Assembly: GCA_943357175.1 (NCBI GenBank) | Contig: CALRGE010000002.1 | Location: 1-64,000, forward strand | Length of the DNA stretch: 64,000 nucleotides | Origin: Candidatus Peribacteria bacterium | GTDB taxonomy: Bacteria; Patescibacteriota; Gracilibacteria; UBA1369; 2-02-FULL-48-14 | Direction of reading: 5' to 3' | Shown here: one piece after another, positions 1 through 64,000 of the stretch | How the letters are laid out: each line of letters begins with the position of its first letter | How positions within the stretch are numbered: the stretch's first letter is position 1 | Notes under the pieces: generated by a model | What the model was told of the DNA's origin: nothing | Seen by the model: the letters and a program-made list of their open reading frames with translations, nothing else | Databases searched by the model: none | Translations under genes and position numbers: made by a program

Positions 1-2
1 TA

Positions 3-527
3 ATTGGCTCTGCTCGAAGCGTGGAAGGTTTCAATATTATAGAAGCGATAACTCAGGCAAGCGAAGTACTCGAACATTTTGGCGGTCACGAAATGGCGGC
101 CGGTTTCAAACTAAAAAAATCCAACTATTCCGACTTCAAAAAAATCCTAACTGAATTTACAAAAGCTCACTTCGCTCAAAATCCTCACACAAAAAAACTC
201 GAACTTGAAACGGAACTTTTTGCCGAAGATTTAAGCATCGAAAGTTCAGAAAAAATCGAATCGTTCTCACCTTTTGGAATAGGGAATGCAAAGCCCGTTT
301 TTCTTCTGCAAAATGCTGAAATTTTAAACATGAAAGCAATTGGCAAAAACGCCGAGCATCTCAAATTTTCCATAAAATCTGGCGACAAAATTTTTTCTGC
401 AATCGCCTTTCGCATGGCCGAACTCGCAGACTCACTCCAAAACTCGAAAAAACTCGCAATCCAACTCGATAAAAACGAATGGCAAAACCGCACAGAGCTC
501 CAAATCAAACTTGTGGATTTTGCATAG
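3..527 (+). CDS. recJ: RecJ single-stranded-DNA exonuclease, C-terminal part (truncated by window edge)
   Basis: The reading frame is open from base 3 to a TAG at 525-527 and begins inside the protein. The first visible residues read GSARSVEGFNI, matching the GSxRS motif at the start of the RecJ DHHA1 domain. HFGGHEMAAGF follows, the conserved GGHxxAAG metal/substrate loop. The remaining ~110 residues correspond to the C-terminal OB-fold region, ending in QIKLVDFA. RecJ degrades ssDNA 5'-3' in recombination and mismatch repair. The catalytic DHH domain lies left of the window. A GTG at 21 is an internal Val codon, not the start. Confidence 0.9.
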   Translation: MGSARSVEGFNIIEAITQASEVLEHFGGHEMAAGFKLKKSNYSDFKKILTEFTKAHFAQNPHTKKLELETELFAEDLSIESSEKIESFSPFGIGNAKPVFLLQNAEILNMKAIGKNAEHLKFSIKSGDKIFSAIAFRMAELADSLQNSKKLAIQLDKNEWQNRTELQIKLVDFA

Positions 528-560
528 CTCGGTTATAAGAATCTCTATAACTAAAACTTT

Positions 561-1298
561 ATGTCACTACAACTTAGAGAAATGTGGGTAAGGACAGAAT
601 CAGCAATGAATCCTTCAAGAGAATATCTGCATGAGGAAGCTCTTCGAAATATTCAAACAATTACAGGCAAATCTGCAATAAAAGCAGTGATGAAACCCGG
701 TCCATTTGATGAGGATGCATTTAGAGCAACATTAGAAAGACGTTTCATTGAACAAAACGATGCACACAAGGGAGTGAGTTGTAATACAGCACTAGATTCT
801 TTGACATCCGGAGATCTTAAAAGTTTGTGGGGTATGGAAAGTACTGGAGGAATGCCAGGTGTGGCTTTTGCTGATGATAAATGGTTTTTATGGACAGATA
901 CTTGCCCGGCAACTTCTGAGGAACGTAGAAATTTATGTTATAACGAATTTGGTGAAGAAGAATCAGACAGAATCTACCCCGGGTCTTTTGGTAATGCAGA
1001 GGCATTAGCTAAATTTTGGGGGGTTACTCTATTAAGACCTACAGTCCGTCACGCTATGCAAGATAAGTTTCCTTTTGAAGTAGATGGGAGCTTAGTTTGG
1101 TTAAATTCACCTAATGCCAACCGTGATGGTAGAGCATTTAGGTCATACAGCGGTGGAGTGGACACTTCAAATTATTCAATACGAAACCACAGAGATGATT
1201 GGGGATTTAGAACTGAAAAATTAGTAGAAAATAAATTTCCACCGAAGCCCACTTTATTCTCCAGCTTCATTGAAGGTTTGAGTGGCAGGCAATGGTAA
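561..1298 (+). CDS. DUF4256-like protein of unknown function
   Basis: 245 aa, starting ATG 34 bases after recJ. The central part has the spacing I associate with DUF4256: a basic RF...N..HKG segment (residues ~58-70), LWGMESTGG (~90-98), a D-C-P segment, then RRNLCYNEF (~122-130). The C-terminal third, with an LNSPNANRDGRAF stretch, resembles the family's final substrate-like strand region but is more diverged. DUF4256 proteins are soluble and of unknown role. There is no signal peptide or membrane segment. The family assignment is from motif memory only. It is not clearly in an operon with the next gene, which lies 443 bp away. Confidence 0.6.
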   Translation: MSLQLREMWVRTESAMNPSREYLHEEALRNIQTITGKSAIKAVMKPGPFDEDAFRATLERRFIEQNDAHKGVSCNTALDSLTSGDLKSLWGMESTGGMPGVAFADDKWFLWTDTCPATSEERRNLCYNEFGEEESDRIYPGSFGNAEALAKFWGVTLLRPTVRHAMQDKFPFEVDGSLVWLNSPNANRDGRAFRSYSGGVDTSNYSIRNHRDDWGFRTEKLVENKFPPKPTLFSSFIEGLSGRQW

Positions 1299-1476
1299 TC
1301 GATTTTATCGAATGGGTTTATTCCTAGTCTGATTTGACTAAATCATAGAAAGTCGTAAACAAAGTCCTCGCGCCCTAATTCTTATACGTTATCAAACGGG
1401 ACGTAAAAATCACTGCAAGCACCTCCAACTATTCTTACGCTTGATTACAGAATGATGCCGATTTAACAAGAATCTC

Positions 1477-1563
1477 TTATCGCGACAATGTCACGCTAAC
1501 CAGGGAAGAAATTTTAAACCATTAAAAGTCCATCAGGTTCTTATCGTGACAGTGTCACAATAA
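1477..1563. repeat. Two 23-bp imperfect palindromes 64 bp apart
   Basis: Copy 2 (1541-1563) reads TTATCGTGACA, a central G, then TGTCACAATAA, with one mismatch between its arms. Copy 1 (1477-1499) reads TTATCGCGACA, a central A, then TGTCACGCTAA, with two mismatches. Both are preceded by TTC or CTC. Twin dyads like this usually are operator sites for a dimeric regulator, but no regulator gene is adjacent, and they could be the remains of a mobile or coding repeat. Confidence 0.55.
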
Positions 1564-1695
1564 GGGAAAGTACATCAATCGTGCTATCGGCTATTCATCA
1601 ATACATTCCAGATCTTCCGGTGACGGGTTCAATAGGCAATCTATAGCTTCACCTTGATTTCGCAGTAGACAAAGTGTACACTAGACCCTTATTAC

Positions 1696-1724
1696 TTGCG
1701 GGAAGACCCAAAAAGTAGTATAAT
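1696..1724 (+). promoter_or_regulatory. Sigma-70-type promoter of the DHH gene
   Basis: TTGCGG (1696-1701), a 17-bp spacer and TATAAT (1719-1724). The expected start of transcription, about 1731, leaves only ~10 nt before the ATG at 1742, consistent with the lack of a Shine-Dalgarno sequence. Confidence 0.65.
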
Positions 1725-1741
1725 TCACAGAATACATTTAA

Positions 1742-3151
1742 ATGGAAATGATAGATCAAAATAAGGCGCTGGAACTGATTAGGTCGGCAAAAAATATACT
1801 AATCGCACCCTCTTCTCCAATGGACGGGGACAGCGTGGGCAGTTCTTTAGCGCTTTTATCAGTACTCAGAAAGCTTGGGAAAAACGTTATTGTCGTTGCA
1901 AGCGACCCTATGCCAGAAGCTCTGAAGTTTTTGCCAATGGTTGATCAAATTGAAAAAGATCTGCCAAAATCGAAAGATTTTGTGATTAGTCTTGATACAA
2001 ATAGCGCGGAAGTAGATCACATGAAATATGAAGTTGAAGCTGGAAAAATCAATATTATCATCACACCAAAAAACGGGAAATTTAGCGCTCACGATATTAC
2101 TTTTAATACAGGCGGCGCAAATTTTGACCTGATAATTACAGTTGATACAGGTGATTTAGTTCAGCTCGGTAAACTTCAAGAAGAAAACAAGGAAATGTTC
2201 TTGAATGGTCCACTTTTGAATATTGATCACCACGCATCAAACGGAAAATTCGGTACTCATAATTTTTTGAATTACAGTGCTGCAGCCACAACACAAATGA
2301 TTACTCCTTTAATTCAGGAGCTCGAAAAAGAAAGCGGCGAATCTTTGATTGATGAGGATGTTGCGACTTTGCTACTTACTGGAATTATTACCGACACAGG
2401 AAGCTTTCAGCATTCAAACACTAGTCCGGAGGCCTTCGAAGTTGCTGCTGAACTTTTGGATAGAGGGGCAAGACAACAGGAAATTATTAAACATCTTTTC
2501 AAAACAAAGAGCCTTGCTACCCTTAAACTTTGGGGAAAAGTGCTTTCAAAAATCACATACGAAGAATCAAGCAAACTGGTTTACTCAACTATCTCACTTG
2601 CTGATCTATCTGAAACAGGAGCAAAAAGTGATGACAGCGGTGGAATTATCGATGAATTGATGAGTAACGCACCGGCTTCTGAAGTCGTGATGTTGCTTAA
2701 AGAAAAAGAGCCAGGATTCCTTTCTGGAAGTCTTCGTGCTCCGGGAAATATTGCCGACGTTAGTGAAATTGCAGGAATAATTGGAGGAGGCGGTCATAAA
2801 AAAGCCGCAGGATTCAGAATCAAAGGTAAAACTTTGGAGGAAGGTTTGCAGTATGCAAAAGAGGTGATTGCAAAGTATATGCGAGAAAAAACAGGTGGCC
2901 AAACGAGTGAAACTAACGAAGCCACAAATTCTGGTAAACTTTTTCCATCTCTAGTTGTAAAACCGCAAACTTCGATTCCAAAACCTTCTGAAGGTGGTGA
3001 AGATATGCTTTTAAAGCATTTTCAGAAACAAAACAGTCCTGAAGAAGAGCGACTTAAAGAGCAATCGGTTAAGTTTTTCCAAGATGCGGACGGCCAAATG
3101 AAACCTGAAATGACAGTTGCCGACGTGCTTTCACAGCTGACTAAAAATTGA
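1742..3151 (+). CDS. DHH/DHHA1 phosphoesterase, NrnA-like oligoribonuclease
   Basis: 469 aa. The DHH motif is in LLNIDHHASNG (about residue 162) and the DHHA1 glycine loop is GGGGHKKAAGF (~347-357), as in NrnA enzymes that degrade nanoRNA, pAp or cyclic-dinucleotide products. The first metal motif is altered: the usual HxxPDGDAxGS reads SSPMDGDSVGS (~24-34), so one His ligand is replaced by Ser. That may change activity. After the DHHA1 domain there is a ~75-residue hydrophilic tail not typical of the family. ATG 1742 is preferred, with Met3 at 1748 as an alternative. Its 3' end overlaps yebC by 21 bp, tail to tail. Confidence 0.85.
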   Translation: MEMIDQNKALELIRSAKNILIAPSSPMDGDSVGSSLALLSVLRKLGKNVIVVASDPMPEALKFLPMVDQIEKDLPKSKDFVISLDTNSAEVDHMKYEVEAGKINIIITPKNGKFSAHDITFNTGGANFDLIITVDTGDLVQLGKLQEENKEMFLNGPLLNIDHHASNGKFGTHNFLNYSAAATTQMITPLIQELEKESGESLIDEDVATLLLTGIITDTGSFQHSNTSPEAFEVAAELLDRGARQQEIIKHLFKTKSLATLKLWGKVLSKITYEESSKLVYSTISLADLSETGAKSDDSGGIIDELMSNAPASEVVMLLKEKEPGFLSGSLRAPGNIADVSEIAGIIGGGGHKKAAGFRIKGKTLEEGLQYAKEVIAKYMREKTGGQTSETNEATNSGKLFPSLVVKPQTSIPKPSEGGEDMLLKHFQKQNSPEEERLKEQSVKFFQDADGQMKPEMTVADVLSQLTKN

Positions 3152-3877
3152 TTCGTCAATATTAATATTTGAAGTGATGCTTTTTACATCATCATCTTCT
3201 TCAACGGCTTCAATAATATCTAAAATTTGCTTTCCTAGCGCGACATCATTAACGCGAATTTCATCTTTTGCCTTCCAAACCAATTCATCTTTTTCAACCT
3301 TAAAGTCAGCTTTAATAAGCGCATTTTTTACTTCACCCAATTTTTCTGGTGCCGCGTAAACTTCATATTTCCCTTCGCCGAGTGAAATTAAATCATCTGC
3401 AGCACAGTCAATAATTTTCATCTCGATTTCATCTCCGCTACCATGCGAAACAATTTCAAAATAAGCCTTACTTTCAAACTTCCAACCAACACTTCCAGCG
3501 GCTCCTAAATTCCCGCCTTTTTTTTGTAAAATCACTCTTAAATTTCCAAGACTCCGGTTTTTATTATCGGTAATAACATCAATCATAAAAACACTTCCCT
3601 CAGGTCCAAATGCTTCATAAGTTGCTTCTTCATAAACAACACCATCTTTATCTTCGCCGGTTCCTCGTCGTACAGCTCTTTCAATATTTGCATTCGGCAC
3701 ATTATCTGATTTTGCCTTATCAATCGCAGTTCGCAATCCAGGATTCATTATAGGATCACCACCTCTTTTTGCAGCAATTTCAATCAGCTTCGCGTGCACA
3801 GTAAAAACCTTGCCTCTAACCTTATCAGCGGCACCTTTTCTTTTTTTGATGTTTGCGTATTGACTATGCCTTGCCAT
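3131..3877 (-). CDS. yebC: YebC/PmpR-family translation/transcription factor
   Basis: 248 aa, the usual YebC length. The N-terminus MARHSQYANIKKRKGA is a variant of the family's GHSKWxNIKxRK signature. It is followed by AKRGGDPIMNPGLRTAIDKAK and NVPNANIERAVRRGTGE, all diagnostic, and by YEAFGPEGSVFMID. YebC proteins were described as DNA-binding regulators and more recently as helping ribosomes through difficult sequences; which applies here is unknown. It is convergent with the DHH gene, overlapping its last 21 bases. Confidence 0.95.
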   Translation of the reverse strand: MARHSQYANIKKRKGAADKVRGKVFTVHAKLIEIAAKRGGDPIMNPGLRTAIDKAKSDNVPNANIERAVRRGTGEDKDGVVYEEATYEAFGPEGSVFMIDVITDNKNRSLGNLRVILQKKGGNLGAAGSVGWKFESKAYFEIVSHGSGDEIEMKIIDCAADDLISLGEGKYEVYAAPEKLGEVKNALIKADFKVEKDELVWKAKDEIRVNDVALGKQILDIIEAVEEDDDVKSITSNINIDESIFSQL

Positions 3878-3955
3878 AAATGATTTTTAAACGATTCAAA
3901 AATACATGCTTTTTTTGGAAAAATATACTACAATGCCATACTAAATTTATAAAAT

Positions 3956-5041
3956 ATGTCTGATCAAGATTTACATGACGACGACGAAGCGTTTGCAGAA
4001 GAAGACGGTGAGATGCCACTTGTGAGATTTTTATATGACAATAGTGTTAATGAACTTGAAGAAGAAGTAAAAGGTGTTGCACTGGTTATTGGGGAGGCTT
4101 TGAGTGGTGAAAGCCCTGGTATTGAGCGTTTTATGCATGCAACTGAAGTAATGAGTCATGAAGAAATTCAATCCACATTAAAACATTGCCAACTTTTCAA
4201 GCTTTTATCGAACAGAGTGCTTAATTCAATTTTGCCAAATATCCAGGCTGTGAAGGCACAACCTGGAGCTAGATTGATTGGAAAATCTGTTTTGAATAGA
4301 GGCTTATATATTGCAAAAAAAGAAACACAAATCCGTGTTATTCCAAGTGATACAGATGATTATTTTGACGAAGTTGGAGAAGAAATTATTTTCAAAGGTG
4401 CTCACTTGGGTGAATTTTTATTTACCGGAACTGGAATTAAGGGCTCGGCAAATATAATAAATCTTTCTGATGACTCCTTGTTTCTATTTATTCCGCAAGA
4501 AGTTTATGCAAGCTTTCATAACAGAGTAAAAGAAGACATTCTTCTTCAGATTTTAAAGCGCTCTCCTCTTCCAAATTTAATTTATGAGGATTCAGATTCA
4601 TATCCAGTTTTCGAAAAACGAAATCATATTCCTAGAGGGCTTGAAGGAATACCTTTGCAAAAATATGATGAAAGCCAATTGCGTTTGCATTACAAAGAGA
4701 AATACTCAAAGGGCATGGGTATTGAGCCGATTGATACCGGGTATCTTGGCCTTATAACTTCTGGGACTGTGGAGGTGTTTACTAATGGCGAAGAATTCAA
4801 AAAAATAGCTGAAATTCAGGCTGGCCACACAATTTTCGAATCAAATGCTGCAGAAGTTGAAAATACAAATGTTGATATTTTTTCATCTAGTGATGAAACA
4901 GAAGTCCACTGGTTTTATTTGGGAAAAGAAGATCCAAAATATTTAGATCTATTACAAGCTGCTGCCCATGGAATTTATACAAAACTTGAGGCGGCAAATA
5001 AGATGCGAGCATTAGCTCTAAAAAGGCGCTCAACAGATTGA
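3956..5041 (+). CDS. Protein with two cyclic-nucleotide-binding-like (cupin) domains
   Basis: 361 aa, acidic, soluble. Residues ~75-190 follow the cNMP-domain pattern: CQLFKLLSNRVLNSILPN, then PGARLIGKSVLNRGLYIAKK and a later glycine-rich HLGEFLFTG turn. A second, weaker copy is around residues 255-320 (GYLGLITSGTVEVF, then IQAGHTIFES). I do not see the complete phosphate-binding cassette (GExxx...RxA), so ligand binding is uncertain. No output domain such as HTH is evident. A class III adenylate cyclase is encoded at 54.3-56.4 kb, so a cAMP-related role is possible. A TACAAT -10-like box lies at 3929-3934. Confidence 0.55.
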   Translation: MSDQDLHDDDEAFAEEDGEMPLVRFLYDNSVNELEEEVKGVALVIGEALSGESPGIERFMHATEVMSHEEIQSTLKHCQLFKLLSNRVLNSILPNIQAVKAQPGARLIGKSVLNRGLYIAKKETQIRVIPSDTDDYFDEVGEEIIFKGAHLGEFLFTGTGIKGSANIINLSDDSLFLFIPQEVYASFHNRVKEDILLQILKRSPLPNLIYEDSDSYPVFEKRNHIPRGLEGIPLQKYDESQLRLHYKEKYSKGMGIEPIDTGYLGLITSGTVEVFTNGEEFKKIAEIQAGHTIFESNAAEVENTNVDIFSSSDETEVHWFYLGKEDPKYLDLLQAAAHGIYTKLEAANKMRALALKRRSTD

Positions 5042-5092
5042 CATTTTGCACAATATATGCTAATCTAGCACTGATATATTTAAATCTAAAAA

Positions 5093-7117
5093 ATGAGATT
5101 TTTCAATAGAAACGTACCGGATGGTGAAAGAGATCAGGGTCAGGATGAAACAAATGAACAAGCATCTCCTAGAATAGAAATGACACGTAGAGGTTTTATG
5201 GCTGCTGCTTTATCGGCACTTGTTGTTTCTGCATGTGATGGTGATAAAGACGAAAAATCAGAGCCAGCACTCCCTGAAGTTGATACAGCAGAAACTTTTG
5301 CTAGCAAATATGATCTCAATACACTTAGAAAGATGTTGATTCAGAAATATCCTGAACTTGGTAAAATTTCGATGAAAACTATAAAGAATGAAGATGGCAC
5401 AACAACAGATGTTGAAGAGAGTAATCCGAAATTCAGAAAAATGGGAATGGAGGACGATTATCAAGACGATCTTCTAGTACAGGCCTATTTTTTGAAAGTA
5501 AATTATGAAAATTTGTATGAAGATGGAGTGATTCTGCCTAACGATAGCGTTGAAGCTAATGACTATCTCAATCCAGAGAAAAAAATGTGGCCTAAAAAAC
5601 TCAGAAAGGTTTGTGAAAATCATAAAAAAGATATGGAAGTTGCACTTGCAAATATCATTGCAGAAGAAAGAAAAAACCCGCCTGAAAATATGGATTACCA
5701 GAAATTTGTTGATCTTGCAGGTAAAGTTGTGAAAGAAGTGACAGGTAAAATGAAAGAACTTGAATTAAGTAATCCGAATAAATACGATTTAATAAATGAC
5801 TACACTTCATTAATCGACGCGGATTTTCTTGTTGGACTCTCAATTCATGAAGTCATACCAACAGAATATAATGATTTAATGAGAATCGCACTTTTGCGAA
5901 CTCTTTTTGAAGAAGGATTCCAAATTAATAAAATTCCCGCAATTCATGATGACGTTGCTTCATTTGGACCGCTTCAGATGTCTGTAATTCCTTATGAGGG
6001 AAGGACCAGAGATGATTCTTTCGGAGAGGAAAGCGGTGAGCGAACATTTAAAGAACAAGTTAAGAATAAAAAGGGTAAAATGGTCACAACGAAAGTTAAA
6101 CGAGTTGTAGATTTTATTGGTGACATTGAACCATATCTTGCTGATTTCAACATACCTCACCAGCTTTGTGACTGTATAAAATTGGAAGATCAGTTGAAGG
6201 CGGGAATGCTACTCTTGCTTACAAATTTTGACTCGTTATTTAAGAAGCTTATCTCAGAAAATGAAAGATTTAAACAAATTTGGGAAGCATCTTCATTGAC
6301 TGAAAGACGAATATTTTTAGCAACCATTTTAGGTGCAGCACACAATAATCCAAGAAATGCGAAACTCAGTCTTGATCAAGCGATTGGTTGGGATAGGCCA
6401 CAAGCCGATTCTGCGGATTATTTTCTTGATGATGTCAAAGGAACTAAAGAAGTAATTAATAACCTGACAGAGCTTCGAACTGCTTATATAAATATTGCAA
6501 AAAGGTGTCATAGCATTTCAGCTAGAGAGGGTGAAGAAACTTCGAATTTGATAGCTAAATTCTCAACTTACAATGTGAATAGTGAAGAAAAAATAGTGGA
6601 AGTCCTTGCAAAAGTTAGTCCAAAAGCAGCAGTTGATTCTGCAGAAAAACCTCTTGTAAAACCTGAGTCGGCAGATACTTCAATACCTCAAAAAGAAGCA
6701 CAAGTTGTTTTAGAAAAGAGGCACGAGCTTAAAATGCTAAAAAGAGAAAGAGAAGGCTACTCGTATTTTACATTTGATGTTCCAAATTGGAAACTGACAA
6801 TGGTAACAGAATATTTATGTGGAGGTTCTAATGCCGGAATAATGGAGGCAATTAAGAAAATAAACAAAGTTGATCATTTCAAACCAGGCGATCCAATTTT
6901 GATTCCGGTTAAATTCATGAAAGCTGAGCTTCAAGATCCAAGCCTTGTTGAAGTCAAAATTCCAAAAGGAAAAGATAAAAAAAGCTATCTAAGTGATATT
7001 TTGAAAGATGGAATCGATCCTAAAATTGCTGTTCTTTATAATCCAACAAAGCCAGCAGCCACTGATTTGAGTGATTTGGGTGATGTGATTCGAGTTCCAA
7101 AAGCATTATTAAAATGA
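5093..7117 (+). CDS. Tat-type lipoprotein, transglycosylase-like with C-terminal LysM-like module
   Basis: 674 aa. Residues ~31-48 read TRRGFMAAALSALVVSAC: twin arginines, a hydrophobic stretch and a lipobox ending in Cys48, so the protein should be exported folded and lipidated. A central helical region contains IHEVIPTEY (~250) and SFGPLQMS (~289), reminiscent of the Glu and the G-x-MQ loop of SLT-type lytic transglycosylases; this assignment is weak. Residues ~553-625 (FTFDVPNWKLT ... PGDPILIPVKFM) form a LysM-like module also found at the C-terminus of the next protein. The stop overlaps the next start (ATGA at 7114), so the two are translationally coupled. Confidence 0.55.
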   Translation: MRFFNRNVPDGERDQGQDETNEQASPRIEMTRRGFMAAALSALVVSACDGDKDEKSEPALPEVDTAETFASKYDLNTLRKMLIQKYPELGKISMKTIKNEDGTTTDVEESNPKFRKMGMEDDYQDDLLVQAYFLKVNYENLYEDGVILPNDSVEANDYLNPEKKMWPKKLRKVCENHKKDMEVALANIIAEERKNPPENMDYQKFVDLAGKVVKEVTGKMKELELSNPNKYDLINDYTSLIDADFLVGLSIHEVIPTEYNDLMRIALLRTLFEEGFQINKIPAIHDDVASFGPLQMSVIPYEGRTRDDSFGEESGERTFKEQVKNKKGKMVTTKVKRVVDFIGDIEPYLADFNIPHQLCDCIKLEDQLKAGMLLLLTNFDSLFKKLISENERFKQIWEASSLTERRIFLATILGAAHNNPRNAKLSLDQAIGWDRPQADSADYFLDDVKGTKEVINNLTELRTAYINIAKRCHSISAREGEETSNLIAKFSTYNVNSEEKIVEVLAKVSPKAAVDSAEKPLVKPESADTSIPQKEAQVVLEKRHELKMLKREREGYSYFTFDVPNWKLTMVTEYLCGGSNAGIMEAIKKINKVDHFKPGDPILIPVKFMKAELQDPSLVEVKIPKGKDKKSYLSDILKDGIDPKIAVLYNPTKPAATDLSDLGDVIRVPKALLK

Positions 7118-8598
7118 AATCTGTAAATAAACATGCTGAGGAGGGAGATAAAGAGCTTCCAAAAAAAACTAGCGGCTCACATCATGTCGCAAAAATTAAG
7201 AATCTAGTACGCTCTGCCATACCTCTTTTGCTTTTAACCGGAGCGCCCGCATGTGAGTGGCCAACTAAAGAGCCAACAACAGTTAAAGCACCCGAAGTGT
7301 TGATTTCAAAATTGACGCATGAAAAAGGTAATTGGAAATTTGATGTGATGGAATTAAAAGAAGAAAAATTTCGTTTGGAAGAAGGTCAAAAATATTTTTA
7401 CGATTACATAAAAGCTAAATTATCAAAAACTACAGGTGCAGATTTATCTTATTCAAGAGATTTAGAAACATTTACTGATGCTTACATTGAAATTACACAA
7501 AAATTAAATCCTGAATTAAATTTAAATATTCCGGAGGATATAATCGGGCAAAAAATTATTTTACCAGCCACAGTTTGGTTCACACCGGGTGAGGGTAAAT
7601 TTTTACGTAGTAGGGTGGGTTATGAATATTTAAGAGACGCGGCACGAGTGGATGGAATGGACATTAGCGATCCATTAAAAAGAGGAACAATTTACGCCGA
7701 AGCATGCAAGCTTCCATTAATGCCAGATTCAGATTATTACGAATGTAAAGATAAGACTTCAGATTGCAAAGAGGCTTGTGCCACACATGCTCAATTAACT
7801 TACAATGCATTTGCAAAGGAATTTTTTGAAGAAAGTGCTGGTGTTAAACCCGTTTACAATGATTTAATGCGTGATGAAGCTGATGAGAAAGCACTAGTCG
7901 AGCAGGGAAAAGGTGGAACGGAACTTGGTTCAACACATATCACTGGTGCGAATATTGATCAGGCAGTTTTTAGATATATAATTAATGGAAAGCAAGTGTC
8001 TTACGGTACTGCAACTGACGAACAAAAAAAAGATATTGAAACTCGACTTATACCGCTATTAAAAAAATTATTGAGTAAATATTTTCAGTCTGGCCAAATG
8101 TTGGTATTAGATGAAACACACGGTAATGCTCCACATTATCATATTTATTTTCCTAGAAATGTGACTCCACTTCATCCTCAAGAAATAAAATTAGATTTGA
8201 CTGGAACGGTGTCGGCAGCAGCAAAGACACCTGAAAAGTCACAGGAGCCAACAACAAACTTTCCTGAAACTGAATTATACACACAAGAAAAAGAAGGTAC
8301 AAAATTCTACACATTTACAGTGCCTAGTTGGAAGCTTACACGTATGCTCGATACACTTTGTATTTCATCAAGCACTGGAACTATCGAGGCAATAAAAAAA
8401 TTCAATAAAATCGATCACATTTCACCTGGCGATATTATTTGGATTCCAATTGCATTTATGAAACCTGAATTACGAAACCCATCACTATTACTTGTTGAGG
8501 ATCCAACAGGAATTAGCCAAGACATCATAGATCTCTACAATCCTAATCGCGAAGCTGGTTCATATAGAATTCCTAAAGCTTTATTGAATCAGCAATAG
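7114..8598 (+). CDS. Lipoprotein with LAS-type peptidase signature and LysM-like module
   Basis: 494 aa. A hydrophobic stretch ending LLLLTGAPAC (~Cys46) suggests a lipoprotein signal. Residues ~272-281 read STHITGANID, giving His-x6-Asp, and HYHIYF follows at ~339. Together these match the His, Asp and His zinc ligands of LAS peptidases (VanY or MepA type) that cut peptidoglycan peptides, and DUF5715-like proteins. The C-terminal ~394-460 segment (FTVPSWKLTRML ... PGDIIWIPIAFM) repeats the module at the end of the upstream protein. Coupled by ATGA with that gene, it suggests a wall-remodelling pair. The 3' end overlaps the malic enzyme gene by 26 bp, tail to tail. Confidence 0.6.
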   Translation: MKSVNKHAEEGDKELPKKTSGSHHVAKIKNLVRSAIPLLLLTGAPACEWPTKEPTTVKAPEVLISKLTHEKGNWKFDVMELKEEKFRLEEGQKYFYDYIKAKLSKTTGADLSYSRDLETFTDAYIEITQKLNPELNLNIPEDIIGQKIILPATVWFTPGEGKFLRSRVGYEYLRDAARVDGMDISDPLKRGTIYAEACKLPLMPDSDYYECKDKTSDCKEACATHAQLTYNAFAKEFFEESAGVKPVYNDLMRDEADEKALVEQGKGGTELGSTHITGANIDQAVFRYIINGKQVSYGTATDEQKKDIETRLIPLLKKLLSKYFQSGQMLVLDETHGNAPHYHIYFPRNVTPLHPQEIKLDLTGTVSAAAKTPEKSQEPTTNFPETELYTQEKEGTKFYTFTVPSWKLTRMLDTLCISSSTGTIEAIKKFNKIDHISPGDIIWIPIAFMKPELRNPSLLLVEDPTGISQDIIDLYNPNREAGSYRIPKALLNQQ

Positions 8599-9721
8599 TA
8601 CTTGCAACTCCTTCATCAAAAGGGCTTGGGATAATTTTTTCTGCTGTGGGATTTTTCACCAATGCCGCTAAAGCGTTGGCGGCATTTAGGAACATTTTTT
8701 CATCAAACTGCTTGATTCTGTGATCAAGAGCTCCACGAAACATCCCCGGAAAAACCAAAACATTATTTAATTGATTAGGGTAATCACTCCGTCCGCTCGC
8801 AACAATTTTTGCACCTGCCTCAAGAGCATCTTCCGGCATAATTTCTGGAACAGGATTCGCCATTGCGAAAACAATTGCATCTGCGGCCATCGATCTCACC
8901 ATCTCTTTAGAAACTAAGCCACCTTTTGAAATTCCAATGAACACATCTGCATTTTTCATAATTTCCGCCAATTCTCCGCGCAAGCATTCTGGATTTGTTT
9001 TCTTAGCAATTTCATCTTTAGCGGAATTCATATTCTCAAGTCGACCCTCATAAATAGCACCTTGTGTATCTAAAATAATCTGATTTTTATAGCCCGCCAA
9101 CAAAAGTAAATTACTAATGGCAATACCGGCTGCGCCGGCGCCATTCAAAACAATCTTTACATTTTTATCTTTCCCGACAACTTTTAAAGCATTTATCAAA
9201 CCTGCTAAAACTACAATTGCAGTGCCATGCTGGTCGTCATGAAACACGGGAATTTCCAATAGCGACTTTAGTCGCCGTTCGACTTCAAAACATCTCGGTG
9301 CAGAAATATCTTCCAAATTTATTCCACCAAAACCAGGACTTAAATTTTCAACTATAGAAATAATCTCCTCTGTATTCTGTGTTTTCAAAACAATAGGGAA
9401 GGCATCTAAGCCTGCAAATTGTCTCATTAAAAGGCATTTTCCCTCCATAACCGGGTAAGCCCCCTCCGGTCCAATATTCCCCAATCCCAAAACTGCGCTA
9501 CCATCACTGATCACTGCAACCATATTTCCCTTCGGAGTAAGTTCATACATCAGCGCGCTATCAGCCGCCAAAGCTTCTGAAACAGCCGCCACACCTGGTG
9601 TGTAAGCCAAACTCAAGTCATCTCGATTTGCCAAAGGAACTTTAGAAACAATCCCCAATTTGCCATGATTCTCGCGATGAAGCGCTAAAGCTCGACTAGA
9701 AAGCAGTTGTTTGTCCGTCAC
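8573..9721 (-). CDS. NAD(P)-dependent malic enzyme
   Basis: 382 aa, the length of short bacterial malic enzymes. Oxidative decarboxylation of malate to pyruvate is indicated by LAYTPGVAAVSEA near the N-terminus, SDGSAVLGLGNIGPEGAYPVMEGK, GINLEDISAPRCFEVE, PVFHDDQHGTAIVVLAGL and the Rossmann loop LNGAGAAGIAIS. ANPVPEIMPEDA and SGRSDYPNQLNNVLVFPG complete the active site. It begins inside the 3' end of the upstream SLH gene (26-bp overlap) and ends overlapping the lipoprotein gene, so it is wedged between both neighbours. It is one of few central-metabolism genes in the window. Confidence 0.95.
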   Translation of the reverse strand: MTDKQLLSSRALALHRENHGKLGIVSKVPLANRDDLSLAYTPGVAAVSEALAADSALMYELTPKGNMVAVISDGSAVLGLGNIGPEGAYPVMEGKCLLMRQFAGLDAFPIVLKTQNTEEIISIVENLSPGFGGINLEDISAPRCFEVERRLKSLLEIPVFHDDQHGTAIVVLAGLINALKVVGKDKNVKIVLNGAGAAGIAISNLLLLAGYKNQIILDTQGAIYEGRLENMNSAKDEIAKKTNPECLRGELAEIMKNADVFIGISKGGLVSKEMVRSMAADAIVFAMANPVPEIMPEDALEAGAKIVASGRSDYPNQLNNVLVFPGMFRGALDHRIKQFDEKMFLNAANALAALVKNPTAEKIIPSPFDEGVASTIADSIKL

Positions 9722-11000
9722 GGATATCCAGAATTACGTTATAAGAACGCTCGTATTTTATAGTGATATTGGCGCTTGCGGAATAGTAATAATCAACAGG
9801 CCCAGTTCCTACCCCAATCGTATCAGTTTCAATTATCTTTGCATCAGTCAAAAGTTCAATCGCATCACTACCCATTCCATCAGCATTAATTGCACTTCTA
9901 ATAGCCTCAATAATATCATCCATTGAAAGCTCATCTTGAGAAACATAAGTCACACTTTTTACTACTTTTTCAAGATACGATTCAAGATAACTTGAATAAA
10001 AACCGTCACCTCTTGTTGCCACAAAACTTAGCATCGTATTATTTGGCAGGACAATATACCACTCTCTCCATCTTTCCCCATCTTCATGATAAGCCACCAA
10101 AGTCGAGTAGCCGTTCACAACACCTTCACTTGTTTTCACACCCAAATCACCTTCGATTTGATTGAATAAATCTGCGGAAGATTTACCTTCTGTGTTCATA
10201 TATCTTGTCATCAAAAGTGTTCCACCATTTGCATAAGGATCAAGTAAGCTAAATTGATTATTTGCTTTATCAAGTAGCCAAACAGCACCAACACCATCAG
10301 GTTTATAACTCCATCCAAAAGGAACTTTTAGAGATATTGAAACTGTTGGGAAGTTTCTTGTCGGCCAATTCGTAGCTTCGTCAAACACAGCGGAGCTGCT
10401 TTTCGTCTTCTGCATTCTATAAACCATTTCTGCAAGCATTGCTCTACTCATTGCCACTTCAGGATGCCATAAGCCATCAATCCATGCGGGCTCAACATTC
10501 CATTTTTTCGCGTAAGCGGCATATGCTCCAAACCATGAATCGAAAGGTGTATCAACGAATGCATTTTCCACAACCGCATCAGCAGTTACTCCACTTGCGA
10601 TTAATACAAGTTTCATTGCTTCAGCTTTATTTACATTTTGTGAGGGTTTGAATGTGCCGTCTTCATAACCTTTAACAATTCCCTTATTCACAGCAATCTT
10701 CAAATAATCATAAAACCAATCAGCAGCAGTTACATCACTGAATGTTAATGCTGGTAAACTCGATGCTCCATCAAGAGAAATACCAGCACCCATCAAAATA
10801 ATCTTAATTGCTTCTGCACGTGTAACATTTTGGTCCGGTTTGAAATTTCCATCATCATAACCCTTTAAAATTCCCTGAGTTACTAAATCAGATACGGCCG
10901 CATAATGAGGATTCGAATCCGGTAAATCAGGAAAAGCTGCCAGCGCCATCTGCGCAAACAGGAAAGTCGATAAAATAAGGCTGGCGAATATTCTTTTCAC
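9696..11000 (-). CDS. Secreted S-layer-homology (SLH) protein
   Basis: 434 aa with a clean signal peptide (MKRIFASLILSTFLFAQMALA). Three SLH repeats follow: ~22-75 (ending ILKGYDDGNFKPDQNVTRAEA), ~85-140 (IVKGYEDGTFKPSQNVNKAEA) and a weaker third around 145-200. SLH domains anchor proteins to secondary wall polymers. The C-terminal ~230 residues, with PFGWSYKPDGVGAVWLL near the start, are an unrecognised extracellular domain. The stop overlaps the malic enzyme start by 26 bp. hisS ends only 4 bp upstream, so the three may be co-transcribed. Confidence 0.85.
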   Translation of the reverse strand: MKRIFASLILSTFLFAQMALAAFPDLPDSNPHYAAVSDLVTQGILKGYDDGNFKPDQNVTRAEAIKIILMGAGISLDGASSLPALTFSDVTAADWFYDYLKIAVNKGIVKGYEDGTFKPSQNVNKAEAMKLVLIASGVTADAVVENAFVDTPFDSWFGAYAAYAKKWNVEPAWIDGLWHPEVAMSRAMLAEMVYRMQKTKSSSAVFDEATNWPTRNFPTVSISLKVPFGWSYKPDGVGAVWLLDKANNQFSLLDPYANGGTLLMTRYMNTEGKSSADLFNQIEGDLGVKTSEGVVNGYSTLVAYHEDGERWREWYIVLPNNTMLSFVATRGDGFYSSYLESYLEKVVKSVTYVSQDELSMDDIIEAIRSAINADGMGSDAIELLTDAKIIETDTIGVGTGPVDYYYSASANITIKYERSYNVILDIRDGQTTAF

Positions 11001-11004
11001 ATAA

Positions 11005-12363
11005 CTAAGCTACCACAATTTCTCCCGGGCTGTACATGTCCAAATTATCTTGCCCGATCAATCTAACAACTTCGTCAACAACCTCGTCCATTTTCACATA
11101 TCTCTGTTGACCCTTAGACATATCTCTAATGATAATTGTACCATCTCTAACCTCTGTAATTCCCAAAATCAGAGCATATGGAACTTTAAATTTATCGGCC
11201 AATCGTAATTGTGCCTTAAAACTATTTTTTCCAAGTGCCCCAATTGTGCGTACACCCCTGTCTCGAAGTTCATCAATCAATCTTAGGCATTTTTTCTTAG
11301 CCAAATCACCTAATTGAGCTACGAAAATCTGAACATCATCTTTTGATGGAACTTCAACATTATTCTTCTTCATATTATCAATCAATCTCTCAATTCCCAC
11401 TGCAAATCCTACCGCAGGAGTTGGCTCACCACCCATAATTTCCATCAATCCATCATATCTACCACCTCCACCAACAGCATTTTGTGCGCCGGTTTCAGCA
11501 TCCCAGAACTCAAAAACAGTCTGGCTATAGTAGTCTAATCCACGCACTAATTTATCATTTTCAATATATGCAATTCCAAGTTCTTCCAAAAATTCCTTCA
11601 CAGACTGGTGAAATTCTGAATCCTCTTTGCTCCTATATTGTATAAACTTAGGTGCCAATTCGGCCAAAATTCTGCAATCTTCTTTCTTACAATCCAAAAG
11701 TCGAAGAGGGTTTTTGTGCAATCTCTTCTGGCAATTCTCACAAAGTGATCTTTCTTTGCCAGTGTAGAAATTAATCAAAGCCTCAACATATTTCGCACGG
11801 CTCTTTTGAGATCCGATATTGTTAATCTGCAAAGTGAAATTTTTCTCTACTCCTAAATCTTTGAAGATCTTGTATGCAATAAAAATACACTGCACATCAA
11901 GAGCAGGGTCACTTTCTCCAATAATTTCAAAACCAAACTGCCAAAACATTCTGAATCGGCCCTTTTGAGGCTTGTCATATCTGAAATGCGGCTCAATATA
12001 ATAGAATTCCACAGGTTGTGGGAGTTCCTTCATTCCATGTTCGATATAAGCACGACAAATCCCCGCAGTTCCTTCAGGCTTCATTGTCATTGATCTGCCA
12101 CCTTTATCCATAAAAGTGTACATTTCTTTCTCAACTATATCTGTTGCATCTCCAATTCCACGGTCAAAAACCTCAGTAAACTCCAAAATTGGAGTAGTAA
12201 TTCTTCTGTAACCCGCTTGTCTAGCACGGTGACGCACAACTTTCTTCACAAAAGTGAAGTATTCGTGGTCTTTCGGAAGAATATCGTGAAAACCTGGAGG
12301 AGTTTGCAATTTTGGCTTGTGCTCTTTAGCCTCTTCTACTATTGGATTTTGTTCGTCTGACAT
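11005..12363 (-). CDS. hisS: Histidyl-tRNA synthetase
   Basis: 452 aa class II aminoacyl-tRNA synthetase. Visible signatures are FTEVFDRGIGDATDIVEKEM and KPEGTAGICRAYIE (motif 2 region), FRYDKPQKGRFRMFWQFGFE, the histidine-specific LVRGLDYYSQTVFEFWD, and AVGGGGRYDGLMEIMGGEPTPAVGFAVGIER cut here into motif 3 (GVGxGIER type). The C-terminal anticodon-binding domain follows (DVQIFVAQLG ... ALGKNSFKAQLRLADK). A short zinc-like segment CENCQKRLHKNPLRLLDC is present, as in many HisRS proteins. The first ~20 residues are a hydrophilic extension. Confidence 0.97.
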   Translation of the reverse strand: MSDEQNPIVEEAKEHKPKLQTPPGFHDILPKDHEYFTFVKKVVRHRARQAGYRRITTPILEFTEVFDRGIGDATDIVEKEMYTFMDKGGRSMTMKPEGTAGICRAYIEHGMKELPQPVEFYYIEPHFRYDKPQKGRFRMFWQFGFEIIGESDPALDVQCIFIAYKIFKDLGVEKNFTLQINNIGSQKSRAKYVEALINFYTGKERSLCENCQKRLHKNPLRLLDCKKEDCRILAELAPKFIQYRSKEDSEFHQSVKEFLEELGIAYIENDKLVRGLDYYSQTVFEFWDAETGAQNAVGGGGRYDGLMEIMGGEPTPAVGFAVGIERLIDNMKKNNVEVPSKDDVQIFVAQLGDLAKKKCLRLIDELRDRGVRTIGALGKNSFKAQLRLADKFKVPYALILGITEVRDGTIIIRDMSKGQQRYVKMDEVVDEVVRLIGQDNLDMYSPGEIVVA

Positions 12364-12407
12364 AAAAAAATTAGTTTCTAGAGCCCTAATATACAGGATA
12401 GATCAGG

Positions 12408-12608
12408 TTAATCAAGGTCGGATGCCCTTTCTTCATCATCTTCCTCTTCGTCACTTTCATCATCTTCATCAAATTCTCCAAATTCACCATCTTCCTTCTC
12501 TGAACTTTCATCTTCATCTTCTTCTTCATCATCCTTATACTCTGGCTCCTTTGGCTGCCAGTCTTGATCTTGCCTTAACATTTCCTCCTCGTCTTTATAA
12601 ACAGACAT
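12408..12608 (-). CDS. Small highly acidic protein
   Basis: 66 aa, about half Asp and Glu, starting MSVYKDEEEMLRQDQDW and ending in a long D/E/S run. It has no hydrophobic segment and is predicted disordered. The opposite strand is also open here but encodes a His/Leu-rich frame typical of an antisense shadow. It lies just upstream of hisS on the same strand. Function is unknown; very acidic short proteins of this kind are common in CPR-type genomes. Confidence 0.55.
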   Translation of the reverse strand: MSVYKDEEEMLRQDQDWQPKEPEYKDDEEEDEDESSEKEDGEFGEFDEDDESDEEEDDEERASDLD

Positions 12609-12626
12609 ATTATTGTATGAATTAAA

Positions 12627-12830
12627 TTACTCGCGCACTATACCCTCTAATTCTATTTTGAAAAAGTCGGTTATATCCAAAACGCCTCTTTCAGATGGTT
12701 TTTCGGGTGTTTTTATATCTACTTGAGTCCTTGGATCTTCAAAATCATCAACGCCAACGCTAGGTTGAACCCTATCATCCTTTTTCTCACCCTCCCGCCG
12801 AATTATGTCTATGATGTATGCATCTAACAT
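12627..12830 (-). CDS. Small conserved-type hypothetical protein
   Basis: 67 aa. The N-terminus MLDAYIIDIIRREGEKKDD, a proline-rich middle and the hydrophobic end GVLDITDFFKIELEG match a small-protein pattern I associate with CPR genomes, often beginning MLDAYIID.IRRE. No enzymatic motif is seen. It lies 18 bp upstream of the acidic protein, same strand, and may share its transcript and that of hisS. Confidence 0.55.
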   Translation of the reverse strand: MLDAYIIDIIRREGEKKDDRVQPSVGVDDFEDPRTQVDIKTPEKPSERGVLDITDFFKIELEGIVRE

Positions 12831-12890
12831 ATATCTTTTGGTAAATGATTATTATATTTCATATTTAGAGTATTAAGTCAAGCTTTTTGC

Positions 12891-12941
12891 TTGTAATTTT
12901 TTCAAATGAGCATTAAAATCTAATAAATTAATAATTTATTA
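12891..12941 (+). promoter_or_regulatory. vapBC promoter with perfect 21-bp palindromic operator
   Basis: TTGTAA (12891-12896), 17-bp spacer, TAAAAT (12914-12919). Directly after the -10 box, 12921-12941 is a perfect dyad: TAATAAATTA, one central A, TAATTTATTA. Its last base is the A of the vapB start codon. The position covers the transcription start, as expected for autorepression by a VapBC complex. Confidence 0.75.
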
Positions 12942-13180
12942 TGGATATTGTAAAAGTGACCACAAGTGGTCAAATAAGTATTCCTAAAAAACTTAGGACT
13001 AAAATTAAAGCAGATTACTTCATGTGTGTAATCAAAGATGGTGGGTATTTTTTTAAGCCTGTGGAGACTGAAAATTCAAAATTTACAATGGATGACCTGA
13101 AGAAATGGAATTTTAAAGGCAAAAATCCAGAGGAGAAAGATATTTCTAGACGAATAGATGAGCTTGTTTACCTTTTGTAA
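12941..13180 (+). CDS. AbrB/MazE-type antitoxin (VapB-like)
   Basis: 79 aa. The N-terminus MDIVKVTTSGQISIPKKLR is the swapped-hairpin AbrB/SpoVT DNA-binding fold (VTxxGQIxIPKxLR). The C-terminal half (MDDLKKWNFKGKNPEEKD) would wrap the toxin. It overlaps the PIN gene by one base (TAATG at 13178-13182), and a perfect palindrome precedes it. Together they form a type II toxin-antitoxin operon in which the complex likely represses its own promoter. Confidence 0.85.
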   Translation: MDIVKVTTSGQISIPKKLRTKIKADYFMCVIKDGGYFFKPVETENSKFTMDDLKKWNFKGKNPEEKDISRRIDELVYLL

Positions 13181-13569
13181 TGTATTTATTAGATTCAAAT
13201 ATTATCATCGCATATTTTAGAACTTCTGAACTAGATCATAAGGCTGCACATGATTTTATTCAAAAACTAGATACTTTTTCTATCTGTGATTACACGCTTT
13301 TAGAAGTGACAACAATAATGCTTTTAAAAGAGTCAAAAAGTGACGTTGAAAAAGTCTTGGAATTTTTGCAGAAAAATAAAGATGTAGCAATTTTACGTTT
13401 GAGTCAGATAGAAATGGGTGAGGTTTTAGAACTTTTTTTAAAGCAAAAAAGAAAAGCATCTTTCACTGATGTGAGCTTGATGGTTTTAGCCAAAAATAGA
13501 AATCTTCAGCTAGTTACTTTCGACGTTGAACTCTCCAAATCATCACATGAACTTTTTCCTAAAAAGTAA
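13180..13569 (+). CDS. PIN-domain ribonuclease toxin (VapC-like)
   Basis: 129 aa. Acidic metal-binding positions of the PIN fold are visible: Asp4 in YLLDSNIIIAYF, Glu in LLEVTTIML (~46), Asp in ASFTDVSLMVLAKN (~99) and Asp in LVTFDVEL (~115). VapC toxins cut tRNA or rRNA. Translation is coupled to the antitoxin by a one-base overlap. The last 64 bp overlap the 3' end of tsaD on the other strand, so the toxin's C-terminus and TsaD's C-terminus are encoded by the same DNA. Confidence 0.85.
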   Translation: MYLLDSNIIIAYFRTSELDHKAAHDFIQKLDTFSICDYTLLEVTTIMLLKESKSDVEKVLEFLQKNKDVAILRLSQIEMGEVLELFLKQKRKASFTDVSLMVLAKNRNLQLVTFDVELSKSSHELFPKK

Positions 13570-14510
13570 GCTGCAGCTCCAATCATTGCTGCATTATCAG
13601 TGCAGTAACTCATTTTTTTTGGCACTCGGAAATGCGCTACATTTTTGAGCTTTTTCAACTGACTTTCTATCTCTCCTCTCAGTGCCTTATTCGCCGAAAC
13701 ACCTCCTGATAAATGGATTTCTTTTGGTGAAAATTCCACAACACCTTTCATCAATTTTTCCACTAATGAATCAATCACTGCTGACTGAAAACTTGCCGCA
13801 ACATCTGCCACAAAACTTGGATTATCAAGTTTCGCTTCGTTTGCTTGTAAATGATATAAAACTGACGTTTTTAAGCCAGAAAAACTAAAATCATAATCTC
13901 CTTTTAGAGCTCGTGGAAATTTCACTGCTTTCGAATTTCCAAGCACTGCAGTTTTTTCAATAATTGGTCCTCCCGGGTAGCCCAATTTCAAAAGCCTCGC
14001 AATTTTATCAAATGCTTCACCTGCGGCATCATCAATTGTTTCACCCAAAATTTCAAATTCACCATGACCACGCATCAAAACCAACTCATTGTGTCCTCCT
14101 GACACCGTCAAAATCAAAATTGGAAATTCCGGTAAAGTCTCACTTTCCAGCCAACCTGCATACATGTGCCCGTGAATATGATTCACTTCAATTAGAGGTT
14201 TATCTTTGGCAAAGGCCACAGCAGCAGCGGTAATTCGACCCACAATCAAAGAGCCAATCAAGCCAGGCTCTTTTGTAACCGCAATCGCATCAATTTCATT
14301 CCAACTAACTCCCGCCTGCGAAATCGCCAACTCAATCGTGGGCATAATCACTTTTATGTGCTCACGCGCCGCGACCTCCGGCATAACGCCTCCGGTCGCT
14401 TGATGAATTGCAATTTGAGACGCAATCACATTCGAATAAACCTTAACTCCATCTTCAACCACGGCCGCAGCCGTTTCATCACATGAGCTTTCTATGGCTA
14501 AAATCTTCAT
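13506..14510 (-). CDS. tsaD: tRNA N6-adenosine threonylcarbamoyltransferase TsaD
   Basis: 334 aa, normal length. Signatures are MKILAIESSCDETAAAVVEDG, GVMPEVAAREHIK, the metal-binding NHIHGHMYAGW, LTVSGGHNELVLM, GEAFDKIARLLKLGYPGGP, KTSVLYHL in the FSFSGLKTS context, and HLSGGVSANKALR near the C-terminus. With TsaB (51.7 kb) it installs t6A at position 37 of ANN-decoding tRNAs. The stop is in a 64-bp convergent overlap with vapC. Confidence 0.97.
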   Translation of the reverse strand: MKILAIESSCDETAAAVVEDGVKVYSNVIASQIAIHQATGGVMPEVAAREHIKVIMPTIELAISQAGVSWNEIDAIAVTKEPGLIGSLIVGRITAAAVAFAKDKPLIEVNHIHGHMYAGWLESETLPEFPILILTVSGGHNELVLMRGHGEFEILGETIDDAAGEAFDKIARLLKLGYPGGPIIEKTAVLGNSKAVKFPRALKGDYDFSFSGLKTSVLYHLQANEAKLDNPSFVADVAASFQSAVIDSLVEKLMKGVVEFSPKEIHLSGGVSANKALRGEIESQLKKLKNVAHFRVPKKMSYCTDNAAMIGAAAYFLGKSSCDDLESSTSKVTS

Positions 14511-14594
14511 TGCTCGATTCTATCAAACATAATCATCTTGTAAAGTTGCTGACTAATTTGTTAGAGTTGCCAACTAAAAATAAATTAAAATTTT

Positions 14595-15299
14595 ATGACT
14601 GCAAAACCACAAGAAGCAATCTTCGATACAATTGACTCTCGCTTGAATCCTTTTTTAAGAGTCTTAGATGCAGGACGAGATGGCGAACAACGCAGTTCAC
14701 TTAATATTATCCCAAAAGAATCTCGAGAAATTGTTACTGCAATTCGACTGGTTTTTGATTCTGTTGCAGATGAAGTTTCTAGAAAAGGTGGAAAGCCTTC
14801 TCCAAAAGATATTATTAATGAAATACAATCAAAAGTGCCGGGAGTAAAATTTGCCGGGAATGAAAATGTGGGATTTTATATTGTTCCGGGAATTAGCAAA
14901 ATCAGTGACGAAGATATAAAAAGAAATCTAGTAATTGCTTCTCTTAATTTTGATAAAGGAACGGCTGAAGAATTGGCAATTGGGCATTTTCATATTGGTG
15001 CTAAAGCCGGTAGGCACGAACTTCCTGGAGAGTTTACGGAAGTTTGGCGAAGTCCAAAAATGTTAAAATGCACAGCCGGTCTGGTTTGGGCTGACGCCGA
15101 AGGTAATCTCGAAACTCATTTTAGACATGAGGGCATTCGAATTGGTATGCACGGCAGTAGAGATGATTATTCTGCAGTTGCAAAATTATCTGAAGAAGAT
15201 CGTGATGATCAAGATATCCCAAATTTCTACTTCGGCCCTTATTGGGGAGGTGTAGATATGAAGTCACAAGTTTGTCCTCCAATAAAAACACTGAAATGA
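14595..15299 (+). CDS. Hypothetical soluble protein
   Basis: 234 aa starting MTAKPQEAIFDTIDSRLNPF. No recognised domain. There is an amphipathic N-terminal half and a Gly/Asp/Trp-rich C-terminal part (YFGPYWGGVDM near the end). It begins 85 bp from the divergent tsaD and its TGA overlaps the ATG of the next small membrane gene (ATGA at 15296-15299), so the two are coupled. Function is not inferred. Confidence 0.65.
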   Translation: MTAKPQEAIFDTIDSRLNPFLRVLDAGRDGEQRSSLNIIPKESREIVTAIRLVFDSVADEVSRKGGKPSPKDIINEIQSKVPGVKFAGNENVGFYIVPGISKISDEDIKRNLVIASLNFDKGTAEELAIGHFHIGAKAGRHELPGEFTEVWRSPKMLKCTAGLVWADAEGNLETHFRHEGIRIGMHGSRDDYSAVAKLSEEDRDDQDIPNFYFGPYWGGVDMKSQVCPPIKTLK

Positions 15300-15454
15300 A
15301 TCGAGAACAATCAAAACCTGAGATTGATGATGATAATTTAGCCATGAACATTAGCGGCAAGCTTTTTATATTAATGGCAGCAGGGGTTGTACTGGGTAAT
15401 GTTGTGGATGCAGTGAAAGGTAAAATCAAAAAGGTACTTGATAGAAAGAACTAA
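15296..15454 (+). CDS. Small single-span membrane protein, coupled to upstream gene
   Basis: 52 aa when started at the ATG at 15296, which overlaps the upstream stop as ATGA. A longer frame from 15242 would sit inside the upstream gene and adds a nonsense-like Cys/Ser stretch. The protein is a hydrophilic N-terminus, one hydrophobic helix (LFILMAAGVVLGNVVDAV) and a lysine-rich tail (KGKIKKVLDRKN). Possible membrane partner of the 234-aa protein; inferred from coupling only. Confidence 0.6.
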   Translation: MNREQSKPEIDDDNLAMNISGKLFILMAAGVVLGNVVDAVKGKIKKVLDRKN

Positions 15455-15521
15455 TCACTAAATCTCTTCATCCATTCAGAATTTAAAATAGATTTTGAGC
15501 TGATTGTAGTTTAAGCTTATC

Positions 15522-15920
15522 ATGAATTCATTTTATTTTTTTCACCACCAAAAAATGAAACTCAAACACTTAGGTTATGGCTTGCTCACAGCCACATTAT
15601 TAGTGAATCTTTGGTTTTATCAGGGCACATTATTTCCAAGTTTATTTGCAGCAAGCACCCAAGATAATGGTTACAATGCAGTATTGGTGCAATACCCTGC
15701 TCAGTCAGGCGCGTTAATTCAATATTCTGGTGGAAATCAACCTTGGCAGGAAGACACCACAGGAGCTGATGAAGCATTCGAGATTATATCAGGCGCACAT
15801 TTTTCTTTCACAGCAGTAATTCTAGACCAGATCTACTGGCTACAAAAATTCGCTACTGTCATGTTTGATCTAATGGCAATAGCACTGGCTTTGTTTTTCA
15901 TTAAGCACGATAGTAAGTAA
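15522..15920 (+). CDS. Small membrane or secreted protein with two hydrophobic helices
   Basis: 132 aa from ATG 15522; an ATG at 15555 (MKLKHLGYGLLTATLL) gives a better signal/anchor sequence and may be the real start. A hydrophobic helix near the N-terminus, a polar middle region (~40-85) and a second helix near the C-terminus (FDLMAIALALFFI) suggest both ends in the membrane with an external loop. No family recognised. A strong hairpin terminator follows 20 bp after the stop. Confidence 0.5.
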   Translation: MNSFYFFHHQKMKLKHLGYGLLTATLLVNLWFYQGTLFPSLFAASTQDNGYNAVLVQYPAQSGALIQYSGGNQPWQEDTTGADEAFEIISGAHFSFTAVILDQIYWLQKFATVMFDLMAIALALFFIKHDSK

Positions 15921-15940
15921 TCAGATATTCGCATTTATCT

Positions 15941-15969
15941 AAAAATGGCAGACATCCTCTGCCATTTTT
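15941..15969 (+). terminator. Intrinsic terminator, perfect 12-bp stem
   Basis: AAAAATGGCAGA, loop CATCC, TCTGCCATTTTT. The symmetrical A and T flanks make it usable in both directions. It contains the ATG at 15945 that would otherwise be taken as the cca start. Confidence 0.85.
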
Positions 15970-15983
15970 GCTATCATTCCAAC

Positions 15984-17285
15984 GTGCTCAAATCCGCCAT
16001 AGAAATTGTCACAACTCTTCAAAAAGCCGGTCATAAGGCTTACTTTGCCGGTGGTTGTGTGCGCGATATGATTTTGAAAGTCGAACCAAAAGATTACGAC
16101 ATCGCAACTTCGGCACGCCCTGAAGAAATCGAGGCAATGTTTGAAAAAACAATTCCTGTTGGAAAATCTTTCGGCGTAATTTTTACGCACTTAAACGGTC
16201 ACAATTTTGAGATTGCAACTTTTCGAAGCGATTCCGGTTATTCCGATGGTCGTCGCCCTGATGCTGTGATTTTCACTCATGCTGAAGAAGATGCAAAGCG
16301 CCGCGACTTCACAATTAACGGATTATTTTATGACCCAATCACAGATGAAATTCATGACTTTGTTGGTGGTAGAAACGACATCGAAAATAAATTGATCCGA
16401 TTTATCGGAACTCCACATGAAAGAATTTTGGAGGATCACTTGCGAATTATTCGTGCAATTCGTTTCAAAAATACTCTCGGTTTTGGATACCATCCGGATA
16501 CTTATCAAGCCATAAAAAAACATGCTCAACTTGCCGATAAAGTGAGTTGGGAAAGAGTGCGTGATGAACTCAACAAAATAATAAGCTGCAGCATGGCAGC
16601 AGTCGCCTTTGAAGATTTTCAAGATACTGGAGTTTTACCTTATATTTTACCGGAACTTGAGGAGTGCAAGGGTGTAGCTCAGCCGGCAGAATATCATCAT
16701 GAAGGCGATGTTTGGACTCACTTAATGCAGTCACTTAGTTCACTGCCAAAAGATGCATCACTCACAGCACGTTGGGCAGTAATTTTCCATGATATTGGTA
16801 AACCGGAAACTTTCAAAATCGCTGAAAGAATTCGCTTCGATAATCATAGTTCAATTTCTGCAGAAATTGCTGAAAAAATTATGCGTCGTTTGAAGTTTCC
16901 TCGCCGCGAAATTGAAAGAATTACTTGGGTTGTGAAACATCATTTTATGATGCTAGAGCTGCTCAAAATGCCGCTTGGTCGCCAACGCCATTGGTTTTTA
17001 AATGATGGATTTCCTGATCTACTTCTACTTTTTTATGCGGATGCAGCAGGCACAAGTCCAACTGATCTTTCACTTTTTGAGCAAGTAAAGGCTGCATATG
17101 AAGAATGTCTTTATCATTTTCCTGAAATGCCAAAAGCATTTTTATCGGGTGAAGAAATTATGAAAATTCTTGCTTTGAAACCCGGTCCAAAAATTGGAGA
17201 AATTACAAAATCACTAATTGAAAAACAACTTTCACACGAAATTAAAAGTAGGGAAGAAGCCATCAAATGGCTAAAGATTATTTAG
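15984..17285 (+). CDS. cca: CCA-adding / poly(A) polymerase-type tRNA nucleotidyltransferase with HD domain
   Basis: 433 aa when started at GTG 15984. The upstream ATG (15945) is buried in a terminator stem, while GTG 15984 gives MLKSAIEIVTTLQKAGHKAY, the normal family N-terminus. Signatures: AGGCVRDMIL (~21-30), DYDIATSA (~38-45, catalytic DxD), RRDFTINGLFYD, RIIRAIRFKNTLGF, and the HD motif FHDIGKPE (~268-275). It adds or repairs CCA at tRNA 3' ends; the window's tRNA-Gly already encodes CCA. The 3' end overlaps the next, convergent gene by 8 bp. Confidence 0.93.
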   Translation: MLKSAIEIVTTLQKAGHKAYFAGGCVRDMILKVEPKDYDIATSARPEEIEAMFEKTIPVGKSFGVIFTHLNGHNFEIATFRSDSGYSDGRRPDAVIFTHAEEDAKRRDFTINGLFYDPITDEIHDFVGGRNDIENKLIRFIGTPHERILEDHLRIIRAIRFKNTLGFGYHPDTYQAIKKHAQLADKVSWERVRDELNKIISCSMAAVAFEDFQDTGVLPYILPELEECKGVAQPAEYHHEGDVWTHLMQSLSSLPKDASLTARWAVIFHDIGKPETFKIAERIRFDNHSSISAEIAEKIMRRLKFPRREIERITWVVKHHFMMLELLKMPLGRQRHWFLNDGFPDLLLLFYADAAGTSPTDLSLFEQVKAAYEECLYHFPEMPKAFLSGEEIMKILALKPGPKIGEITKSLIEKQLSHEIKSREEAIKWLKII

Positions 17286-17859
17286 TTTTCACAAATTTCC
17301 TCCATTCAATCAAGGCAAAAATCATTGCAGAAGATATAACGATATAAAGAGGGAATGCATAATTCTCAAAAGTCCAAGAATTAAATGTTAAGAGCGTTAG
17401 AGTTCCATTCATTGTTGCGGCAACGTAAATCCAAATATTTTCAGTTTCCGGAAATTTCATAATTTTAAATATTGTTGGAAATGCAGCAACAAAGTCAGCC
17501 GCGATTGCAAAGAAAATTGCAATATTTGGCTCACTTGTAATCTGCCAAAGCACGATTCCTAAAATCGCCAGCACAGCACAAACATAATCAGCTTTTCGGA
17601 GTTCCCAATAAGCTTTTTTATTAACAAACGATGCAATAAAAATCAAAAGTGGATTAAATCCAACAATAAAAGTTAATAAAGACTGAATCCCTACACCCTG
17701 TTTAATCTGAGCCACAAAAGCAATCATTGGGGCCAATGCCCAAAAAAACCAAGTAACACGATTTGGTTTGCTTTCACCTTTTAAAGTCGCAATCAAATAA
17801 CGAAGCCCACCCAAGATACTTAAAGCCAAACCCAAAAATACAAAATTTTCATTAATCAT
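17278..17859 (-). CDS. Multi-pass membrane protein of unknown function
   Basis: 193 aa with about six hydrophobic helices covering most of its length (FVFLGLALSILGG, WALAPMIAFVAQ, LTFIVGFNPLLIFIASFV, VCAVLAILGIVLWQ, AIFFAIAADFVAAFP, LYIVISSAMIFALI). The pattern of a short N-tail, SKPNRVTWFFWAL after helix 1 and paired helices resembles PnuC/SemiSWEET-scale integral proteins, but no diagnostic motif is seen. Lies 15 bp downstream of an SLH gene on the same strand. Confidence 0.65.
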   Translation of the reverse strand: MINENFVFLGLALSILGGLRYLIATLKGESKPNRVTWFFWALAPMIAFVAQIKQGVGIQSLLTFIVGFNPLLIFIASFVNKKAYWELRKADYVCAVLAILGIVLWQITSEPNIAIFFAIAADFVAAFPTIFKIMKFPETENIWIYVAATMNGTLTLLTFNSWTFENYAFPLYIVISSAMIFALIEWRKFVKTK

Positions 17860-17874
17860 GAATGAAATATTAAT

Positions 17875-18513
17875 TTAAAAACTATAATTCACAGTAATAC
17901 TATTCCCATCTTCAGCTTTATTATAAATTCTTAATTGTAAATCAGCCTCAGTCACAGCAAATTCCGTTTCATAAGCTTGCCTAATAGTGCTTAGATCAAA
18001 CTTTAGATTTTGAGTTTCATAATTTTTGCATGTTTCGCCATCTTCATCGTGTATTAAATATAGATTACTGTGTTCAGAATCTGTGAAGCTGCCATCCCAG
18101 ATCATTTCAAAACTGTGACTCTCACAGCCCCCACCATAACCTGGTGAAAGGTAAAGAATATCACCGTCGAGAAAATAATAATTTGTGTATGTATCAGATG
18201 TGAATGAAAAACTATCACTATCTGCAGGAAGCTCATCAGAAACTTGAATTTTTGATAATGTATATTCATGCTCAGCAGGCTCAAGATATTCAATCAAACG
18301 ATCTAGAGTAACCGCTAGTTCCGCCCTGTTAACATTGTCAGAAGGTTTAAAACTACCGTCATCGTAACCTTTAATGATGCTTTTTTCAGACAAACTTTGA
18401 ACCGCTTCGTAATACCAAGAACTTTCTTCCACATCTGTAAAAACAGTTGCAGCGAATGCAGTTGGAACAAGACCAGCAATGAAGCCAATAAGTAAAAAGG
18501 AGAGTTTTTTCAT
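17875..18513 (-). CDS. Small secreted protein with one SLH repeat
   Basis: 212 aa from ATG 18513, which gives a clean signal peptide (KKLSFLLIGFIAGLVPTAFA). A longer frame from 18546 adds 11 residues before it and is unlikely. One SLH repeat (~22-70) contains IIKGYDDGSFKPSDNVNRAEL. The rest is a polar, Tyr/Asp-rich domain of unknown fold with two Cys. Possible envelope protein attached through its single SLH repeat, perhaps as a trimer. Confidence 0.75.
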   Translation of the reverse strand: MKKLSFLLIGFIAGLVPTAFAATVFTDVEESSWYYEAVQSLSEKSIIKGYDDGSFKPSDNVNRAELAVTLDRLIEYLEPAEHEYTLSKIQVSDELPADSDSFSFTSDTYTNYYFLDGDILYLSPGYGGGCESHSFEMIWDGSFTDSEHSNLYLIHDEDGETCKNYETQNLKFDLSTIRQAYETEFAVTEADLQLRIYNKAEDGNSITVNYSF

Positions 18514-18695
18514 TATATTTAAGGTAAAATCGACCTCAACATACACTATTCTTACAAATTCTTATACTCCTCAAGTTTTGCCCGCCAAAATCCCATCAAT
18601 ACGTCTTTCTGAAATTAGGCTCGGCGACATCAAGATATTATACCAGATCTAAGCGATAAACACAAGAAATTTTACTCCTAATCTCAAAGCCTGAA

Positions 18696-19373
18696 TTACT
18701 GATACCTCGCTACATACTCATCATACCTCTGCAAATAATCGGTATTATTCGGATCGTATGTTGCATACATTCCCTTGTTCCAGTGAAAAGCCACTCGCCT
18801 CCAAGTGTCCTCTTTTGCTTCCAAAGGATACAACGAACGGAAAAGCTTATAAGCCGGTACAGCATATCCGGAAGCGAACCTTCTTAAATTCTGTCTTGGG
18901 CTAAACGGATTGTTCATCCAACTGACTTTCGTCATACTTATCCAGCCGGCATAATCTTGAAGTCTCATTGAATAGTAATATTGTTTATTTCCATTATCAG
19001 GCGCCGCCAAACAATAAGGATAGGGCGTCCCCTGATACATCCAACCTGTCAGCTGTGTTAAGCCCAAACCGTGAGGATAGCCATCACTGGTAAACGCACA
19101 TTCAGGTTTTTTCGCATTCCAATTTGAAGTCCCGCCAACACCGTCATTCATATTCACACAATTCGGATCAAAAGATGATTCTCGATGCACAATCGCCAAC
19201 AAAAACCATTCAGGAATAGAATACCTTTCAGCAGTTTCATGAATAATTCCAAGAACCTTTGTTTTTGTTTCATCTGTAGCGCTACAACGCTGACCTTCAG
19301 TAGCAAAAGAAACGGGAACGTGGAATAAAGAAGCAACAAATGCTATGAGGACAATTTTCCTTATAATACTCAT
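18696..19373 (-). CDS. Secreted lytic transglycosylase-like protein
   Basis: 225 aa with a signal peptide (about residues 1-24). The segment IPEWFLLAIVHRESSFDP has the catalytic Glu of SLT-type transglycosylases (IxxxxxxAIxxxES), and GLGLTQLTGWM corresponds to the G-x-x-Q[ML] loop. Several Cys pairs suggest disulfides. It should cleave glycan strands of peptidoglycan. It lies at the left edge of the accessory island. Confidence 0.75.
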   Translation of the reverse strand: MSIIRKIVLIAFVASLFHVPVSFATEGQRCSATDETKTKVLGIIHETAERYSIPEWFLLAIVHRESSFDPNCVNMNDGVGGTSNWNAKKPECAFTSDGYPHGLGLTQLTGWMYQGTPYPYCLAAPDNGNKQYYYSMRLQDYAGWISMTKVSWMNNPFSPRQNLRRFASGYAVPAYKLFRSLYPLEAKEDTWRRVAFHWNKGMYATYDPNNTDYLQRYDEYVARYQ

Positions 19374-19439
19374 ATTTCTTCTTGTTAGAATTACGCCTAC
19401 ACATTAGATGAATTATATCTAAAAGTCACGAACATACAG

Positions 19440-19512
19440 ATTTTTTAGATCCGCCATTTTGACCTTCTTCTGACCAGCGACATTGATACCACGGAGGAGG
19501 GGGTGGTGGCAT
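19440..19512 (-). pseudogene. DUF1697 N-terminal fragment (copy B, frameshifted)
   Basis: Read on the minus strand just after the BRO gene stop, the DNA encodes LLRGINVAGQKKVKMADLKN in one frame, the conserved N-terminus of DUF1697 proteins, but the nearest ATG (19512) is in another frame and a stop follows after only ~25 residues. The rest of the ~180-aa family is absent. Its sequence is about as similar to the fragment at 20470-20577 as expected for two copies of one gene start. Confidence 0.7.
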
Positions 19513-19513
19513 A

Positions 19514-20338
19514 TTACTTTAATTTTTTAATATCTAAATAATTTTCTGGAGAAATAATACTTTTACCAAGTTCTTTTTCAGTTTCTATCCTCGCATTCCC
19601 GGCTACTTTACCACCTCTACCAGCCACTTTTATATTTTCCGGAAAAGTTTCAGGTTTTTCCTGTTTAGAAATTTCTGTTGTTACTTTTTCACCCAACATT
19701 GTAAAAATTAGTTCCAAGCTTGTCATATTATCACGCAAATTCGCCTTTGATTTCTCTGGAATTTTCTTAAACTTTTTATAAGTCGTCGGTGTCATACCGA
19801 AAGTTGCTTTTGAAATCTCCGCGGTCAAAATTGCAAAATCACTATATTCATTAATCCCTCGTTCTTTCCACTCATCGCTAAGGTCTTGTCGAATTGCCAT
19901 ACTCTGTATCCGCTTCTCTATCCAATCTTTAGGATAACCCTTTCGTTCATAAATCGCTTTCATACGATCTTGGACAAGCTCGGGATCTTCAATCTCATCA
20001 AGTCTTTCTTTACCAAGTTGCGCCAACCACATTTTAAACGGCTCGGCCTTTGGGCTAGGAACAGATTGAATCAAGCGAAAAGCATTTTTAGTATTAACAC
20101 AGTCGGTTAGATATTTCTTACCATCCGCACCTTCTAATTTCAGTCGTACCCAAATTGGGGACAACTGAAGATCAATAAACGCCCTTTGTTTTACTTTCCC
20201 CCAATATTGCCTAGGAGTTGGGCTTCCAGATAGCACTTCAATGATATCAACAACCGAATAAAACCATTCATTCTCATGCCAAATTCTTCGAATCTATTTA
20301 TCCTGGAAAATCGCTAATTTTTTATTTTCACTCGTCAT
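19514..20338 (-). pseudogene. BRO-N family (DinD/antirepressor-like) gene with in-frame amber codon
   Basis: Full-length frame is 274 codons from ATG 20338. It reads ...AIFQDK-stop-IRRIWHENEW, with a TAG at 20296-20294 (codon 15) where the family has Gln (CAG), so a single C-to-T change breaks it. Downstream everything is intact: FYSVVDIIEVLSGSPTPRQY, LIQSVPSPKAEPFKMWLAQ, TPTTYKKFKKIPEKSKANLRD and GGKVAGNARIETEKELG. A shorter product from GTG 20236 would lack part of BRO-N. Such proteins are DNA-binding phage antirepressor or DNA-damage-inducible regulators. A duplicated promoter block lies upstream and a DUF1697 remnant directly downstream. Confidence 0.85.
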
Positions 20339-20374
20339 ATTTATGTTTAATACCCGATCACAATATATGAAGGA

Positions 20375-20453
20375 AAATCAAAATCAACTCTGCCACGTCA
20401 CTTTTGACGTTTAACAGATTACTTTCCTGTTGTCAGAGCTTGGACAACACTAC
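20375..20453 (-). repeat. 79-bp promoter/operator block, copy 1
   Basis: By hand, 71 of 79 bases match copy 2 (21398-21476). The right end carries a dyad, TGTTGTC-N8-GACAACA (20428-20449). On the minus strand this is followed by two TTGATT hexamers and, just outside the repeat, a TATATT box, so it reads as a promoter region. The dyad ends 90 bp before the BRO ATG. The dyad is identical in both copies while the mismatches cluster between it and the TTGATT part. Confidence 0.7.
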
Positions 20454-20469
20454 TCACTCAACATCCCAC

Positions 20470-20577
20470 TCAGCACATCAACCGTCCGCCTATTTCCTCA
20501 TACATGCTCTTCAACCGCGCCATCGACACTTTCTTCTGACCAGCAACATTTATTCCACGGAGGAGGGAGAGGGGCAT
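20470..20577 (-). pseudogene. DUF1697 N-terminal fragment (copy A)
   Basis: 35 codons from ATG 20577: SLLRGINVAGQKKVSMARLK and then MYEEIGGRLMC-stop. This is the conserved start of DUF1697 proteins, which are normally about 180 aa; the remainder is missing and the DNA runs into promoter-block copy 1. It starts 8 bp after the HEPN-like gene stop. Confidence 0.75.
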
Positions 20578-20585
20578 AGGGACTT

Positions 20586-21191
20586 TTAATAATTCTCTAC
20601 TCTATCAATAATCTCCTTTGCAATAATGAAAAATTTATTAATCTCAGATTTTGAATATCTATCATCAATCTCACTAAGTCCATAAGGATGAATTCTATTT
20701 CTTGCAATACGAACTTCCTCCGCATCTTGAAATAATCTTTCAGTAAAAAGTCCACATCTTTTTGCAATTCTGTTTAGCTCAATAAAATCAGTGCTATCTG
20801 ATAATTTTTTTGGTTTTATTACTTTCCTTACACCACAAATCCTGTCATTTTCAGATATTCTATAGAGTTCCTTGCATTCAGGGTAACGTTCTTCTTTTCC
20901 AACAATTTCATCTTCATCAACTCTACCTGACTGAATTAAGTCATGTAATTTATAGTTGATAAGACTTTCAATAATTGAAGCCATAAATACAATTATAGTT
21001 TTGAACGTTGAATATGCTACAGAACCGGGTAGTTCATATTTTTCTTCCAATGACATAAGAAAAATAATATTCTGCATTTTTATTGAAATATTCTCTTTTA
21101 ATATCTCATTTTTCACAAAAGGAAATCGATGCTGCTTAATATAAGCAACATCCACATATTCAAAATAATTCTGTAATTTATTTTTTAACAT
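20586..21191 (-). CDS. HEPN-like protein, candidate ribonuclease toxin
   Basis: 201 aa, all-helical appearance. Near the C-terminus, VRIARNRIHPYGL resembles the R-x4-6-H catalytic motif of HEPN RNases. Upstream, a long helix (FKTIIVFMASIIESLINYKL) fits the first HEPN helix. The gene overlaps a 60-aa gene at its start by 14 bp, which is typical of a toxin with a small partner. HEPN is inferred from motif and helicity; DUF4145-type proteins are an alternative. Confidence 0.5.
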   Translation of the reverse strand: MLKNKLQNYFEYVDVAYIKQHRFPFVKNEILKENISIKMQNIIFLMSLEEKYELPGSVAYSTFKTIIVFMASIIESLINYKLHDLIQSGRVDEDEIVGKEERYPECKELYRISENDRICGVRKVIKPKKLSDSTDFIELNRIAKRCGLFTERLFQDAEEVRIARNRIHPYGLSEIDDRYSKSEINKFFIIAKEIIDRVENY

Positions 21192-21360
21192 TATTACCTC
21201 TTAAGAATGTAGCAAAGCCAGCCCATCCAGCTTTTTCAAAATCATCAAACAACTTTTCAGGATTCTTAGTGCCAAAATCTTTGCCATAAGCTCTTTCAAT
21301 ACTCTCCATTAATGTTTCACCCTTTTTCGGCCTATATTTACTATTTTTTGTTGACGGCAT
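21178..21360 (-). CDS. Small protein preceding the HEPN-like gene, possible antitoxin
   Basis: 60 aa: a lysine-rich start (MPSTKNSKYRPKKGETLMES), a helical middle and FEKAGWAGFATFLRG near the end. It begins 91 bp downstream of the dyad in promoter-block copy 2 and overlaps the next gene by 14 bp, so the pair is one operon. No DNA-binding motif seen. The antitoxin role is inferred from arrangement only. Confidence 0.5.
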   Translation of the reverse strand: MPSTKNSKYRPKKGETLMESIERAYGKDFGTKNPEKLFDDFEKAGWAGFATFLRGNNVKK

Positions 21361-21397
21361 ATCGTGATATTAAATCTATCTAAGAATATACCAAGCC

Positions 21398-21476
21398 AAA
21401 TCAAAATCAACTCTGCCATGCAACTTTTAACAATTAACAGGTTATTTTCCTGTTGTCAGAGCTTGGACAACACTAC
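21398..21476 (-). repeat. 79-bp promoter/operator block, copy 2
   Basis: Matches copy 1 (20375-20453) at 71 of 79 positions. The dyad TGTTGTC-N8-GACAACA is at 21451-21472. On the minus strand TTGATTTTGATT is followed by TATATT near 21387, same spacing as copy 1. The distance from dyad to start codon is 91 bp here and 90 bp at the BRO gene, so two unrelated cargo genes have the same control region. Confidence 0.7.
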
Positions 21477-21545
21477 GAATTTTCTACTCTCTCAAAAGCA
21501 AAACTCCAAAATCCGCATCAAGCGTATAAATCATATTATTTAAAA

Positions 21546-22148
21546 CTAAAAGTTTAATCCTGATTTTTCAAATATATTTTTACCTTCTTCTACGTAATAT
21601 TCAATTTCTGGAAAAATATCTAGCAAATCTTCGTAAGTTTCATTTGGGGTTAATGCTTTGATTCCATGATCTTTTATAAAAGATTTATGCCTTAATAAAA
21701 TTGTTCTATTATCTGTTGTAATAAAATAATCCGTGCCCATCATATAAGCCAAATACATCAATCTCCCATCATTTGTGTTATTTTTATAACTCTTGGAACC
21801 TACTTTGCTTGCTTTGATAAATTGATCAATAAATCGTTTTCTTTCAATCCCAGTATTAATTCCACCCAATGGGTGTTTGCCTAATGGTGAACTACCTAAA
21901 GTACTTCTTGAATCAACTTCTTTTATCCCTTCAAATAAAGTCATCATAAAATTGTACGCTTTCCCATCATATTTACTATCTGCAGGTAAAACCTCCTCGA
22001 GGTTAATAGATGAACGATAGAGTGAAAAGGAAAATTTAGTTGATTGACTTAAATAAAATAACTTTTTAAAAGCATCCGCATCATTTGAAGAAGGAAAAGT
22101 TTTTTTCGCTGCTTGTATAATTACGCATGAATCAATTAGTGCATCCAT
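21546..22148 (-). CDS. PIN-domain-like nuclease
   Basis: 200 aa. N-terminus MDALIDSCVIIQAAKK has the first PIN aspartate; further acidic sites are Glu in INLEEVLPAD, Asp in NTNDGRLMYLAYMMGTDYF and Asp in FITTDNRTIL. The order and spacing fit a PIN ribonuclease larger than VapC. There is no small antitoxin-like gene directly upstream, but a 213-aa gene lies 17 bp upstream on the same strand and could be the partner. Confidence 0.65.
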   Translation of the reverse strand: MDALIDSCVIIQAAKKTFPSSNDADAFKKLFYLSQSTKFSFSLYRSSINLEEVLPADSKYDGKAYNFMMTLFEGIKEVDSRSTLGSSPLGKHPLGGINTGIERKRFIDQFIKASKVGSKSYKNNTNDGRLMYLAYMMGTDYFITTDNRTILLRHKSFIKDHGIKALTPNETYEDLLDIFPEIEYYVEEGKNIFEKSGLNF

Positions 22149-22165
22149 CCCATTTATGAGAAATT

Positions 22166-22807
22166 TTATTGCTGGTTGTAGATCATAGTATCATCGGAAT
22201 TGTAGGCTTTTACCTGGCAAAGAATATTCCTATATCCAATACCTTTACCAATAAGACCCAATGGACTTTTTTTAATCTTAATAGACTCTGTTTTAGAAGT
22301 ATTTACCTCTATGGTTATTTCATTGGAATTGGCTCTATAGTCACTGATTCGATCTCCAATTTGAAGTAGATAAATATCATTTGTAGGTACAACTATTAAA
22401 TTTTTCCTATAGCCATCTTTTTTTGATTCCAAAATATATAAACATATTGTTCCACTATTGTGCAAACACCACTCTACTCCACTAATTTTATCATTAAGTT
22501 CACGGAATTTTTTTATATTAGGACTTGCATCTAAAAAATAATCACAACCACCAAGATAATCACTAAAAGTATTTTTATTGCGGTGATAGAATATTGTTCC
22601 TTTCTCATTCGCATGTGGTAGCAAATCAAATTTATATTTTAGAGTATTCTCCTCTTTTAAATCCAAACAACCTGCTAATTTTCCTTTATCTAATAAGTTT
22701 CCTTTGAAATCACTTCTTACCCAGTTATTTATTTCATCTAAATTAAAAATAATTTCAAGATGAACTATATTTGATACAATAGATGATTTTTTAAATTTGC
22801 CAAACAT
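22166..22807 (-). CDS. Hypothetical protein, possible partner of the PIN gene
   Basis: 213 aa starting MFGKFKKSSIVSNIVHLE. Mixed alpha/beta character with no recognised motif, signal or membrane segment. It is 17 bp upstream of the PIN gene on the same strand, so likely co-transcribed. AT-rich codon usage like the rest of the island. No function inferred. Confidence 0.55.
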   Translation of the reverse strand: MFGKFKKSSIVSNIVHLEIIFNLDEINNWVRSDFKGNLLDKGKLAGCLDLKEENTLKYKFDLLPHANEKGTIFYHRNKNTFSDYLGGCDYFLDASPNIKKFRELNDKISGVEWCLHNSGTICLYILESKKDGYRKNLIVVPTNDIYLLQIGDRISDYRANSNEITIEVNTSKTESIKIKKSPLGLIGKGIGYRNILCQVKAYNSDDTMIYNQQ

Positions 22808-22941
22808 ATACAGGAATTAATATAATCTTATGCTAACATTGTACCGTGTTTATTTAGGGTTTCAAATCCTTTCTATGTAGCTTACTATATCCTATTTATT
22901 GCACTTCTAATTTATTTTTATGTTAATAGATCCTAGATCTT

Positions 22942-23544
22942 ATGAGAATTATTAAAGACCATTTCAAAAATCCAATACTCAGAAAAATAGCACCTGGGCG
23001 ACACATTGCTGGACCTCGGACTTCTATAAGCATGCCACGTATTCTAGTTGGAAAAGAAAGGTATGAAGCTAAAAATATTGGAAAATTACATGTAACTCTT
23101 GATACCAATGTAGTTATAGATGCCTTGATTGCAATGAAGAAAATAGATCGAGCAAATGATAGGGAAAAAGCATCAAGACAGATTATTAAATTATTAGAAC
23201 AACATAAATTTCTTGTTTGCATGAATTCATGGTTGAAATTAGAATATGAAAATATAATTAAAAAATTAGTTTCTAAGGATGAAATTATTGAATCACACGG
23301 CGTTTTTGTGATGAAGGTAATAATAGATGACTCTTTTTTTGTAAGAATGTCCGTTGCTGGTTCACATATCTCTGAATCTTTTCACGATGATCATTTGTTT
23401 GATGGGACGATTGGACATTATCTTATTACTTCTGATAACGGAGATGTTAATACAGAGAAAGTTAGATCTCGTCAAAAAAACTTTAATCAAATCATAAGTC
23501 CTCAGGAATTTATTAAACAGACTTCTAATATTATGCAGCCTTAA
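22942..23544 (+). CDS. PIN-domain-like nuclease (stand-alone)
   Basis: 200 aa. After a ~45-residue basic N-terminal segment, VTLDTNVVIDALI carries the first PIN Asp. The other acidic positions are Glu in WLKLEYENI, and Asp in FHDDHLFDGTIGHYLITSDNGDV. This arrangement fits a PIN RNase of the PIN_3/PIN-like type. It is transcribed away from the other PIN gene, with no obvious antitoxin next to it. Last gene of the accessory island, 6 bp before the rlmD stop. Confidence 0.65.
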   Translation: MRIIKDHFKNPILRKIAPGRHIAGPRTSISMPRILVGKERYEAKNIGKLHVTLDTNVVIDALIAMKKIDRANDREKASRQIIKLLEQHKFLVCMNSWLKLEYENIIKKLVSKDEIIESHGVFVMKVIIDDSFFVRMSVAGSHISESFHDDHLFDGTIGHYLITSDNGDVNTEKVRSRQKNFNQIISPQEFIKQTSNIMQP

Positions 23545-23550
23545 TTTAGT

Positions 23551-24915
23551 TCACCCCCTCACCACCACCGCCACACTCTCCACATGATGAGTTTGTGGGA
23601 ACATGTCGACTGGTGTAACTGATTCACAGAAGTAACCAAGTCCGGCAAAGTACGCCAAATCTCTCGCGAGTGTACTAGGATTGCACGAAACATAAACAAC
23701 TTTCTTAGCACCAAATGCAGCCACCGCATTAACAACTTCTTCGCCCAAACCTATGCGGGGAGGGTCAACAATTACGACGTCGGGTTTGTGCTGTAAATCT
23801 GAAAGTCTGTGTTCAACGCGGCCCAAGTAGAAAGTGGCGTTTGTGATTCCGTTCTTTGTTGCGTTGCCTCGAGCACTTTCAACGGCTTGCTCATTTTCCT
23901 CAATCCCAACAATTTCTTTTGCCTTGTGGGCGCAGAAAAGTCCGATCGTTCCTGTTCCACAGTATAAATCTAAAACGGTTTCATCACCTGTTAATCCGGC
24001 GAGTTCGATAACTTTCGAGTAGAGTTTTTCAGCCTGCTTTGTGTTGGTTTGGAAAAAGGCTTTCGGCAAAATATCGAATTCCAATTTTTGACCATTTTCC
24101 AAGTGTAGAATTTCAGTTAATGCTGGCTTTCCGTGAAGAAGTGCTTCCTCAGTGTGTGTTGGCTGACCGGGAACCTGGTAAACCGTTGTCCAATAAAGCG
24201 ATGTGATTCGAGGATCGTCTTTAAACAATGTGATGAATTCATTTTTGTGATCAAAAATTCCAGTCGACGTAACCAAAATCACCATGCACTCGCCGGTGTT
24301 TTTACCCTCACGGATTATTAGATTTCGCAATAACCCTTCGTGAGTTTCGCTATCATAAGCTGGAATTTTATATTTCTTCTGGAATTCGCGCATTTTTCCA
24401 ACAATTTCCACCATTAATTCAGACTGCAAAAAGCATTCCTCCATATCAAAAACCTCGTAGTGAAACCCTTTAGGATAGAGGCCGAGGCGATTTTGCGTGT
24501 CGAAAGAAACCTCCATTTTATTCCTGTAAAACCAAGGCGTTTCATTCGGAATAATCGGCTGCACAAGAGCGCCATCAAGATGGCCGATCTTCACAATCGC
24601 ATCACGAACCTGATCTTCCTTCACTTTGCACTGATCTTCATAACTCAAAAACTGCCATTTGCAGCCGCCGCACACTCCAAAGTGCTTACACTTCGGTTCA
24701 ATTCTTTGCGGACTTTTTTCAATAAGTTCCACCAACTTCGCTTCAGCATAATTATTCTTAATTCGGCTTAGGGAAGCCTTAACTGTGTCTCCGGGCACAA
24801 CGTCTTCAACGAAAACTTTCATGCCTTCATGACTACCAATTCCACGACCGCCATATACAAGCGAGTCGATTTTTACTACAATTTCAGTGCCTTTTTTTAA
24901 TTTCATAGACCGCAT
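23551..24915 (-). CDS. rlmD: 23S rRNA (uracil-C5)-methyltransferase, RlmD/RumA family
   Basis: 454 aa. N-terminal TRAM domain (VVKIDSLVYGGRGIG ... VVPGDTVKASLSRIK), an iron-sulfur cysteine cluster (CKHFGVCGGCKWQ), SAM-binding VLDLYCGTGTIGLF, VIVDPPRIGLG and the catalytic Cys in YVSCNPSTLARDL. It methylates a uracil of 23S rRNA; RlmCD-type specificity cannot be told apart here. Start is 24915, or Met4 at 24906. It is divergent from rlmH with at most ~14 bp between starts. Confidence 0.93.
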   Translation of the reverse strand: MRSMKLKKGTEIVVKIDSLVYGGRGIGSHEGMKVFVEDVVPGDTVKASLSRIKNNYAEAKLVELIEKSPQRIEPKCKHFGVCGGCKWQFLSYEDQCKVKEDQVRDAIVKIGHLDGALVQPIIPNETPWFYRNKMEVSFDTQNRLGLYPKGFHYEVFDMEECFLQSELMVEIVGKMREFQKKYKIPAYDSETHEGLLRNLIIREGKNTGECMVILVTSTGIFDHKNEFITLFKDDPRITSLYWTTVYQVPGQPTHTEEALLHGKPALTEILHLENGQKLEFDILPKAFFQTNTKQAEKLYSKVIELAGLTGDETVLDLYCGTGTIGLFCAHKAKEIVGIEENEQAVESARGNATKNGITNATFYLGRVEHRLSDLQHKPDVVIVDPPRIGLGEEVVNAVAAFGAKKVVYVSCNPSTLARDLAYFAGLGYFCESVTPVDMFPQTHHVESVAVVVRG

Positions 24916-24920
24916 AGTAC

Positions 24921-25379
24921 CTGAAAATTCAAATTATTCAAATCTCGGAGACGCGTGACAAAAATCTTTTAGAACTTGAGCGTGAATATGAGAAGCGTCT
25001 TTCGCCCTTCGCAGACCTGGAAATGCTGACTTTAAAGGCCTCGAAAAATGACGATGAATCAGCGCGAGCCGACGAATCCGTTTTGATTTTAAAAAAACTC
25101 GATCGCGACTATTTCGTGATTGCTTTGGATGAACGTGGCAAAGAGATGACCAGCCCTGAATTCGCCGAACTTATTCGAGAAAAGCGAGATTTTGGTCCGG
25201 GTAAAATACAATTTATAATTGGTGGTTCTCACGGGCTCAGTGACTCTGTGCGCAAACGTGCGAACTTAATACTCGGTTTTTCGCGCATGACTTTCACCCA
25301 CGAAATGATGCGAGTTTTTTTGAAAGAACAGATATATCGAGCTTTTACAATCTTAATTGGGAAGACATACCACAAATGA
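24921..25379 (+). CDS. rlmH: 23S rRNA pseudouridine-1915 N3-methyltransferase RlmH, apparent CTG start
   Basis: From the first ATG (25023) the protein is only 118 aa and lacks its N-terminus. The same frame is open upstream to a TAG at 24915 and encodes LKIQIIQISETRDKNLLELE then REYEKRLSPFADLEM, the normal RlmH start. The only conventional-like initiation codon in the right place is CTG at 24921, giving 152 aa, the family length; ATT at 24927 is an alternative. The knot motifs IIGGSHGLSD and LGFSRMTFTHEMMRVFLKEQIYRA are intact. RlmH methylates pseudouridine 1915 in helix 69. Confidence 0.8.
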   Translation: MKIQIIQISETRDKNLLELEREYEKRLSPFADLEMLTLKASKNDDESARADESVLILKKLDRDYFVIALDERGKEMTSPEFAELIREKRDFGPGKIQFIIGGSHGLSDSVRKRANLILGFSRMTFTHEMMRVFLKEQIYRAFTILIGKTYHK

Positions 25380-25470
25380 TACTATGATAGTCGAGGACAG
25401 AAAGTTAACATTTTTGTTAATTTTCCTTCCACGAGATGCATAGTGCCCTCGGGACATGTAGTATAAAGCC

Positions 25471-26427
25471 ATGAACAAACTCCTCCTCACACTGCTCATT
25501 CTCACAGTTCCGTTTTCAATTTTTTCCGCGCGTGAAGTTACACTAAGCGAATTTGCTAAAACCCTCAGTATCAGCCTCGAAGAAAAATCCGGCCTTGAAA
25601 CTCCTCCGGTGAGCATAATCATGACTGGAGATATGATGCTCGGCAGATACATTGCAACACTCCGAGAAAGAAACGGTGGAGATTTTCCGTTTACATATAT
25701 GCCTGATCTAATCGCACGAGCGAAATCCGATCTAGGCGTAGAAAAAATTGACATAATTGCCGGAAATCTTGAAGGCCCGATTGTGGAAGATCAAATTGCA
25801 TACGGCGATATGGTTTTTCGCTTCGATCCCGAAGTAGCAACACTTTTGAAAAAAGTTGGATTTACAACTTTGCAACTTGCGAACAATCACACATATAATC
25901 AGAAAAAAGCCGGCCTGATAGAGACCCAAGAATGGCTAGAGAAAGCTGAACTAGACTATTTTGGTGCACCCGATTCTTCCACAGGTTTCATTGCCTACGA
26001 AATCAATGGTCAAAAAATAGGTTTCCTTGGCTTGGACGATGTTGATTATAAAATCGACGAAACTGCAGTACAAAATCGAATTAAAGAACTCGATCCAATT
26101 GTAGATTTCCTAATTATTGGCGTGCATTGGGGAATTGAATACAAGGCCATCGCGAGTGAGCATCAAGTCGCTCTAGCCCATATGTTTATTGATTCCGGCG
26201 CTGATTTTATTTGGGGAACTCATCCACATGTTGTTGAAAACAGCGAAGTATATAACGGTAAAACAATTTACTATTCGCTGGGAAATTTTGTATTTGATCA
26301 ATATTGGTCAAAAGAAACGCAAAAAGGCCTTGTGCTTGCAGTAAAACTTGACCACGGAGTTGTGACAGTGAAAGAAATTCCGGTCAATTTGGTTAATAAA
26401 GGTGAGCCACAACCCGCCTCACTTTAA
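25471..26427 (+). CDS. CapA-family (PGA_cap) metallophosphatase-like secreted protein
   Basis: 318 aa with a signal peptide (MNKLLLTLLILTVPFSIFSA). Motifs of the family: IIMTGDMMLGRYI, AGNLEGPIV, LQLANNHTYNQKKAGL, IIGVHWGIEYK, GADFIWGTHPHVVE and YYSLGNFVFDQYW. CapA proteins are calcineurin-like enzymes first known from poly-gamma-glutamate synthesis; here, without other pgs genes, a general envelope role is more likely. The 3' end overlaps the convergent gene by 9 bp. Confidence 0.88.
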   Translation: MNKLLLTLLILTVPFSIFSAREVTLSEFAKTLSISLEEKSGLETPPVSIIMTGDMMLGRYIATLRERNGGDFPFTYMPDLIARAKSDLGVEKIDIIAGNLEGPIVEDQIAYGDMVFRFDPEVATLLKKVGFTTLQLANNHTYNQKKAGLIETQEWLEKAELDYFGAPDSSTGFIAYEINGQKIGFLGLDDVDYKIDETAVQNRIKELDPIVDFLIIGVHWGIEYKAIASEHQVALAHMFIDSGADFIWGTHPHVVENSEVYNGKTIYYSLGNFVFDQYWSKETQKGLVLAVKLDHGVVTVKEIPVNLVNKGEPQPASL

Positions 26428-27216
26428 TTTAAACTCAACAGTGAATGCCCATATAGGACCTTTTTGTGTTGGTCCTACAATTTTCCCGTCAATTTTGGCC
26501 GAATCAATTCTTACCTTTGAAATGAACTCCTGAAAGAAATCATTTTTTGCAATATATGGGTCGCAATATCTGCTAATTATTAAAAATGCTTTAATGGCCG
26601 AGCTAGAATCATTAAAAGTAATTTCATTCTCAATGCTGTCAGCATCTGTTTTTATATACTGAGCTTGATTCAAAATTTTCTTAAAATCCTTAGCAAATGG
26701 CTGAACATCATCAAGTAAATTAGCTTGAATACCCATTATGATTCTACCTGCATTTTTTTCACTACTTACAAGCTTTAAGCTCTTAGACATTTTCCCAATC
26801 AGAGTTATCGCTTCCCTCGCATTATTTGCTTCTCTTGCGGCGACTAATTTTGTAAGTGCTTCTCTAAATGAATCATCAATACCGGTATGTTTTTTCCTCT
26901 CATTATCATTCTTTACATTCTCAAATCCACGATGACTTGCATGCACATAAACCTTATGTTCGGGTTTCAAAAAAGTCAGTTCCATCCCAAGCTTAGGGTT
27001 TAAAGTAATAAACGGCTTTCCACTCGCTTCATGAAGTCGAACACGGATTTCCCTCATGTAAACCTTAATTTCTTCTGATCCACTATATGATTCTATAAAA
27101 GGATCTTCATCAGGAGTATCATCAATCATATAAAGGTTGTCACCTTCTTGGAAGGATCCAGAAGATTTACCATCTAATATTACGAATTCATCCTTTATAT
27201 ATTCTCTCTTAGTCAT
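26419..27216 (-). CDS. Hypothetical soluble protein
   Basis: 265 aa starting MTKREYIKDEFVILDGK. No recognised domain; a beta-rich N-terminal part and helical centre (EALTKLVAAREANNAREAIT). It ends WAFTVEFKLK, in a 9-bp convergent overlap with the CapA-type gene, and is divergent from the beta-CASP gene, whose TATAAT lies in the 56-bp gap. Confidence 0.6.
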   Translation of the reverse strand: MTKREYIKDEFVILDGKSSGSFQEGDNLYMIDDTPDEDPFIESYSGSEEIKVYMREIRVRLHEASGKPFITLNPKLGMELTFLKPEHKVYVHASHRGFENVKNDNERKKHTGIDDSFREALTKLVAAREANNAREAITLIGKMSKSLKLVSSEKNAGRIIMGIQANLLDDVQPFAKDFKKILNQAQYIKTDADSIENEITFNDSSSAIKAFLIISRYCDPYIAKNDFFQEFISKVRIDSAKIDGKIVGPTQKGPIWAFTVEFKLK

Positions 27217-27272
27217 GAGCTTTTAAATTAGAGGAGAATATGATATAATATTCAGATTTAATCAAGTCAAAC

Positions 27273-28673
27273 ATGAAATTACATTTCTACGGAGCAGCCA
27301 AGGAGGTTACAGGTTCAAGACATATTGTTGAAGTTGCAGGCAAGAAAATCCTTATGGATTGCGGCCTTTATCAGGGTCGACGTAAAGATGAAGTTGATAG
27401 AAACAAGAATTTCGGCTTCGATCCAAAAGAAATCGATATTGTAATAATTTCACATGCGCACATTGATCACTCAGGAAATCTTCCAAACCTGGTAAAACAG
27501 GGTTTTAATGGTCCAATTTATTGTACAAAACCAACAGCAGAGCTACTAGCATATATGTTGCTTGATTCTGCTCACATTCAAGAAGTTGAAGTTGAATATT
27601 TGAACGAAAAAAAGATGGCAGCGGGTGAGGAGCTTGTTGAACCACTTTACGTTACAGAAGATGTTCATGCCACTTTGCCACTGATTAGACCTGTATCTTA
27701 CGAAGAATGTTTAATGATAACACCTGAGGTTTCAGCTTGTTTTCATGAAGCAGGTCACATTATTGGGTCTGCAATTACAGTACTTACTATGAAAGAAAAC
27801 GGAGTAGAAAAAACTCTAGCTTATACTGGTGATCTTGGTCGAGTTAATATGCCTCTGATTCAAAATCCTTATCAGGTTGAAAAAGTGGATTATTTGATGA
27901 TTGAATCGACTTACGGAAATCGTCTACATGATTCACTTAATGATGCTGAAAAAGACCTTGAAGATACTGTTAAAAAAACAGTAGCTAGGGGTGGAAAAAT
28001 CTTAATTCCGGCATTTTCTCTCGGTAGAACTCAGGAAATTATATATGCACTTCACAAACTATCCGATGAAGGCAGAATACCTGAAAATCTACCGATTTTT
28101 GTTGATTCACCTTTATCTGTAAATTTAACTCAAGTTTTCCGTGCCAATCCTCAAGTTCTTGATCAAGAAACTCACACTGATTTCTTAGATAAAAACGAAG
28201 ATCCTTTCAAGTTTAATCTCTTGAAGTACGTGACTTCAGTTGAAGAATCTAAGGCTTTAAATAATTTAAACGGTCCTGCGATTATTATTTCAGCTTCAGG
28301 AATGATGGAACATGGACGTATTTTGCATCACCTAAAAAACAATATCTCTGATCACAAAAATACATTAATTGTTGTTGGTTATCAGGCTGCAAACACATTG
28401 GGTAGAAAAATTGTTGATAAACAGAAAGAGGTTAAAATTTTCGGTAAACCTGTGCATGTTGGTATGCAAATAAAAATTATGAATGCATACTCTGCTCATG
28501 CCGATAAAAATGATCTACTAGATTACATCAGCAAAGTTGATGGATTAAAGAAAATCATTCTTGTCCACGGAGAAGAAGATTCTCAAGGTGCTTTGAAGCA
28601 ATCTTTGCTCGAAGCTGGTAGAAAAGACGACGAAGTCTTCATTCCGAACTTTGGAGATACTCTAGATCTTTAA
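27273..28673 (+). CDS. Metallo-beta-lactamase/beta-CASP ribonuclease
   Basis: 466 aa, typical of stand-alone beta-CASP RNA nucleases related to the CPSF73/Ysh1 group. Motifs in order: SHAHIDHSGNLP (HxHxDH), HEAGHIIGSA, LAYTGDLGR, IESTYGNR, GRTQEIIYALH, SASGMMEHGRILHHL and MNAYSAHADKNDL. It likely processes or degrades RNA. A TATAAT box at 27244-27249 precedes the ATG by 23 bp; the -35 region is poor. It shares 4 bp with the end of the convergent sortase gene. Confidence 0.93.
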   Translation: MKLHFYGAAKEVTGSRHIVEVAGKKILMDCGLYQGRRKDEVDRNKNFGFDPKEIDIVIISHAHIDHSGNLPNLVKQGFNGPIYCTKPTAELLAYMLLDSAHIQEVEVEYLNEKKMAAGEELVEPLYVTEDVHATLPLIRPVSYEECLMITPEVSACFHEAGHIIGSAITVLTMKENGVEKTLAYTGDLGRVNMPLIQNPYQVEKVDYLMIESTYGNRLHDSLNDAEKDLEDTVKKTVARGGKILIPAFSLGRTQEIIYALHKLSDEGRIPENLPIFVDSPLSVNLTQVFRANPQVLDQETHTDFLDKNEDPFKFNLLKYVTSVEESKALNNLNGPAIIISASGMMEHGRILHHLKNNISDHKNTLIVVGYQAANTLGRKIVDKQKEVKIFGKPVHVGMQIKIMNAYSAHADKNDLLDYISKVDGLKKIILVHGEEDSQGALKQSLLEAGRKDDEVFIPNFGDTLDL

Positions 28674-29239
28674 GAATTCGCAATTCTATCTGTAAATATA
28701 ACTAAGCGTTCTGAATAAATTTTCAGGTTCTTATTCCAAGCTCCGGCACAAGTAATAATATTAAGGTGAGATTTCCCATCGCTTGAAGAAAAAATATCTG
28801 AGGCATCATCATCGTGTTGATAAGTTCGAATTTCACGCACAATAAAATCAATCAGTTTCCCGTTATTATCTTCCACAGTAACTTTATCCCCGACTTTTAC
28901 ATTATCTAGATTCGCAAACACCGCAGTAGCACCATATTTCCAGTTCACATGACCATCAATCACTGCACTACCAATTTCACCCGGGCGAACTCCTAAATTA
29001 TACCAAGCGGTATTCATTGGAAGTTTCGGCGTATCCATTGATCCGGTTTCAGTTAATCCAACTGATTCAATAGCAGCTTCTAGATTAATCTCCGGAATTT
29101 TTATGAACAATGGTTCTCCAATTATTTCAGGCACCGGCAATAACTCATCAGCGTCTACAACTTTAGATTCGGGAATAAGCATTAAACTCGTTGTTAGAGC
29201 TAATACCAGAAATCCCCATTTTAAATTAGTTTGGATCAA
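28670..29239 (-). CDS. Sortase (class E/F-like), TTG start
   Basis: 189 aa. One N-terminal hydrophobic helix (WGFLVLALTTSLMLI) followed by a sortase fold: catalytic His in VIDGHVNWKYG, Cys in NIITCAGAW, Arg in YSERLVIF. The start is TTG at 29239, overlapping the upstream gene by 14 bp; the first ATG is at residue 20 and would remove the membrane anchor, so TTG is preferred. Sortases cleave LPxTG-type signals, and the upstream protein ends in LPNTG. Confidence 0.85.
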   Translation of the reverse strand: MIQTNLKWGFLVLALTTSLMLIPESKVVDADELLPVPEIIGEPLFIKIPEINLEAAIESVGLTETGSMDTPKLPMNTAWYNLGVRPGEIGSAVIDGHVNWKYGATAVFANLDNVKVGDKVTVEDNNGKLIDFIVREIRTYQHDDDASDIFSSSDGKSHLNIITCAGAWNKNLKIYSERLVIFTDRIANS

Positions 29240-30200
29240 AACCTGTATTTGGTAAACGTGGGCTTGAAGTATCTGTTGTCGAGATTTTTACAGTCGGCGT
29301 GATTAAATCTTCGAAGCCGGTAAAAGTTGGACCTGTACTTTCAACAATCTCTTCTTCTTCCTCCTCAATTTCAGACAAAACAATCACTTCAACAATTTCA
29401 GGCTCACTAATTGAGCTAGTTCCAGTACTTGTTACATTTGGGGTAAATACACCTGTTGGCGCTCCACCACCTGAATTAACTGGAGCAACAATCACCGGTG
29501 CCACGGCACAACTTGGTTTTGTAATTGTACTTGTATCTAATGTTACAGCTCCATCTCGAGTTAATACTCTGCCTTCAACATTTGCACCTGTTGTAATTGT
29601 TGCGGAGGCCATAGCTAAGATATTTCCTTTAAAAGTTGAGTTTGTTCCAAGTGTTACAGAGCTACCAACTTGCCAAAAGACATTGCAAGCTTGAGCCCCA
29701 TTTAAAAGATTCACAATGCTAGAGTCTGCTGTAATCAGTGTAGAACTTGTTTTGAAAATAAATACTGCATCAGGATTATTCTGAGCATCAAGAGTTAGAG
29801 TTCCTGTTATGGCAAATGTGCCGTCTGCAGAATCATAGACTCCAGAATTCACCGTTGCTCCACCCAGTTCAGTCGCAATCATTGCAGACGAACTTTGCGC
29901 AACAAGCACGTTGTATGCTGTCACTAGATCAAGTTGAGCCTGAGCTGCTACTGATTCAGCAATATATTGAATGCCATTTATTGTTCCTGGCGGAAAGCCA
30001 GTGACAGAACTGCCCGGGCTTAAGCCTAAATCACCATTTACAACAGTTGATCCTGTATTCGTTATTGTTGATCCGGCTAGAACAGCAAAATTATCAGATG
30101 TAGCAAGGTTTGCTGCAGTGGCTGCTAATGCAAGTCCGGTAATTCCAAACATGCAAACAGCAGCCAACATTACTGCGAAAAACTTATTTAACATTTTCAT
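29226..30200 (-). CDS. DUF3494 ice-binding-like secreted protein with terminal LPNTG
   Basis: 324 aa, signal peptide at the N-terminus (~1-27). Residues ~30-230 are the DUF3494 fold: LATSDNFAVLAGSTITNTG, VVNGDLGLSPG, PDAVFIFKTSSTL, VFWQVGSSVTLG, TFKGNILAMASATI. A Pro/Thr/Glu-rich linker follows and the protein ends RLPNTGFDPN. The LPNTG is not followed by the usual hydrophobic helix and basic tail. It overlaps the sortase gene by 14 bp. DUF3494 proteins bind ice or act as adhesins; which is unknown here. Confidence 0.88.
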   Translation of the reverse strand: MKMLNKFFAVMLAAVCMFGITGLALAATAANLATSDNFAVLAGSTITNTGSTVVNGDLGLSPGSSVTGFPPGTINGIQYIAESVAAQAQLDLVTAYNVLVAQSSSAMIATELGGATVNSGVYDSADGTFAITGTLTLDAQNNPDAVFIFKTSSTLITADSSIVNLLNGAQACNVFWQVGSSVTLGTNSTFKGNILAMASATITTGANVEGRVLTRDGAVTLDTSTITKPSCAVAPVIVAPVNSGGGAPTGVFTPNVTSTGTSSISEPEIVEVIVLSEIEEEEEEIVESTGPTFTGFEDLITPTVKISTTDTSSPRLPNTGFDPN

Positions 30201-30288
30201 ATATTTTTTTTGCGGTGAGACTATAAGCCTTACAGTTTACACATATTAAGTAACTAAGCAATGGCATCTACAAGCCATTATTTCGGAC

Positions 30289-30714
30289 TCATTTCCATTC
30301 TTTCTGCAGATCTTTTATTAGACCCTTAATAGATTTTTCTGCCCATTCTTTATCTTTAGATAAGTCATCAACGGCATTTTGTACGATCTCATTATATTTT
30401 TTCTGAGTCAGATCAGCTTCATCTTTAATATTATCTAAGGAAGCTAAAATATTTCCGTGCACTTCTAGGTAACTTTCTTCAAGTTCTTTAGTGACTTCTC
30501 CAAAAATATTTTTAACTGATTCTTGAACCTCCCCGCGACTTTTTTTGAATTTTTTCGCTAGTAGGGAGGCTTTTTCTGAAATATCTTTTTGAGTTTCACT
30601 ACCCTTCTTTGGGGCAAAGAGAATTCCAAGCGATGCCCCAAGGGCCACAGCAATTGCCAGGCCCAAACCAGTTGATAATGGACTCATTCCATGTTTTCCA
30701 TCATGAGTATTCAT
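30289..30714 (-). CDS. YtxH-domain membrane protein
   Basis: 141 aa. A glycine-rich transmembrane helix near the N-terminus followed by GILFAPKKGSETQKDISEK, the YtxH hallmark, then ~100 residues of charged coiled coil. YtxH proteins are associated with general stress responses. It is the last gene of a run of five small stress-type genes on the minus strand (31752 to 30289). Confidence 0.85.
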   Translation of the reverse strand: MNTHDGKHGMSPLSTGLGLAIAVALGASLGILFAPKKGSETQKDISEKASLLAKKFKKSRGEVQESVKNIFGEVTKELEESYLEVHGNILASLDNIKDEADLTQKKYNEIVQNAVDDLSKDKEWAEKSIKGLIKDLQKEWK

Positions 30715-30733
30715 CGGTTTTTAGGTTAAAATT

Positions 30734-30961
30734 TTAATAATTTGTCACGCTTGTTTCACCCATAGTTGGCACAACTTTATCTTCATTTGAAGAATCTGGA
30801 ACTGTAACATTTATTTCTGTATTTTCATCTTTTGCACCGTTCATGAACCAACCATTGCTATAGGCGAATACACCTCCAATCAAAACTGCAATAATCAGAA
30901 CAATCACTAATAATGTTGCTCCTGAATCACTACCATTTGGACTAACGAATACTTCTGACAT
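30734..30961 (-). CDS. Small single-span membrane protein
   Basis: 75 aa: short polar N-terminus, a hydrophobic helix (TLLVIVLIIAVLIGGVFAY) and an acidic, Thr/Val-rich external tail. No family assigned. It sits between the YtxH gene (19 bp downstream) and the lmo0937-like gene (20 bp upstream), which implies co-transcription with the stress-type cluster. Confidence 0.65.
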   Translation of the reverse strand: MSEVFVSPNGSDSGATLLVIVLIIAVLIGGVFAYSNGWFMNGAKDENTEINVTVPDSSNEDKVVPTMGETSVTNY

Positions 30962-30981
30962 AAAATTTGGGGTTTAAATAA

Positions 30982-31131
30982 TTATAAAACTTTTTGACCA
31001 TGAATGAGTCTTATCAACAAGACCACTACGGCTATGACAAGTAAAATGTGTATAAATCCTCCGAATACATTGGCTGTAACTAAACCAAGTGCCCAAAGCA
31101 CTAGGAGAATGATGAAAATTGTCCAAAGCAT
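30982..31131 (-). CDS. Lmo0937/DUF5670-family small membrane protein
   Basis: 49 aa from the ATG at 31131. A longer frame to 31215 overlaps the upstream gene and adds unrelated residues. The sequence MLWTIFIILLVLWALGLVTA then a second hydrophobic helix ending LLIRLIHGQKVL is the lmo0937 family pattern (MLWTI...LW.LG...). Such proteins are two-helix stress-associated membrane peptides. Confidence 0.75.
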   Translation of the reverse strand: MLWTIFIILLVLWALGLVTANVFGGFIHILLVIAVVVLLIRLIHGQKVL

Positions 31132-31162
31132 ATATAAGGTGTTTAAAAAATAAATATTTAAT

Positions 31163-31492
31163 TTACTTAGAAACTCTATCAATTGACCGAACCTGGCTCG
31201 CATCATTATTTTCAAGAATTTTTTTTATTGTGGCGTCAGTAGTTGAAATCCCAAGCAAAATTGAACCGCTATTAATATCTCTTTCATAAATTAGAGCGTC
31301 ATTTTCAGGCAGGCTAAGCCCGATTAATCTACATAAAATTGCTCCTGTGCTTTCACATACTTCTTTAGCGGTGACTTCATCTCTCATAACAATTGATATG
31401 TCTTTTGATGAAATGCCATTGCGACTCAATTCATTTATGGCATTTTCCGCACTCTCTTGAGAATGGAATAAACCCAAAGTTATGGTTTCCAT
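31163..31492 (-). CDS. General stress protein 17M-like (YflT-type) protein
   Basis: 109 aa. The start METITLGLFHSQESAENAIN has the beta-alpha pattern of the GSP17M/YflT N-terminal domain, which anticipates flux of a helical hairpin after a short strand, and ISSKDISIVMRDE continues it. No transmembrane helix. The surrounding genes (YtxH, lmo0937) support a stress-response cluster. Confidence 0.6.
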   Translation of the reverse strand: METITLGLFHSQESAENAINELSRNGISSKDISIVMRDEVTAKEVCESTGAILCRLIGLSLPENDALIYERDINSGSILLGISTTDATIKKILENNDASQVRSIDRVSK

Positions 31493-31521
31493 AAATATTG
31501 ATTGGATTATTGAGTATGGCT

Positions 31522-31552
31522 CCTGGCATCGCTTTTATATAGAAATGCCAGG
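31522..31552. other. 8-bp hairpin between stress genes
   Basis: CCTGGCAT (31522-31529) and ATGCCAGG (31545-31552) are exact complements with a 15-nt loop. There is no strong T-run on either side, so it is a weak terminator at best; it may be an operator or processing site between the acidic-protein gene and the GSP17M-like gene. Confidence 0.45.
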
Positions 31553-31563
31553 TTTAATGCGGA

Positions 31564-31752
31564 TTACATCATTTTATGTTCATCCTCTTCATCTTCATCT
31601 CTGTCTTTTTTTACTGGGTCTTGATTTTCCGGATCCTCAACTAATGGATCGGATTTTTCATCATCCTGGCCATTATCTTGTTCTTCATCCTTTCCATCTT
31701 TCTTCTCCTCATCTTGAGGATTGCCGCCTTGATTGTAGTTATCTGATTTCAT
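31564..31752 (-). CDS. Small acidic, disordered protein
   Basis: 62 aa from ATG 31752 (MKSDNYNQGGNPQDEEKKDG), rich in Asp, Glu, Lys, Gln and Pro, with no hydrophobic segment. A longer frame to 31827 begins in sequence without family character. Probably disordered. First gene of the stress-type cluster; role unknown. Confidence 0.5.
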   Translation of the reverse strand: MKSDNYNQGGNPQDEEKKDGKDEEQDNGQDDEKSDPLVEDPENQDPVKKDRDEDEEDEHKMM

Positions 31753-31971
31753 AAGGATTAAATTAAGAAATAGAGTATTTACTGGCTTGCGTTCCTGCTT
31801 TATAAAGCAAATCAACTGTATCTCCATTCATAGATATCAACTAAGAATAGGCAAAAAACAAAAAATAAATCTTAAAAAAACGGCTTATATATGGGTAAAA
31901 GTATTTTTTTTTTTTAAAAAAACGTTTCTACATTTCGATATTCTGCTCTATAATGGAAATTAAAATATATT

Positions 31972-32754
31972 ATGATTTCAAATTCAGACCAACTTCGCAT
32001 TGTTGCCTTCCTTAAGCGCTTTGGCTGTAATCGTAGTGAGAGCCTTACATATATTGAGGTTCTGGTTTCTGGGAACACCTCAATTCAGGAGCTTTCAAGA
32101 AAGTTAAAGTCGAATCGTATTAGCATTCACTACTGTGTTCAACAACTAATTGAGAAAGGATTCCTCTTCGAAATCAGAAAAGGAAAGAAGCGATTCATTG
32201 GAGCGGAGAGCCCGGATATATTGCTCAAAATTATTGGCCAACGTCATACAGAATTGAAATCTTTAGAAACGGATGTTGAATATATTTCTGATTTACTAAA
32301 TTCAATTCCAGTAATTAAACATGAAGTGACTGTTGTGAAACTTTATGAAGAAACTGATGGTTTCAAAAAAATGTTGGAAGATAGTTTACAATCCAAAACT
32401 GAGATCCTGATTTTCAGCAACACAATGGTTTTCACAAAATTGCTTGGTGAAGAATATTACGAGAGCTATTTTGCCCGACAGGCGGCTCTTGGTATTAAAT
32501 CCCGAATGATTTATCCACCCTGTGATTTTGCTGATAAAATAATTGCACAAAAAGATAAATACAAAATTGATTTGCGAATTCTTTTGCAGAACCAAGGCTC
32601 CGAATCTGGCTTCTTTCTTTGGGACGATACGGTGGCAATTAAATCGCTTAAAGAAAATAAAAAAAGTTGCACAATCATTGAGAACAAAGATATCGCCCAC
32701 TTCTTCCGCAATAATATTTTCAATCACTTTTGGGAAGAGGCGAAGCTTGTATAA
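31972..32754 (+). CDS. TrmB-like transcriptional regulator
   Basis: 260 aa. N-terminal winged helix of TrmB type (LKRFGCNRSESLTYIEVLVS then SIQELSRKLKSNRISIHYCV and IEKGFLFEIRKGKKRF), a short coiled coil (~85-105), then a phospholipase-D-like sensor region (ILIFSNTMVF ... ESGFFLWDDTVAIKS). A TATAAT at 31949-31954 with a weak TTCTAC -35 (17-bp spacing) lies upstream. It could control the adjacent repeat protein and the divergent stress cluster; that is inference. Confidence 0.8.
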   Translation: MISNSDQLRIVAFLKRFGCNRSESLTYIEVLVSGNTSIQELSRKLKSNRISIHYCVQQLIEKGFLFEIRKGKKRFIGAESPDILLKIIGQRHTELKSLETDVEYISDLLNSIPVIKHEVTVVKLYEETDGFKKMLEDSLQSKTEILIFSNTMVFTKLLGEEYYESYFARQAALGIKSRMIYPPCDFADKIIAQKDKYKIDLRILLQNQGSESGFFLWDDTVAIKSLKENKKSCTIIENKDIAHFFRNNIFNHFWEEAKLV

Positions 32755-32785
32755 TTAGTAAAAATTATTTATTAACATCAAGTCT

Positions 32786-32992
32786 ATGGATGAACCTATG
32801 AAATCAACAGCCAGAGCTGCGATAGATAAAAAAGCCACAGCAGATAAAACTGCGGTTGACCAAAAAGCTGTAGCAGACAAAGATGCAATTGATCAAAAAG
32901 CTCGTGCAGATAAAGCAATGATTGATCAAATGGCCTCTAAAGAAAAAGTAGTGATCGATCGCAAAGCCAGCGAGGATAAATTGGTACTATGA
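32786..32992 (+). CDS. 68-aa protein made of five 11-residue repeats
   Basis: After a 12-residue lead, five exact 11-residue (33-bp) units run from 32822 to 32986: IDKKATADKTA, VDQKAVADKDA, IDQKARADKAM, IDQMASKEKVV, IDRKASEDKLV, then Leu and stop. The consensus (I/V)DxKAxxDKxx has Ala and charged residues in a hendecad pattern, like amphipathic group 3 LEA or coiled-coil repeats. It lies 31 bp downstream of the TrmB-like gene. A role in stress protection or membrane binding is a guess. Confidence 0.7.
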   Translation: MDEPMKSTARAAIDKKATADKTAVDQKAVADKDAIDQKARADKAMIDQMASKEKVVIDRKASEDKLVL

Positions 32993-33002
32993 TTTATTCC
33001 CA

Positions 33003-34604
33003 TCAATAAACCTCTGCTAAATAACAATCCTTGCAGAAGACTTTTTCAGTTTGATTAGGGTCAACAGTGCTCATAATTTGTTTTGAGCATTTATCACAAT
33101 TTCTTTGCGCCAAATCAATTTGATTTCGTTTTTTCTGTCGAGCTTTGTGTCTGCAAAGTGGGCAATTTTGTGGGTGTGGAATTCCGTTCTGCGCATAAAA
33201 ATCAATCTCTTGTGGGATCAATTTGTAGCTCTTATTACAATCAGAGCAGCTTAAATTTGCATCAGATTTTACGGCATCCTCCACGTCTCGCCATTTGTAT
33301 CCAGCCGCCAAAACTTCTTCTTTGCTGAGTGGAAAAAGATCCATCGCCAAAGTGTCGTTGTATGCATGAGGAGATAAATTTTTTGGGAAAAATTGACCAT
33401 ATTCGCCTGATGCAGTCATTTGAGAAATAATTTTTGCTTTCAAAGCTCGATACTCTTTTTCTGAATACTGCTTATTAAAAATACAGAATTTTTTTCGCTT
33501 TAAGCCCACGCATCCAAAAACTTCATCACAACCCGTGCATGAAAAACAATATTCCATGTTTGAATTGTTCGTTGTGCAAGTACTGCAAAATTTCAAATTA
33601 TAAGCGCCGTCGCCGGTAGCAGTACATTGATAAACTAACTCGGCTTTGCTACCCCAAGAAGTATAATCCATGCAATCTTTAACCGGTCCAATCAATCGTG
33701 CACAATATTTACAATCTTCTAAATCTCTAGAATCAAAACACCAAGAGCTATTTTTTGAGTTGTACAAATGATCACCTAGCGAATTTTGATTTTGTTCCTC
33801 GTGTAAATCTCGCACAGGCTGAGTTTTGAAAAACTCCTCACATTTTTCCCGCAAATTTCCCAAACCAGACGAACTTTCTAAATTCAAATCCGCCTTCATT
33901 GCCAAGTATTCTTCCTTTGAATACTGCTTGTTAAAAATCATGTACTGCTTCTGGCGCTGATTCACGCAGCCAATACAATCCTGACAAGCAATACAGTCTT
34001 TCAAAAAGTAACTATCGTGACAATTTTTGCAATCTTGAGAATATTTAAGCCTTTGGCAGCCGGAGCAATCAATGCATTCGTAGCAAAGTTCACTCTCATA
34101 AATAGTTGAACAATCGAAAGTATTTTTACAGTAATAAATTCGGTTAGAAAAATAGCAATCTTCATCATAATCTGCTTCGCCAATCAGATAGCAATTTTTC
34201 AAATACCCGGTGCAATTTGTGAAATCGCTATTTTCCAGCGTGTCTCCAATCACAAATACAGACATCTGTGGAACTCTATTTCGCAGCGCTTCAAATTGTT
34301 CAAAAAACGGCCGCCCAAAATCAAAATCGACTCCGTAATTCATTGCGTCCCATTCATCACTCCACCAAATTTTCTGATCATAAACCGGAAAAGGCACACT
34401 TGGCGAATACTGCGACACAATCTTTTTCCCTGATAAATCACAATTTCTATAGAACAAATTCTTTGAATTTCGCTCAGTTAGTCTCCGCACAAGCCTGCAC
34501 TTTGGACAATCCACCGGTGCTGGCACCGAAATTCGCTGATAGTAAGCCGACTCGGTGTCATCAATCTCGAATGATACTTGGCAGTTTTGGCAGGGTTTTA
34601 ACAT
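33003..34604 (-). CDS. Large Cys-rich CxxC-repeat protein (paralogue 1)
   Basis: 533 aa with zinc-ribbon-like ends: CQNCQVSF and CPKCRLVRR at the N-terminus, CPLCRHKARQKKRNQ and CDKCSKQ at the C-terminus. The middle has many CxxC and CxNC pairs at regular spacing (CYECIDCSGC, CKNCHDSYFLKDC, CIACQDCIGC), consistent with a repetitive metal-binding or beta-helical fold. A module with IFNKQYSKEEY occurs twice, so the protein has an internal duplication. I know this type from CPR genomes; its function is unknown. Confidence 0.75.
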   Translation of the reverse strand: MLKPCQNCQVSFEIDDTESAYYQRISVPAPVDCPKCRLVRRLTERNSKNLFYRNCDLSGKKIVSQYSPSVPFPVYDQKIWWSDEWDAMNYGVDFDFGRPFFEQFEALRNRVPQMSVFVIGDTLENSDFTNCTGYLKNCYLIGEADYDEDCYFSNRIYYCKNTFDCSTIYESELCYECIDCSGCQRLKYSQDCKNCHDSYFLKDCIACQDCIGCVNQRQKQYMIFNKQYSKEEYLAMKADLNLESSSGLGNLREKCEEFFKTQPVRDLHEEQNQNSLGDHLYNSKNSSWCFDSRDLEDCKYCARLIGPVKDCMDYTSWGSKAELVYQCTATGDGAYNLKFCSTCTTNNSNMEYCFSCTGCDEVFGCVGLKRKKFCIFNKQYSEKEYRALKAKIISQMTASGEYGQFFPKNLSPHAYNDTLAMDLFPLSKEEVLAAGYKWRDVEDAVKSDANLSCSDCNKSYKLIPQEIDFYAQNGIPHPQNCPLCRHKARQKKRNQIDLAQRNCDKCSKQIMSTVDPNQTEKVFCKDCYLAEVY

Positions 34605-34645
34605 TTAATTCTGCAGTCTTTAATTGATGCTATATTTACAGATTT

Positions 34646-35026
34646 TTAAACAATATGCCAGCACTGAGGCTCAGCTTTTTCAAAAACCTCCCTGTATAAG
34701 GCTAAAGTTGTAGAGCTATATTCTGGTAAACGCGAGTTAAATTCAACTTTTGTATATGGCCTGTGATCTAAATAGCTTCCATAAACTCTATCGCAAAATT
34801 CACGATACGCTCGAGTATCTAAAATATGAGCATGCCAAACTTTATCAATTGGTAGGGAATACATCGGCAGCTCACCTGCATGATGAAGTCTAAGAATTAA
34901 ATACTTCTTATATTCAGAAATTAACTCCAACACTTCATCTTCTGCAAATCCAAGTTTTTCCAAGCGTGGAATTAAGAAGCTTAAATCTTCATTCTCTATT
35001 TGTTCTGTCTGAAATTGTTTATTCAT
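34646..35026 (-). CDS. Glycine-rich-domain-containing-protein-like (GRDP/DUF1399) protein
   Basis: 126 aa. The segment LPIDKVWHAHILDTRAYREF and then YGSYLDHRPYTK carries the D-x-x-WHAH...Y...C...G...H-x-P pattern of the GRDP-like family (PF07173-type). Helical, soluble and of unknown role. It lies between the two Cys-rich paralogues on the same strand and probably shares a regulatory context with them. Confidence 0.75.
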   Translation of the reverse strand: MNKQFQTEQIENEDLSFLIPRLEKLGFAEDEVLELISEYKKYLILRLHHAGELPMYSLPIDKVWHAHILDTRAYREFCDRVYGSYLDHRPYTKVEFNSRLPEYSSTTLALYREVFEKAEPQCWHIV

Positions 35027-35150
35027 TGTAAGTGATAATTAACAAGATAATAATCACTATTTAAACCTTATCTTAAAATATGTAAAACAAATGCTGTCAG
35101 CAGTTACTAACGACAAAAATCAGTTTTTTAAGTTCTGACGATAATTTAAT

Positions 35151-36788
35151 CTAATAAACAGCCTCAAGATAACATTTCTCACAATAAACGGTCTCTAGCC
35201 TTTCAGGAGCGTAGGAGGTTTGAAAAGTATTTTGACAATCAGCATTCATGCACTGGCGGTTCCAAAATTGCATTAGTGGCATTGATTGAACTCTTTCTAT
35301 GTATCGGCAGTTTGGGCATTTTTGTGGAGTAGAAATGCTATATTTTTGGTAGAAGTCTTTTTCTTGTTTAATCAATTTAAAGTGCTTATTGCATTCCAAG
35401 CAGATTTTTAAATCTTCAGATTCCGAAATGGAACGCACATTATCTTCAATTTCTTTCCACTGCCATCCTTCATTTTCGGCTTCTTCTTTTGTACAAGGAA
35501 AATAAGTATATGCCAAAGATTCGTTGTAAGCATAAGGAGAAATTGCAGTAGGGAAAAACTCTCCCCACTCACCAGATTCAATCATATTTTTTATTATCAC
35601 AGTCATGAGCTCCTCATATTCATCTTTACTATATTGTTTATTCAGTATGCAATATTCCTTATATTTTAGCCCTTCACAGCCAAAGCAATTTTTGCAATTA
35701 CGACAAGAAATACAGTAATAACAATCCTGGTCTGCAGTTACGTAAACCATAAAAGCACTGTCATGACAGCTCGCCGAACCGATTTGTTCATAGCCGTTCA
35801 CCATGTTCAGTCCTGCAATTGTAGAGTCATGCACGTTGGTGGTTTGAGCGCCTCCAAGTTCGCAATAGCGGCTGTCTTGTTGGTCAAAAAGATCATATGA
35901 ATCAAAACAATTTTTGCAATTTCTCAAAATATCACCAGTACAATTTTCCGTATTAGTATTACGAGCATATTTGTAAATTGCTTTTGCTTTTATTTCTTCA
36001 AATTTCTCCTTAAATTCAGCTAGTTTTTCTGCTGATGCAAGTATGCCACGAGTTTTTTCTTCATACTCTTCTTTGTTCAATTGTTCGTTAAGAAACATAT
36101 ATTCTTTATGTTTTTGCCCGATACATCCAAAACAATTTTTGCAAGAACTGCAATCAATTAAAAAGGAGCTGTTTTGACAATTTTCACAAAACTGGCAATA
36201 AAAAGATTCGTAACAGTTCACGCAACTTATGCATTGATAAGTATAGCTGCACATAAGATTAGCCTCGCCATCAACATCAAGTTGAGAGGCGAAAGCTACA
36301 CGTGAATAAAGACAGTTTTGGCTCTCCCACGGTGCAAAACATAAATAACAATCTTTGGAATTTCCACCATAATTACAGAAATCACAGTTAATCATGTTGT
36401 CGGGAATATGCAGTGCTTTCTTTGGAACAAGTTTTTGCAGTTCTGAAAACTGTTCAAAAAAAGATCGAGTCGGGTCGTATTCTCGCCCATAATCCATTGG
36501 ATCCCATGCATCGCTTTCCCATTCTTTGTGCTGAAAAACCTTGAATGGCTTGTCATTCGAATAAACAGAGATAATTTCACGGCCTGTAAGATCACATTTT
36601 CTCTTATAAAGACTCCGTTCATTGCGAAAACTCATTCTCCGTTGACGTCTGCATTCAGGACATAATGTTGGAGCAGGTATTGTAAATTGTTCATTGTTAA
36701 AAGTCGGCGAAATACTCTCATAGAATTTTATATCTTCCGGAAAAACCGTGAAGCCCTTACCACAGTGTTTACAATTTTTCTCCATCAA
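35151..36788 (-). CDS. Large Cys-rich CxxC-repeat protein (paralogue 2)
   Basis: 545 aa, same architecture as the gene at 33003-34604: N-terminal CKHCGKGF ribbon and CPECRRQRRMSFRNERS, a Cys-dense centre (CENCQNSSFLIDC, CKNCFGCIGQK, CYYCISCRNCKNC), and C-terminal CPNCRYIERVQSM with a further four-Cys ribbon. The duplicated module appears as LNEQLNKEEY and LNKQYSKDEY. The two are clearly homologous over their whole length but strongly diverged. Start ATG is 36788; Met2 at 36785 is an alternative. Confidence 0.75.
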   Translation of the reverse strand: MMEKNCKHCGKGFTVFPEDIKFYESISPTFNNEQFTIPAPTLCPECRRQRRMSFRNERSLYKRKCDLTGREIISVYSNDKPFKVFQHKEWESDAWDPMDYGREYDPTRSFFEQFSELQKLVPKKALHIPDNMINCDFCNYGGNSKDCYLCFAPWESQNCLYSRVAFASQLDVDGEANLMCSYTYQCISCVNCYESFYCQFCENCQNSSFLIDCSSCKNCFGCIGQKHKEYMFLNEQLNKEEYEEKTRGILASAEKLAEFKEKFEEIKAKAIYKYARNTNTENCTGDILRNCKNCFDSYDLFDQQDSRYCELGGAQTTNVHDSTIAGLNMVNGYEQIGSASCHDSAFMVYVTADQDCYYCISCRNCKNCFGCEGLKYKEYCILNKQYSKDEYEELMTVIIKNMIESGEWGEFFPTAISPYAYNESLAYTYFPCTKEEAENEGWQWKEIEDNVRSISESEDLKICLECNKHFKLIKQEKDFYQKYSISTPQKCPNCRYIERVQSMPLMQFWNRQCMNADCQNTFQTSYAPERLETVYCEKCYLEAVY

Positions 36789-36922
36789 AGGTACTTTAGC
36801 ACACTTTGGAGCTCCGTGGTGGAGGATGTTAGAACTAATTTTATATTAGGTAAAAGTTTAGAATTCTCCACAAGTATTCTAAACATTCTTTAATTGCAAA
36901 TTCAGTGTGTGAGTCACATTTA

Positions 36923-37318
36923 TCAGTTTCTTTGAAGTTTATTAATGGTTCTATGAAATTCCTCAACTTTTTCTGCCGCCCCTTCTTTTAGTGGAAGTAT
37001 CTTATTATCCACTCTTAGTTTAATAATTGCGTCACAAAAACCCCACATAATATCTGCGATAATTAACAATTTATTTTTAACAACCATAGAGCCCATCACA
37101 TCAAAAAAATTAACAATTAGTTTATCTTTCCCATCAGATACAGCAGTATTAACTACTGCAGTGTGCAAGTTTGCATGTGCACCATAATTATTAAAATGCT
37201 CATTGTACATTTTTATTACATCATTAAGTGGTTTAAATTTATCCTCTATTAATTGGTATGCCTTGGCTTTTATTATTTGTCCAATATAGTCATCAAAGGT
37301 GAACATATTTTTAGCCAT
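36923..37318 (-). CDS. Hypothetical protein
   Basis: 131 aa starting MAKNMFTFDDYIGQIIKAKA. Mostly helical, slightly basic, no signal peptide, no recognised motif. AT-rich. Placed between the Cys-rich paralogue and an SLH gene on the same strand. Confidence 0.5.
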   Translation of the reverse strand: MAKNMFTFDDYIGQIIKAKAYQLIEDKFKPLNDVIKMYNEHFNNYGAHANLHTAVVNTAVSDGKDKLIVNFFDVMGSMVVKNKLLIIADIMWGFCDAIIKLRVDNKILPLKEGAAEKVEEFHRTINKLQRN

Positions 37319-37379
37319 ATCAATCTAAAGTTACTAGATATAATCCTAATTTCTTATATCGTGTCATTTGGGGTCTCTT

Positions 37380-38576
37380 TTATAATGTCAGGAGTCTATA
37401 AAGATTTTCACTTATACCTGCTCTCTTCATCTCTCCATTCGGAAGAAAATCTCCAGAAGATTCTTCAAGGAGACCAAGTGATTCTGCGGTAAATACATAT
37501 GGTGCAAACCATTCTGCAGTATCAACATCTTCAAATTTAGTCTGATATGTCCCAACCAACTCAGTAGATTGAGAATTTAGCAGCATTTTTAATGCTTCCA
37601 CTTTATTGACAGTACTTGCAGGTCTAAAAGTACCATCTGGATAGCCGCTAACCCATCCTTCTTGCTTGGCGTAACATACATACTTTGCATACCAGTCATC
37701 TGTGACATCAGGAAAACAATTAGAATATATGGTTTGATCTGGATTTATATCTTTACCTTCAACTAGAATTTTTAGAAGTTCAGCTCTGTTAATCATTGCA
37801 TTAGGTTTAAATGTCCCATCCTCGTAACCACTTACAATTCCATTTTTATACAGATAGATGATTGCATTGAAGTTAATATTATTTGCCTCTAAATCTGAAA
37901 AAGTTGGACTATCTAAAAAGCAGTCGAGCTTTTGGTTATCATATGAATAACCTTCAGGGCATGTCCAACCTTCACCTGGTTGAAGTATACCAAAATAACT
38001 TGGTGTATAACATGAACCATTAGTTAAATCATAAATTCCATTGGAATCATTGCACGCACCTTCAAATAGAGAGGTTGTTCCTAGTTTACTTATTTTTAAA
38101 TCTAAATCTTGTATTATCACTCCGAAAGCTAAATCAATCAAATGTTTGTATTCGCTATTTTCAGAATCATTAGGCATAAGCGCCCAATCTCTCCATATAT
38201 TCCTTGACTCTGCTTGTAGTTGGCTTATTAGTTCTTCATCTGAATAGGAAGATAAAATATTGTTAATGATATTCGCTTTTGCTTTTCCATAAGTTAAAAG
38301 CTGATACCAAATATAATCAGATGTAAAAGTAGAACTTTCATCATAGCACATCTCTGTTTCCCAGTAGCTTGTAGAACTATCTTCCCATCCATCCTCACAA
38401 ATAACACTACCATCAGAATAATCAGGGCCCGCACTACAATTTACTCCTCCATGATAAGAACATGCCCCACTTGTTGCTAAGACATAATTTAGGTTAACAC
38501 TAAACAATGCACCAAAAATTATAAATATTCCTAAGATCCTTATGTAATGAATAGAAGAATAAAATTTAGTCATCAC
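37380..38576 (-). CDS. Secreted SLH protein with Cys-rich N-terminal region
   Basis: 398 aa. Signal/anchor helix at ~12-35, then GACSYHGGVNCSAGPDY and further Cys (a YHYH-like GACSxHGGV box found in other secreted bacterial proteins). Three SLH repeats at the C-terminus: ~230-285 (IVSGYEDGTFKPNAMINRAEL), ~290-345 (WVSGYPDGTFRPASTVNKVEA) and a final partial one. It should sit on the outer surface. Start ATG 38576 or Met2 38573. Confidence 0.8.
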   Translation of the reverse strand: MMTKFYSSIHYIRILGIFIIFGALFSVNLNYVLATSGACSYHGGVNCSAGPDYSDGSVICEDGWEDSSTSYWETEMCYDESSTFTSDYIWYQLLTYGKAKANIINNILSSYSDEELISQLQAESRNIWRDWALMPNDSENSEYKHLIDLAFGVIIQDLDLKISKLGTTSLFEGACNDSNGIYDLTNGSCYTPSYFGILQPGEGWTCPEGYSYDNQKLDCFLDSPTFSDLEANNINFNAIIYLYKNGIVSGYEDGTFKPNAMINRAELLKILVEGKDINPDQTIYSNCFPDVTDDWYAKYVCYAKQEGWVSGYPDGTFRPASTVNKVEALKMLLNSQSTELVGTYQTKFEDVDTAEWFAPYVFTAESLGLLEESSGDFLPNGEMKRAGISENLYRLLTL

Positions 38577-38582
38577 TTATAT

Positions 38583-39650
38583 TTAAGGTCTTTCCTGATA
38601 AAAATCTGCATATCCCTTTTCTCTATATGTTTTTAAACCATTATTATTAAGTACAAATATACTAAAATATGGACCGTAATAATTAAAACTATAATCACTT
38701 ATTGAGGGGCCATAATACTCATCATCATTGCCGAACGGGTCCATAAATCTCTCCTTTTCTAGCATTTTAGCTTTCTTTTCCTCAAAATTTTTGACGATTC
38801 TATCCCATTCGCCCATATCATCAATATTCTCATCTGATAGGTTACATACATATGAATATTGTTTCATTTCTTTGTTAATATCTTTCCAATCTTTCCACGA
38901 ATCTTTTCTGTTATTAACGACGAGAGATTGCTTATATGAATCTGTTGCATATAAGCAAAGATTTAAAAACTTTGATGGTATTTTGTGTTCGTAGGAGAAA
39001 TACATTAAAGGAAAACTTGATATGTGTTCATATGTTTGAAACACCGCTAAGCCTTCTTTCTTGAAGAGATGGGGTGTTAAGCTCTTAGGATATTCACCAA
39101 TCTCAAGTTTTAACAAACCATTCACCATAAAAAGTCGTAACTCAATAGCCTCTGTAATCCATCTAGGCTCACTAGCAGCATTTTTTACATCCAGATATGG
39201 TATTACTATAGAATGATAAAGTCTGTCATCAAAGTCCACCTCACCATTCTTCCAAAGTAAATTACCCTTAATGTTAAATCTTAATTCTTCAATTGTAGAA
39301 TCTTTCCCATACTTTTTTTTGTAATTTTCAAGTAGTTGAGTTTTCCACTTTTCTGGATCTTTTGCTTTGATTAATTTGCTTTTATTTAAAACCTTATGAA
39401 GTTGACTTATTGCTGGATGTTTAAAGACATTTACTAGATCTATATCGACATCAATGCGGCAGTTACAAGATCTCTCAGGTAGCAGTTCATTAGTTAGTGT
39501 GAAAATTCCTTTACCCAACAAGGCCAAGTGAACTTCTGAAGCACGGAAGAAGAGCCAAATTAAAAGCACAGAACCAAAAAGATTATAACCGAGGTAGTAA
39601 GAGCAAAAAACGCCCACTCCAATGATAATACTGAGAATTTTTGAAAACAT
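38583..39650 (-). CDS. Membrane-anchored hypothetical protein
   Basis: 355 aa. Two short hydrophobic helices at the N-terminus (IIIGVGVFCSYYLGYNLFGS, VLLIWLFFRA) and a long soluble Lys/Tyr-rich region with no recognised domain. It ends 6 bp before the SLH gene, so the two are probably co-transcribed. It is divergent from the XRE regulator of the integrated element; which side of the element boundary it belongs to is unresolved. Confidence 0.55.
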   Translation of the reverse strand: MFSKILSIIIGVGVFCSYYLGYNLFGSVLLIWLFFRASEVHLALLGKGIFTLTNELLPERSCNCRIDVDIDLVNVFKHPAISQLHKVLNKSKLIKAKDPEKWKTQLLENYKKKYGKDSTIEELRFNIKGNLLWKNGEVDFDDRLYHSIVIPYLDVKNAASEPRWITEAIELRLFMVNGLLKLEIGEYPKSLTPHLFKKEGLAVFQTYEHISSFPLMYFSYEHKIPSKFLNLCLYATDSYKQSLVVNNRKDSWKDWKDINKEMKQYSYVCNLSDENIDDMGEWDRIVKNFEEKKAKMLEKERFMDPFGNDDEYYGPSISDYSFNYYGPYFSIFVLNNNGLKTYREKGYADFYQERP

Positions 39651-39694
39651 ACAATATTAATTTGTACTAAGTAAATTAAGCATACCATATCCGA

Positions 39695-39712
39695 TTTTGG
39701 GATATTCCAAAA
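39695..39712. promoter_or_regulatory. 18-bp palindrome before the XRE gene
   Basis: TTTTGGGATATTCCAAAA, symmetrical except for one central mismatched pair. It lies between the divergent genes at 39650 and 39733 and is a likely operator for the adjacent XRE regulator. Confidence 0.6.
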
Positions 39713-39732
39713 GGGGATTTAACATTCCCTTC

Positions 39733-39948
39733 ATGAGCAGTATACATTCCAAAGATTACAGGTTAATGATCGAGCGCCTTAGGAAGGCCAGAATTGCTTC
39801 TGGATTTACTCAGTTGCAGGCTGCAGTGGCCCTTAATAAACCTCAGTCTTTCATTTCTAAGGTAGAGAATCATCAAAGACGTATAGACGTATTGGAGCTT
39901 AAAGACTTTGCCAAGATCTATAAGATAGATGTTTCAAAGTTACTGTAA
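39733..39948 (+). CDS. XRE-family helix-turn-helix regulator
   Basis: 71 aa from ATG 39733; a TTG 12 codons upstream lies inside the palindrome and is less likely. Residues ~11-65 are a Cro/C1-type HTH: IERLRKARIASGFTQLQAA then PQSFISKVENHQRRIDV and ELKDFAKIYKIDVSKLL. It is the first gene of the element and probably controls lysogeny-like maintenance or the divergent promoter. Confidence 0.88.
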   Translation: MSSIHSKDYRLMIERLRKARIASGFTQLQAAVALNKPQSFISKVENHQRRIDVLELKDFAKIYKIDVSKLL

Positions 39949-39990
39949 GTATCAAGCGTTATTATTGACAAATAATAGCATTTCTTCAAA

Positions 39991-41151
39991 ATGCATTTGT
40001 TAAATATGAATATAAAAATGCTAGATCCAGATGAGTTAAATCGACGTTTTCATGTGATTTTAGAAGTGATCAAAAATCCACTTCAATCAGATGGACCTTT
40101 AAGCGCCGAATTTAGGACTGGAAGTATACTCGCTGAACGTATTCATGATTACATTGATTATGCTAAACAATTTGAAGCGATAGGACTCTTGCAGCATGAT
40201 GCAGCTAATAATCTTAAAGCTTTCGAATCTCTACAGAAGATTGCAATGACAGATCTTGATATAATTCTATTAGAAATAATGAAGCGTATTGAAGATAATG
40301 GCTTGAGCTCTAATAATTTTACACAGATTTTTAATAATTTTAATCGTTATAAGTCGAATGAAATTTACGATCGGGAATGGAGGCATAGTCCTATCGGCGA
40401 TGGTTGGGAAAACAAACAAGCTCTTGAGCTTATGTTCAGCTGTATTATTGATATTTGTAGAGAATTGGTAGGTTCTGGCCAACAGATATTAATTCAAGAC
40501 TACTTAGAGTTTAAAAATGAAGAGGCAAAAATGCGTAATGAAGGAGATGTAAAAGTACCGATGACTTATTCTATTGCCTTAGCAGAACTTAAGAGATTTA
40601 GGGAATCTTTACTCGGCAGAAGGTATAGAGCTTGGCAATTACTAGATGATGTATATCAACTTGTGACCATCGGGCATAAGTTTCTTTATGAATACGCACA
40701 ATACTTTTTTAATGAAGCACACATTTATTCTTTTAAACTGACCACTATTCATAATTTCTTACTTCTTCCACCTTTTCAGGGTATTAAAGACATATCAGAT
40801 GCCGAGGAACTAGTTCTATGGAGTGATGGAAAGAATAAAATCAGTTTTTCTTCTGGGTATTTAAGATTTAATTCATATAATGTTCGTGCGTTAATGAAAA
40901 ATAAGATACCCATTAGGATTTTTGACGTGGGAAGAAAACAAAAATCCCTCTACTTATCCGCAGAAGTATTACATACAAAATTTAAAGAAGAATACGGGCA
41001 TTGCCTTCAAACAATTCAAAAAAATAGGAATGGAATTCTAAATGCTTTTAAAAAACATGCCAATTCACAAAATACTCAACTCCCAGAAACATTTTGTGAA
41101 AAATTTCTTTCTACGGAAAACGGAGGCCTATACCTAGGACAAGAAAATTAG
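39991..41151 (+). CDS. Hypothetical element protein
   Basis: 386 aa from ATG 39991 (Met6 at 40006 and Met10 at 40018 are alternative starts). Largely helical, soluble, Lys/Asn-rich. It has a Trp/Arg-rich YDREWRHSPIGDGWENKQ segment but no recognised catalytic motif. It follows the XRE gene by 42 bp. Role unknown. Confidence 0.55.
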   Translation: MHLLNMNIKMLDPDELNRRFHVILEVIKNPLQSDGPLSAEFRTGSILAERIHDYIDYAKQFEAIGLLQHDAANNLKAFESLQKIAMTDLDIILLEIMKRIEDNGLSSNNFTQIFNNFNRYKSNEIYDREWRHSPIGDGWENKQALELMFSCIIDICRELVGSGQQILIQDYLEFKNEEAKMRNEGDVKVPMTYSIALAELKRFRESLLGRRYRAWQLLDDVYQLVTIGHKFLYEYAQYFFNEAHIYSFKLTTIHNFLLLPPFQGIKDISDAEELVLWSDGKNKISFSSGYLRFNSYNVRALMKNKIPIRIFDVGRKQKSLYLSAEVLHTKFKEEYGHCLQTIQKNRNGILNAFKKHANSQNTQLPETFCEKFLSTENGGLYLGQEN

Positions 41152-41256
41152 ATTAAGGGATTAAGGTAATATTTTACCCTGTTAGACAGGATTGATTATG
41201 GGCTGATTAAGGGTCAGTTCTCTTTTAGCATATAACCATACTTTTTAATTATAAAT

Positions 41257-41535
41257 ATGAAAATAATAGAAAAAGACGATGGTCGTTACTGGAAAACAAG
41301 TTCTTTCAATACATCAGCATATCTTTTGTGCAAGGGGTTTGAACTTGTAAATATCACTCCTTTGGATAATCCAAAAAAGAAAGAATTTGTATTTTGTGAT
41401 AGGCCTGAAAGAGAGCAAGTACTTCATAATTTTAGTTTTTCTGGAGAAGATGATCCTGAAGTAATGGTAGATGCACGTAAACTTATTTTGTGTATCCGAG
41501 TTTTGAAGGAAAAGCTTTATAGTAACCAATTCTGA
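41257..41535 (+). CDS. DUF5659-like small protein
   Basis: 92 aa. SFNTSAYLLCKGFELVNITP ... KEFVFCDRP ... VDARKLILCIRVLKEKLY fits the DUF5659 pattern (a start with T..LAAyL...G, a hydrophobic F-x-F strand, then VDAr.y...i..LK..l). Such proteins occur in phages, plasmids and CPR elements; function unknown. The stop is one base from the next start. Confidence 0.55.
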   Translation: MKIIEKDDGRYWKTSSFNTSAYLLCKGFELVNITPLDNPKKKEFVFCDRPEREQVLHNFSFSGEDDPEVMVDARKLILCIRVLKEKLYSNQF

Positions 41536-41536
41536 A

Positions 41537-41707
41537 ATGTTAAAACCCGAAACAATCCGGGACTTTCAAGAAGCCTACCTAAAGGACTTCGGGAAATCTA
41601 TCACTGAAGAAGAGGCTGAGGAATTGGGCCACTCATTACTTACTCTTTTGAATATTTTTTATAGACCTATACCAGCCAGCCAAATTGATGCCAACAAACC
41701 ACCTTAA
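41537..41707 (+). CDS. Small protein, element-type, 56 aa
   Basis: ATG 41537 follows the TGA of the upstream gene directly. MLKPETIRDFQEAYLKDFGK then SITEEEAEELGHSLLTLLNI and a short proline-rich end. This helical small protein resembles ones often found on mobile elements and integrative plasmids (KxxxxFxxLYxxxFGxxLSxExAxExAxxLLxLxxxIYxPI). The coupling and conserved look support it as a real gene. Function unknown. Confidence 0.65.
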   Translation: MLKPETIRDFQEAYLKDFGKSITEEEAEELGHSLLTLLNIFYRPIPASQIDANKPP

Positions 41708-41757
41708 AAGGGGTCGAATTACCTGCCTTGCAAGCTCGATACTTTAACCCCTTAAAA

Positions 41758-41898
41758 ATGCACAACAATTATATCCAAAAAATCCTAAATCATCCAGCAA
41801 TTCGCAACTCAACAGCAAGTCATCGTCGGCATGTTGTACACGGCACGCGCCCATTTGCCGGCTATACATTTTATGCCTACTGGGCTAGGCACAGATAA
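41758..41898 (+). CDS. Small basic protein, 46 aa
   Basis: Begins MHNNYIQKILNHPAIRNSTA and ends FAGYTFYAYWARHR, rich in His, Arg and aromatic residues. It is on the same strand, 50 bp downstream of the 56-aa gene and 37 bp before the ssDNA-binding-like gene. No family recognised; codon usage is consistent with the flanks. Called mainly on context. Confidence 0.4.
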   Translation: MHNNYIQKILNHPAIRNSTASHRRHVVHGTRPFAGYTFYAYWARHR

Positions 41899-41935
41899 TA
41901 TCAAAACCCTTTTATAATTTTTAACAATAAACAAT

Positions 41936-42337
41936 ATGTCAAAGTTTTCAATTCCTTTCTACAACCAAATCCTTATCTCTGAAGGCTGTTATGAAGTCTT
42001 GATTAAAGATATGCAGCTCGGTACCAATAAATTTAACCAGAAGGAGCAGATAAGAGTAATTTTTGAATTTCTTGATTCCGGATTTCCCGACAAATCAGAT
42101 AAAAAAGCTACGATCTCGGCTTACTATACAAAAACACTCCACCCGACCGGCAATCTTGTAGCAAAATTCATAAAGCCACTTTTAGGAGATATCCCAACTG
42201 AAGAAGAGTCAGGAAGCAGTGAGTTCGAGTTAGATCAATTTCTTGGAAAGAAATGTGAGATACAGATCGTTCATCACATCAAAGAAGACTGTGAAATCAT
42301 CGCCGTCGTGAATCAAGTTAATCGAATCCTTCTTTAA
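41936..42337 (+). CDS. Phage-type ssDNA-binding (OB-fold-like) protein, tentative
   Basis: 133 aa, beta-rich. The features YEVLIKDMQLGTNKFNQKEQ, IRVIFEFLDSG, a conserved-type LHPTGNLVAKFIKPLLGD and FLGKKCEIQIVHH match the DUF669-like group of phage single-strand-binding proteins, in which the paired strands and S-x-L-x-K-x-L box occur in this order. It lies 14 bp before the replication ATPase, as such proteins do. Confidence 0.5.
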   Translation: MSKFSIPFYNQILISEGCYEVLIKDMQLGTNKFNQKEQIRVIFEFLDSGFPDKSDKKATISAYYTKTLHPTGNLVAKFIKPLLGDIPTEEESGSSEFELDQFLGKKCEIQIVHHIKEDCEIIAVVNQVNRILL

Positions 42338-42351
42338 ATAATTAAATTAAA

Positions 42352-43875
42352 ATGAATATTATTCTGGAATACATCTCGGATAAACAATCCAATGATCAGT
42401 TCATTTATCTGAATGGCCAAATTGCCGGTAAGTGCTATCAAATAGTTTTCGTCCAATACGAAGAAGAATTTAAGCCATTTATTTTATTCGATGACGGTTT
42501 GAGTCTACAGGTTGAAAGTGATAAAAGCGGCCATTATTTTATCTTTGGAGAGAAAACATATAGGTTCTTGAATGGTCCCAATCTTGAATTTAAATCTGGC
42601 TTAGTCTATTCTGCCTCAACTGATGCTTTCCGTGCAGTAGTAGAAAGAAGTCTTCCAGATAAGGAAAAACTATATAAAGATCTCACATCTGTCCTTTACG
42701 ATTACTATGACTTTTATTGTGAAGAGGAGAGGCGAATCGTTGCAGCTCACATAATTCAAAGTTATTTAATTGGCTCAATAGGAAGTACTTTCTATCTTCT
42801 TTTAGAGGGTTTTGTGAGTAGTGGTAAGAGCACTTTGCAACGCGTTATGGCATTATTGCAGTATAACGGTTGCTTTGTTGGACAGATTACAATCCCGGTT
42901 TTAGCTAGGAAAATTCATTGTCTCCAATCCACTGTTAATATAGATGAATTTGATAAAGTTTTTACTCAAAAAGACGAAAGGAAAAAAGCTCTGGGCGTAC
43001 TAGACACGGGTTTCTATGCAGGTGGGACTTATGAAATTACGAACATGAATCAGAAGAAGACCAAGGATCAAATCCAGGTTTTTCAGACTTTCTCCACTAA
43101 AACATTTAGTGGGAATAGAGTTCAACTCAGTTCTTCTCTAAATAGTCGATGTGTAACGATTCATACTGTTCGTGGCAATAGATCGACAAAGAACATAAAC
43201 GGAATGAATGTTGAGGATCTAAAACGTATTGAGAAACTTAGAGATGACATATTTGTATATACATTACTGCAGGGTAGATCTTTCTTGAATCATTTCCAAT
43301 CTGTTCAGGAAGAACTAAGTCAGTCTGAAATATTTGGAAGAAATGCAGATATTCTTTCGATCATTTTAGCAGTCGAAAAAGAGTTTGATCAGGATGATAA
43401 AGTCAAACAATACTTAATGGAGAAACAGGTGATTGACGAAGAAGATTCAAAGGATAACGACAGAGTTTATATAGCTTACTCATTTCTTTTGGATAAGTGC
43501 AGAATCGGTACACAGGTCAATGAAATCAATTTCACAAATTCTGCCCTTGTTGACCATATAAATGTGGCTACTGGAATGAAAGATTCTGATGAGGAAACAG
43601 ATTACTCTTCATGGAGCAATCAATCTCAGTATTCGGCTACTCCAAGTAGTGTTGGGAAATTATTGAAAGTACATAAGATAGTAAGTAAAAGCGAAGAGCG
43701 CGAAAGAATAAGTTCAGGTCCAGATAAAGGCCGATGGAGATATAAAATATCCAAGTCAAAGATCTTAGATCTTATCAAACGCTCTGCTTATCGTGAGCTA
43801 CAGAATGCTGCTAAAGAAACTGAAGATTGGTTAACAACTCCAACGAAGAGCGACAATGACTCTCTACCATTTTAA
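42352..43875 (+). CDS. P-loop replication ATPase (phage/plasmid helicase-primase-like)
   Basis: 507 aa. Walker A is LEGFVSSGKSTLQRVM (~159-174), Walker B is STVNIDEFDKVF (~200-211). The sensor-like segment QVFQTFSTKTFSGNRVQLSS and an Arg (SLNSRCVTIHT) follow, as in DUF3631-type or SF3-like helicases of phages and plasmids. The ~150-residue N-terminal domain (YDYYDFYCEEERRIVAAHIIQSY joins the ATPase) is not recognised as a primase. The C-terminal ~110 residues are winged-helix-like (WRYKISKSKILDLIKRSAY). It probably drives element replication. Confidence 0.65.
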   Translation: MNIILEYISDKQSNDQFIYLNGQIAGKCYQIVFVQYEEEFKPFILFDDGLSLQVESDKSGHYFIFGEKTYRFLNGPNLEFKSGLVYSASTDAFRAVVERSLPDKEKLYKDLTSVLYDYYDFYCEEERRIVAAHIIQSYLIGSIGSTFYLLLEGFVSSGKSTLQRVMALLQYNGCFVGQITIPVLARKIHCLQSTVNIDEFDKVFTQKDERKKALGVLDTGFYAGGTYEITNMNQKKTKDQIQVFQTFSTKTFSGNRVQLSSSLNSRCVTIHTVRGNRSTKNINGMNVEDLKRIEKLRDDIFVYTLLQGRSFLNHFQSVQEELSQSEIFGRNADILSIILAVEKEFDQDDKVKQYLMEKQVIDEEDSKDNDRVYIAYSFLLDKCRIGTQVNEINFTNSALVDHINVATGMKDSDEETDYSSWSNQSQYSATPSSVGKLLKVHKIVSKSEERERISSGPDKGRWRYKISKSKILDLIKRSAYRELQNAAKETEDWLTTPTKSDNDSLPF

Positions 43876-43876
43876 G

Positions 43877-43948
43877 TTCACTCCTTCACCACTTGTTCAT
43901 TCACCAAAAAATAACAGATCAAAAGTGAACAAGTGAAGGAGTGAAGGA
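43877..43948. repeat. Inverted repeat with three 8-bp iteron-like direct repeats
   Basis: Right arm (43925-43948) is three tandem 8-mers: GTGAACAA, GTGAAGGA, GTGAAGGA. The left arm (43877-43903) holds the complement, TTCACTCC, TTCAC and TTGTTCA plus TTCAC, so the block folds as a long imperfect hairpin with a 21-nt loop. It directly follows the replication ATPase stop. Candidate replication origin or ATPase-binding site; a terminator is less likely because no T-run follows. Confidence 0.6.
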
Positions 43949-43978
43949 CGTATACCCCATTACTTAAGTAACCAAATT

Positions 43979-44164
43979 ATGACAATACAGAGCCGTATAA
44001 ATAAATTAGAGACCAGCCTGCAAAATAATCCCATCATGAAGCAAAGACATGGCTCTTGGATACTATCGATGAGCAATAAAGAACTTGAAGAAGTTGCCGG
44101 GGTAAAATCCGCTTCATATAGCAATATATCTGACGATGAACTCATATTATTCATTTATAACTAG
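43979..44164 (+). CDS. Small hypothetical element protein
   Basis: 61 aa starting MTIQSRINKLETSLQNNPIM, with SMSNKELEEVAGVKSASYSN in the second half. Hydrophilic, helical; no family recognised. It lies between the iteron block and the zinc-finger-like gene, 4 bp upstream of the latter. Confidence 0.5.
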   Translation: MTIQSRINKLETSLQNNPIMKQRHGSWILSMSNKELEEVAGVKSASYSNISDDELILFIYN

Positions 44165-44168
44165 TCTC

Positions 44169-44540
44169 ATGCAGTGCAAATACTTAAAAACGGATGGAGA
44201 GCAGTGTGGAGCAAATGCTTTAATAATTGGTGACTACTGTTTTACACATTCCCCTGATATGGAAGTAGAAAGGCAATTGGCAACATCAAAAGGTGGAAAG
44301 CATAGCTATAAAGAAGCTTTAGTGATCACAGGAGAAAAAAGTGTAAAAACAAGCAAAGATATTGCTGATCTTCTGGAATCTACTATCAACGAAGTTAGGG
44401 CTGGAAAACTTGATGTTAAGATAGCGAATTGTGTGGGTTATTTAGCTTCACATTTAATCAAAGCTATTGAAAGCGCAGATCTTGAAGAACGATTAGAAAA
44501 ACTTGAAGTTGAAGTTCACTTTATTAGTCCCAAAAAATAA
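44169..44540 (+). CDS. Small zinc-finger-like protein (CxxxxxxxC...CxxH)
   Basis: 123 aa from ATG 44169; an earlier ATG at 44136 would overlap the upstream gene and only adds residues before the conserved start. MQCKYLKTDGEQCGANAL then DYCFTHSPD gives C-x9-C...C-x2-H, a small zinc-binding motif seen in HGxxCRAPAxxGxxxCxxH-type proteins near integrases and terminases. Helical C-terminal half. Role on the element unknown. Confidence 0.6.
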   Translation: MQCKYLKTDGEQCGANALIIGDYCFTHSPDMEVERQLATSKGGKHSYKEALVITGEKSVKTSKDIADLLESTINEVRAGKLDVKIANCVGYLASHLIKAIESADLEERLEKLEVEVHFISPKK

Positions 44541-44601
44541 TATACATTTACATCGCTGTCCCATTTCCACTATCTAAACGGTTAGTTTTGTTGCTCAAAA
44601 T

Positions 44602-44655
44602 GGGTAACTCAGCTCACAAAATCCGTTTGGACTAGTGGGGCAGCCTGAGTTGCCC
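44602..44655 (+). other. 11-bp stem hairpin upstream of the recombinase
   Basis: GGGTAACTCAG (44602-44612) pairs with CTGAGTTGCCC (44645-44655), one G-U pair, loop 32 nt. It ends 24 bp before the recombinase ATG. It could be a 5'-UTR control structure for the recombinase or an attachment-like site; a terminator is unlikely. Confidence 0.45.
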
Positions 44656-44679
44656 TTCTTGGGTATTAATATCCTTAAT

Positions 44680-46281
44680 ATGAAATACTTCCTCTACCTC
44701 CGAAAATCCACAGAAGAAAAAGATAGACAAATTCTATCTATTGAATCCCAAAAGGATGAACTAAAGAAGCGATTTCCTGAATTAGAAATCGTAAAAGTGT
44801 TTGAAGAATCCAAGAGCGCATTCAAGCCATACAACAGGCCACTTTTCGCTGAAATGCTAGCTAGAATTCAAGAGGGTGAAGCTGATGGCATTGCGGCCTG
44901 GGACCCATCACGACTTTCAAGAAATCCTCTCGACGGAGCCCAAATAATTCACTTTCTAGACACAGGTGTCCTTAAAGATTTAAAGTTTGCATCCTATCAT
45001 TTCGATAATTCTCCGGAAGGCAAAATGATGTTAGCTTTTGCTCTTTCACAGTCTAAATATAGCTCAGATAAGTTAAGTAAAGATGTAATGAGAGGTATGA
45101 TAAAGAAGTGTGAAAAAGGGCATCGACCTGGTATGGCTCCTGTTGGATATATGAATGATTACTATGCTCTAAAGGGTGAGAAAAAGATTCTTATCGATCC
45201 TGAGCGTTTCGACTTGGTAAGAAAAATGTGGGATATGCTGCTATCAGGATGTTATTCAGTGCGTGATATTTGGAAAATTGCGTGCAATGATTGGCACTTT
45301 ACAACTTCAAGAAGTAAAAAAACGGGTGATGGAGAATTATGTCTTACGACCATGTATAAGATTTTCACAAACAAATTTTATTATGGTGAGTTTGATTGGG
45401 CTGGTCAGGAATATAAAAGTCAGCAATTGGCAATGATCACACATGAGGAATTCGATCGTGCACAGATTATTTTAGGTAGGAAAGGAAAGCCAAGACCACA
45501 AAAATATAGATTCCCATTCACCGGGATCATTAAGTGTGGGACTTGTGGTTGCATGGTCACGGCTGAACATAAACTTAAAAAAATTAAGAAAACAGGTCAA
45601 ACCAAGGCTTATACTTATTACCACTGCACTCATAAATCTAATGAGATCAAATGCAACGAAAAAAGTGTTGATGCGGAAACATTAGAGGAAAAGATAAAGG
45701 AAATTCTTGAATCCATAACTATTCCTGAGAATTTACTAAAATGTTCGATTGAACATTTGTCAGAGATTAACAATGCTGAATCAAAGGATAGGACTGTGGT
45801 CCAGTCTTCAGTGCAGAAAGCCTACAATGATTGTGTTAAGAAAATCGACAACCTGCTTAAGCTTTATATTTCAGCCGACAATGTAGATAAGTCTTTACTA
45901 TCAGAAGAAGAATTTAGAACCGAGAAATTGATCCTTATTAAAGAAAAGGAAAATTTATCCGCTCAATTGGGTGATTGTGATCAACGTGTAGATAACTGGC
46001 TTGAGTTAACCGAAAAGACTTTCAACTTTGTAGCCCACGCTAAATATCATTTCGAAACTGGGTCGATAGAGGAGAAAAAACTTGTTTTCCAAACACTTGG
46101 TCAGAACTTTTTGTTAAAAGACCAGAAATTAGGTGTTGAACTGCAATCTTCGTTCCTAAAAGTCCAAAAAGGCATGGAAACTATACGTGAGCGAAAAGGT
46201 TGGCTCTCACTCATTCTAAAAGGCGATCTAACCTGTGAAACCTCGAAAGGTAGGCAAATTCTTGAATTTTGGAGCGGGTGA
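44680..46281 (+). CDS. Large serine recombinase (integrase)
   Basis: 533 aa from ATG 44680 (an in-frame GTG at 44635 lies within the hairpin loop and is not chosen). Resolvase catalytic domain: MKYFLYLRKSTEEKDRQILS with the nucleophilic Ser10, and ADGIAAWDPSRLSRNPLD with the conserved Arg pair. Recombinase domain: GMAPVGYMND ... SVRDIWKIA. Zinc ribbon: IKCGTCGCMVTAEH ... YYHCTHKS with a further Cys. A coiled coil follows near residues 355-470. The final residues EFWSG are encoded by the 3' end of tRNA-Gly. Confidence 0.95.
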   Translation: MKYFLYLRKSTEEKDRQILSIESQKDELKKRFPELEIVKVFEESKSAFKPYNRPLFAEMLARIQEGEADGIAAWDPSRLSRNPLDGAQIIHFLDTGVLKDLKFASYHFDNSPEGKMMLAFALSQSKYSSDKLSKDVMRGMIKKCEKGHRPGMAPVGYMNDYYALKGEKKILIDPERFDLVRKMWDMLLSGCYSVRDIWKIACNDWHFTTSRSKKTGDGELCLTTMYKIFTNKFYYGEFDWAGQEYKSQQLAMITHEEFDRAQIILGRKGKPRPQKYRFPFTGIIKCGTCGCMVTAEHKLKKIKKTGQTKAYTYYHCTHKSNEIKCNEKSVDAETLEEKIKEILESITIPENLLKCSIEHLSEINNAESKDRTVVQSSVQKAYNDCVKKIDNLLKLYISADNVDKSLLSEEEFRTEKLILIKEKENLSAQLGDCDQRVDNWLELTEKTFNFVAHAKYHFETGSIEEKKLVFQTLGQNFLLKDQKLGVELQSSFLKVQKGMETIRERKGWLSLILKGDLTCETSKGRQILEFWSG

Positions 46282-46344
46282 GGGGAATCGAACCCCTCTC
46301 AACAGCTTGGAAGGCTGTGGTAATAGCCAATATACGACACCCGC
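46270..46344 (-). tRNA. tRNA-Gly (UCC), CCA encoded
   Basis: Acceptor GCGGGTG pairs with CACCCGC; anticodon stem ACAGC/GCTGT with loop CTTCCAA, so anticodon UCC. The T-arm GGGGTTCGATTCCCC is canonical, and the discriminator T is followed by CCA (46272-46270). The last 12 bases are shared with the end of the serine recombinase on the opposite strand. Confidence 0.96.
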
Positions 46345-46416
46345 ATGATTGCGAAGAGCATACTATTCAAAAATCCTGATCTTTTCAAGCTGATTTCTAA
46401 AGTTTATAGTGAATCC

Positions 46417-46881
46417 ATGAAAGTCGAGGTTTTTTCAGACGGCAGTTGTATTGGAAATCCTGGCCCTGGAGGCTGGGCAGCTTTGGTGCGCGCTGGTAAA
46501 ATGGCATATCGAATTCAGGGTGGCGAACCTTATACAACTAACAACCGTATGGAAATGCTCGGGTCAATTTGGGGAATAAAAACCGCGATGGCTGAATTTC
46601 CTGATTTTACAGAAATTTCAGTGACAACAGATTCTTCTTTGATTGTGGATACAATGAACAAAAACTGGAAAAAGAAGAAAAATCAGGACTTATGGGAAGA
46701 TCTGGCAAAATTAATTAAAGGACACAAAGTGACATGGCACTGGGTGCGCGGCCACAACGGCCACAAAGAAAATGAAGATTGCGACTCTCGTGCCACAGCT
46801 GAATCTGCAAAACAGCAAAAGATTTTCAGAAAAGGTGGCGGAGCGATGGCATTTCATAAGGATGCGAACACCTTATTTTAA
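46417..46881 (+). CDS. rnhA: Ribonuclease HI
   Basis: 154 aa from ATG 46417, normal length; a frame from 46345 adds 24 residues beginning at the tRNA border and is unlikely. The catalytic carboxylates are visible: Asp in VEVFSDGSCIGNPGPGGW, Glu in NNRMEMLGSI, Asp in VTTDSSLIVD and Asp in ENEDCDSRATAE, with WHWVRGHNGH before the last. It removes RNA from RNA-DNA hybrids. The intergenic gap holds the divergent tRNA-Gly start. Confidence 0.95.
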   Translation: MKVEVFSDGSCIGNPGPGGWAALVRAGKMAYRIQGGEPYTTNNRMEMLGSIWGIKTAMAEFPDFTEISVTTDSSLIVDTMNKNWKKKKNQDLWEDLAKLIKGHKVTWHWVRGHNGHKENEDCDSRATAESAKQQKIFRKGGGAMAFHKDANTLF

Positions 46882-46887
46882 GACTAT

Positions 46888-48150
46888 ATGTCGAAAGTAT
46901 ATTGGTATTCTCAAAAAGATTCTCAATCAGGTGAGAGCCTTTCTAATGACATCAAAACTAAAGTTGCAATTATTGGTGGTGGAATGGCTGGCCTTTCTTG
47001 CGCACAAAAACTCAACGAGGCAGGCATTCAAGTAGTTCTCATTGAAAGAGATTTCTGTGGATCGGGGGCGAGTGGTAAAACATCAGGATTTATAACTCCA
47101 GATTCTGAAATTGAGTTGAGTTCACTTCTTGATTCATACGGCGCCAAAAAAGCTAAGCGCATTTGGGAATTTGTACTTTCTGGAGTCGGAATTATTCGCA
47201 AAAATATAATCAGTCGCGGAATTTCCTGTGATTATCAGGTCCAAGATTCACTATTTATTGCAAATAACTCTCGCGGATTTAAACACGTGAAAGAAGAACA
47301 TGAGGCTCGCAAACAGCTCGGCTACTCAAGTACCCTTCATGATTCGCTGATAGGAATTATTGGATCTACAAAATATGCAGGCGCAGTTAGGTATCCTGAA
47401 ACTTTCGGAATAAATTCATATTTATATTGTTTGGGAATGCGCGATAAACTTCGAGAATCAGGAGTGACTATTTATGAAAAAACTGCCGCACTGCAAATTG
47501 ATGCAAATATTATTTTTACTCCCGGCGGAAAAATTACAGCCGATCATATTATTGTTTGTGCCGATCGTTTTATTCCTGATCTTGGCGCATTAAAGAAGGA
47601 AATTTATCACGTGCAGACATTTCTTGGTATTAGTCAGCCATTAGAGCCTGATCAAATTAAAGAAATATTTCCAGCAGAGCCAATGATGGTTTGGGATACC
47701 GATCTTGTTTATAACTATTTTAGACTTACAGGAGACAATCGCCTGCTTATTGGTGGTGGTGATGTTTTATATACATATGCACAAAATATCACTGAAAATA
47801 CTGCAAGGTTCGAAAAAAGACTTAAAAATTACATAGAAAAAAAGTATCCAAATATCAAACTAGAACTCGAATATGTCTGGCCGGGAATGCTAGGCGTTAG
47901 TAAAGATTTGCTTCCAATTATGGGTCCAGATAAAAGCAATAATGCCGTTTATTATGTTGGAGCTGCAAGCGGCTTACCTTGGGCGGCGGCAATGGGGAGC
48001 TATGCAGCTGATCGAATTATAAACGGACGCAGTGAATTCGATCTGGATTTCTCCCCAGATCGCCACTTTATTATCGGCTCACGAATTCAGTCACTTCTAA
48101 GCACTCCACTGACTTATGCTGTGTCGAATGGAATAGCTAAGTACTTTTAA
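46888..48150 (+). CDS. FAD-dependent oxidoreductase (DAO family)
   Basis: 420 aa. Dinucleotide-binding motif KVAIIGGGMAGLSCAQKL then LIERDFCGSGASGKTSGFIT, the GASGK(R/N)xxG box of the D-amino-acid oxidase family. A C-terminal segment (PIMGPDKSNNAVYYVGAASG, AAAMGSYAADRII) closes the FAD fold. The substrate cannot be told; similar proteins in gamma-glutamylputrescine or glycine oxidation share the same fold. It follows rnhA by 6 bp. Confidence 0.85.
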   Translation: MSKVYWYSQKDSQSGESLSNDIKTKVAIIGGGMAGLSCAQKLNEAGIQVVLIERDFCGSGASGKTSGFITPDSEIELSSLLDSYGAKKAKRIWEFVLSGVGIIRKNIISRGISCDYQVQDSLFIANNSRGFKHVKEEHEARKQLGYSSTLHDSLIGIIGSTKYAGAVRYPETFGINSYLYCLGMRDKLRESGVTIYEKTAALQIDANIIFTPGGKITADHIIVCADRFIPDLGALKKEIYHVQTFLGISQPLEPDQIKEIFPAEPMMVWDTDLVYNYFRLTGDNRLLIGGGDVLYTYAQNITENTARFEKRLKNYIEKKYPNIKLELEYVWPGMLGVSKDLLPIMGPDKSNNAVYYVGAASGLPWAAAMGSYAADRIINGRSEFDLDFSPDRHFIIGSRIQSLLSTPLTYAVSNGIAKYF

Positions 48151-48155
48151 AGCAA

Positions 48156-48473
48156 CTAAAGCATCGCATTCAACATCTCCTCAACGTCGTCTTTTGAACG
48201 TGCGCCTGTGAATTTGTTTACAACTTCTCCGCCCTTGATTAGAACGAAAGTTGGAATGCTCTGAACACCGTACATTTGTGGTGTTTCAGGGTTTGAATCA
48301 ACGTCAATTTTTCCGATTTTAATTTTTCCTTCGTACTCTTTTGCAAGATCATCAACAATCGGAGCCATTTGTTTGCAAGGTCCACACCATTCCGCGTAAA
48401 AATCAACCATCACTGGAATCTTTGATTCAAGTACTTCTGCTTTATAGTCTTTATCTGTAAAATGCTGAGCCAT
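48156..48473 (-). CDS. trxA: Thioredoxin
   Basis: 105 aa, exactly thioredoxin size. YAEWCGPCKQMAPIVDDLA contains the WCGPCK active site, SIPTFVLIKGGE is the cis-Pro loop. It reduces protein disulfides. Convergent with the FAD oxidoreductase, 5 bp apart. Confidence 0.96.
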   Translation of the reverse strand: MAQHFTDKDYKAEVLESKIPVMVDFYAEWCGPCKQMAPIVDDLAKEYEGKIKIGKIDVDSNPETPQMYGVQSIPTFVLIKGGEVVNKFTGARSKDDVEEMLNAML

Positions 48474-48525
48474 TTGCTTTTCTTTTTATGAATTAAGTGG
48501 GATTATTCTAGCAGTCGAGCAACAC

Positions 48526-48554
48526 TTGAGCAAATCTATAAAAAATGTTATAAT
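48526..48554 (+). promoter_or_regulatory. Strong promoter, leaderless, of the amidase operon
   Basis: TTGAGC (48526-48531), 17-bp spacer, TATAAT (48549-48554). The ATG at 48561 is 6 bp after the -10 box, the usual start point of transcription, so the mRNA probably has no 5' leader. Confidence 0.75.
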
Positions 48555-48560
48555 TAAGTG

Positions 48561-51500
48561 ATGAAAAAACTCTTAATAATTCCGGTACTACTACTCGCAT
48601 TTTGGAACAGTCCTGCGCGGTCTGAAAAATTGAATGTATCCGATACTATTACTTTGCCGACGGCACTTACAGCAAGTGCCACAATTATGGCTCCGTTTTA
48701 TGATTCAAACGACACTTTCATCTCAAAAATTTACGAGTCTGCATTCCCATTCCAGCTTTTGGGCTTAACTTGGGATAGAGATTTGCCAGAGGGAACTCGG
48801 GCTGACTTAAGCATAAGATTCAAAGCTAATGACGGCACTTGGAGTGATTGGCAGCATATTGAAGAGGATCAGGATGGGGCAAAAGATAATTTTGGCTTAC
48901 ATTCCTACATAATTACAGATAACAGCGTTGCTTTTCAATATAAGGCGAATTTAGACACTTCAAATAAATATTACACCCCAAAACTTGCCAATTTTTCCTT
49001 CGATTACGTAAACGGCGGACAGCTTTCTATGTACAAGAAATTATCTAAGTTAATTTTTGATTCTGGCACAGAAGTGATTCCAAGAACATCTTGGGGAGCT
49101 GATGAAAAGCTTCGTCTCTCAAAAGTTACTTCAGCAGTTACACTTTCTGATGAAGCAGATAAAGATGAATCAACAGATCAAACTGATCCGGATATGAAGA
49201 TTGTGAAAGAAGTTGAAACAGATGCAAATGGAAATAAACTTTTGTGGCCGCTTGAGTATCCAAAAAAAGTTAAAAAAATTATCATTCACCATACTGCAAC
49301 TTCAAAAATTGAGGATCCAGAAGCATCAGTCCGAGCGATCTACTATTATCACTCGGTTTCAAGAGGCTGGGGCGACATTGGTTATAATTATATAGTCGAC
49401 CAAAACGGTAAAGTTTATGAGGGTCGTTATGGTGGAGACGGAGTTGTGGCCGGGCATGCATATGGCTATAACACAGGTTCGATCGGAATTGCACTTTTAG
49501 GTAACTTTCAATCAGATGAAATTTCTACGCCAATGATGAAATCTTTAACTGGATTAGTTTATGAAAAAGCTGAGCTGAATAATATTGATCCGGATGCAAG
49601 CGGACTTTTCCGCGGCAAAGTGCTCCCAAATATTATGGGTCACCGAGATGTTGCAAAAACAGCTTGTCCTGGTGAATTTACTTATGATTACGTTCCTGCT
49701 ATCAAAAAAATTGTGGGTGAGGCACTTGATGCAAGACGCCATACTAATTTTGACAAAGAATATTCTTATGAAGAAGTCGGCAATAGAGAATTGCTAACGC
49801 TCGATCCTCAAAGTTCAACTAAAGTTACAATCAAACTGAAAAATACAGGAACTGCAACTTGGGATTCTTCTACATATTTAAATGCAGATGATTCTGATGT
49901 GATTGATCTTGCTAAGGCAAAGATGAATGAAAGCAGTATTAAACCTGGAGAAATCGCAACATTTACCGTTTCTTTATCTTCAGCGCTTAACGGTGGGCTT
50001 GTAAATTTTGATGTAAGTCCGGTTTTCAACGGTACTAAAAAAGTTCTAAAATATATTGATTTAGCTGCATTTGTTTCAAGACCGGTTTTGAAATTTGATA
50101 TCACAAGCGCAAAGGCTGATAGCAGCCTCATGAAGCCAAGCACAAATTCGAATGTTGTCGTGAAGCTTAAAAATACCGGAAACCTAATTTGGAAAAATTC
50201 AGGAGAAAATAAAGTATTATTAAAACAAACTGGAACATCTTCTCTCAACTCAAATTCAACTCTGACAACTTTAAAAGAAAGCACAATCAATCCTGGTGAA
50301 ACAGGTACCTTCGAATTCACAATTTCCGCTCCAAAAACGGGAGGAAATTATTCACTATATTATGCTCCTGAAATGGAGAATTCTAACGCAATCGTTAGCT
50401 CATCAGGAACACTTTCCGTTACAGTTACTTCAACTACTTCAGATGCAGACATCACTTCATCTTCGAGTGATCTTACTTTCAAAACAGGTGAGAAAAAATC
50501 TTTCTGGCTGAACATTACGAATTACAGCAATACAACCTGGAAATCTACTGGCACAAATAAATTGAGCATGGGGCTCACAAAAAATTCTTCTATTACAACT
50601 ACAGATCCAAAACTTGCAGTTGCTTCACTGGCACCAGGCAAGAGTTCAAAAGTAAATTTTTCAATCACAGCCCCAAGCAGAACTGGAACTTACACGATTT
50701 ATGTCCGCCCACGTGTTAACGGACAAAACTTGATGAAAGAGGCGTACTCTTTCAAAATTACAGTCGCAAATTCTTCTGAATCAACTGCGTATACAGCAGA
50801 TTACACAAAGGCATTTAGAGTAAAACTTACACCTGATACAGAAATCGTTCCAATTTTGACATCTACTTCAGATTTCTCAGTTTATGATAACGCAACTTTG
50901 CTGAAAACATTCGCAGCTGGCAGTCGAGTTCGAGTAGCTAAAAGTGCTGATAAATTCGCAGTCACTTCAGGCTCATATTCTTGGACAGCAAGTGGACCAG
51001 TCCGCTTCACTCCAAAAACCGACGGAGTAATTCAAATTGTTACAATGGAACAAAGACCAGCATGGAACACAGCTTTGAACGACAATCTTTTCCGTGGAAC
51101 TATCGAAGTTCGAAATGTAGATGAAGAGCTAACTCTAATTAACGAACTCGCGCTTGAAGATTATATGAAAGGAATAGGCGAGGTTTCAAATGGCGACCCT
51201 ACTGAAAAAATAAAAACAATGATGGTTATTGCGCGTACTTACGCCAGTTATTATTTGACTGAAGCTGAGAAGTTTCCAGGTAAACCATATAATTTAGATG
51301 ACGATCCAAACAATTCTCAAAAATATCTTGGTTATGGTTATGAAACACGCTCACCAAATGCAACAGCCGCCGCTTTGGCAACTCTAGGCGAAGTTGTGAC
51401 ATACAAAGGAAAAGCAATCAAAACTCCTTATTTCACCGCAACAGATGGCACTTCAACGAAATCTGCAGAATCAGTATGGGGATGGACAAACACTCCTTGG

Positions 51501-51662
51501 CTCGTGCCTATTTTAGATTCAGGTTGTACGACTTCAACTAGTTTCAAAGGTCACGGTGTCGGGCTTTCAGGCTGTGGTGCAACTGCTATGGCAAATTCCG
51601 GCAAGACATATTTGGAGATTATACGCTATTATTACACAGGCGTTGATATTCAAAAATTATGA
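48561..51662 (+). CDS. Secreted N-acetylmuramoyl-L-alanine amidase with SpoIID-like domain
   Basis: 1033 aa from ATG 48561; a GTG one codon earlier falls before the likely transcription start. Signal peptide MKKLLIIPVLLLAFWNSPAR. PGRP/Amidase_2 domain ~241-387: KKIIIHHTATSKI, GYNYIVDQNGKVYEGRYGG, NIMGHRDVAKTACPG with zinc ligands His, His and Cys. Three Ig-like (CARDB/NEW-type) repeats follow (~395-740). A SpoIID-like domain ends the protein (LALEDYMKGIGEV, SFKGHGVGLSGCGATAMA). It should cleave peptidoglycan stem peptides, perhaps with glycan strand processing. Its stop overlaps tsaB (ATGA). Confidence 0.88.
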   Translation: MKKLLIIPVLLLAFWNSPARSEKLNVSDTITLPTALTASATIMAPFYDSNDTFISKIYESAFPFQLLGLTWDRDLPEGTRADLSIRFKANDGTWSDWQHIEEDQDGAKDNFGLHSYIITDNSVAFQYKANLDTSNKYYTPKLANFSFDYVNGGQLSMYKKLSKLIFDSGTEVIPRTSWGADEKLRLSKVTSAVTLSDEADKDESTDQTDPDMKIVKEVETDANGNKLLWPLEYPKKVKKIIIHHTATSKIEDPEASVRAIYYYHSVSRGWGDIGYNYIVDQNGKVYEGRYGGDGVVAGHAYGYNTGSIGIALLGNFQSDEISTPMMKSLTGLVYEKAELNNIDPDASGLFRGKVLPNIMGHRDVAKTACPGEFTYDYVPAIKKIVGEALDARRHTNFDKEYSYEEVGNRELLTLDPQSSTKVTIKLKNTGTATWDSSTYLNADDSDVIDLAKAKMNESSIKPGEIATFTVSLSSALNGGLVNFDVSPVFNGTKKVLKYIDLAAFVSRPVLKFDITSAKADSSLMKPSTNSNVVVKLKNTGNLIWKNSGENKVLLKQTGTSSLNSNSTLTTLKESTINPGETGTFEFTISAPKTGGNYSLYYAPEMENSNAIVSSSGTLSVTVTSTTSDADITSSSSDLTFKTGEKKSFWLNITNYSNTTWKSTGTNKLSMGLTKNSSITTTDPKLAVASLAPGKSSKVNFSITAPSRTGTYTIYVRPRVNGQNLMKEAYSFKITVANSSESTAYTADYTKAFRVKLTPDTEIVPILTSTSDFSVYDNATLLKTFAAGSRVRVAKSADKFAVTSGSYSWTASGPVRFTPKTDGVIQIVTMEQRPAWNTALNDNLFRGTIEVRNVDEELTLINELALEDYMKGIGEVSNGDPTEKIKTMMVIARTYASYYLTEAEKFPGKPYNLDDDPNNSQKYLGYGYETRSPNATAAALATLGEVVTYKGKAIKTPYFTATDGTSTKSAESVWGWTNTPWLVPILDSGCTTSTSFKGHGVGLSGCGATAMANSGKTYLEIIRYYYTGVDIQKL

Positions 51663-52300
51663 TACTTGCAATAAACACTGCAACACACACTCACGAACTC
51701 GCGTTGCTAGCCGACGGTAAAATTTTGCTTGAAAAATCTTGGTCCGACTCAAAAGATGATGTTGAAAAACTCACACCAACACTTGCCGAAATGCTCAACT
51801 CACTCGGTCTTAACAAAAGCGAAATCGACTCAATTTTAGTTGTGAGCGGCCCAGGCTCTTTCACTTCACTTCGCACAGGCGTTGCATTTGCAAACGCGCT
51901 TGCATCAGCGCTTCCTGCAAAACTTTATGGGATAGATACTTTTGAATTATTGGCACGCAAAGCGGCGCTTACTCCAATACTTGTAATTTTAAATGCAGGT
52001 GGATTGGATGTCGGAATTCGACACGAAAATGGAACTGAACTTGGCCCACTCAGCGAACTACATAAATTCCCACACGAAAAATTCTCAGTAGTTTCAGAAT
52101 GTACAGAAACGCAAGAAGACGAGCTCCACTCAATTTGCCTAGAGAAAAAATGGAAACAAATTCAAGGTCATGAATTACAAACACTTGGAGAAACAATTCT
52201 AACTTTCGATTTCAGTGGCCTTCAACCGGTAAAAGTTGTCGAACCAGTTTATATGAAAGGTCCTGTCATCACAAAATCCACTAATAAATGGAAACAATGA
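51659..52300 (+). CDS. tsaB: tRNA threonylcarbamoyladenosine biosynthesis protein TsaB
   Basis: 213 aa. ILAINTATHTHELALLADG and VVSGPGSFTSLRTGVAFANA are the TsaB signatures; KLYGIDTFELLA follows. It forms the t6A-synthesis complex with TsaD (13.5 kb) and TsaE. Start ATG overlaps the amidase stop by 4 bp and its end overlaps rsmI by 13 bp, so it is translated as part of one operon. Confidence 0.92.
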   Translation: MILAINTATHTHELALLADGKILLEKSWSDSKDDVEKLTPTLAEMLNSLGLNKSEIDSILVVSGPGSFTSLRTGVAFANALASALPAKLYGIDTFELLARKAALTPILVILNAGGLDVGIRHENGTELGPLSELHKFPHEKFSVVSECTETQEDELHSICLEKKWKQIQGHELQTLGETILTFDFSGLQPVKVVEPVYMKGPVITKSTNKWKQ

Positions 52301-52980
52301 GTTTATATGTTGTTTCAACTCCAATCGGAAATCTTGAAGATATTACAGTGCGCGCTGTGCGGGTGCTAAAAGAAGTCGATCTAATTCTTTGTGAAGATAC
52401 TCGCACATCCCGCGTACTTTTGAATCACTACGAAATCAAAACTTCAACGACAAGCTTTCACTCATACTCCACCGACGCGAAAGCTGACGCCCTAATTCGC
52501 GAACTTCTTGCTGGCAAAAACTTCGCTATGATTTCCGACGCCGGCACGCCGGGAATTTCAGACCCCGCTTTCGTATTGATTAACGCAGCGGTTAAAGCCG
52601 GAATAACTGTGATTCCACTTCCAGGTGCAAGCGCAGTTCTGGCAGCCCTCGCAGGTTCAGGATTGCCAATGGATAAATTCTTATACCTAGGCTTCGTTCC
52701 CGCCAAAAAAGGCCGTGTAACTCTCTTCGAATCTCTCCGCGATGAAGATCGAACGGTAGTTCTATACGAATCTCCACATCGCATCATGAAAACACTCTCT
52801 CAGATGCTCGACGCCCTCGGCCCAGATCGCATAATCGTCATTGCCCGTGAACTCACAAAAATGCACGAAACTTTCCACCGTGGCACAGTTTCCCAAATCT
52901 CCACAGATTTCAGCAAAACTCCTCCAAAAGGCGAGATGGTTGTTCTAGTGGCACCTAAGAATTTTGATGGATTTAAGTAA
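52288..52980 (+). CDS. rsmI: 16S rRNA (cytidine-2'-O)-methyltransferase RsmI
   Basis: 230 aa. LYVVSTPIGNLEDITVRAVR, ILCEDTRTSRVLLNHY, FAMISDAGTPGISDPAF, PLPGASAVLAALAGSG and YESPHRIMKTL are all RsmI tetrapyrrole-methylase-fold motifs, ending ARELTKMHETFHRG. It methylates C1402 of 16S rRNA at the 2'-O. Start ATG 52288; Met4 at 52297 is also possible. Overlaps both neighbours. Confidence 0.96.
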   Translation: METMSLYVVSTPIGNLEDITVRAVRVLKEVDLILCEDTRTSRVLLNHYEIKTSTTSFHSYSTDAKADALIRELLAGKNFAMISDAGTPGISDPAFVLINAAVKAGITVIPLPGASAVLAALAGSGLPMDKFLYLGFVPAKKGRVTLFESLRDEDRTVVLYESPHRIMKTLSQMLDALGPDRIIVIARELTKMHETFHRGTVSQISTDFSKTPPKGEMVVLVAPKNFDGFK

Positions 52981-53509
52981 TGTAAAAATTCAGACCGAAC
53001 GACTTTTACTTGTTCCAGTGACAATGGAATTTAAAGAAAGCATGTTTCGCGAATTTCAGGAACCAATCACACTTTTTATGTATCCAAAACCCGCAGAGAA
53101 AATCGAGGAAACTGAGGATTTTATCAAAGAAGCTACCCTCGAATTAATAACCGGAACGGATCTAACAATGGCAATAACAAAATCAGGCGAATTTTTAGGC
53201 TGTGCCGGTCTTCATAATCTACAAAGTGAAACTCCAGAACTAGGAATTTGGATAAAACAATCTGCACACGGTCACAAATATGGCCAGGAAGCCGTGGCTG
53301 CTCTCAAAAAATGGGCAGATGAGAATATTGAGTATAAATATCTTAGTTATCCTGTAGTAGAACAAAACATCGCCAGTCGCAAAATTGCAGAATCACTCGG
53401 TGGAAAAGTTATGAAAGAATATGACAAAGTAACATTGAGTGGCAGAACTTATCACATGGTCGAGTATTGGGTGTGTCCCGCGTGCACTACGCATCCTGTA
53501 GTAGGATAA
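52964..53509 (+). CDS. GNAT-family N-acetyltransferase (RimJ/RimL type)
   Basis: 181 aa. IQTERLLLVPVTMEFKES is the RimJ/L start; LGIWIKQSAHGHKYGQEAV is the acetyl-CoA loop, and NIASRKIAESLGGKVM the final helix-strand. Substrate is not predictable. It overlaps rsmI by 17 bp. The last ~12 residues (CPACTTHPVVG) look unlike the family and may be tail drift. Confidence 0.88.
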   Translation: MMDLSNVKIQTERLLLVPVTMEFKESMFREFQEPITLFMYPKPAEKIEETEDFIKEATLELITGTDLTMAITKSGEFLGCAGLHNLQSETPELGIWIKQSAHGHKYGQEAVAALKKWADENIEYKYLSYPVVEQNIASRKIAESLGGKVMKEYDKVTLSGRTYHMVEYWVCPACTTHPVVG

Positions 53510-53629
53510 TGTACAAAAATGTCATTATCTACCCCCAGCTACCATAGTGCCCTAGACCACTAGACGCTAATCAACAATTCAATTGAAAACTACACGAGCA
53601 ACTCATCTACAGGAAATTAAGAATAAAAG

Positions 53630-53657
53630 TTTACAATGTTTAGTCTTTTGCTAAAAT
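53630..53657 (+). promoter_or_regulatory. Promoter of small RNA 1
   Basis: TTTACA (53630-53635), 16-bp spacer, TAAAAT (53652-53657). Transcription is expected to start about 53664, exactly at the 5' side of the hairpin. Confidence 0.7.
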
Positions 53658-53663
53658 CTAGTT

Positions 53664-53715
53664 GAAAAGGCTTTCGGCCGTGGTTTATATACCACACTTA
53701 GCGGAAAGTCTTTTT
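53664..53715 (+). ncRNA. Candidate small RNA gene 1, hairpin with U-run end
   Basis: About 52 nt. Outer 9-bp stem AAGGCTTTC (53667-53675) with GAAAGTCTT (53704-53712), including one G-U. Then a G-G mismatch, GC/GC, an asymmetric internal loop (C against ACTTA) and an inner stem GTGGT/ACCAC with loop TTATAT. T5 follows (53711-53715). The 27-nt core 53676-53702 is identical to that in RNA 2. Promoter and terminator define a free RNA rather than an UTR. Confidence 0.7.
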
Positions 53716-53717
53716 GC

Positions 53718-53745
53718 TTGTAATCAAATATTTATTTGGTAAAAT
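53718..53745 (+). promoter_or_regulatory. Promoter of small RNA 2
   Basis: TTGTAA (53718-53723), 16-bp spacer, TAAAAT (53740-53745), the same spacing and -10 as promoter 1, 88 bp downstream. Expected start about 53752. Confidence 0.7.
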
Positions 53746-53751
53746 CGGTTT

Positions 53752-53803
53752 GAAGGGACTCAAGGCCGTGGTTTATATACCACACTTAGCTGCGGGTCTT
53801 TTT
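53752..53803 (+). ncRNA. Candidate small RNA gene 2, tandem copy
   Basis: About 52 nt. Core 53764-53790 is identical to RNA 1. The outer stem has changed to AAGGGACTC (53753-53761) with GGGTCTTTT (53794-53802), still 9 pairs using G-U, which is compensatory change rather than drift. T5 at 53799-53803 runs into the complement of the stop codon of the convergent 137-aa gene (TCA at 53803-53805). Confidence 0.7.
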
Positions 53804-54216
53804 CATTTATCAGGGAAAATAGAGATCAACCATTTTTGTGAAGTTTTTTTATCTTCTTTAATTTGTACATGAAAAAGATCATTTTCTAGTGTACAGCCAG
53901 AAAATCTATGTAGGATTTCAGATCTTTTATTCGGATTTTCCTTAGACTGTGGTTCATGTTTACTGTACTCAATAAGCTTAATTGCCGCTGGAAAATATTT
54001 CAAACGTCTAACCCTATCTCGCCAATTTTCCTTTAGAAAAAGATGTTGCCAAAAAATTTCCAGAAATATTTTATCTTTTTTGAAGTATGCTGATCTTAAA
54101 TAAGGCCTTCTTTTACTTCTCCGCTTAATTTTTTTATAATACTCAGATGCCCTCGAATTTACTGATTTGAAGTCTTTACCAGGAATCTTGCCCACTTTTG
54201 TTCGGTAAATTTTCAC
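53803..54216 (-). CDS. Small basic RNase-like protein of unknown family
   Basis: 137 aa, strongly basic N-terminal half (KKIKRRSKRRPYLRSAYFKK, then FWQHLFLKENWRDRVRRLKY). The C-terminal half reads RSEILHRFSGCTLENDLFHV then QIKEDKKTSQKWLISIFPDK, a strand pattern reminiscent of barnase/RelE-like phage nucleases (L-HRF-G-T...F-V-I-E...KWLIS-F). The fold is not proven. I recall similar proteins from CPR genomes. Its stop is shared with the U-run of small RNA 2, so its transcript is antisense to the RNAs if it reads through. Confidence 0.65.
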   Translation of the reverse strand: MKIYRTKVGKIPGKDFKSVNSRASEYYKKIKRRSKRRPYLRSAYFKKDKIFLEIFWQHLFLKENWRDRVRRLKYFPAAIKLIEYSKHEPQSKENPNKRSEILHRFSGCTLENDLFHVQIKEDKKTSQKWLISIFPDK

Positions 54217-54297
54217 AGTATTTTTTGTTATATAACTTAACTCTAAACAAAAAAACTGAATTAGTCCTGAAAAATATCTGAATATTTAACCTGAAGA

Positions 54298-56376
54298 TTA
54301 CTTCTCCTTAAACCTCCACACTCCATCCCATAGTGGCGGAGCCACAAGTTTGAATTCCGCAATTCTTTCCATCATTGTTTTTGATGGTCCGTCGTCCGGT
54401 AAAACTGCCAAAACTTCTGCCAACTTCGTTTCTGCCAAACTCCAATTCGCTACACGATAAGCCGCCAAAGCCTCATCCCACACGGCCACAACTTTCTTTC
54501 CTGCTTCGCTAACTTCCACGCCCATAAGCTCGTGTATTTGCAATGGATCACTCTTTCCCTTAGGACAAATGGTATCAACTTCGCGGAAGAAGAAAGCGCT
54601 GCTCGCAGCCATCCATGTTTTATGCATCACAAGAATTCGCGTCTTATAAAATTTATTAATTCCCTCCAAACGCGATGCGGTATTCACAGTATCGCCCATC
54701 GCAGTATAATCAAATCGTTCTCGACTTCCCATATTTCCCACAATCGCATCACCGGTTCCAACTCCAACTCTAACGTTTAAATTGCAGCCGTATTGCAAGT
54801 TCAGATCAGCCATTTTTTCTCGAATTTTCAATGCTGCTGCACATGCTTTTACTGCATGACCAGGGTAAGAAATTGGAGCCCCAAAAAGAGCCATAATCGC
54901 ATCTCCCTCAAATTTATCCACGGTTCCACCCTCTTCCATTATAAGGTTAGAAAGTGCGTCAAAGTAATTATTTATAATCTCAACAACTTTTTCAGGAGCA
55001 CCACTTTCACTCAAAGTCGTGAAGTTTTCAATGTCCAAAAATAACACAGAAATTTCTCTTCTATCTCCACCCAACTTCAATGCGTCAGGATTCGAAATTA
55101 CATTCTCAATTAAGTCTTTTGAAACATAATGAGCAAAGGCATTTCGCAGTTTTCGCTTCTCTGCAAATTCTGTGAAATTTCTATACGCAATCACTGCCAA
55201 GTAAGCCGCAAAAATTGCAAAGACCGGCCAAATCAAATCTAAAATAATTCCCTGACTGAAGAAAAACTTCGCAATAAAAGGGAAGGCAGCAACTTCAAGA
55301 ATCAAAACAACTGCACCGTAAATTACTGGCACATACATAAAAGCCCCGACAGCGATTGCCGTCAATAAACCTGTAAAAGCCACAAATTCCCAAATAGATT
55401 GATGCCTCAAATACGCCCCATCCAAAATTGTTTGAATCGCATTCGCGTGAATTTCAATTCCAGGCATCGGCGTTTTTTGGTCGATTGGAGTAAACCGAAT
55501 ATCTTGCATTGCTCTTGCCGTTGCTCCAATCAAAACAATTTTATTCTTAAAATAAGAAGCCGGAACTTTCCCATGATATAAATCACTAAATGAAACTAAT
55601 GGAAATCCATGAACGCCTTTCGAATAATTTATGAGAATTTGTCCTTTCTCAACCTCAGGAACAAGTTCAAAACCGGAAAAATTTTTAGCTAAAGTTAAAT
55701 CAATGTGGTCCTCAGCAATTCCACCAGCAATAGAAATTTTTGCAGGTATGGAATAAATTGCACCTTCATTTTGACTTTCCTCACCTGAAGTGACTATGGC
55801 AAATCCCAACTTACTATTTTTTTCAAAAATCTCTAAAGGCTTAATCTCTTTTGAATATTCAATGATCCCCTCATTATTAATTTCATTTCCTTGTCCGCTT
55901 TTTATCAAATATACATTCTCATATTTTCCAAGAATATCTGCAAAATATTGATCATAGGGGCTTGTTTCAGCCAAATACGATAAAACACCCGTTCCGAAAT
56001 CCTGAATTTTTGGATTATCAGTGGCTATTGATTTAATCTCATCCAATTTAATAAAATCAGTTTTCGCGGCAAATAAAATATCAAAAAAAACACTCTTGGG
56101 TTCACTTTTCTCAATTTCTTCTAGTACTTCTCCATAAATATTTTTCGGCCAAGTGCTCATGAGGCCAAGACCACCTTGTTCAGGTTCAAAAATTGTTTTT
56201 TCATCAATTGCCACAATCACAATGTCGTCAGTAATTTCTCTTTCATGATACAAATTATTGGAAAGTTTCAAATTTAATGAATTCAAAATCTCCAGTGAAT
56301 GAAAGAATGTACTAGCTAAAAGCACAATCGAAAAAAACACTAACCCAGCAATTATTTTTTTATTTTTTGGACTCAC
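54298..56376 (-). CDS. CHASE2-domain class III adenylate cyclase
   Basis: 692 aa. N-terminal helix, an extracellular CHASE2 domain (~35-330; FFDILFAAKTD, VVIVAIDEKT-like start, YFKNKIVLIGATA near the end), three transmembrane helices (~335-405), then a cyclase catalytic domain (~440-625). Metal Asp residues: FLDIENFTTLSE and DKFEGDAIMALFG. The adenine-recognising residues look conserved (Lys in VDKFEGD and Asp/Thr in FDYTAMGD), and the transition-state Asn and Arg are in NTASRLE. It makes cAMP in response to an external signal. Confidence 0.93.
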   Translation of the reverse strand: MSPKNKKIIAGLVFFSIVLLASTFFHSLEILNSLNLKLSNNLYHEREITDDIVIVAIDEKTIFEPEQGGLGLMSTWPKNIYGEVLEEIEKSEPKSVFFDILFAAKTDFIKLDEIKSIATDNPKIQDFGTGVLSYLAETSPYDQYFADILGKYENVYLIKSGQGNEINNEGIIEYSKEIKPLEIFEKNSKLGFAIVTSGEESQNEGAIYSIPAKISIAGGIAEDHIDLTLAKNFSGFELVPEVEKGQILINYSKGVHGFPLVSFSDLYHGKVPASYFKNKIVLIGATARAMQDIRFTPIDQKTPMPGIEIHANAIQTILDGAYLRHQSIWEFVAFTGLLTAIAVGAFMYVPVIYGAVVLILEVAAFPFIAKFFFSQGIILDLIWPVFAIFAAYLAVIAYRNFTEFAEKRKLRNAFAHYVSKDLIENVISNPDALKLGGDRREISVLFLDIENFTTLSESGAPEKVVEIINNYFDALSNLIMEEGGTVDKFEGDAIMALFGAPISYPGHAVKACAAALKIREKMADLNLQYGCNLNVRVGVGTGDAIVGNMGSRERFDYTAMGDTVNTASRLEGINKFYKTRILVMHKTWMAASSAFFFREVDTICPKGKSDPLQIHELMGVEVSEAGKKVVAVWDEALAAYRVANWSLAETKLAEVLAVLPDDGPSKTMMERIAEFKLVAPPLWDGVWRFKEK

Positions 56377-56427
56377 CTTGAAAAAGCTTAAATATATCTT
56401 GTAATTATATCACAAATTCAAGATTTT

Positions 56428-58599
56428 TTAAACCTGTTTCCTGCGTCTCGCTAGTGCCGCGAGTGCTGCTGCTCCAAGTGCCCAACTTCCGTTAGCACCG
56501 TTTTCAGTAGCGCAACCTTCACAGTCAGGAGAATTTGTACTACCTGTGTCCGAGTCGGCATCAGAGTCTGAATCGCCATCTGCGTCAGAATCTGAATCAG
56601 CGTCACCGTCAGCATCACTATCGCTATCTGTATCGGAATCCGCATCAGTATCACCGTCGGTATCTGTGTCCGTATCGGTATCACCATCGCTATCTGTATC
56701 AGTATCCGAATCGGTGTCAGTGTCAGAATCTGCCTCCTCATTATCCACAATATCACTAATTGTATAGTTGCCGACTTCATCAGCCTGAACTCCAAAGAAT
56801 TCATCTGCCGCCTCAGTCTCAGGATCATCATAAAGATCATCATAAACTCCAACCGCGTCAAAATTTCCAGCATCAAGGCTAACTGTCATAATTGAAGATG
56901 CTTCAGTATTGTCCGTATAGTTGAAATCAGGACCATCAGCTGCAAGTACACCCATTAATACAGAACCTTCCATGTTGTCATATGTATAAACGTCACCAAC
57001 TACTTGTTCACTTTCATTTAAACCTTCTATATCAAGATCCATTCCTGTGAATGAAATTCCACTTGGACTTGTTAAAGTAATTGTTCCATCTTCCGCAATT
57101 GTTACTCCATTTGAAAGAACTGTCACTGAGCCGGATGAAGGGTTCGAAGTATCTTCATAATACGTTGTTCCCTCAGTTAATTCACCTGAAGTTGGCAGTT
57201 CTTCATATACCACAGGCTCTTCAGAAACCACGAGAGTATCTGAACTTGTGTCGCTATTTCCATCCGCATCTGTAACCGTCGCCGTGATTGTGTATGTGTC
57301 CGCTGTTGTTGTTGTGAATGAACTGCTTGCTCCGGTCGACGAATCAACTAAAGCGCCAGCTGAATTTCTCACTTCCCATGTTGTAGTTAGGGAAGATGTT
57401 ACCGTTTCATCATCTCTACCTGCTGCACTCAAATCAACGCTATCACCAACTTGCATCTCTGAAACCGACAATGTCATTGATGTAATTTCAGGAGCATCTG
57501 TTGCGTCACAGTTGTTATCTACACCGTCATTGTATGTAAGTGTATTACCAGGAAAGTCCGTCGCATCCGCATCGTCACAATCCAAATCTGCAGTCGACCC
57601 ATCTCCATCCACATCTCTCTGCGAATCCGAACATCCATCCGCATCAACTGTACTCATATCTGTCGTACTCGCACAAAGATCATCTGCATCTGTTACACCA
57701 TCTGCGTCAGTGTCGGTTGGGGCTGTGTAGGCTGAGTCGGAGTCGTAGCAGTAGTACATTTCGTAAGTAGAATTGTCTAAGTAGAGAAGCTCGTCATAGC
57801 CTGAAAGAGAGGTCATAGCTGGGTCAAAGTATGTAGGAACTGCATTTGAAATACCAAAAGATGTTCTTGATGGTGAGCCAGAAATACTATCAACTCTGTA
57901 TGCAATATAGGATGAATCCATCATGAAGATTCTATCATTAGTAAAATCTGCGACAGGATAAGAATCATATCCAGATCTTGAGTATATGATTGATGGTGAT
58001 GAGGAAGCTGAAAGTGTACCAACATCAGATCTATAAGTTGAATCTATATATATCGAACCTACATACTCTCCTGTTGATTGATCGATTGAGCCTGGTCCAT
58101 TAGCATTTCCATCTAATACAATACCAGTTGTTGAGCTTGAATCACTTACATTTGAAATTAACCAATAGACACTGTTTGCAAAATCAGAAACTAAATATTC
58201 ATCATTATTTGGATTGTAACCACCTGTATCAAATCCCGTACTTGTTATGCTAGAATCTACAGATGTAATATTTGATGTTATATCTGTAAATGCAACGCCA
58301 TCAGAAGTTTTTTCAATATTAATTGTACCCGAACCTGCATCAACTTCTCTTATGCCATCTCCATCACGGTGACCCACATAGCTATATAATATTGATCCAT
58401 CATTTATATTAGTCCCTGCTGAAGTTCCATCAGGATTTGTATCAATATCAATGCCACAAACCCAATTTTCAGCTTTAGCTTGAGTAGATAAAAATACTGC
58501 TAAAATAGCTGGTGCTAATTTTAATCCTGTATATTTACCGGTACTTTTTGCTTGCTGCTTTGTACCTTCGATTTGGCTATTAATGTGACGGTTGATCAT
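56428..58599 (-). CDS. Secreted surface protein with thrombospondin-type repeats, SD linker and MYXO-CTERM-like tail
   Basis: 723 aa. Signal sequence around residues 25-42 (LAPAILAVFLSTQAKA). A beta-rich N-terminal domain with many WYFG positions is followed by type-3 thrombospondin/Ca-binding loops (DADGVTDADDLC, DVDGDGSTADLDCDDADA). A PKD/Ig-like domain lies around residues 370-455. Next is a ~60-residue Ser/Asp/Thr dipeptide linker. The C-terminus ends CEGCATENGANGSWALGA, then AAALAALARRRKQV: Cys, helix and Arg cluster, as in MYXO-CTERM sorting tails. Likely anchored to or released from the outer surface. Confidence 0.8.
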   Translation of the reverse strand: MINRHINSQIEGTKQQAKSTGKYTGLKLAPAILAVFLSTQAKAENWVCGIDIDTNPDGTSAGTNINDGSILYSYVGHRDGDGIREVDAGSGTINIEKTSDGVAFTDITSNITSVDSSITSTGFDTGGYNPNNDEYLVSDFANSVYWLISNVSDSSSTTGIVLDGNANGPGSIDQSTGEYVGSIYIDSTYRSDVGTLSASSSPSIIYSRSGYDSYPVADFTNDRIFMMDSSYIAYRVDSISGSPSRTSFGISNAVPTYFDPAMTSLSGYDELLYLDNSTYEMYYCYDSDSAYTAPTDTDADGVTDADDLCASTTDMSTVDADGCSDSQRDVDGDGSTADLDCDDADATDFPGNTLTYNDGVDNNCDATDAPEITSMTLSVSEMQVGDSVDLSAAGRDDETVTSSLTTTWEVRNSAGALVDSSTGASSSFTTTTADTYTITATVTDADGNSDTSSDTLVVSEEPVVYEELPTSGELTEGTTYYEDTSNPSSGSVTVLSNGVTIAEDGTITLTSPSGISFTGMDLDIEGLNESEQVVGDVYTYDNMEGSVLMGVLAADGPDFNYTDNTEASSIMTVSLDAGNFDAVGVYDDLYDDPETEAADEFFGVQADEVGNYTISDIVDNEEADSDTDTDSDTDTDSDGDTDTDTDTDGDTDADSDTDSDSDADGDADSDSDADGDSDSDADSDTGSTNSPDCEGCATENGANGSWALGAAALAALARRRKQV

Positions 58600-58653
58600 A
58601 ATATCTTCTAATAAAGCGCCTAAATTATCACAATAAACGGAGAAAAGTCAATA

Positions 58654-59772
58654 TCAGTTAGAAATTGTATAAGTAGCAGTTCTTTCACCAACAGTTGTTC
58701 TTGTCACTACGGAAGGATAATAGAATGTCCCAGATTGTCCAATATAATAACCTTCGCCAATAACAACTGCTTTATTGTCTGCAAAGGCACTTGTCGCGCT
58801 ACTTTCTAATTGCCACTCTAAATATGGCACCGATTCATCTGTTGTGCTGCCGTAGATAATTAACGGATTAACAATGCTTAATTGAAGGTATAGTTTCTCT
58901 ATACTTGAGTCATTACATATCTCTAATAAATCTGTATCGTCAGGATCAGACGTCGAGGGTGAAGCAGTTGTCAGAACATTATATTTGGTCGCGCTAGAAT
59001 AATCTTGTGCATCATTTATAAGTGATTCATAGATCTCGGTATTCGTTGTTGTAGTCCTAATATAACTACCTCTTGATGGTGTAGCGTCATCACTCGGCAC
59101 CTCGCTCACAACTGTATTCACATCAATATCTTCTCCAATCAACTGCCAAAGTATAATCGACCCATCTTCCTCATAAGTACTTCCCTCATCCAATTCATAC
59201 CTATCACACCCATCTTCATAAGTCCCATCACTACACGGCGTCCTCACTTTCAAATTCCACTCGGTCAAGTTCAATTCATCTGGATTGCTAAGATGATTGG
59301 TGTCACTTGAAAGTGGGTCATAACTATACAAAGGTATCGTCACACTATCCCCATACAAAATCTTATTCCAGTTGCAGGCGTGGTCAACGTCTTCGTCGTC
59401 TGCGGCTAGATAGTTACATTCATCACTTGGGGCGGCAGTCCCTGTCATCGGAATCGGAGTGTAAAACTCCGTCGAAGTGACAGCTCCAACCACGTTGTGT
59501 TGCGCCCGCGAAACAACTGTATATTGAGAAGTCGCACTACTTGTGTCTGAAGTTTCATATCCGGCCTCGGCATCCTTGATTGCCAACAATGCATTATCAA
59601 TTGCACTTTCAGCTGAATATTTTGCATAAACTCCTGATAAAACATCATTATAATAAGTGAGTTTACCAAGAGTTGTTTGAACCGCTGTGGTAGCCACAAT
59701 CATAATAATTGTCGTAATCACAAGTGCATAAATCAGCGAGTATGCAGGTTTTTGTAAGTTTTTATTCAGCAT
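58654..59772 (-). CDS. PilX-like minor pilin-family protein
   Basis: 372 aa. Begins LQKPAYSLIYALVITTIIMI, a class III signal-like helix without the classical FTLIE Glu, then YYNDVLSGVYAKYSAESAID as in PilX N-terminal proteins. The rest is a large Tyr/Ser/Asp-rich external domain with two Cys pairs. It overlaps the upstream pseudopilin by 11 bp. Confidence 0.7.
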   Translation of the reverse strand: MLNKNLQKPAYSLIYALVITTIIMIVATTAVQTTLGKLTYYNDVLSGVYAKYSAESAIDNALLAIKDAEAGYETSDTSSATSQYTVVSRAQHNVVGAVTSTEFYTPIPMTGTAAPSDECNYLAADDEDVDHACNWNKILYGDSVTIPLYSYDPLSSDTNHLSNPDELNLTEWNLKVRTPCSDGTYEDGCDRYELDEGSTYEEDGSIILWQLIGEDIDVNTVVSEVPSDDATPSRGSYIRTTTTNTEIYESLINDAQDYSSATKYNVLTTASPSTSDPDDTDLLEICNDSSIEKLYLQLSIVNPLIIYGSTTDESVPYLEWQLESSATSAFADNKAVVIGEGYYIGQSGTFYYPSVVTRTTVGERTATYTISN

Positions 59773-60820
59773 ATGAATTTATTTTAGAATAGACTCCAGT
59801 AGAAATGGTTCTTTGAAGTGTGATTGTTGGCGTTGTGCCAAGGAAAGTTCCATAATCACTGCTCAAAGTTGCCGTAAAAACGATTGTTACATGTGGTTGA
59901 ATTTGTACAGATAGTGAATCTTCAGCAAAGGCACGATAAGGATCTTCAATTGGCGCTATGTAAACATAAAAACTCGTGATGCTGAGCAGAGAAGGAGAGA
60001 TGAATTCGAAATCATCTGAATCCGTAGTGGTATTTGTTAAATCATCAACATGCGGTACATTTCCGGGTACTGTGCAATCTTCATATGCACTCGCGCAAAC
60101 CCAATTGTCAACGGCACCATCATTGTCTGAATCAGTTCCATCCATTTCAACTTTTGAAAGGCCATAATTCCCCGTGCTATAAAGTTCTTGCACGAAAATA
60201 GTTCTTCTGTCACCACTGCCATTTATTAAGATTAGTTCGTCCGAGTCATAATAAGAGATCGCTGTGCAAGTACTCGAACCTTCGCACATAGCATTAGAGT
60301 AAGTCTCATCGTCTGATGTTGAAGAAAGGATGTCATCTATATCGGGAAACGGATGTGCACCAGTATCCAAATCAAGACTGGCAGTTAGTGGAATCTCAGT
60401 TGGACAATCTGTAGGATACTCCAAAGAAACAACAGAAGAACATGCCGCACCATAACCGTTAACATTATCATAAACACCCTCAGTTGTATTAGGAATATCC
60501 TGAGTTCCCGGATCCATAAATGTCTGTTGGTATTCACCATAATTCACAGTTGCCCACCCGCTTTCCGGACTACCTTGTCGCCCGACTTCTCGCGCATAGT
60601 AGGCTTCATAATCAATCGTGTTTCTATTTACAGCTTGATCAAGTTGATCCATCAATGCTTGCGCTTCGGTATACAAAAAAACCTGAGCCTGAATTTTTTT
60701 CGCCGACTTCAAAATATTACTGGTCACAACCATAGAAACACTCGCCACAACCGCAAACAGTGTGACGCTGATTGTCATCTCGACTAACGTGAATGCTTTT
60801 TTTCTAGTAAACATTTGCAA
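59762..60820 (-). CDS. Type IV pilin/pseudopilin
   Basis: 352 aa. RKKAFTLVEMTISVTLFAVV has the prepilin peptidase site (AFTLVE) and the hydrophobic helix of a type IV pilin or type II secretion pseudopilin of the PulJ/PilW kind. A large external domain with several Cys follows. Start ATG 60820; Met3 at 60814 (MFTRKK) may be the real start. It overlaps its neighbours by 17 and 11 bp. Confidence 0.85.
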   Translation of the reverse strand: MQMFTRKKAFTLVEMTISVTLFAVVASVSMVVTSNILKSAKKIQAQVFLYTEAQALMDQLDQAVNRNTIDYEAYYAREVGRQGSPESGWATVNYGEYQQTFMDPGTQDIPNTTEGVYDNVNGYGAACSSVVSLEYPTDCPTEIPLTASLDLDTGAHPFPDIDDILSSTSDDETYSNAMCEGSSTCTAISYYDSDELILINGSGDRRTIFVQELYSTGNYGLSKVEMDGTDSDNDGAVDNWVCASAYEDCTVPGNVPHVDDLTNTTTDSDDFEFISPSLLSITSFYVYIAPIEDPYRAFAEDSLSVQIQPHVTIVFTATLSSDYGTFLGTTPTITLQRTISTGVYSKINSYAE

Positions 60821-61409
60821 TTGTTCGAGTTAAAGAAAGCGTTTTACTTATTCCGGATTCTGTCCAAGTGACGGTAACTGTGAGGTCGAAGGAATTGGTA
60901 CTTGTATTTGCGACTGTTAATGTGCGGTAATAAATTGTTGATGCAGAGGTATAAGAACTATTCGCACCTTTATTAGCATATAGTTGGTGCGTTGCATCCA
61001 TTGTATAAGTGTAAATTTGTTTTTTTGTCGCACTTGTAGTTAATCCCCAAGCATATAAATTTGTAGTTATATCTCGAGTTAAATAATAAGTTCCATCACT
61101 GATAACGAAAGCAGCGGTACTGGTGCAATTACTGGATGTCGCAGCGGCAGTAGCTCTCAATGATTTCCAACAACTATCCGGATCAGAAGCAAATCGCAAA
61201 TAATTACTATCACGAATATTCTTCACGGCCTCAATTCCTTCCTGAGCCAAATTCATTGCAACCATTTTGTATCCAATCGATTCATTTCCTTTCAAAGATG
61301 AATGCGTTATTCCAATCGCAGCGGAAGAACCAATAATTATTACTGTAACGGCAATAATCGTTTCAATAAGAGATTCGGCAACACGCGACTTGAATTTGAT
61401 GTGGCGCAT
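60804..61409 (-). CDS. Type IV pilin/pseudopilin (PulI/PilV-like)
   Basis: 201 aa. VAESLIETIIAVTVIIIGSS is a prepilin helix with Glu at position +5 after the presumed cleavage site, and GYKMVAMNLAQEGIEAVKNI and RDSNYLRF continue the PilV/PulI type. First gene of the minus-strand pilin operon; only 28 bp separate it from the divergent pseudopilin at 61438. Confidence 0.8.
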   Translation of the reverse strand: MRHIKFKSRVAESLIETIIAVTVIIIGSSAAIGITHSSLKGNESIGYKMVAMNLAQEGIEAVKNIRDSNYLRFASDPDSCWKSLRATAAATSSNCTSTAAFVISDGTYYLTRDITTNLYAWGLTTSATKKQIYTYTMDATHQLYANKGANSSYTSASTIYYRTLTVANTSTNSFDLTVTVTWTESGISKTLSLTRTIANVY

Positions 61410-61437
61410 GAACCAATCATAGCGTTAAAATGTTCTC

Positions 61438-61926
61438 ATGAAAACACTATCCGCCAAGCCCGCCTTCACCCTAGTTGAAATTGTTATTGTTATCATGATG
61501 ATTGGAATTTTCTCTACAGGTTTTGCCATTTCATATTCAAACAGTCAAAAAAAAGTCACTTTCGAAAGTGACAAGGAAAAGGTACTTTCAATTATTCAAA
61601 AAGCACGGAATCTTTCACTCACGAATCTTATGGTCAATGACACACAGGCTGATTATTATTATCTTGAAGTTACTGGAGCAAATCTTACTGGAACAGGTCT
61701 AACTCTAACTGGTTACGACATTGATGGTGTGTCGAGTTTAATTGATTCAGTGACTTTTAGCAGTGGTATATACACAAATCTATTTCTTAAAGTTAAATAT
61801 TATCCGCCATATGGCACTGTTACATTTGATTCTGGTATTCACGGCTTAATTTTAATGGATGGAACCGGAAACAACGCCTCCACAATAACCATCAGCGAAT
61901 TCGGCGGATTTGCGGATGCGACTTAA
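61438..61926 (+). CDS. Type IV pilin/pseudopilin (GspH/FimT-like)
   Basis: 162 aa. KPAFTLVEIVIVIMMIGIFS is the prepilin signal; then KVLSIIQKARNLSLTNLM fits the GspH/FimT helix. It is divergent from the pilin operon. A TAAAAT at 61426-61431 sits 6 bp before the ATG, suggesting a leaderless transcript. It is followed by the third small-RNA gene at 61969. Confidence 0.85.
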   Translation: MKTLSAKPAFTLVEIVIVIMMIGIFSTGFAISYSNSQKKVTFESDKEKVLSIIQKARNLSLTNLMVNDTQADYYYLEVTGANLTGTGLTLTGYDIDGVSSLIDSVTFSSGIYTNLFLKVKYYPPYGTVTFDSGIHGLILMDGTGNNASTITISEFGGFADAT

Positions 61927-61933
61927 ATCTTGT

Positions 61934-61962
61934 TTGATTTTGGCATAGGATTGAATTAGAAT
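61934..61962 (+). promoter_or_regulatory. Promoter of small RNA 3
   Basis: TTGATT (61934-61939), 17-bp spacer, TAGAAT (61957-61962). It lies after the stop of the GspH-like gene; transcription expected from about 61969. Confidence 0.6.
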
Positions 61963-61968
61963 CCAAAC

Positions 61969-62021
61969 GTATCACGAGGGAAAAGCACTTCATAATGTTT
62001 CGTCTTTATGCGGGGCTTTTT
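61969..62021 (+). ncRNA. Candidate small RNA gene 3
   Basis: About 53 nt. Outer stem AAAAGC (61981-61986) with GCTTTT (62015-62020); inner stem CATAA (61991-61995) with TTATG (62006-62010) and a 10-nt loop; T5 at 62017-62021. As at 53.8 kb, the T-run enters the complement of the stop codon of a convergent nuclease-like gene (TCA at 62021-62023). Sequence is not the same as RNAs 1 and 2. It could also be just a terminator of the pilin gene, though it has its own promoter-like sequence. Confidence 0.55.
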
Positions 62022-62509
62022 CATTTGTATTCAAGAATTCCACGTAAATTATTCATATATAAAATCTTTTCTCTAGCCGATTGTTTCAGCAATGCCGAAC
62101 ATTTGTTGAGATTGGGAGCCATCACATATTTCAATTTATCAATTTTATAAAAATACTTTATCAAACAATAAAAATCACCATCGCCACTTACAATTATTGC
62201 TTCATTATAATTTTTCAAGTCAATCATGCTCTGTAGTACAAGCTCAGAATCACAGTTCCCTTTTACCTCTGCATTTTTTGTAATTATTACTGGTTTGAAA
62301 ATTAGTTCAAAGCCAGCGGTTTTTAACCGCAAATATAATTGTTGATTTTTTGGAATGTAGCCTAAAAATAAATACGCTTTTGAAATTTTATATTTCTCCA
62401 AAAGATAAACTCGAAATCTTTTCCAATCCAATTGCCATACCATATCTTGAATTCCCAAGTTCAAATTCTGGCTATCAATAAAAGCATAATTATTTTCTTT
62501 TAAAATCAT
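62021..62509 (-). CDS. NYN-domain (LabA/DUF88-like) nuclease
   Basis: 162 aa. Asp residues of the PIN-like NYN site: NYAFIDSQNLNLGIQDM, KGNCDSELVLQSM, IIVSGDGDFYCLI. The segment LDWKRFRVYLLEKYK and YLFLGYIPKNQQLYL match a CPR-common NYN family. NYN proteins are metal-dependent RNases of unclear target. It ends in Lys-stop read from the same bases as the terminator of small RNA 3. Confidence 0.9.
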   Translation of the reverse strand: MILKENNYAFIDSQNLNLGIQDMVWQLDWKRFRVYLLEKYKISKAYLFLGYIPKNQQLYLRLKTAGFELIFKPVIITKNAEVKGNCDSELVLQSMIDLKNYNEAIIVSGDGDFYCLIKYFYKIDKLKYVMAPNLNKCSALLKQSAREKILYMNNLRGILEYK

Positions 62510-62580
62510 TAGAGTTTTTAAATTACTCTAATAATATTAGACCTTAGATCTGACAAAGTCCTGAATTATTCCTGCAATAA

Positions 62581-64000
62581 TTAAACCACAAATCCAATAA
62601 TTTTCCCTGCAACGAAAATCTCTTTTTTCGCTTCGCCAGTTAAGTATTTCGCGACTACCACTCGAGCGGCGGCAAGTGCTTCCTCCTTCTCCACATCTTT
62701 GCCCAAATCAACAGTGCCTCGCAATTTTCCATTCACCTGAATGCCGTAAGTAATTACATCTTTCACAAGAAATTTAGGGTCAGCTTTTGGCCAGCTCTTT
62801 GTGAAAATACTTTCGCCATGACCGAGTGATTCCCAAACTTCTTCTGCTAGGTGCGGTGCGAGCGGAGCGAGCACGATTGAGATCATTTCTTTCTGACGTT
62901 TATTTAATCCTTTCGCAAATGCAGCATTTGTTAATTCCATCAATGCAGAAATCGCAGTGTTGAAATTCATTTTTTCTATCGATTCTGTCACACGCGCAAC
63001 AGTCTGATGAACCTTCACTTCAAATTCAGCACCGTCACTTTCTAATTCCATACATCTCCAAAATCTATCCACAAACCTTGCGATGCCGGTAATTCCCCGG
63101 TCGCTCCAATCACCGCCCTCCGTGAAAGGTCCCATAAACATCAAATACATTCTGAAAACATCAGATCCGTATTTCTCCACAAACTCATCAGGGCTAACAA
63201 CATTCCCCTTCGACTTGCTCATTTTTGCTCCATCTTTTGTAACAGTTCCTTGATGCACAAGCCGTTTAAATGGCTCAGCAGAACCCACAAATCCCAAATC
63301 ATTCATCACTTTGTGAATGAAGCGCGCATACAACAAATGCATGCAAGCATGCTCGGCTCCACCTATATACATGTCCACCGGCATCCATTTGTCGACAATT
63401 TTTTTATCCCAAGCAGCCGCAGAATTTCCAGCATCAGGATATCTCAAAAAATACCAGCTGCTGCAAACAAAAGTATCCATAGTATCAACTTCACGCTTTC
63501 CTGCTCCTCCACATTTTGGGCATGCAACATTCACAAACTCCTCAACAGTCGCCAATGGGGAAGTGCCTTTCGGAACATAATCTTTCACATGAGGATGAAC
63601 TACCGGTAAATCTTTTTCAGGCACAGGCACCTCTCCACATTTCTCACAATAAATAATCGGGATTGGTGCACCCCAATATCGCTGTCTTGAAATAAGCCAA
63701 TCTCGCAATCGATAGTTCACAATTTTCTTTCCCCATCCGGCAATTTCCATCTCACTTGCCATTTTTTCCAAGGCCTCTCGATTTTTCATTCCGGTATAGG
63801 GTCCGCTATTCACCATTATTCCGTCGTCGTGCAAAGTGTCACTCCACTCCGCCACATCATCTTCATATTTATCGCCATCCTTAGCAACAATCACCTGCGG
63901 CGCCAAAATTTTCATAACTTTTGCAAATTGAAAATCGCGTTCATCGTGTGCAGGAGTTCCCATCACAGAACCAGTTCCATACATCAGCACAAAATCCGCA
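62581..64000 (-). CDS. leuS: Leucyl-tRNA synthetase, C-terminal part (runs off the window)
   Basis: The frame is open to the right edge of the window, so the start is outside. Visible here: YGTGSVMGTPAHDERDFQFA (editing-domain end), DWLISRQRYWGAPIPIIYC, CPKCGGAGKREVDTMDTFVC, YIGGAEHACMHLLYARF, and the class I signature AKMSKSKGNVVSPDEF. The C-terminal anticodon domain ends in APLAPHLAEEVWESLG and the final KIIGFVV. Leu charging of tRNA-Leu is clear. Confidence 0.97.
   Translation of the reverse strand, partial: ADFVLMYGTGSVMGTPAHDERDFQFAKVMKILAPQVIVAKDGDKYEDDVAEWSDTLHDDGIMVNSGPYTGMKNREALEKMASEMEIAGWGKKIVNYRLRDWLISRQRYWGAPIPIIYCEKCGEVPVPEKDLPVVHPHVKDYVPKGTSPLATVEEFVNVACPKCGGAGKREVDTMDTFVCSSWYFLRYPDAGNSAAAWDKKIVDKWMPVDMYIGGAEHACMHLLYARFIHKVMNDLGFVGSAEPFKRLVHQGTVTKDGAKMSKSKGNVVSPDEFVEKYGSDVFRMYLMFMGPFTEGGDWSDRGITGIARFVDRFWRCMELESDGAEFEVKVHQTVARVTESIEKMNFNTAISALMELTNAAFAKGLNKRQKEMISIVLAPLAPHLAEEVWESLGHGESIFTKSWPKADPKFLVKDVITYGIQVNGKLRGTVDLGKDVEKEEALAAARVVVAKYLTGEAKKEIFVAGKIIGFVV

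Follow-up and report, generated by a model that had tools for sequence, protein, structure and literature searches.

In known type III toxin-antitoxin (TA) systems the RNA is a tandem repeat that lies upstream of the gene of a ToxN-type toxin and is carried on the same transcript, from one promoter and with a terminator in between (PMC8167048, PMC12373285). The locus described here was found in a 64,000-nucleotide stretch of a Candidatus Peribacteria contig (hereafter the window, meaning that whole stretch). It resembles the type III systems ToxIN, CptIN, TenpIN and AbiQ in joining an endoribonuclease-like protein to a small structured RNA (type III repeat units are 34-50 nt), in the excess of RNA over protein that is to be expected, and in its patchy, multicopy occurrence. 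It differs in that its RNA is downstream, convergent, equipped with its own promoter and usually a single unit (the window has two, transcribed separately), and in that the protein has a BECR-like predicted fold, with no ToxN/AbiQ-type match in Pfam, NCBIfam or PADLOC. An earlier note on this DNA had expected a layout distinct from type III, and rightly so, as neither upstream co-transcribed tandem repeats nor a ToxN-type toxin was found. Because these two tested defining features fail, the locus is not filed as type III, though it would work like one.

Other described systems share single aspects with the locus. The more recent systems AbiF/RCd22 and AvcID have a toxic protein of a different fold, inhibited directly by a noncoding RNA (PMC12373285, PMC10511110); the likeness is that of a small RNA and a toxic protein, with inhibition presumed for our locus, whereas the AbiF RNA lies upstream of its gene, the proteins are a Cas13-related Abi_2 or a deaminase, and the RNA motifs are unrelated. 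Convergent type I systems (txpA/RatA, fst/RNAII) also have a small RNA that converges on the toxin gene from its 3′ side, a likeness of layout only: type I toxins are small hydrophobic peptides under antisense control, while here we find a 137-aa protein with a pI of 10.2 and a covarying RNA. The BECR/PBECR RNases (RelE/ParE superfamily, colicin D, MuF-C) are matched in the predicted order of helices followed by a four-stranded sheet, with a His in a helix and a Ser/Thr in strand 4, but not by any significant HMM match. RelE-type toxins pair with protein antitoxins, not with RNA (PMC11980606). Lastly, toxTA of Haemophilus influenzae is a competence-regulated type II pair with frequent partial toxin deletions (PMC6957337). 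Its apparent likeness to our locus is a horizontally acquired and frequently deleted toxin gene wired into the competence regulon; it differs in having a protein antitoxin, a bicistronic organization and control by CRP/Sxy.

The two RNA genes and their family

Two RNA genes were located on the forward strand with starts 88 bp apart (Table 1). The arrangement that the earlier note had read for each of them, namely a -35 element, a 16-bp spacer, TAAAAT, a hairpin and a terminal T5, was confirmed with its coordinates by the sequence and a promoter scan, as was the identity of the 27-nt core, GGCCGTGGTTTATATACCACACTTAGC, which has the same letters in both RNAs. The outer stems differ between the two RNAs and pair in both, as had been claimed; the difference, however, affects about half of the positions and not most of them. 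The folding energies were -20.7 kcal/mol (z -4.8) for RNA 1 and -17.6 kcal/mol (z -2.6) for RNA 2. RNA 2 had been said to end on the stop codon of a convergent ORF, and its last T indeed overlaps that stop codon (53803-53805), the coding region being otherwise free of overlap with the RNA.

Table 1. Features of the RNA-protein locus in the window
Feature	Position	Strand	Remarks
sigma70-type promoter of RNA 1	53630..53657	+	TTTACA-16-TAAAAT; -35 at 53630-53635, TAAAAT at 53652-53657; extended -10
RNA 1, ~52-nt structured RNA	53664..53715	+	start G53664; intrinsic-terminator T5 at end, 53711-53715; CM match 83 bits
27-nt conserved core of RNA 1	53676..53702	+	inner hairpin, asymmetric 3′ bulge, GC clamp
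Promoter of RNA 2	53718..53745	+	TTGTAA-16-TAAAAT; -35 from 53718, TAAAAT to 53745
RNA 2, ~52-nt paralogue of RNA 1, abuts the 137-aa protein gene	53752..53803	+	start G53752; T5 at 53799-53803; CM match 66.9 bits
27-nt conserved core of RNA 2	53764..53790	+	same as that of RNA 1
137-aa basic protein (pI 10.2), new family	53803..54216	-	putative active-site residues H58 and S132; BECR-like RNase fold by prediction
Operator of the protein gene	54255..54295	-	direct repeats TTCAGG..TTCAGA..TTCAGG..TTCAG, ~11-bp period

By itself the locus in the window would be a modest signal; promoter-like sites numbered 27 in 8 kb, against 20.6 expected. It goes far beyond chance because 18 other CPR contigs have the core, the promoters are conserved and the covariation is strong. 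Exact matches to a 20-nt core, GGCCGTGGTTTATATACCAC, were found in 18 further contigs when 84,980 species genomes were searched, and all of them belong to Patescibacteria (Peregrinibacteria, Peribacteria, Buchananbacteria, Portnoybacteria, Komeilibacteria, Kerfeldbacteria, Magasanikbacteria, Jacksonbacteria and Saccharibacteria). On most of these contigs the RNA faced a convergent homologue of the 137-aa protein, 47-80% identical, the exceptions being L006, L012 and L017, plus a contig-end case, L019. Neither the RNA core nor the protein was found in viral contigs, phages or plasmids. In Rfam the RNA was unmatched at both gathering and permissive thresholds, which returned only a tRNA and chance matches. 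The ~52-nt RNAs form an undescribed structured RNA family with strong covariation, so far seen only in Patescibacteria/CPR.

The covariation across homologues that the earlier note had proposed to look for was found in two alignments. Among 52 sequences aligned to the model, 12 of 20 pairs had changed on both sides, with 85 double-changed cells compared to 20 ± 5 in shuffles and at most 36 in slid controls, and standard pairs made up 95.6% of the pair cells. An independent MAFFT alignment (n = 40 sequences) gave double changes at 11 of 16 predicted pairs, the inner stem occurring as GUGG/CCAC, GUAG/CUAC, GGAG/CUCC, GAGG/CCUC and GAAG/CUUC. Upstream of 61 RNA sites the best -35/-10 match had a mean of 9.3 out of 12 (6.9 ± 1.0 in shuffles), and 46 of the 61 reached at least 9; the spacer was 16-18 bp, and the RNA mostly started 5-7 nt after the -10, with unconserved sequence in between. 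A conserved promoter at fixed spacing is, as far as sequence can tell, the signature of a small transcript and not of a terminator. The covariation, the conserved promoter, the invariant core and the orphan RNAs described below all bear out the earlier view that this is a selected RNA structure and not a pair of duplicate terminators.

Like-oriented RNA copies, in tandem or flanking, were seen in G277:C5, G333:C12, L021 and L070 (G138:C1) as well as in the window, and genome G138 carries up to four copies in a row with no intact protein alongside. At L038, L045 and L047, divergent protein subgroups are accompanied by differently built RNAs with a longer inner hairpin; promoter, terminator and convergent layout are all kept there, and the L038 protein has an extra domain.

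The convergent protein and its pairing with the RNA

The highly basic character that the earlier note had given to the 137-aa protein agrees with its computed pI. No match to the protein was found in Pfam, NCBIfam or PADLOC, no credible one in PHROGs and none among PDB sequences; no HMM match to a named BECR/PBECR family and no sequence link to any known toxin were obtained. AlphaFold2, run on the family alignment, predicted with a pLDDT of 95 an N-terminal half made of helices and, after it, four strands (helix 53-61, further helices, and strands 90-93, 100-108, 114-122 and 128-135). His58, in helix 53-61, is invariant in 40 of 40 homologues, and position 132, in the fourth C-terminal strand, is Ser in 39 and Thr in one. 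PBECR RNases have an N-terminal helix and four or five strands, with the His in the helix and the Ser/Thr in strand 4, and the layout of H58 and S/T132 fits this configuration (PMC5512222). In a Foldseek comparison with viral models the top-ranked matches, named here as whole proteins, were phage polyvalent proteins (best E 5e-4, prob 1.0), with MuF-C and 'Nuclease' proteins at lower ranks of the same library. In the PDB, Foldseek found nothing at E<0.001, and the weak matches were mixed, among them HigB2 and a CDI toxin complex alongside folds that are unrelated. The barnase/RelE-like C-terminal pattern noticed earlier is supported by this structure prediction, in which the protein is BECR-like; its membership of BECR is probable.

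The protein and the RNA were each searched for separately, in an identical choice of genomes (380 phylum-wide and 89 from the window's order). In the 89 genomes of the order, all 35 full-length proteins had a convergent RNA at their 3′ end, on the opposite strand and with a median gap of 2 nt, where about 0.001 such pairings would be expected by chance. At the level of the phylum, every full-length protein was accompanied, where expected, by the RNA or by a hairpin with a promoter, the latter at proteins where the first RNA model had missed (L038, L045, L046, L047, L084, L085). The co-occurrence search suggested in the earlier note therefore found no full-length protein without an RNA. Two N-terminal protein fragments without RNA (G401:C68, C20) stop at contig ends.

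The converse does not hold. RNAs without a protein match made up 21 of 66 in the window's order, mostly with promoters. Several RNAs face the remains of a protein gene: a gene broken by four stops in G391, N-terminal stubs in G449, G393 and G301:C21, and C-terminal stubs in G450, G399:C48 and G407:C104. Such remnants comprise residues 1-35, 1-49 or 86-134 only, and the RNAs beside them are strong. True internal stops interrupt the protein gene at L043 and L044, and at L077 the ORF has collapsed to MKAYKTKAVFPE followed by a stop. Internal stops were also considered for L039, L042 and L052 and rejected, as these have a normal terminal stop; of the loci so considered only L043 and L044 are truly interrupted. 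The protein has been lost and the RNA kept, never the reverse, and this is the trace expected of a harmful protein and its inhibitor. RNA and protein distances were correlated (Mantel r 0.66, p 2e-4), a correlation that linkage alone could give.

The module is patchy and multicopy, being found in 25 of the 380 phylum genomes with up to 5 copies; three further copies of the protein, with an RNA at each, are present in the window's genome. At the orthologous locus L013 the cassette likewise lies beside rsmI/tsaB, and the flanking proteins are 71-78% identical. As candidates for the adjacent protein antitoxin that a type II system would conserve, the window's flanking proteins were compared with those beside other copies; they recur only at L013 and, in the case of a GNAT protein, in L030. 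This GNAT acetyltransferase adjoins the cassette both in the window (52964-53509) and in L030 (1993-2490), which is from a distant CPR genome, the two being 51% identical; it is missing at L013.

Operator of the protein gene and a candidate regulon

It is the protein gene, and not the RNA, that has the direct repeats of 11-bp period upstream. Among lags 3-34, compared over 43 loci, the signal peaked at 11, and in 12 independent loci a z of 3.2 was reached at lag 11 and again at lag 22. In the window's genome the box TTCAGGnnnnATTCAGGAC has about 20 sites at no more than one mismatch and precedes 4 of 4 protein copies, the ORF lying 45-52 bp downstream of it; the p value for all four copies being under the box is about 5e-12 (a rough estimate). 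Its other targets in this genome include dprA, ssb, recA (identified from its sequence), a ComF-type phosphoribosyltransferase, RhuM, a Bro-N protein, two PemK/MazF-like toxins, and proteins with NYN and PIN domains. One copy of the box, at 62558-62576 on the reverse strand of the window, is 48 bp upstream of the gene of a 162-aa NYN-domain (LabA-like nuclease) protein.

In related genera the sequence of the box differs, yet it is common to dprA and the protein gene within a lineage. A box of the dprA type was found at the protein gene in the one copy of f1/g3 (1/1) and, clearly above shuffles, in 3 of 4 copies of f3/g5; in f3/g9 one of 4 copies was above all shuffles, that lineage being mostly not above them. 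The dprA operator was absent from the protein gene in G310 and was not seen there in the other CPR families tested outside the order. Since the protein gene has its operator in common with dprA in this order, and also with comF, ssb and recA in the window's genome, the protein is probably made during DNA uptake or recombination. The protein of this order appears, from these sequence patterns, to belong to a DNA-uptake/recombination regulon, with the RNA under a plain constitutive promoter.

PhoB was considered as the reader of the 11-bp repeats and rejected, as no PhoU was found in six carriers and the regulon proved to be that of dprA/comF/ssb/recA. In family f2 (L034, L052, L096, L097, L099, L113) the repeats are followed by an inverted repeat, ATGGCT..AGCCAT, and a second regulator is possible there. 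An orphan RNA at G448:C57:13492-13562 is about 330 bp from dprA. Another, L074 (G217:C33), faces an ORF of which the C-terminus, read by eye, resembles a Bro-N/DinD-like regulon protein.

Proposed mechanism, alternatives and significance

On balance, and with considerable reserve, we favour a two-component module in which a BECR-type RNase toxin is checked by a constitutive small RNA in convergent layout. The 137-aa protein would be a small basic BECR-fold endoribonuclease with His58 and Ser132 as putative catalytic residues, expressed from a regulated promoter, probably at times of DNA uptake or recombination. The ~52-nt RNA would be made constitutively from its own strong sigma70-type promoter, and its stem with the conserved asymmetric core would bind the protein and block its activity. 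If protein synthesis outran the RNA, or if RNA synthesis stopped and the RNA decayed, free protein would cleave RNA and growth would be slowed or arrested. The computational results establish the RNA family with its structure, promoter and terminator, its obligate convergent pairing with the protein, the one-sided loss, the predicted fold with its active-site pattern, and the common operator. We infer the RNase activity and toxicity of the protein, its direct inhibition by the RNA (hence the word 'antitoxin' for the latter), and its induction in competence with the timing of expression this would entail. In the open-access literature no description of the module in Patescibacteria was found.

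The RNA may instead be a positive partner of the nuclease-like protein (cofactor, guide or substrate anchor), forming a ribonucleoprotein that acts on incoming DNA or RNA or in RNA processing. Strict pairing, high conservation of the RNA and co-regulation with DNA-uptake genes would fit such a partner equally well, and the core seems to be conserved beyond what antitoxin RNAs usually show. A cofactor RNA should vanish with its protein, yet nearly a third of the RNAs in the order persist alone, and an inhibitor accords better with separate promoters, constitutive for the RNA and regulated for the protein; we therefore consider a positive partner improbable, while taking it seriously. Regulation of the type I kind, with the RNA as an antisense regulator pairing with the 3′ UTR of the convergent protein mRNA, is unlikely. 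Gram-positive type I pairs typically converge with their 3′ ends abutting (PMC8167048), and a read-through mRNA would carry the exact complement of the RNA, but antisense pairing needs neither a conserved core nor compensatory changes within the RNA; moreover, the coding region is not overlapped, and the protein is soluble, basic and nuclease-like, not a small hydrophobic peptide.

Multiple copies, patchy occurrence, tandem or flanking hairpins (G277:C5, G333:C12, L021, G138:C1) and orphan copies would also be seen if the locus were a selfish or mobile element, with the protein a transposase or homing nuclease that reads the hairpin as a DNA end, and with the orphan RNAs as solo ends. We regard this as very unlikely, given that no HUH, DDE or GIY-YIG pattern was recognised in the protein, that a DNA end needs no conserved sigma70 promoter and terminator around its hairpin, and that the cassette keeps its position beside rsmI/tsaB in L013 with no second end seen. 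Plain (bidirectional) terminators of convergent genes would account for the intrinsic-terminator-like stem and T-run at the end of the RNA and for its location at gene 3′ ends, but not for its own promoter at a fixed distance, the 27-nt invariant core with its asymmetric loop, the exclusive link to one protein family or the persistence of the RNA without the gene, and we give this explanation hardly any credence.

For the RNase toxin checked by a convergent RNA, a broader claim can be made more tentatively: that a BECR-fold RNase neutralised by RNA defines a class of convergent-promoter TA systems, known to date from CPR bacteria alone, its toxin a member of a DNA-uptake/recombination regulon, linking natural transformation to growth arrest or to defence from incoming DNA. 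We hold this to be a real possibility, at somewhat less than an even chance. To our knowledge, no RelE/colicin-D-type nuclease is under the control of a dedicated RNA. The lineage of the window has no genetics; the module offers a sequence signature by which it can be found and a ready test in E. coli. If true, the finding would add a new RNA family, a new protein family and a distinct architecture among RNA-antitoxin systems. It would also point to a candidate competence/recombination regulon, recognisable by the operator of 11-bp direct repeats in front of dprA, comF, ssb, recA and genes of conflict systems. Minimal as their genomes are, CPR bacteria have kept and spread the module.

Follow-up and report, generated by a model that had tools for sequence, protein, structure and literature searches.

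A structured small RNA convergent with NYN-domain genes in distant bacteria: a candidate RNA-controlled toxin-antitoxin-like module

Near one end of the window (the entire 64,000-nt stretch of DNA analysed, from a Candidatus Peribacteria bacterium), a putative small RNA on the plus strand faces the 3' end of a gene for a predicted NYN-domain ribonuclease. Downstream of a prepilin-like plus-strand gene, which stops at 61926, we identified a small-RNA promoter at 61934–61962 (+), composed of the −35 box TTGATT (61934–61939), a 17-nt spacer, and the −10 box TAGAAT (61957–61962), in agreement with an earlier note on this DNA. The covariance-model match to the NYN-linked RNA family covers 61969–62020 (+) and, with the terminal U-tract, reaches about 62022. 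It includes an unpaired, conserved 5' box, AUCACGA (61971–61977, +), of which AUCAC occurs exactly near the 5' end in 62 of 106 RNAs. Folding and covariation support a hairpin with internal loops at 61979–62022 (+), which carries the apical loop UUUCGU (61998–62003) and ends in U5. This hairpin is the RNA's own intrinsic terminator and, with the family match, bears out the ~53-nt hairpin RNA that had been proposed. The convergent NYN gene encodes 162 aa and occupies 62021–62509 (−). The overlap of T5 with the complement of its stop codon was likewise confirmed, as T5 at 62017–62021 enters TCA at 62021–62023. The remark that this gene and the gene of a second pair in the window (described below) both end in AAATGAAAAAG was accurate, but the shared ending is not evidence by itself, because both genes end in the complement of a U-tract. 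The NYN start codon (62509, −) adjoins an inverted repeat, TTAGAGT...ACTCTAA. Elsewhere in the window, 56428–58599 (−) encodes what is predicted to be a surface protein; it carries long Asp/Ser/Thr repeats and a hydrophobic C-terminal tail, ending in RRRKQV, that resembles a sorting signal.

The 60-nt fold of the window RNA has an energy of −13.6 kcal/mol (z = −2.4), and four of 200 shuffles were equally stable. Promoter-like sites in this 12-kb stretch numbered 38 (shuffle mean 33.3) and terminator-like sites 10 (shuffles 8.4). The window promoter and terminator, on their own, therefore do not exceed chance expectation here, and the claim needed comparative testing. When the whole genome of origin was searched with the covariance model R1, the window RNA was the single match (48.9 bits, E 3.9e-8); it is also one of the 26 training rows of that model.

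The protein was matched by the Pfam NYN profile (PF01936) at 40.3 bits, above the cut-off of 24.2 (E 5.6e-10). Residues D12, N15, D87, D110, and D112, which we take to be catalytic, were invariant in a set of 20 homologues and in a set of 47. The predicted structure (pLDDT 94.4) matched 2QIP, the nearest solved structure, which is that of Vibrio parahaemolyticus VPA0982 (profile E 2.9e-16; fold E 5.5e-10, TM 0.76). The two proteins share only 23% identity, and the function of VPA0982 is unknown. Judged by family profile and structural model, in the absence of cleavage data, the gene product meets the family and fold tests for a NYN-domain protein with a predicted intact active site. Shine-Dalgarno sequences were scarce in NYN genes (6/76, against 7/76 in a control stretch); as a peculiarity of NYN this was dismissed, since other ORFs of the same loci were also low (26/212). 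In 11 of 76 genes a weak −10-like signal peaks 6 nt ahead of the NYN start, which hints at leaderless mRNA in some loci.

The opposite-strand 3' flanks of NYN homologues proved to be nearly all alike. They present −35/−10 boxes, then an AUCAC-like 5' box, followed by a stem, an internal loop, an apical loop ending in GUCC, and a U-tract. Two subtypes showed compensatory variation in the stem. In subtype A (26 aligned RNAs) we counted 33 both-sided compensatory changes versus 9.9 in shuffles, with 86% of cells paired versus 41–66% when the partner was slid. The corresponding values for subtype G, whose stem is GAGAGGC...GCCUCUC, were 31 versus 7.4 and 93% versus 49–69%. Among the non-Watson-Crick cells, G-U outnumbered A-C by 35:11 and 20:4 in the two subtypes, indicating that the folding strand is the one opposite NYN. 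The 5' box and apical loop are kept across phyla, with the loop-side G at 95% and U at 99% in 106 RNAs.

Promoters were evaluated for 76 RNAs, namely the window RNA and those of 75 loci; second copies, loci at contig ends, and weak loci were excluded. The best −35/−10 pair matched the consensus at a mean of 10.0 of 12 positions, versus 7.95 in dinucleotide shuffles; the score was 9 of 12 or higher in 67/76, and the −10 box ended 3–8 nt ahead of the RNA in 69/76. These results bear on the possibility that the hairpin merely ends transcription of the two convergent genes, as a shared or bidirectional terminator, without any separate RNA. The chance-level status of the window's promoter and terminator is compatible with such a terminator, as are the A-tracts and U-tracts of the subtype A stem, which could stop transcription both ways. 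A terminator alone has no need of position-locked promoters, and it is further contradicted by the 5' box upstream of the stem, the covariation, the strand bias, and the changing neighbours. We give this explanation almost no credence, and as a full account it is refuted.

Rfam 15, searched at gathering score, returned no match for the window RNA or for RNAs in 12 further loci; at loose limits the only hit was a plant miRNA at E 4.2, which was taken as chance. A tail-loop pseudoknot is suggested by conservation only and is not supported: the pairing is present in 85.6% of the cells of alignment A4 but is conserved rather than covarying, it falls to 55% in alignment A1, and over 102 RNAs it did not exceed shuffled tails (p = 0.83). 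In a third RNA subtype, which accompanies more diverged NYN proteins, AAACGG...CCUAAG replaces the usual apical part (L067–L072; IMG/VR loci L240–L243). Tandem double copies of the NYN-linked RNA occur at L028 (G017:C6), L150, and L242 and recall the RNA repeats of type III systems.

To what extent the RNA accompanies NYN was assessed in a scan of one genome per species, from which 80 named loci are listed of 386 that encode a NYN relative. Of the 84 NYN genes in these 80 listed loci of the 386, which come from many phyla, 78 are faced at the 3' end by a convergent RNA at E ≤ 0.01; relaxing the limit to E ≤ 1 brings the count to 82. The RNA 3' end lies a median of 11 nt inside the gene from its last NYN codon. 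Model R2 was trained partly on 21 of the listed loci. R1 alone, trained on 26 RNAs from relatives only, recovered 51/84 at E ≤ 0.01 by hand count in the same 80 of 386 loci, six of them in records duplicating training genomes. One locus (L171) has an RNA variant visible by eye, and another (L178) has a NYN gene without RNA. Elsewhere in the same 451 kb of the 80 listed loci, only two strong RNA matches were found, one of which adjoins a further truncated NYN copy (L196), the third copy in that record. Because of the covariation, the position-locked promoters, and the co-occurrence in 78 of 84 genes, the promoter and terminator rise above the chance level seen in the window alone.

The listed loci are mostly from Patescibacteria, with others from Omnitrophota, Chloroflexota, Elusimicrobiota, Nitrospirae, a WOR-3 chromosome, and a Chitinivibrionales bin, and the pair also occurs in a named Bacteroidota strain, Emticicia sp. 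BO119 (L189). Short metagenome-bin contigs may be misassigned; the safer records are L177 (2.4 Mb), L189 (1.1 Mb), L172 (472 kb), and L155 (266 kb). The earlier note had named two outcomes that would refute its proposal, and neither came about. Conserved structure is present in the 3' flanks of NYN homologues, as judged by the co-occurrence above and by covariation, and the hairpin is not merely the terminator of the pilin gene, which is ruled out by a promoter and 5' box that recur beside changing, unrelated neighbours. The suggestion of a class within this lineage was supported as to the class, but the NYN module is not confined to the lineage.

Closer to the window, in 99 related genomes, NYN homologues were patchily distributed, present in 43 genomes in up to six copies. 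Here 41 of 50 strong RNA matches (E ≤ 1e-4) have a NYN partner, and RNA and NYN are associated at the genome level (Fisher p 4e-18). After NYN matches weaker than E 1e-9 were dropped, 56 remained. Eleven of them lacked a model match; inspection by eye showed the RNA in seven, two are fragments or lie at a contig edge (G074:C44, G026:C17), and two are truly without RNA. The RNA is thus absent from only 2 of the 54 NYN matches with a readable 3' end. Among the RNA model matches listed, none accompanied the eight remotest NYN matches in these relatives (E 1e-9 to 1e-3; G002:C7 counted once); since these proteins belong to other subfamilies, the link is specific to this NYN clade. The window RNA is a member of a ~50–60 nt RNA family that stands tail-to-tail with one clade of predicted NYN RNases. 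Apparently intact, C-terminally extended NYN orthologues without a 3' RNA are found in G010 (L027, G010:C38:14680) and G023 (L024, G023:C13), and these extended forms are possibly domesticated or differently controlled.

The RNA and the protein seem to share a history. We compared 106 RNAs and proteins after excluding seven duplicate records as well as any protein interrupted by stops. The RNA and protein distances were correlated (Mantel r 0.53), with no permutation above 0.14. Mapped on the NYN tree, RNA subtype required 6 changes, whereas 200 shuffles averaged 31 and never fell below 26; phylum, in the named subset, required 27. By these measures the RNA subtype tracks the NYN clade and not the host phylum, and the pair is inferred to travel as a unit. 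The surroundings vary by site, as 146 mechanically called ORFs within 600 nt fell into 136 families. Mobility, patchy distribution, and occasional tandem copies would also be expected if the hairpin served a mobile, NYN-carrying cassette as its site of recombination or insertion. Yet no recombinase is regularly nearby among those 146 flanking ORFs, and the promoter and 5' box at fixed distance, together with the single-strand G-U bias, point to a transcript. We consider an insertion site highly improbable.

Loss of the two partners was unequal. Nine of the 50 RNA matches (E ≤ 1e-4) in the 99 genomes have no NYN; orphan RNAs with E above 1e-4 in the genome scan are probably chance in part. One orphan RNA (L255) retains a remnant of the NYN start, an N-terminal stretch detected at E 8e-7, and at three loci (L252, L253, L254) what appear by eye to be the last NYN codons lie beside an intact RNA and promoter. 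In-frame stops interrupt 4 of the 84 NYN genes in the 80 listed loci of 386, and all four keep the RNA. RNAs outlast deleted or broken NYN genes, whereas intact NYN genes without the RNA are rare, a toxin-like pattern of decay. The same pattern is expected if both elements just decay at different rates.

This decay weighs against a role for the RNA as cofactor, guide, or substrate of NYN in a ribonucleoprotein effector, for example in defence, instead of as an inhibitor. Such a role would account equally for the linkage and for the conservation of the RNA, and a CRISPR-associated NYN RNase of Bacteroides fragilis cleaves single-stranded RNA with Mn2+ and has been proposed to trim crRNA, according to the portion of the article available (PMC11346440). 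A mere cofactor should vanish with its enzyme, but this RNA remains after NYN is lost or broken. For a guide, a long variable stretch would be needed, and none was found in the RNA in alignments A1 and A4. We regard a cofactor or guide role as quite unlikely.

A second RNA/protein pair lies about 8 kb away in the window. The earlier note had described it as the same geometry with unrelated sequence; the layout holds, but there are two tandem RNAs and not one. The first copy, at 53658–53715 (+), scores 78.4 bits with model R3 and follows a promoter-like TTTACA-16-TAAAAT at 53630–53657; the second, at 53746–53803 (+), scores 65.3 bits and follows TTGTAA-16-TAAAAT at 53718–53745. Convergent to both is a gene at 53803–54216 (−) for a basic 137-aa protein of no known family. 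Homologues of the protein were found in 24/99 relatives, with four copies in the genome of origin, and the RNA in 32/99 genomes. A convergent RNA stands beside 45 of 48 protein matches, and 16 of 63 RNAs have no protein match. The G-rich apical hairpin of this RNA is nearly invariant and shows compensatory changes, with 29 both-sided cells versus 11.6. Family and profile searches gave no family match for the protein, its single-sequence fold was too poor to use, and IMG/VR contained no relative of it. Pair 1 is thus a conserved RNA/protein family with the geometry of the NYN pair and unrelated parts. The proposal of a recurring convergent RNA/nuclease class is borne out in that two families share the layout, but the pair-1 protein has not been shown to be a nuclease. 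The ACGG/CUAAG letters of the third NYN-linked subtype faintly recall the pair-1 RNA. At L254, two orphan RNAs, one from each family, are separated by 35 nt on one strand (G036:C3:34745–34801 and 34837–34894), which looks like two decayed modules piled together.

Comparison across genomes establishes that a convergent, structured, putative RNA with a near-consensus promoter and a terminator is co-inherited with NYN in distant bacteria and unrelated contexts. On balance, and with moderate confidence, we interpret the locus as a mobile toxin-antitoxin-like module of two genes, the RNA serving to restrain the RNase; there are no expression, toxicity, or binding data. The small RNA would be made steadily and hold the NYN RNase in check. 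A drop in RNA or an upset balance, as might follow module loss, phage takeover, or stress, would free the RNase to cut cellular RNA. An RNA with presumed steady production, conserved single-stranded motifs, linkage to an RNase, and retention after loss of the RNase carries the signature of an antitoxin paired with a toxin. The RNase is not always lethal alone, as G010, G023, and L178 hold NYN without RNA. Plasmid stabilisation is the classic setting of toxin-antitoxin modules. Plasmid records held no close NYN relative and one distant match, in Vibrio, and phage records held no NYN relative; this absence of close relatives on plasmids, and of any on phages, counts against the module interpretation. 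IMG/VR contained 14 distant NYN relatives, four with an adjacent convergent-strand RNA match at E ≤ 0.02 (L238, L239, L241, L243), and no exact DNA pattern of either the NYN-linked or the pair-1 RNA.

Our preferred mechanism is direct contact between the folded RNA and the NYN protein, by which the active site would be blocked or occupied, with the unpaired 5' box and apical loop as the presumed contact sites; no binding data exist, and these conserved elements could serve a partner other than NYN. The main competitor is a type I-like action, in which the RNA is only antisense to the overlapping 3' end of the NYN mRNA and marks it for decay, as in RatA/txpA. The genes are convergent, the RNA overlaps and is complementary to the NYN gene (median 11 nt in the 80 listed loci of 386), and any NYN mRNA that reads on carries a full complement of the RNA. 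There is precedent in the part of the review available, where the txpA and ratA transcripts converge with overlapping 3' ends and an RNA antitoxin controls SymE, a nuclease-like toxin (PMC4147584). But pairing with the 5' region of NYN mRNA did not go beyond chance (cognate versus non-cognate p = 0.68, 65 cognate pairs; RNA versus shuffled mRNA p = 0.24 and 0.78, 62 pairs), and the 3' pairing was indistinguishable from mere overlap. What favours direct binding over pure antisense is the persistence of the 5' box and loop from phylum to phylum, which pairing with the RNA's own mRNA does not require. We therefore think it unlikely that antisense pairing is the whole mechanism; a type I-like effect via the 3' overlap remains possible and might add silencing of NYN mRNA to direct inhibition of the protein.

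A conserved small RNA missing from Rfam 15 gains an identified protein partner and a predicted function, in hosts (Patescibacteria and others) about whose regulatory RNAs and self-restraint systems almost nothing is known. If the RNA does control the RNase, the reach of RNA antitoxins would come to include NYN-domain enzymes, and the convergent layout would become a rule for finding more pairs, with the pair-1 family as an instance of the rule at work. Since a member resides in the named genome of Emticicia sp. BO119, the pair need not remain a metagenome curiosity. More tentatively, and at a level we would call conceivable but not probable, the two families may exemplify a phylum-crossing class in which a small structured RNA is set opposite the 3' end of an RNase-type gene, its target being the protein, built at least twice independently (NYN and pair 1) and common in small-genomed bacteria; this would amount to a new toxin-antitoxin type or an RNA-gated defence system with its own orphan RNA family.

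DUF3800-linked RNAs were reportedly described by Weinberg in 2017. The open-licence literature that we searched contained no report of a NYN gene with a convergent RNA. The B. fragilis enzyme is likewise a NYN-domain RNase beside small RNAs, but it lies within a type III CRISPR locus, and the available part of the article indicates no convergent RNA (PMC11346440). Type III toxin-antitoxin systems (ToxIN, CptIN, TenpIN) also join an endoribonuclease to a small structured RNA, and the NYN-linked RNA is sometimes tandem. As far as the accessible text of the source goes, type III systems form one operon, with RNA repeats upstream of the toxin, a terminator between them, and a pseudoknotted RNA (PMC5086642); the NYN pair is convergent, its protein fold is not ToxN-like, and no pseudoknot is supported. 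The type I pairs txpA/ratA, fst/RNAII, and bsrG/SR4 resemble it more closely in layout, with a convergent gene, an RNA under its own promoter, and a 3' overlap or shared terminator, as given in the available part of the review (PMC4147584). Their toxins are small hydrophobic peptides (SymE and RalR being exceptions) and not a 162-aa soluble NYN protein, and the NYN-linked RNA keeps its motifs across phyla and has no extra pairing region that we could find at the mRNA 5' end. SymE/SymR, in the same partial source (PMC4147584), similarly places a large nuclease-like toxin under a small RNA; SymR overlaps the symE start, whereas the NYN-linked RNA faces the 3' end, and the protein folds are unrelated. 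Because the module fails defining features of both type I and type III, we file it under neither and propose that it represents a new form of RNA-controlled toxin-antitoxin module.
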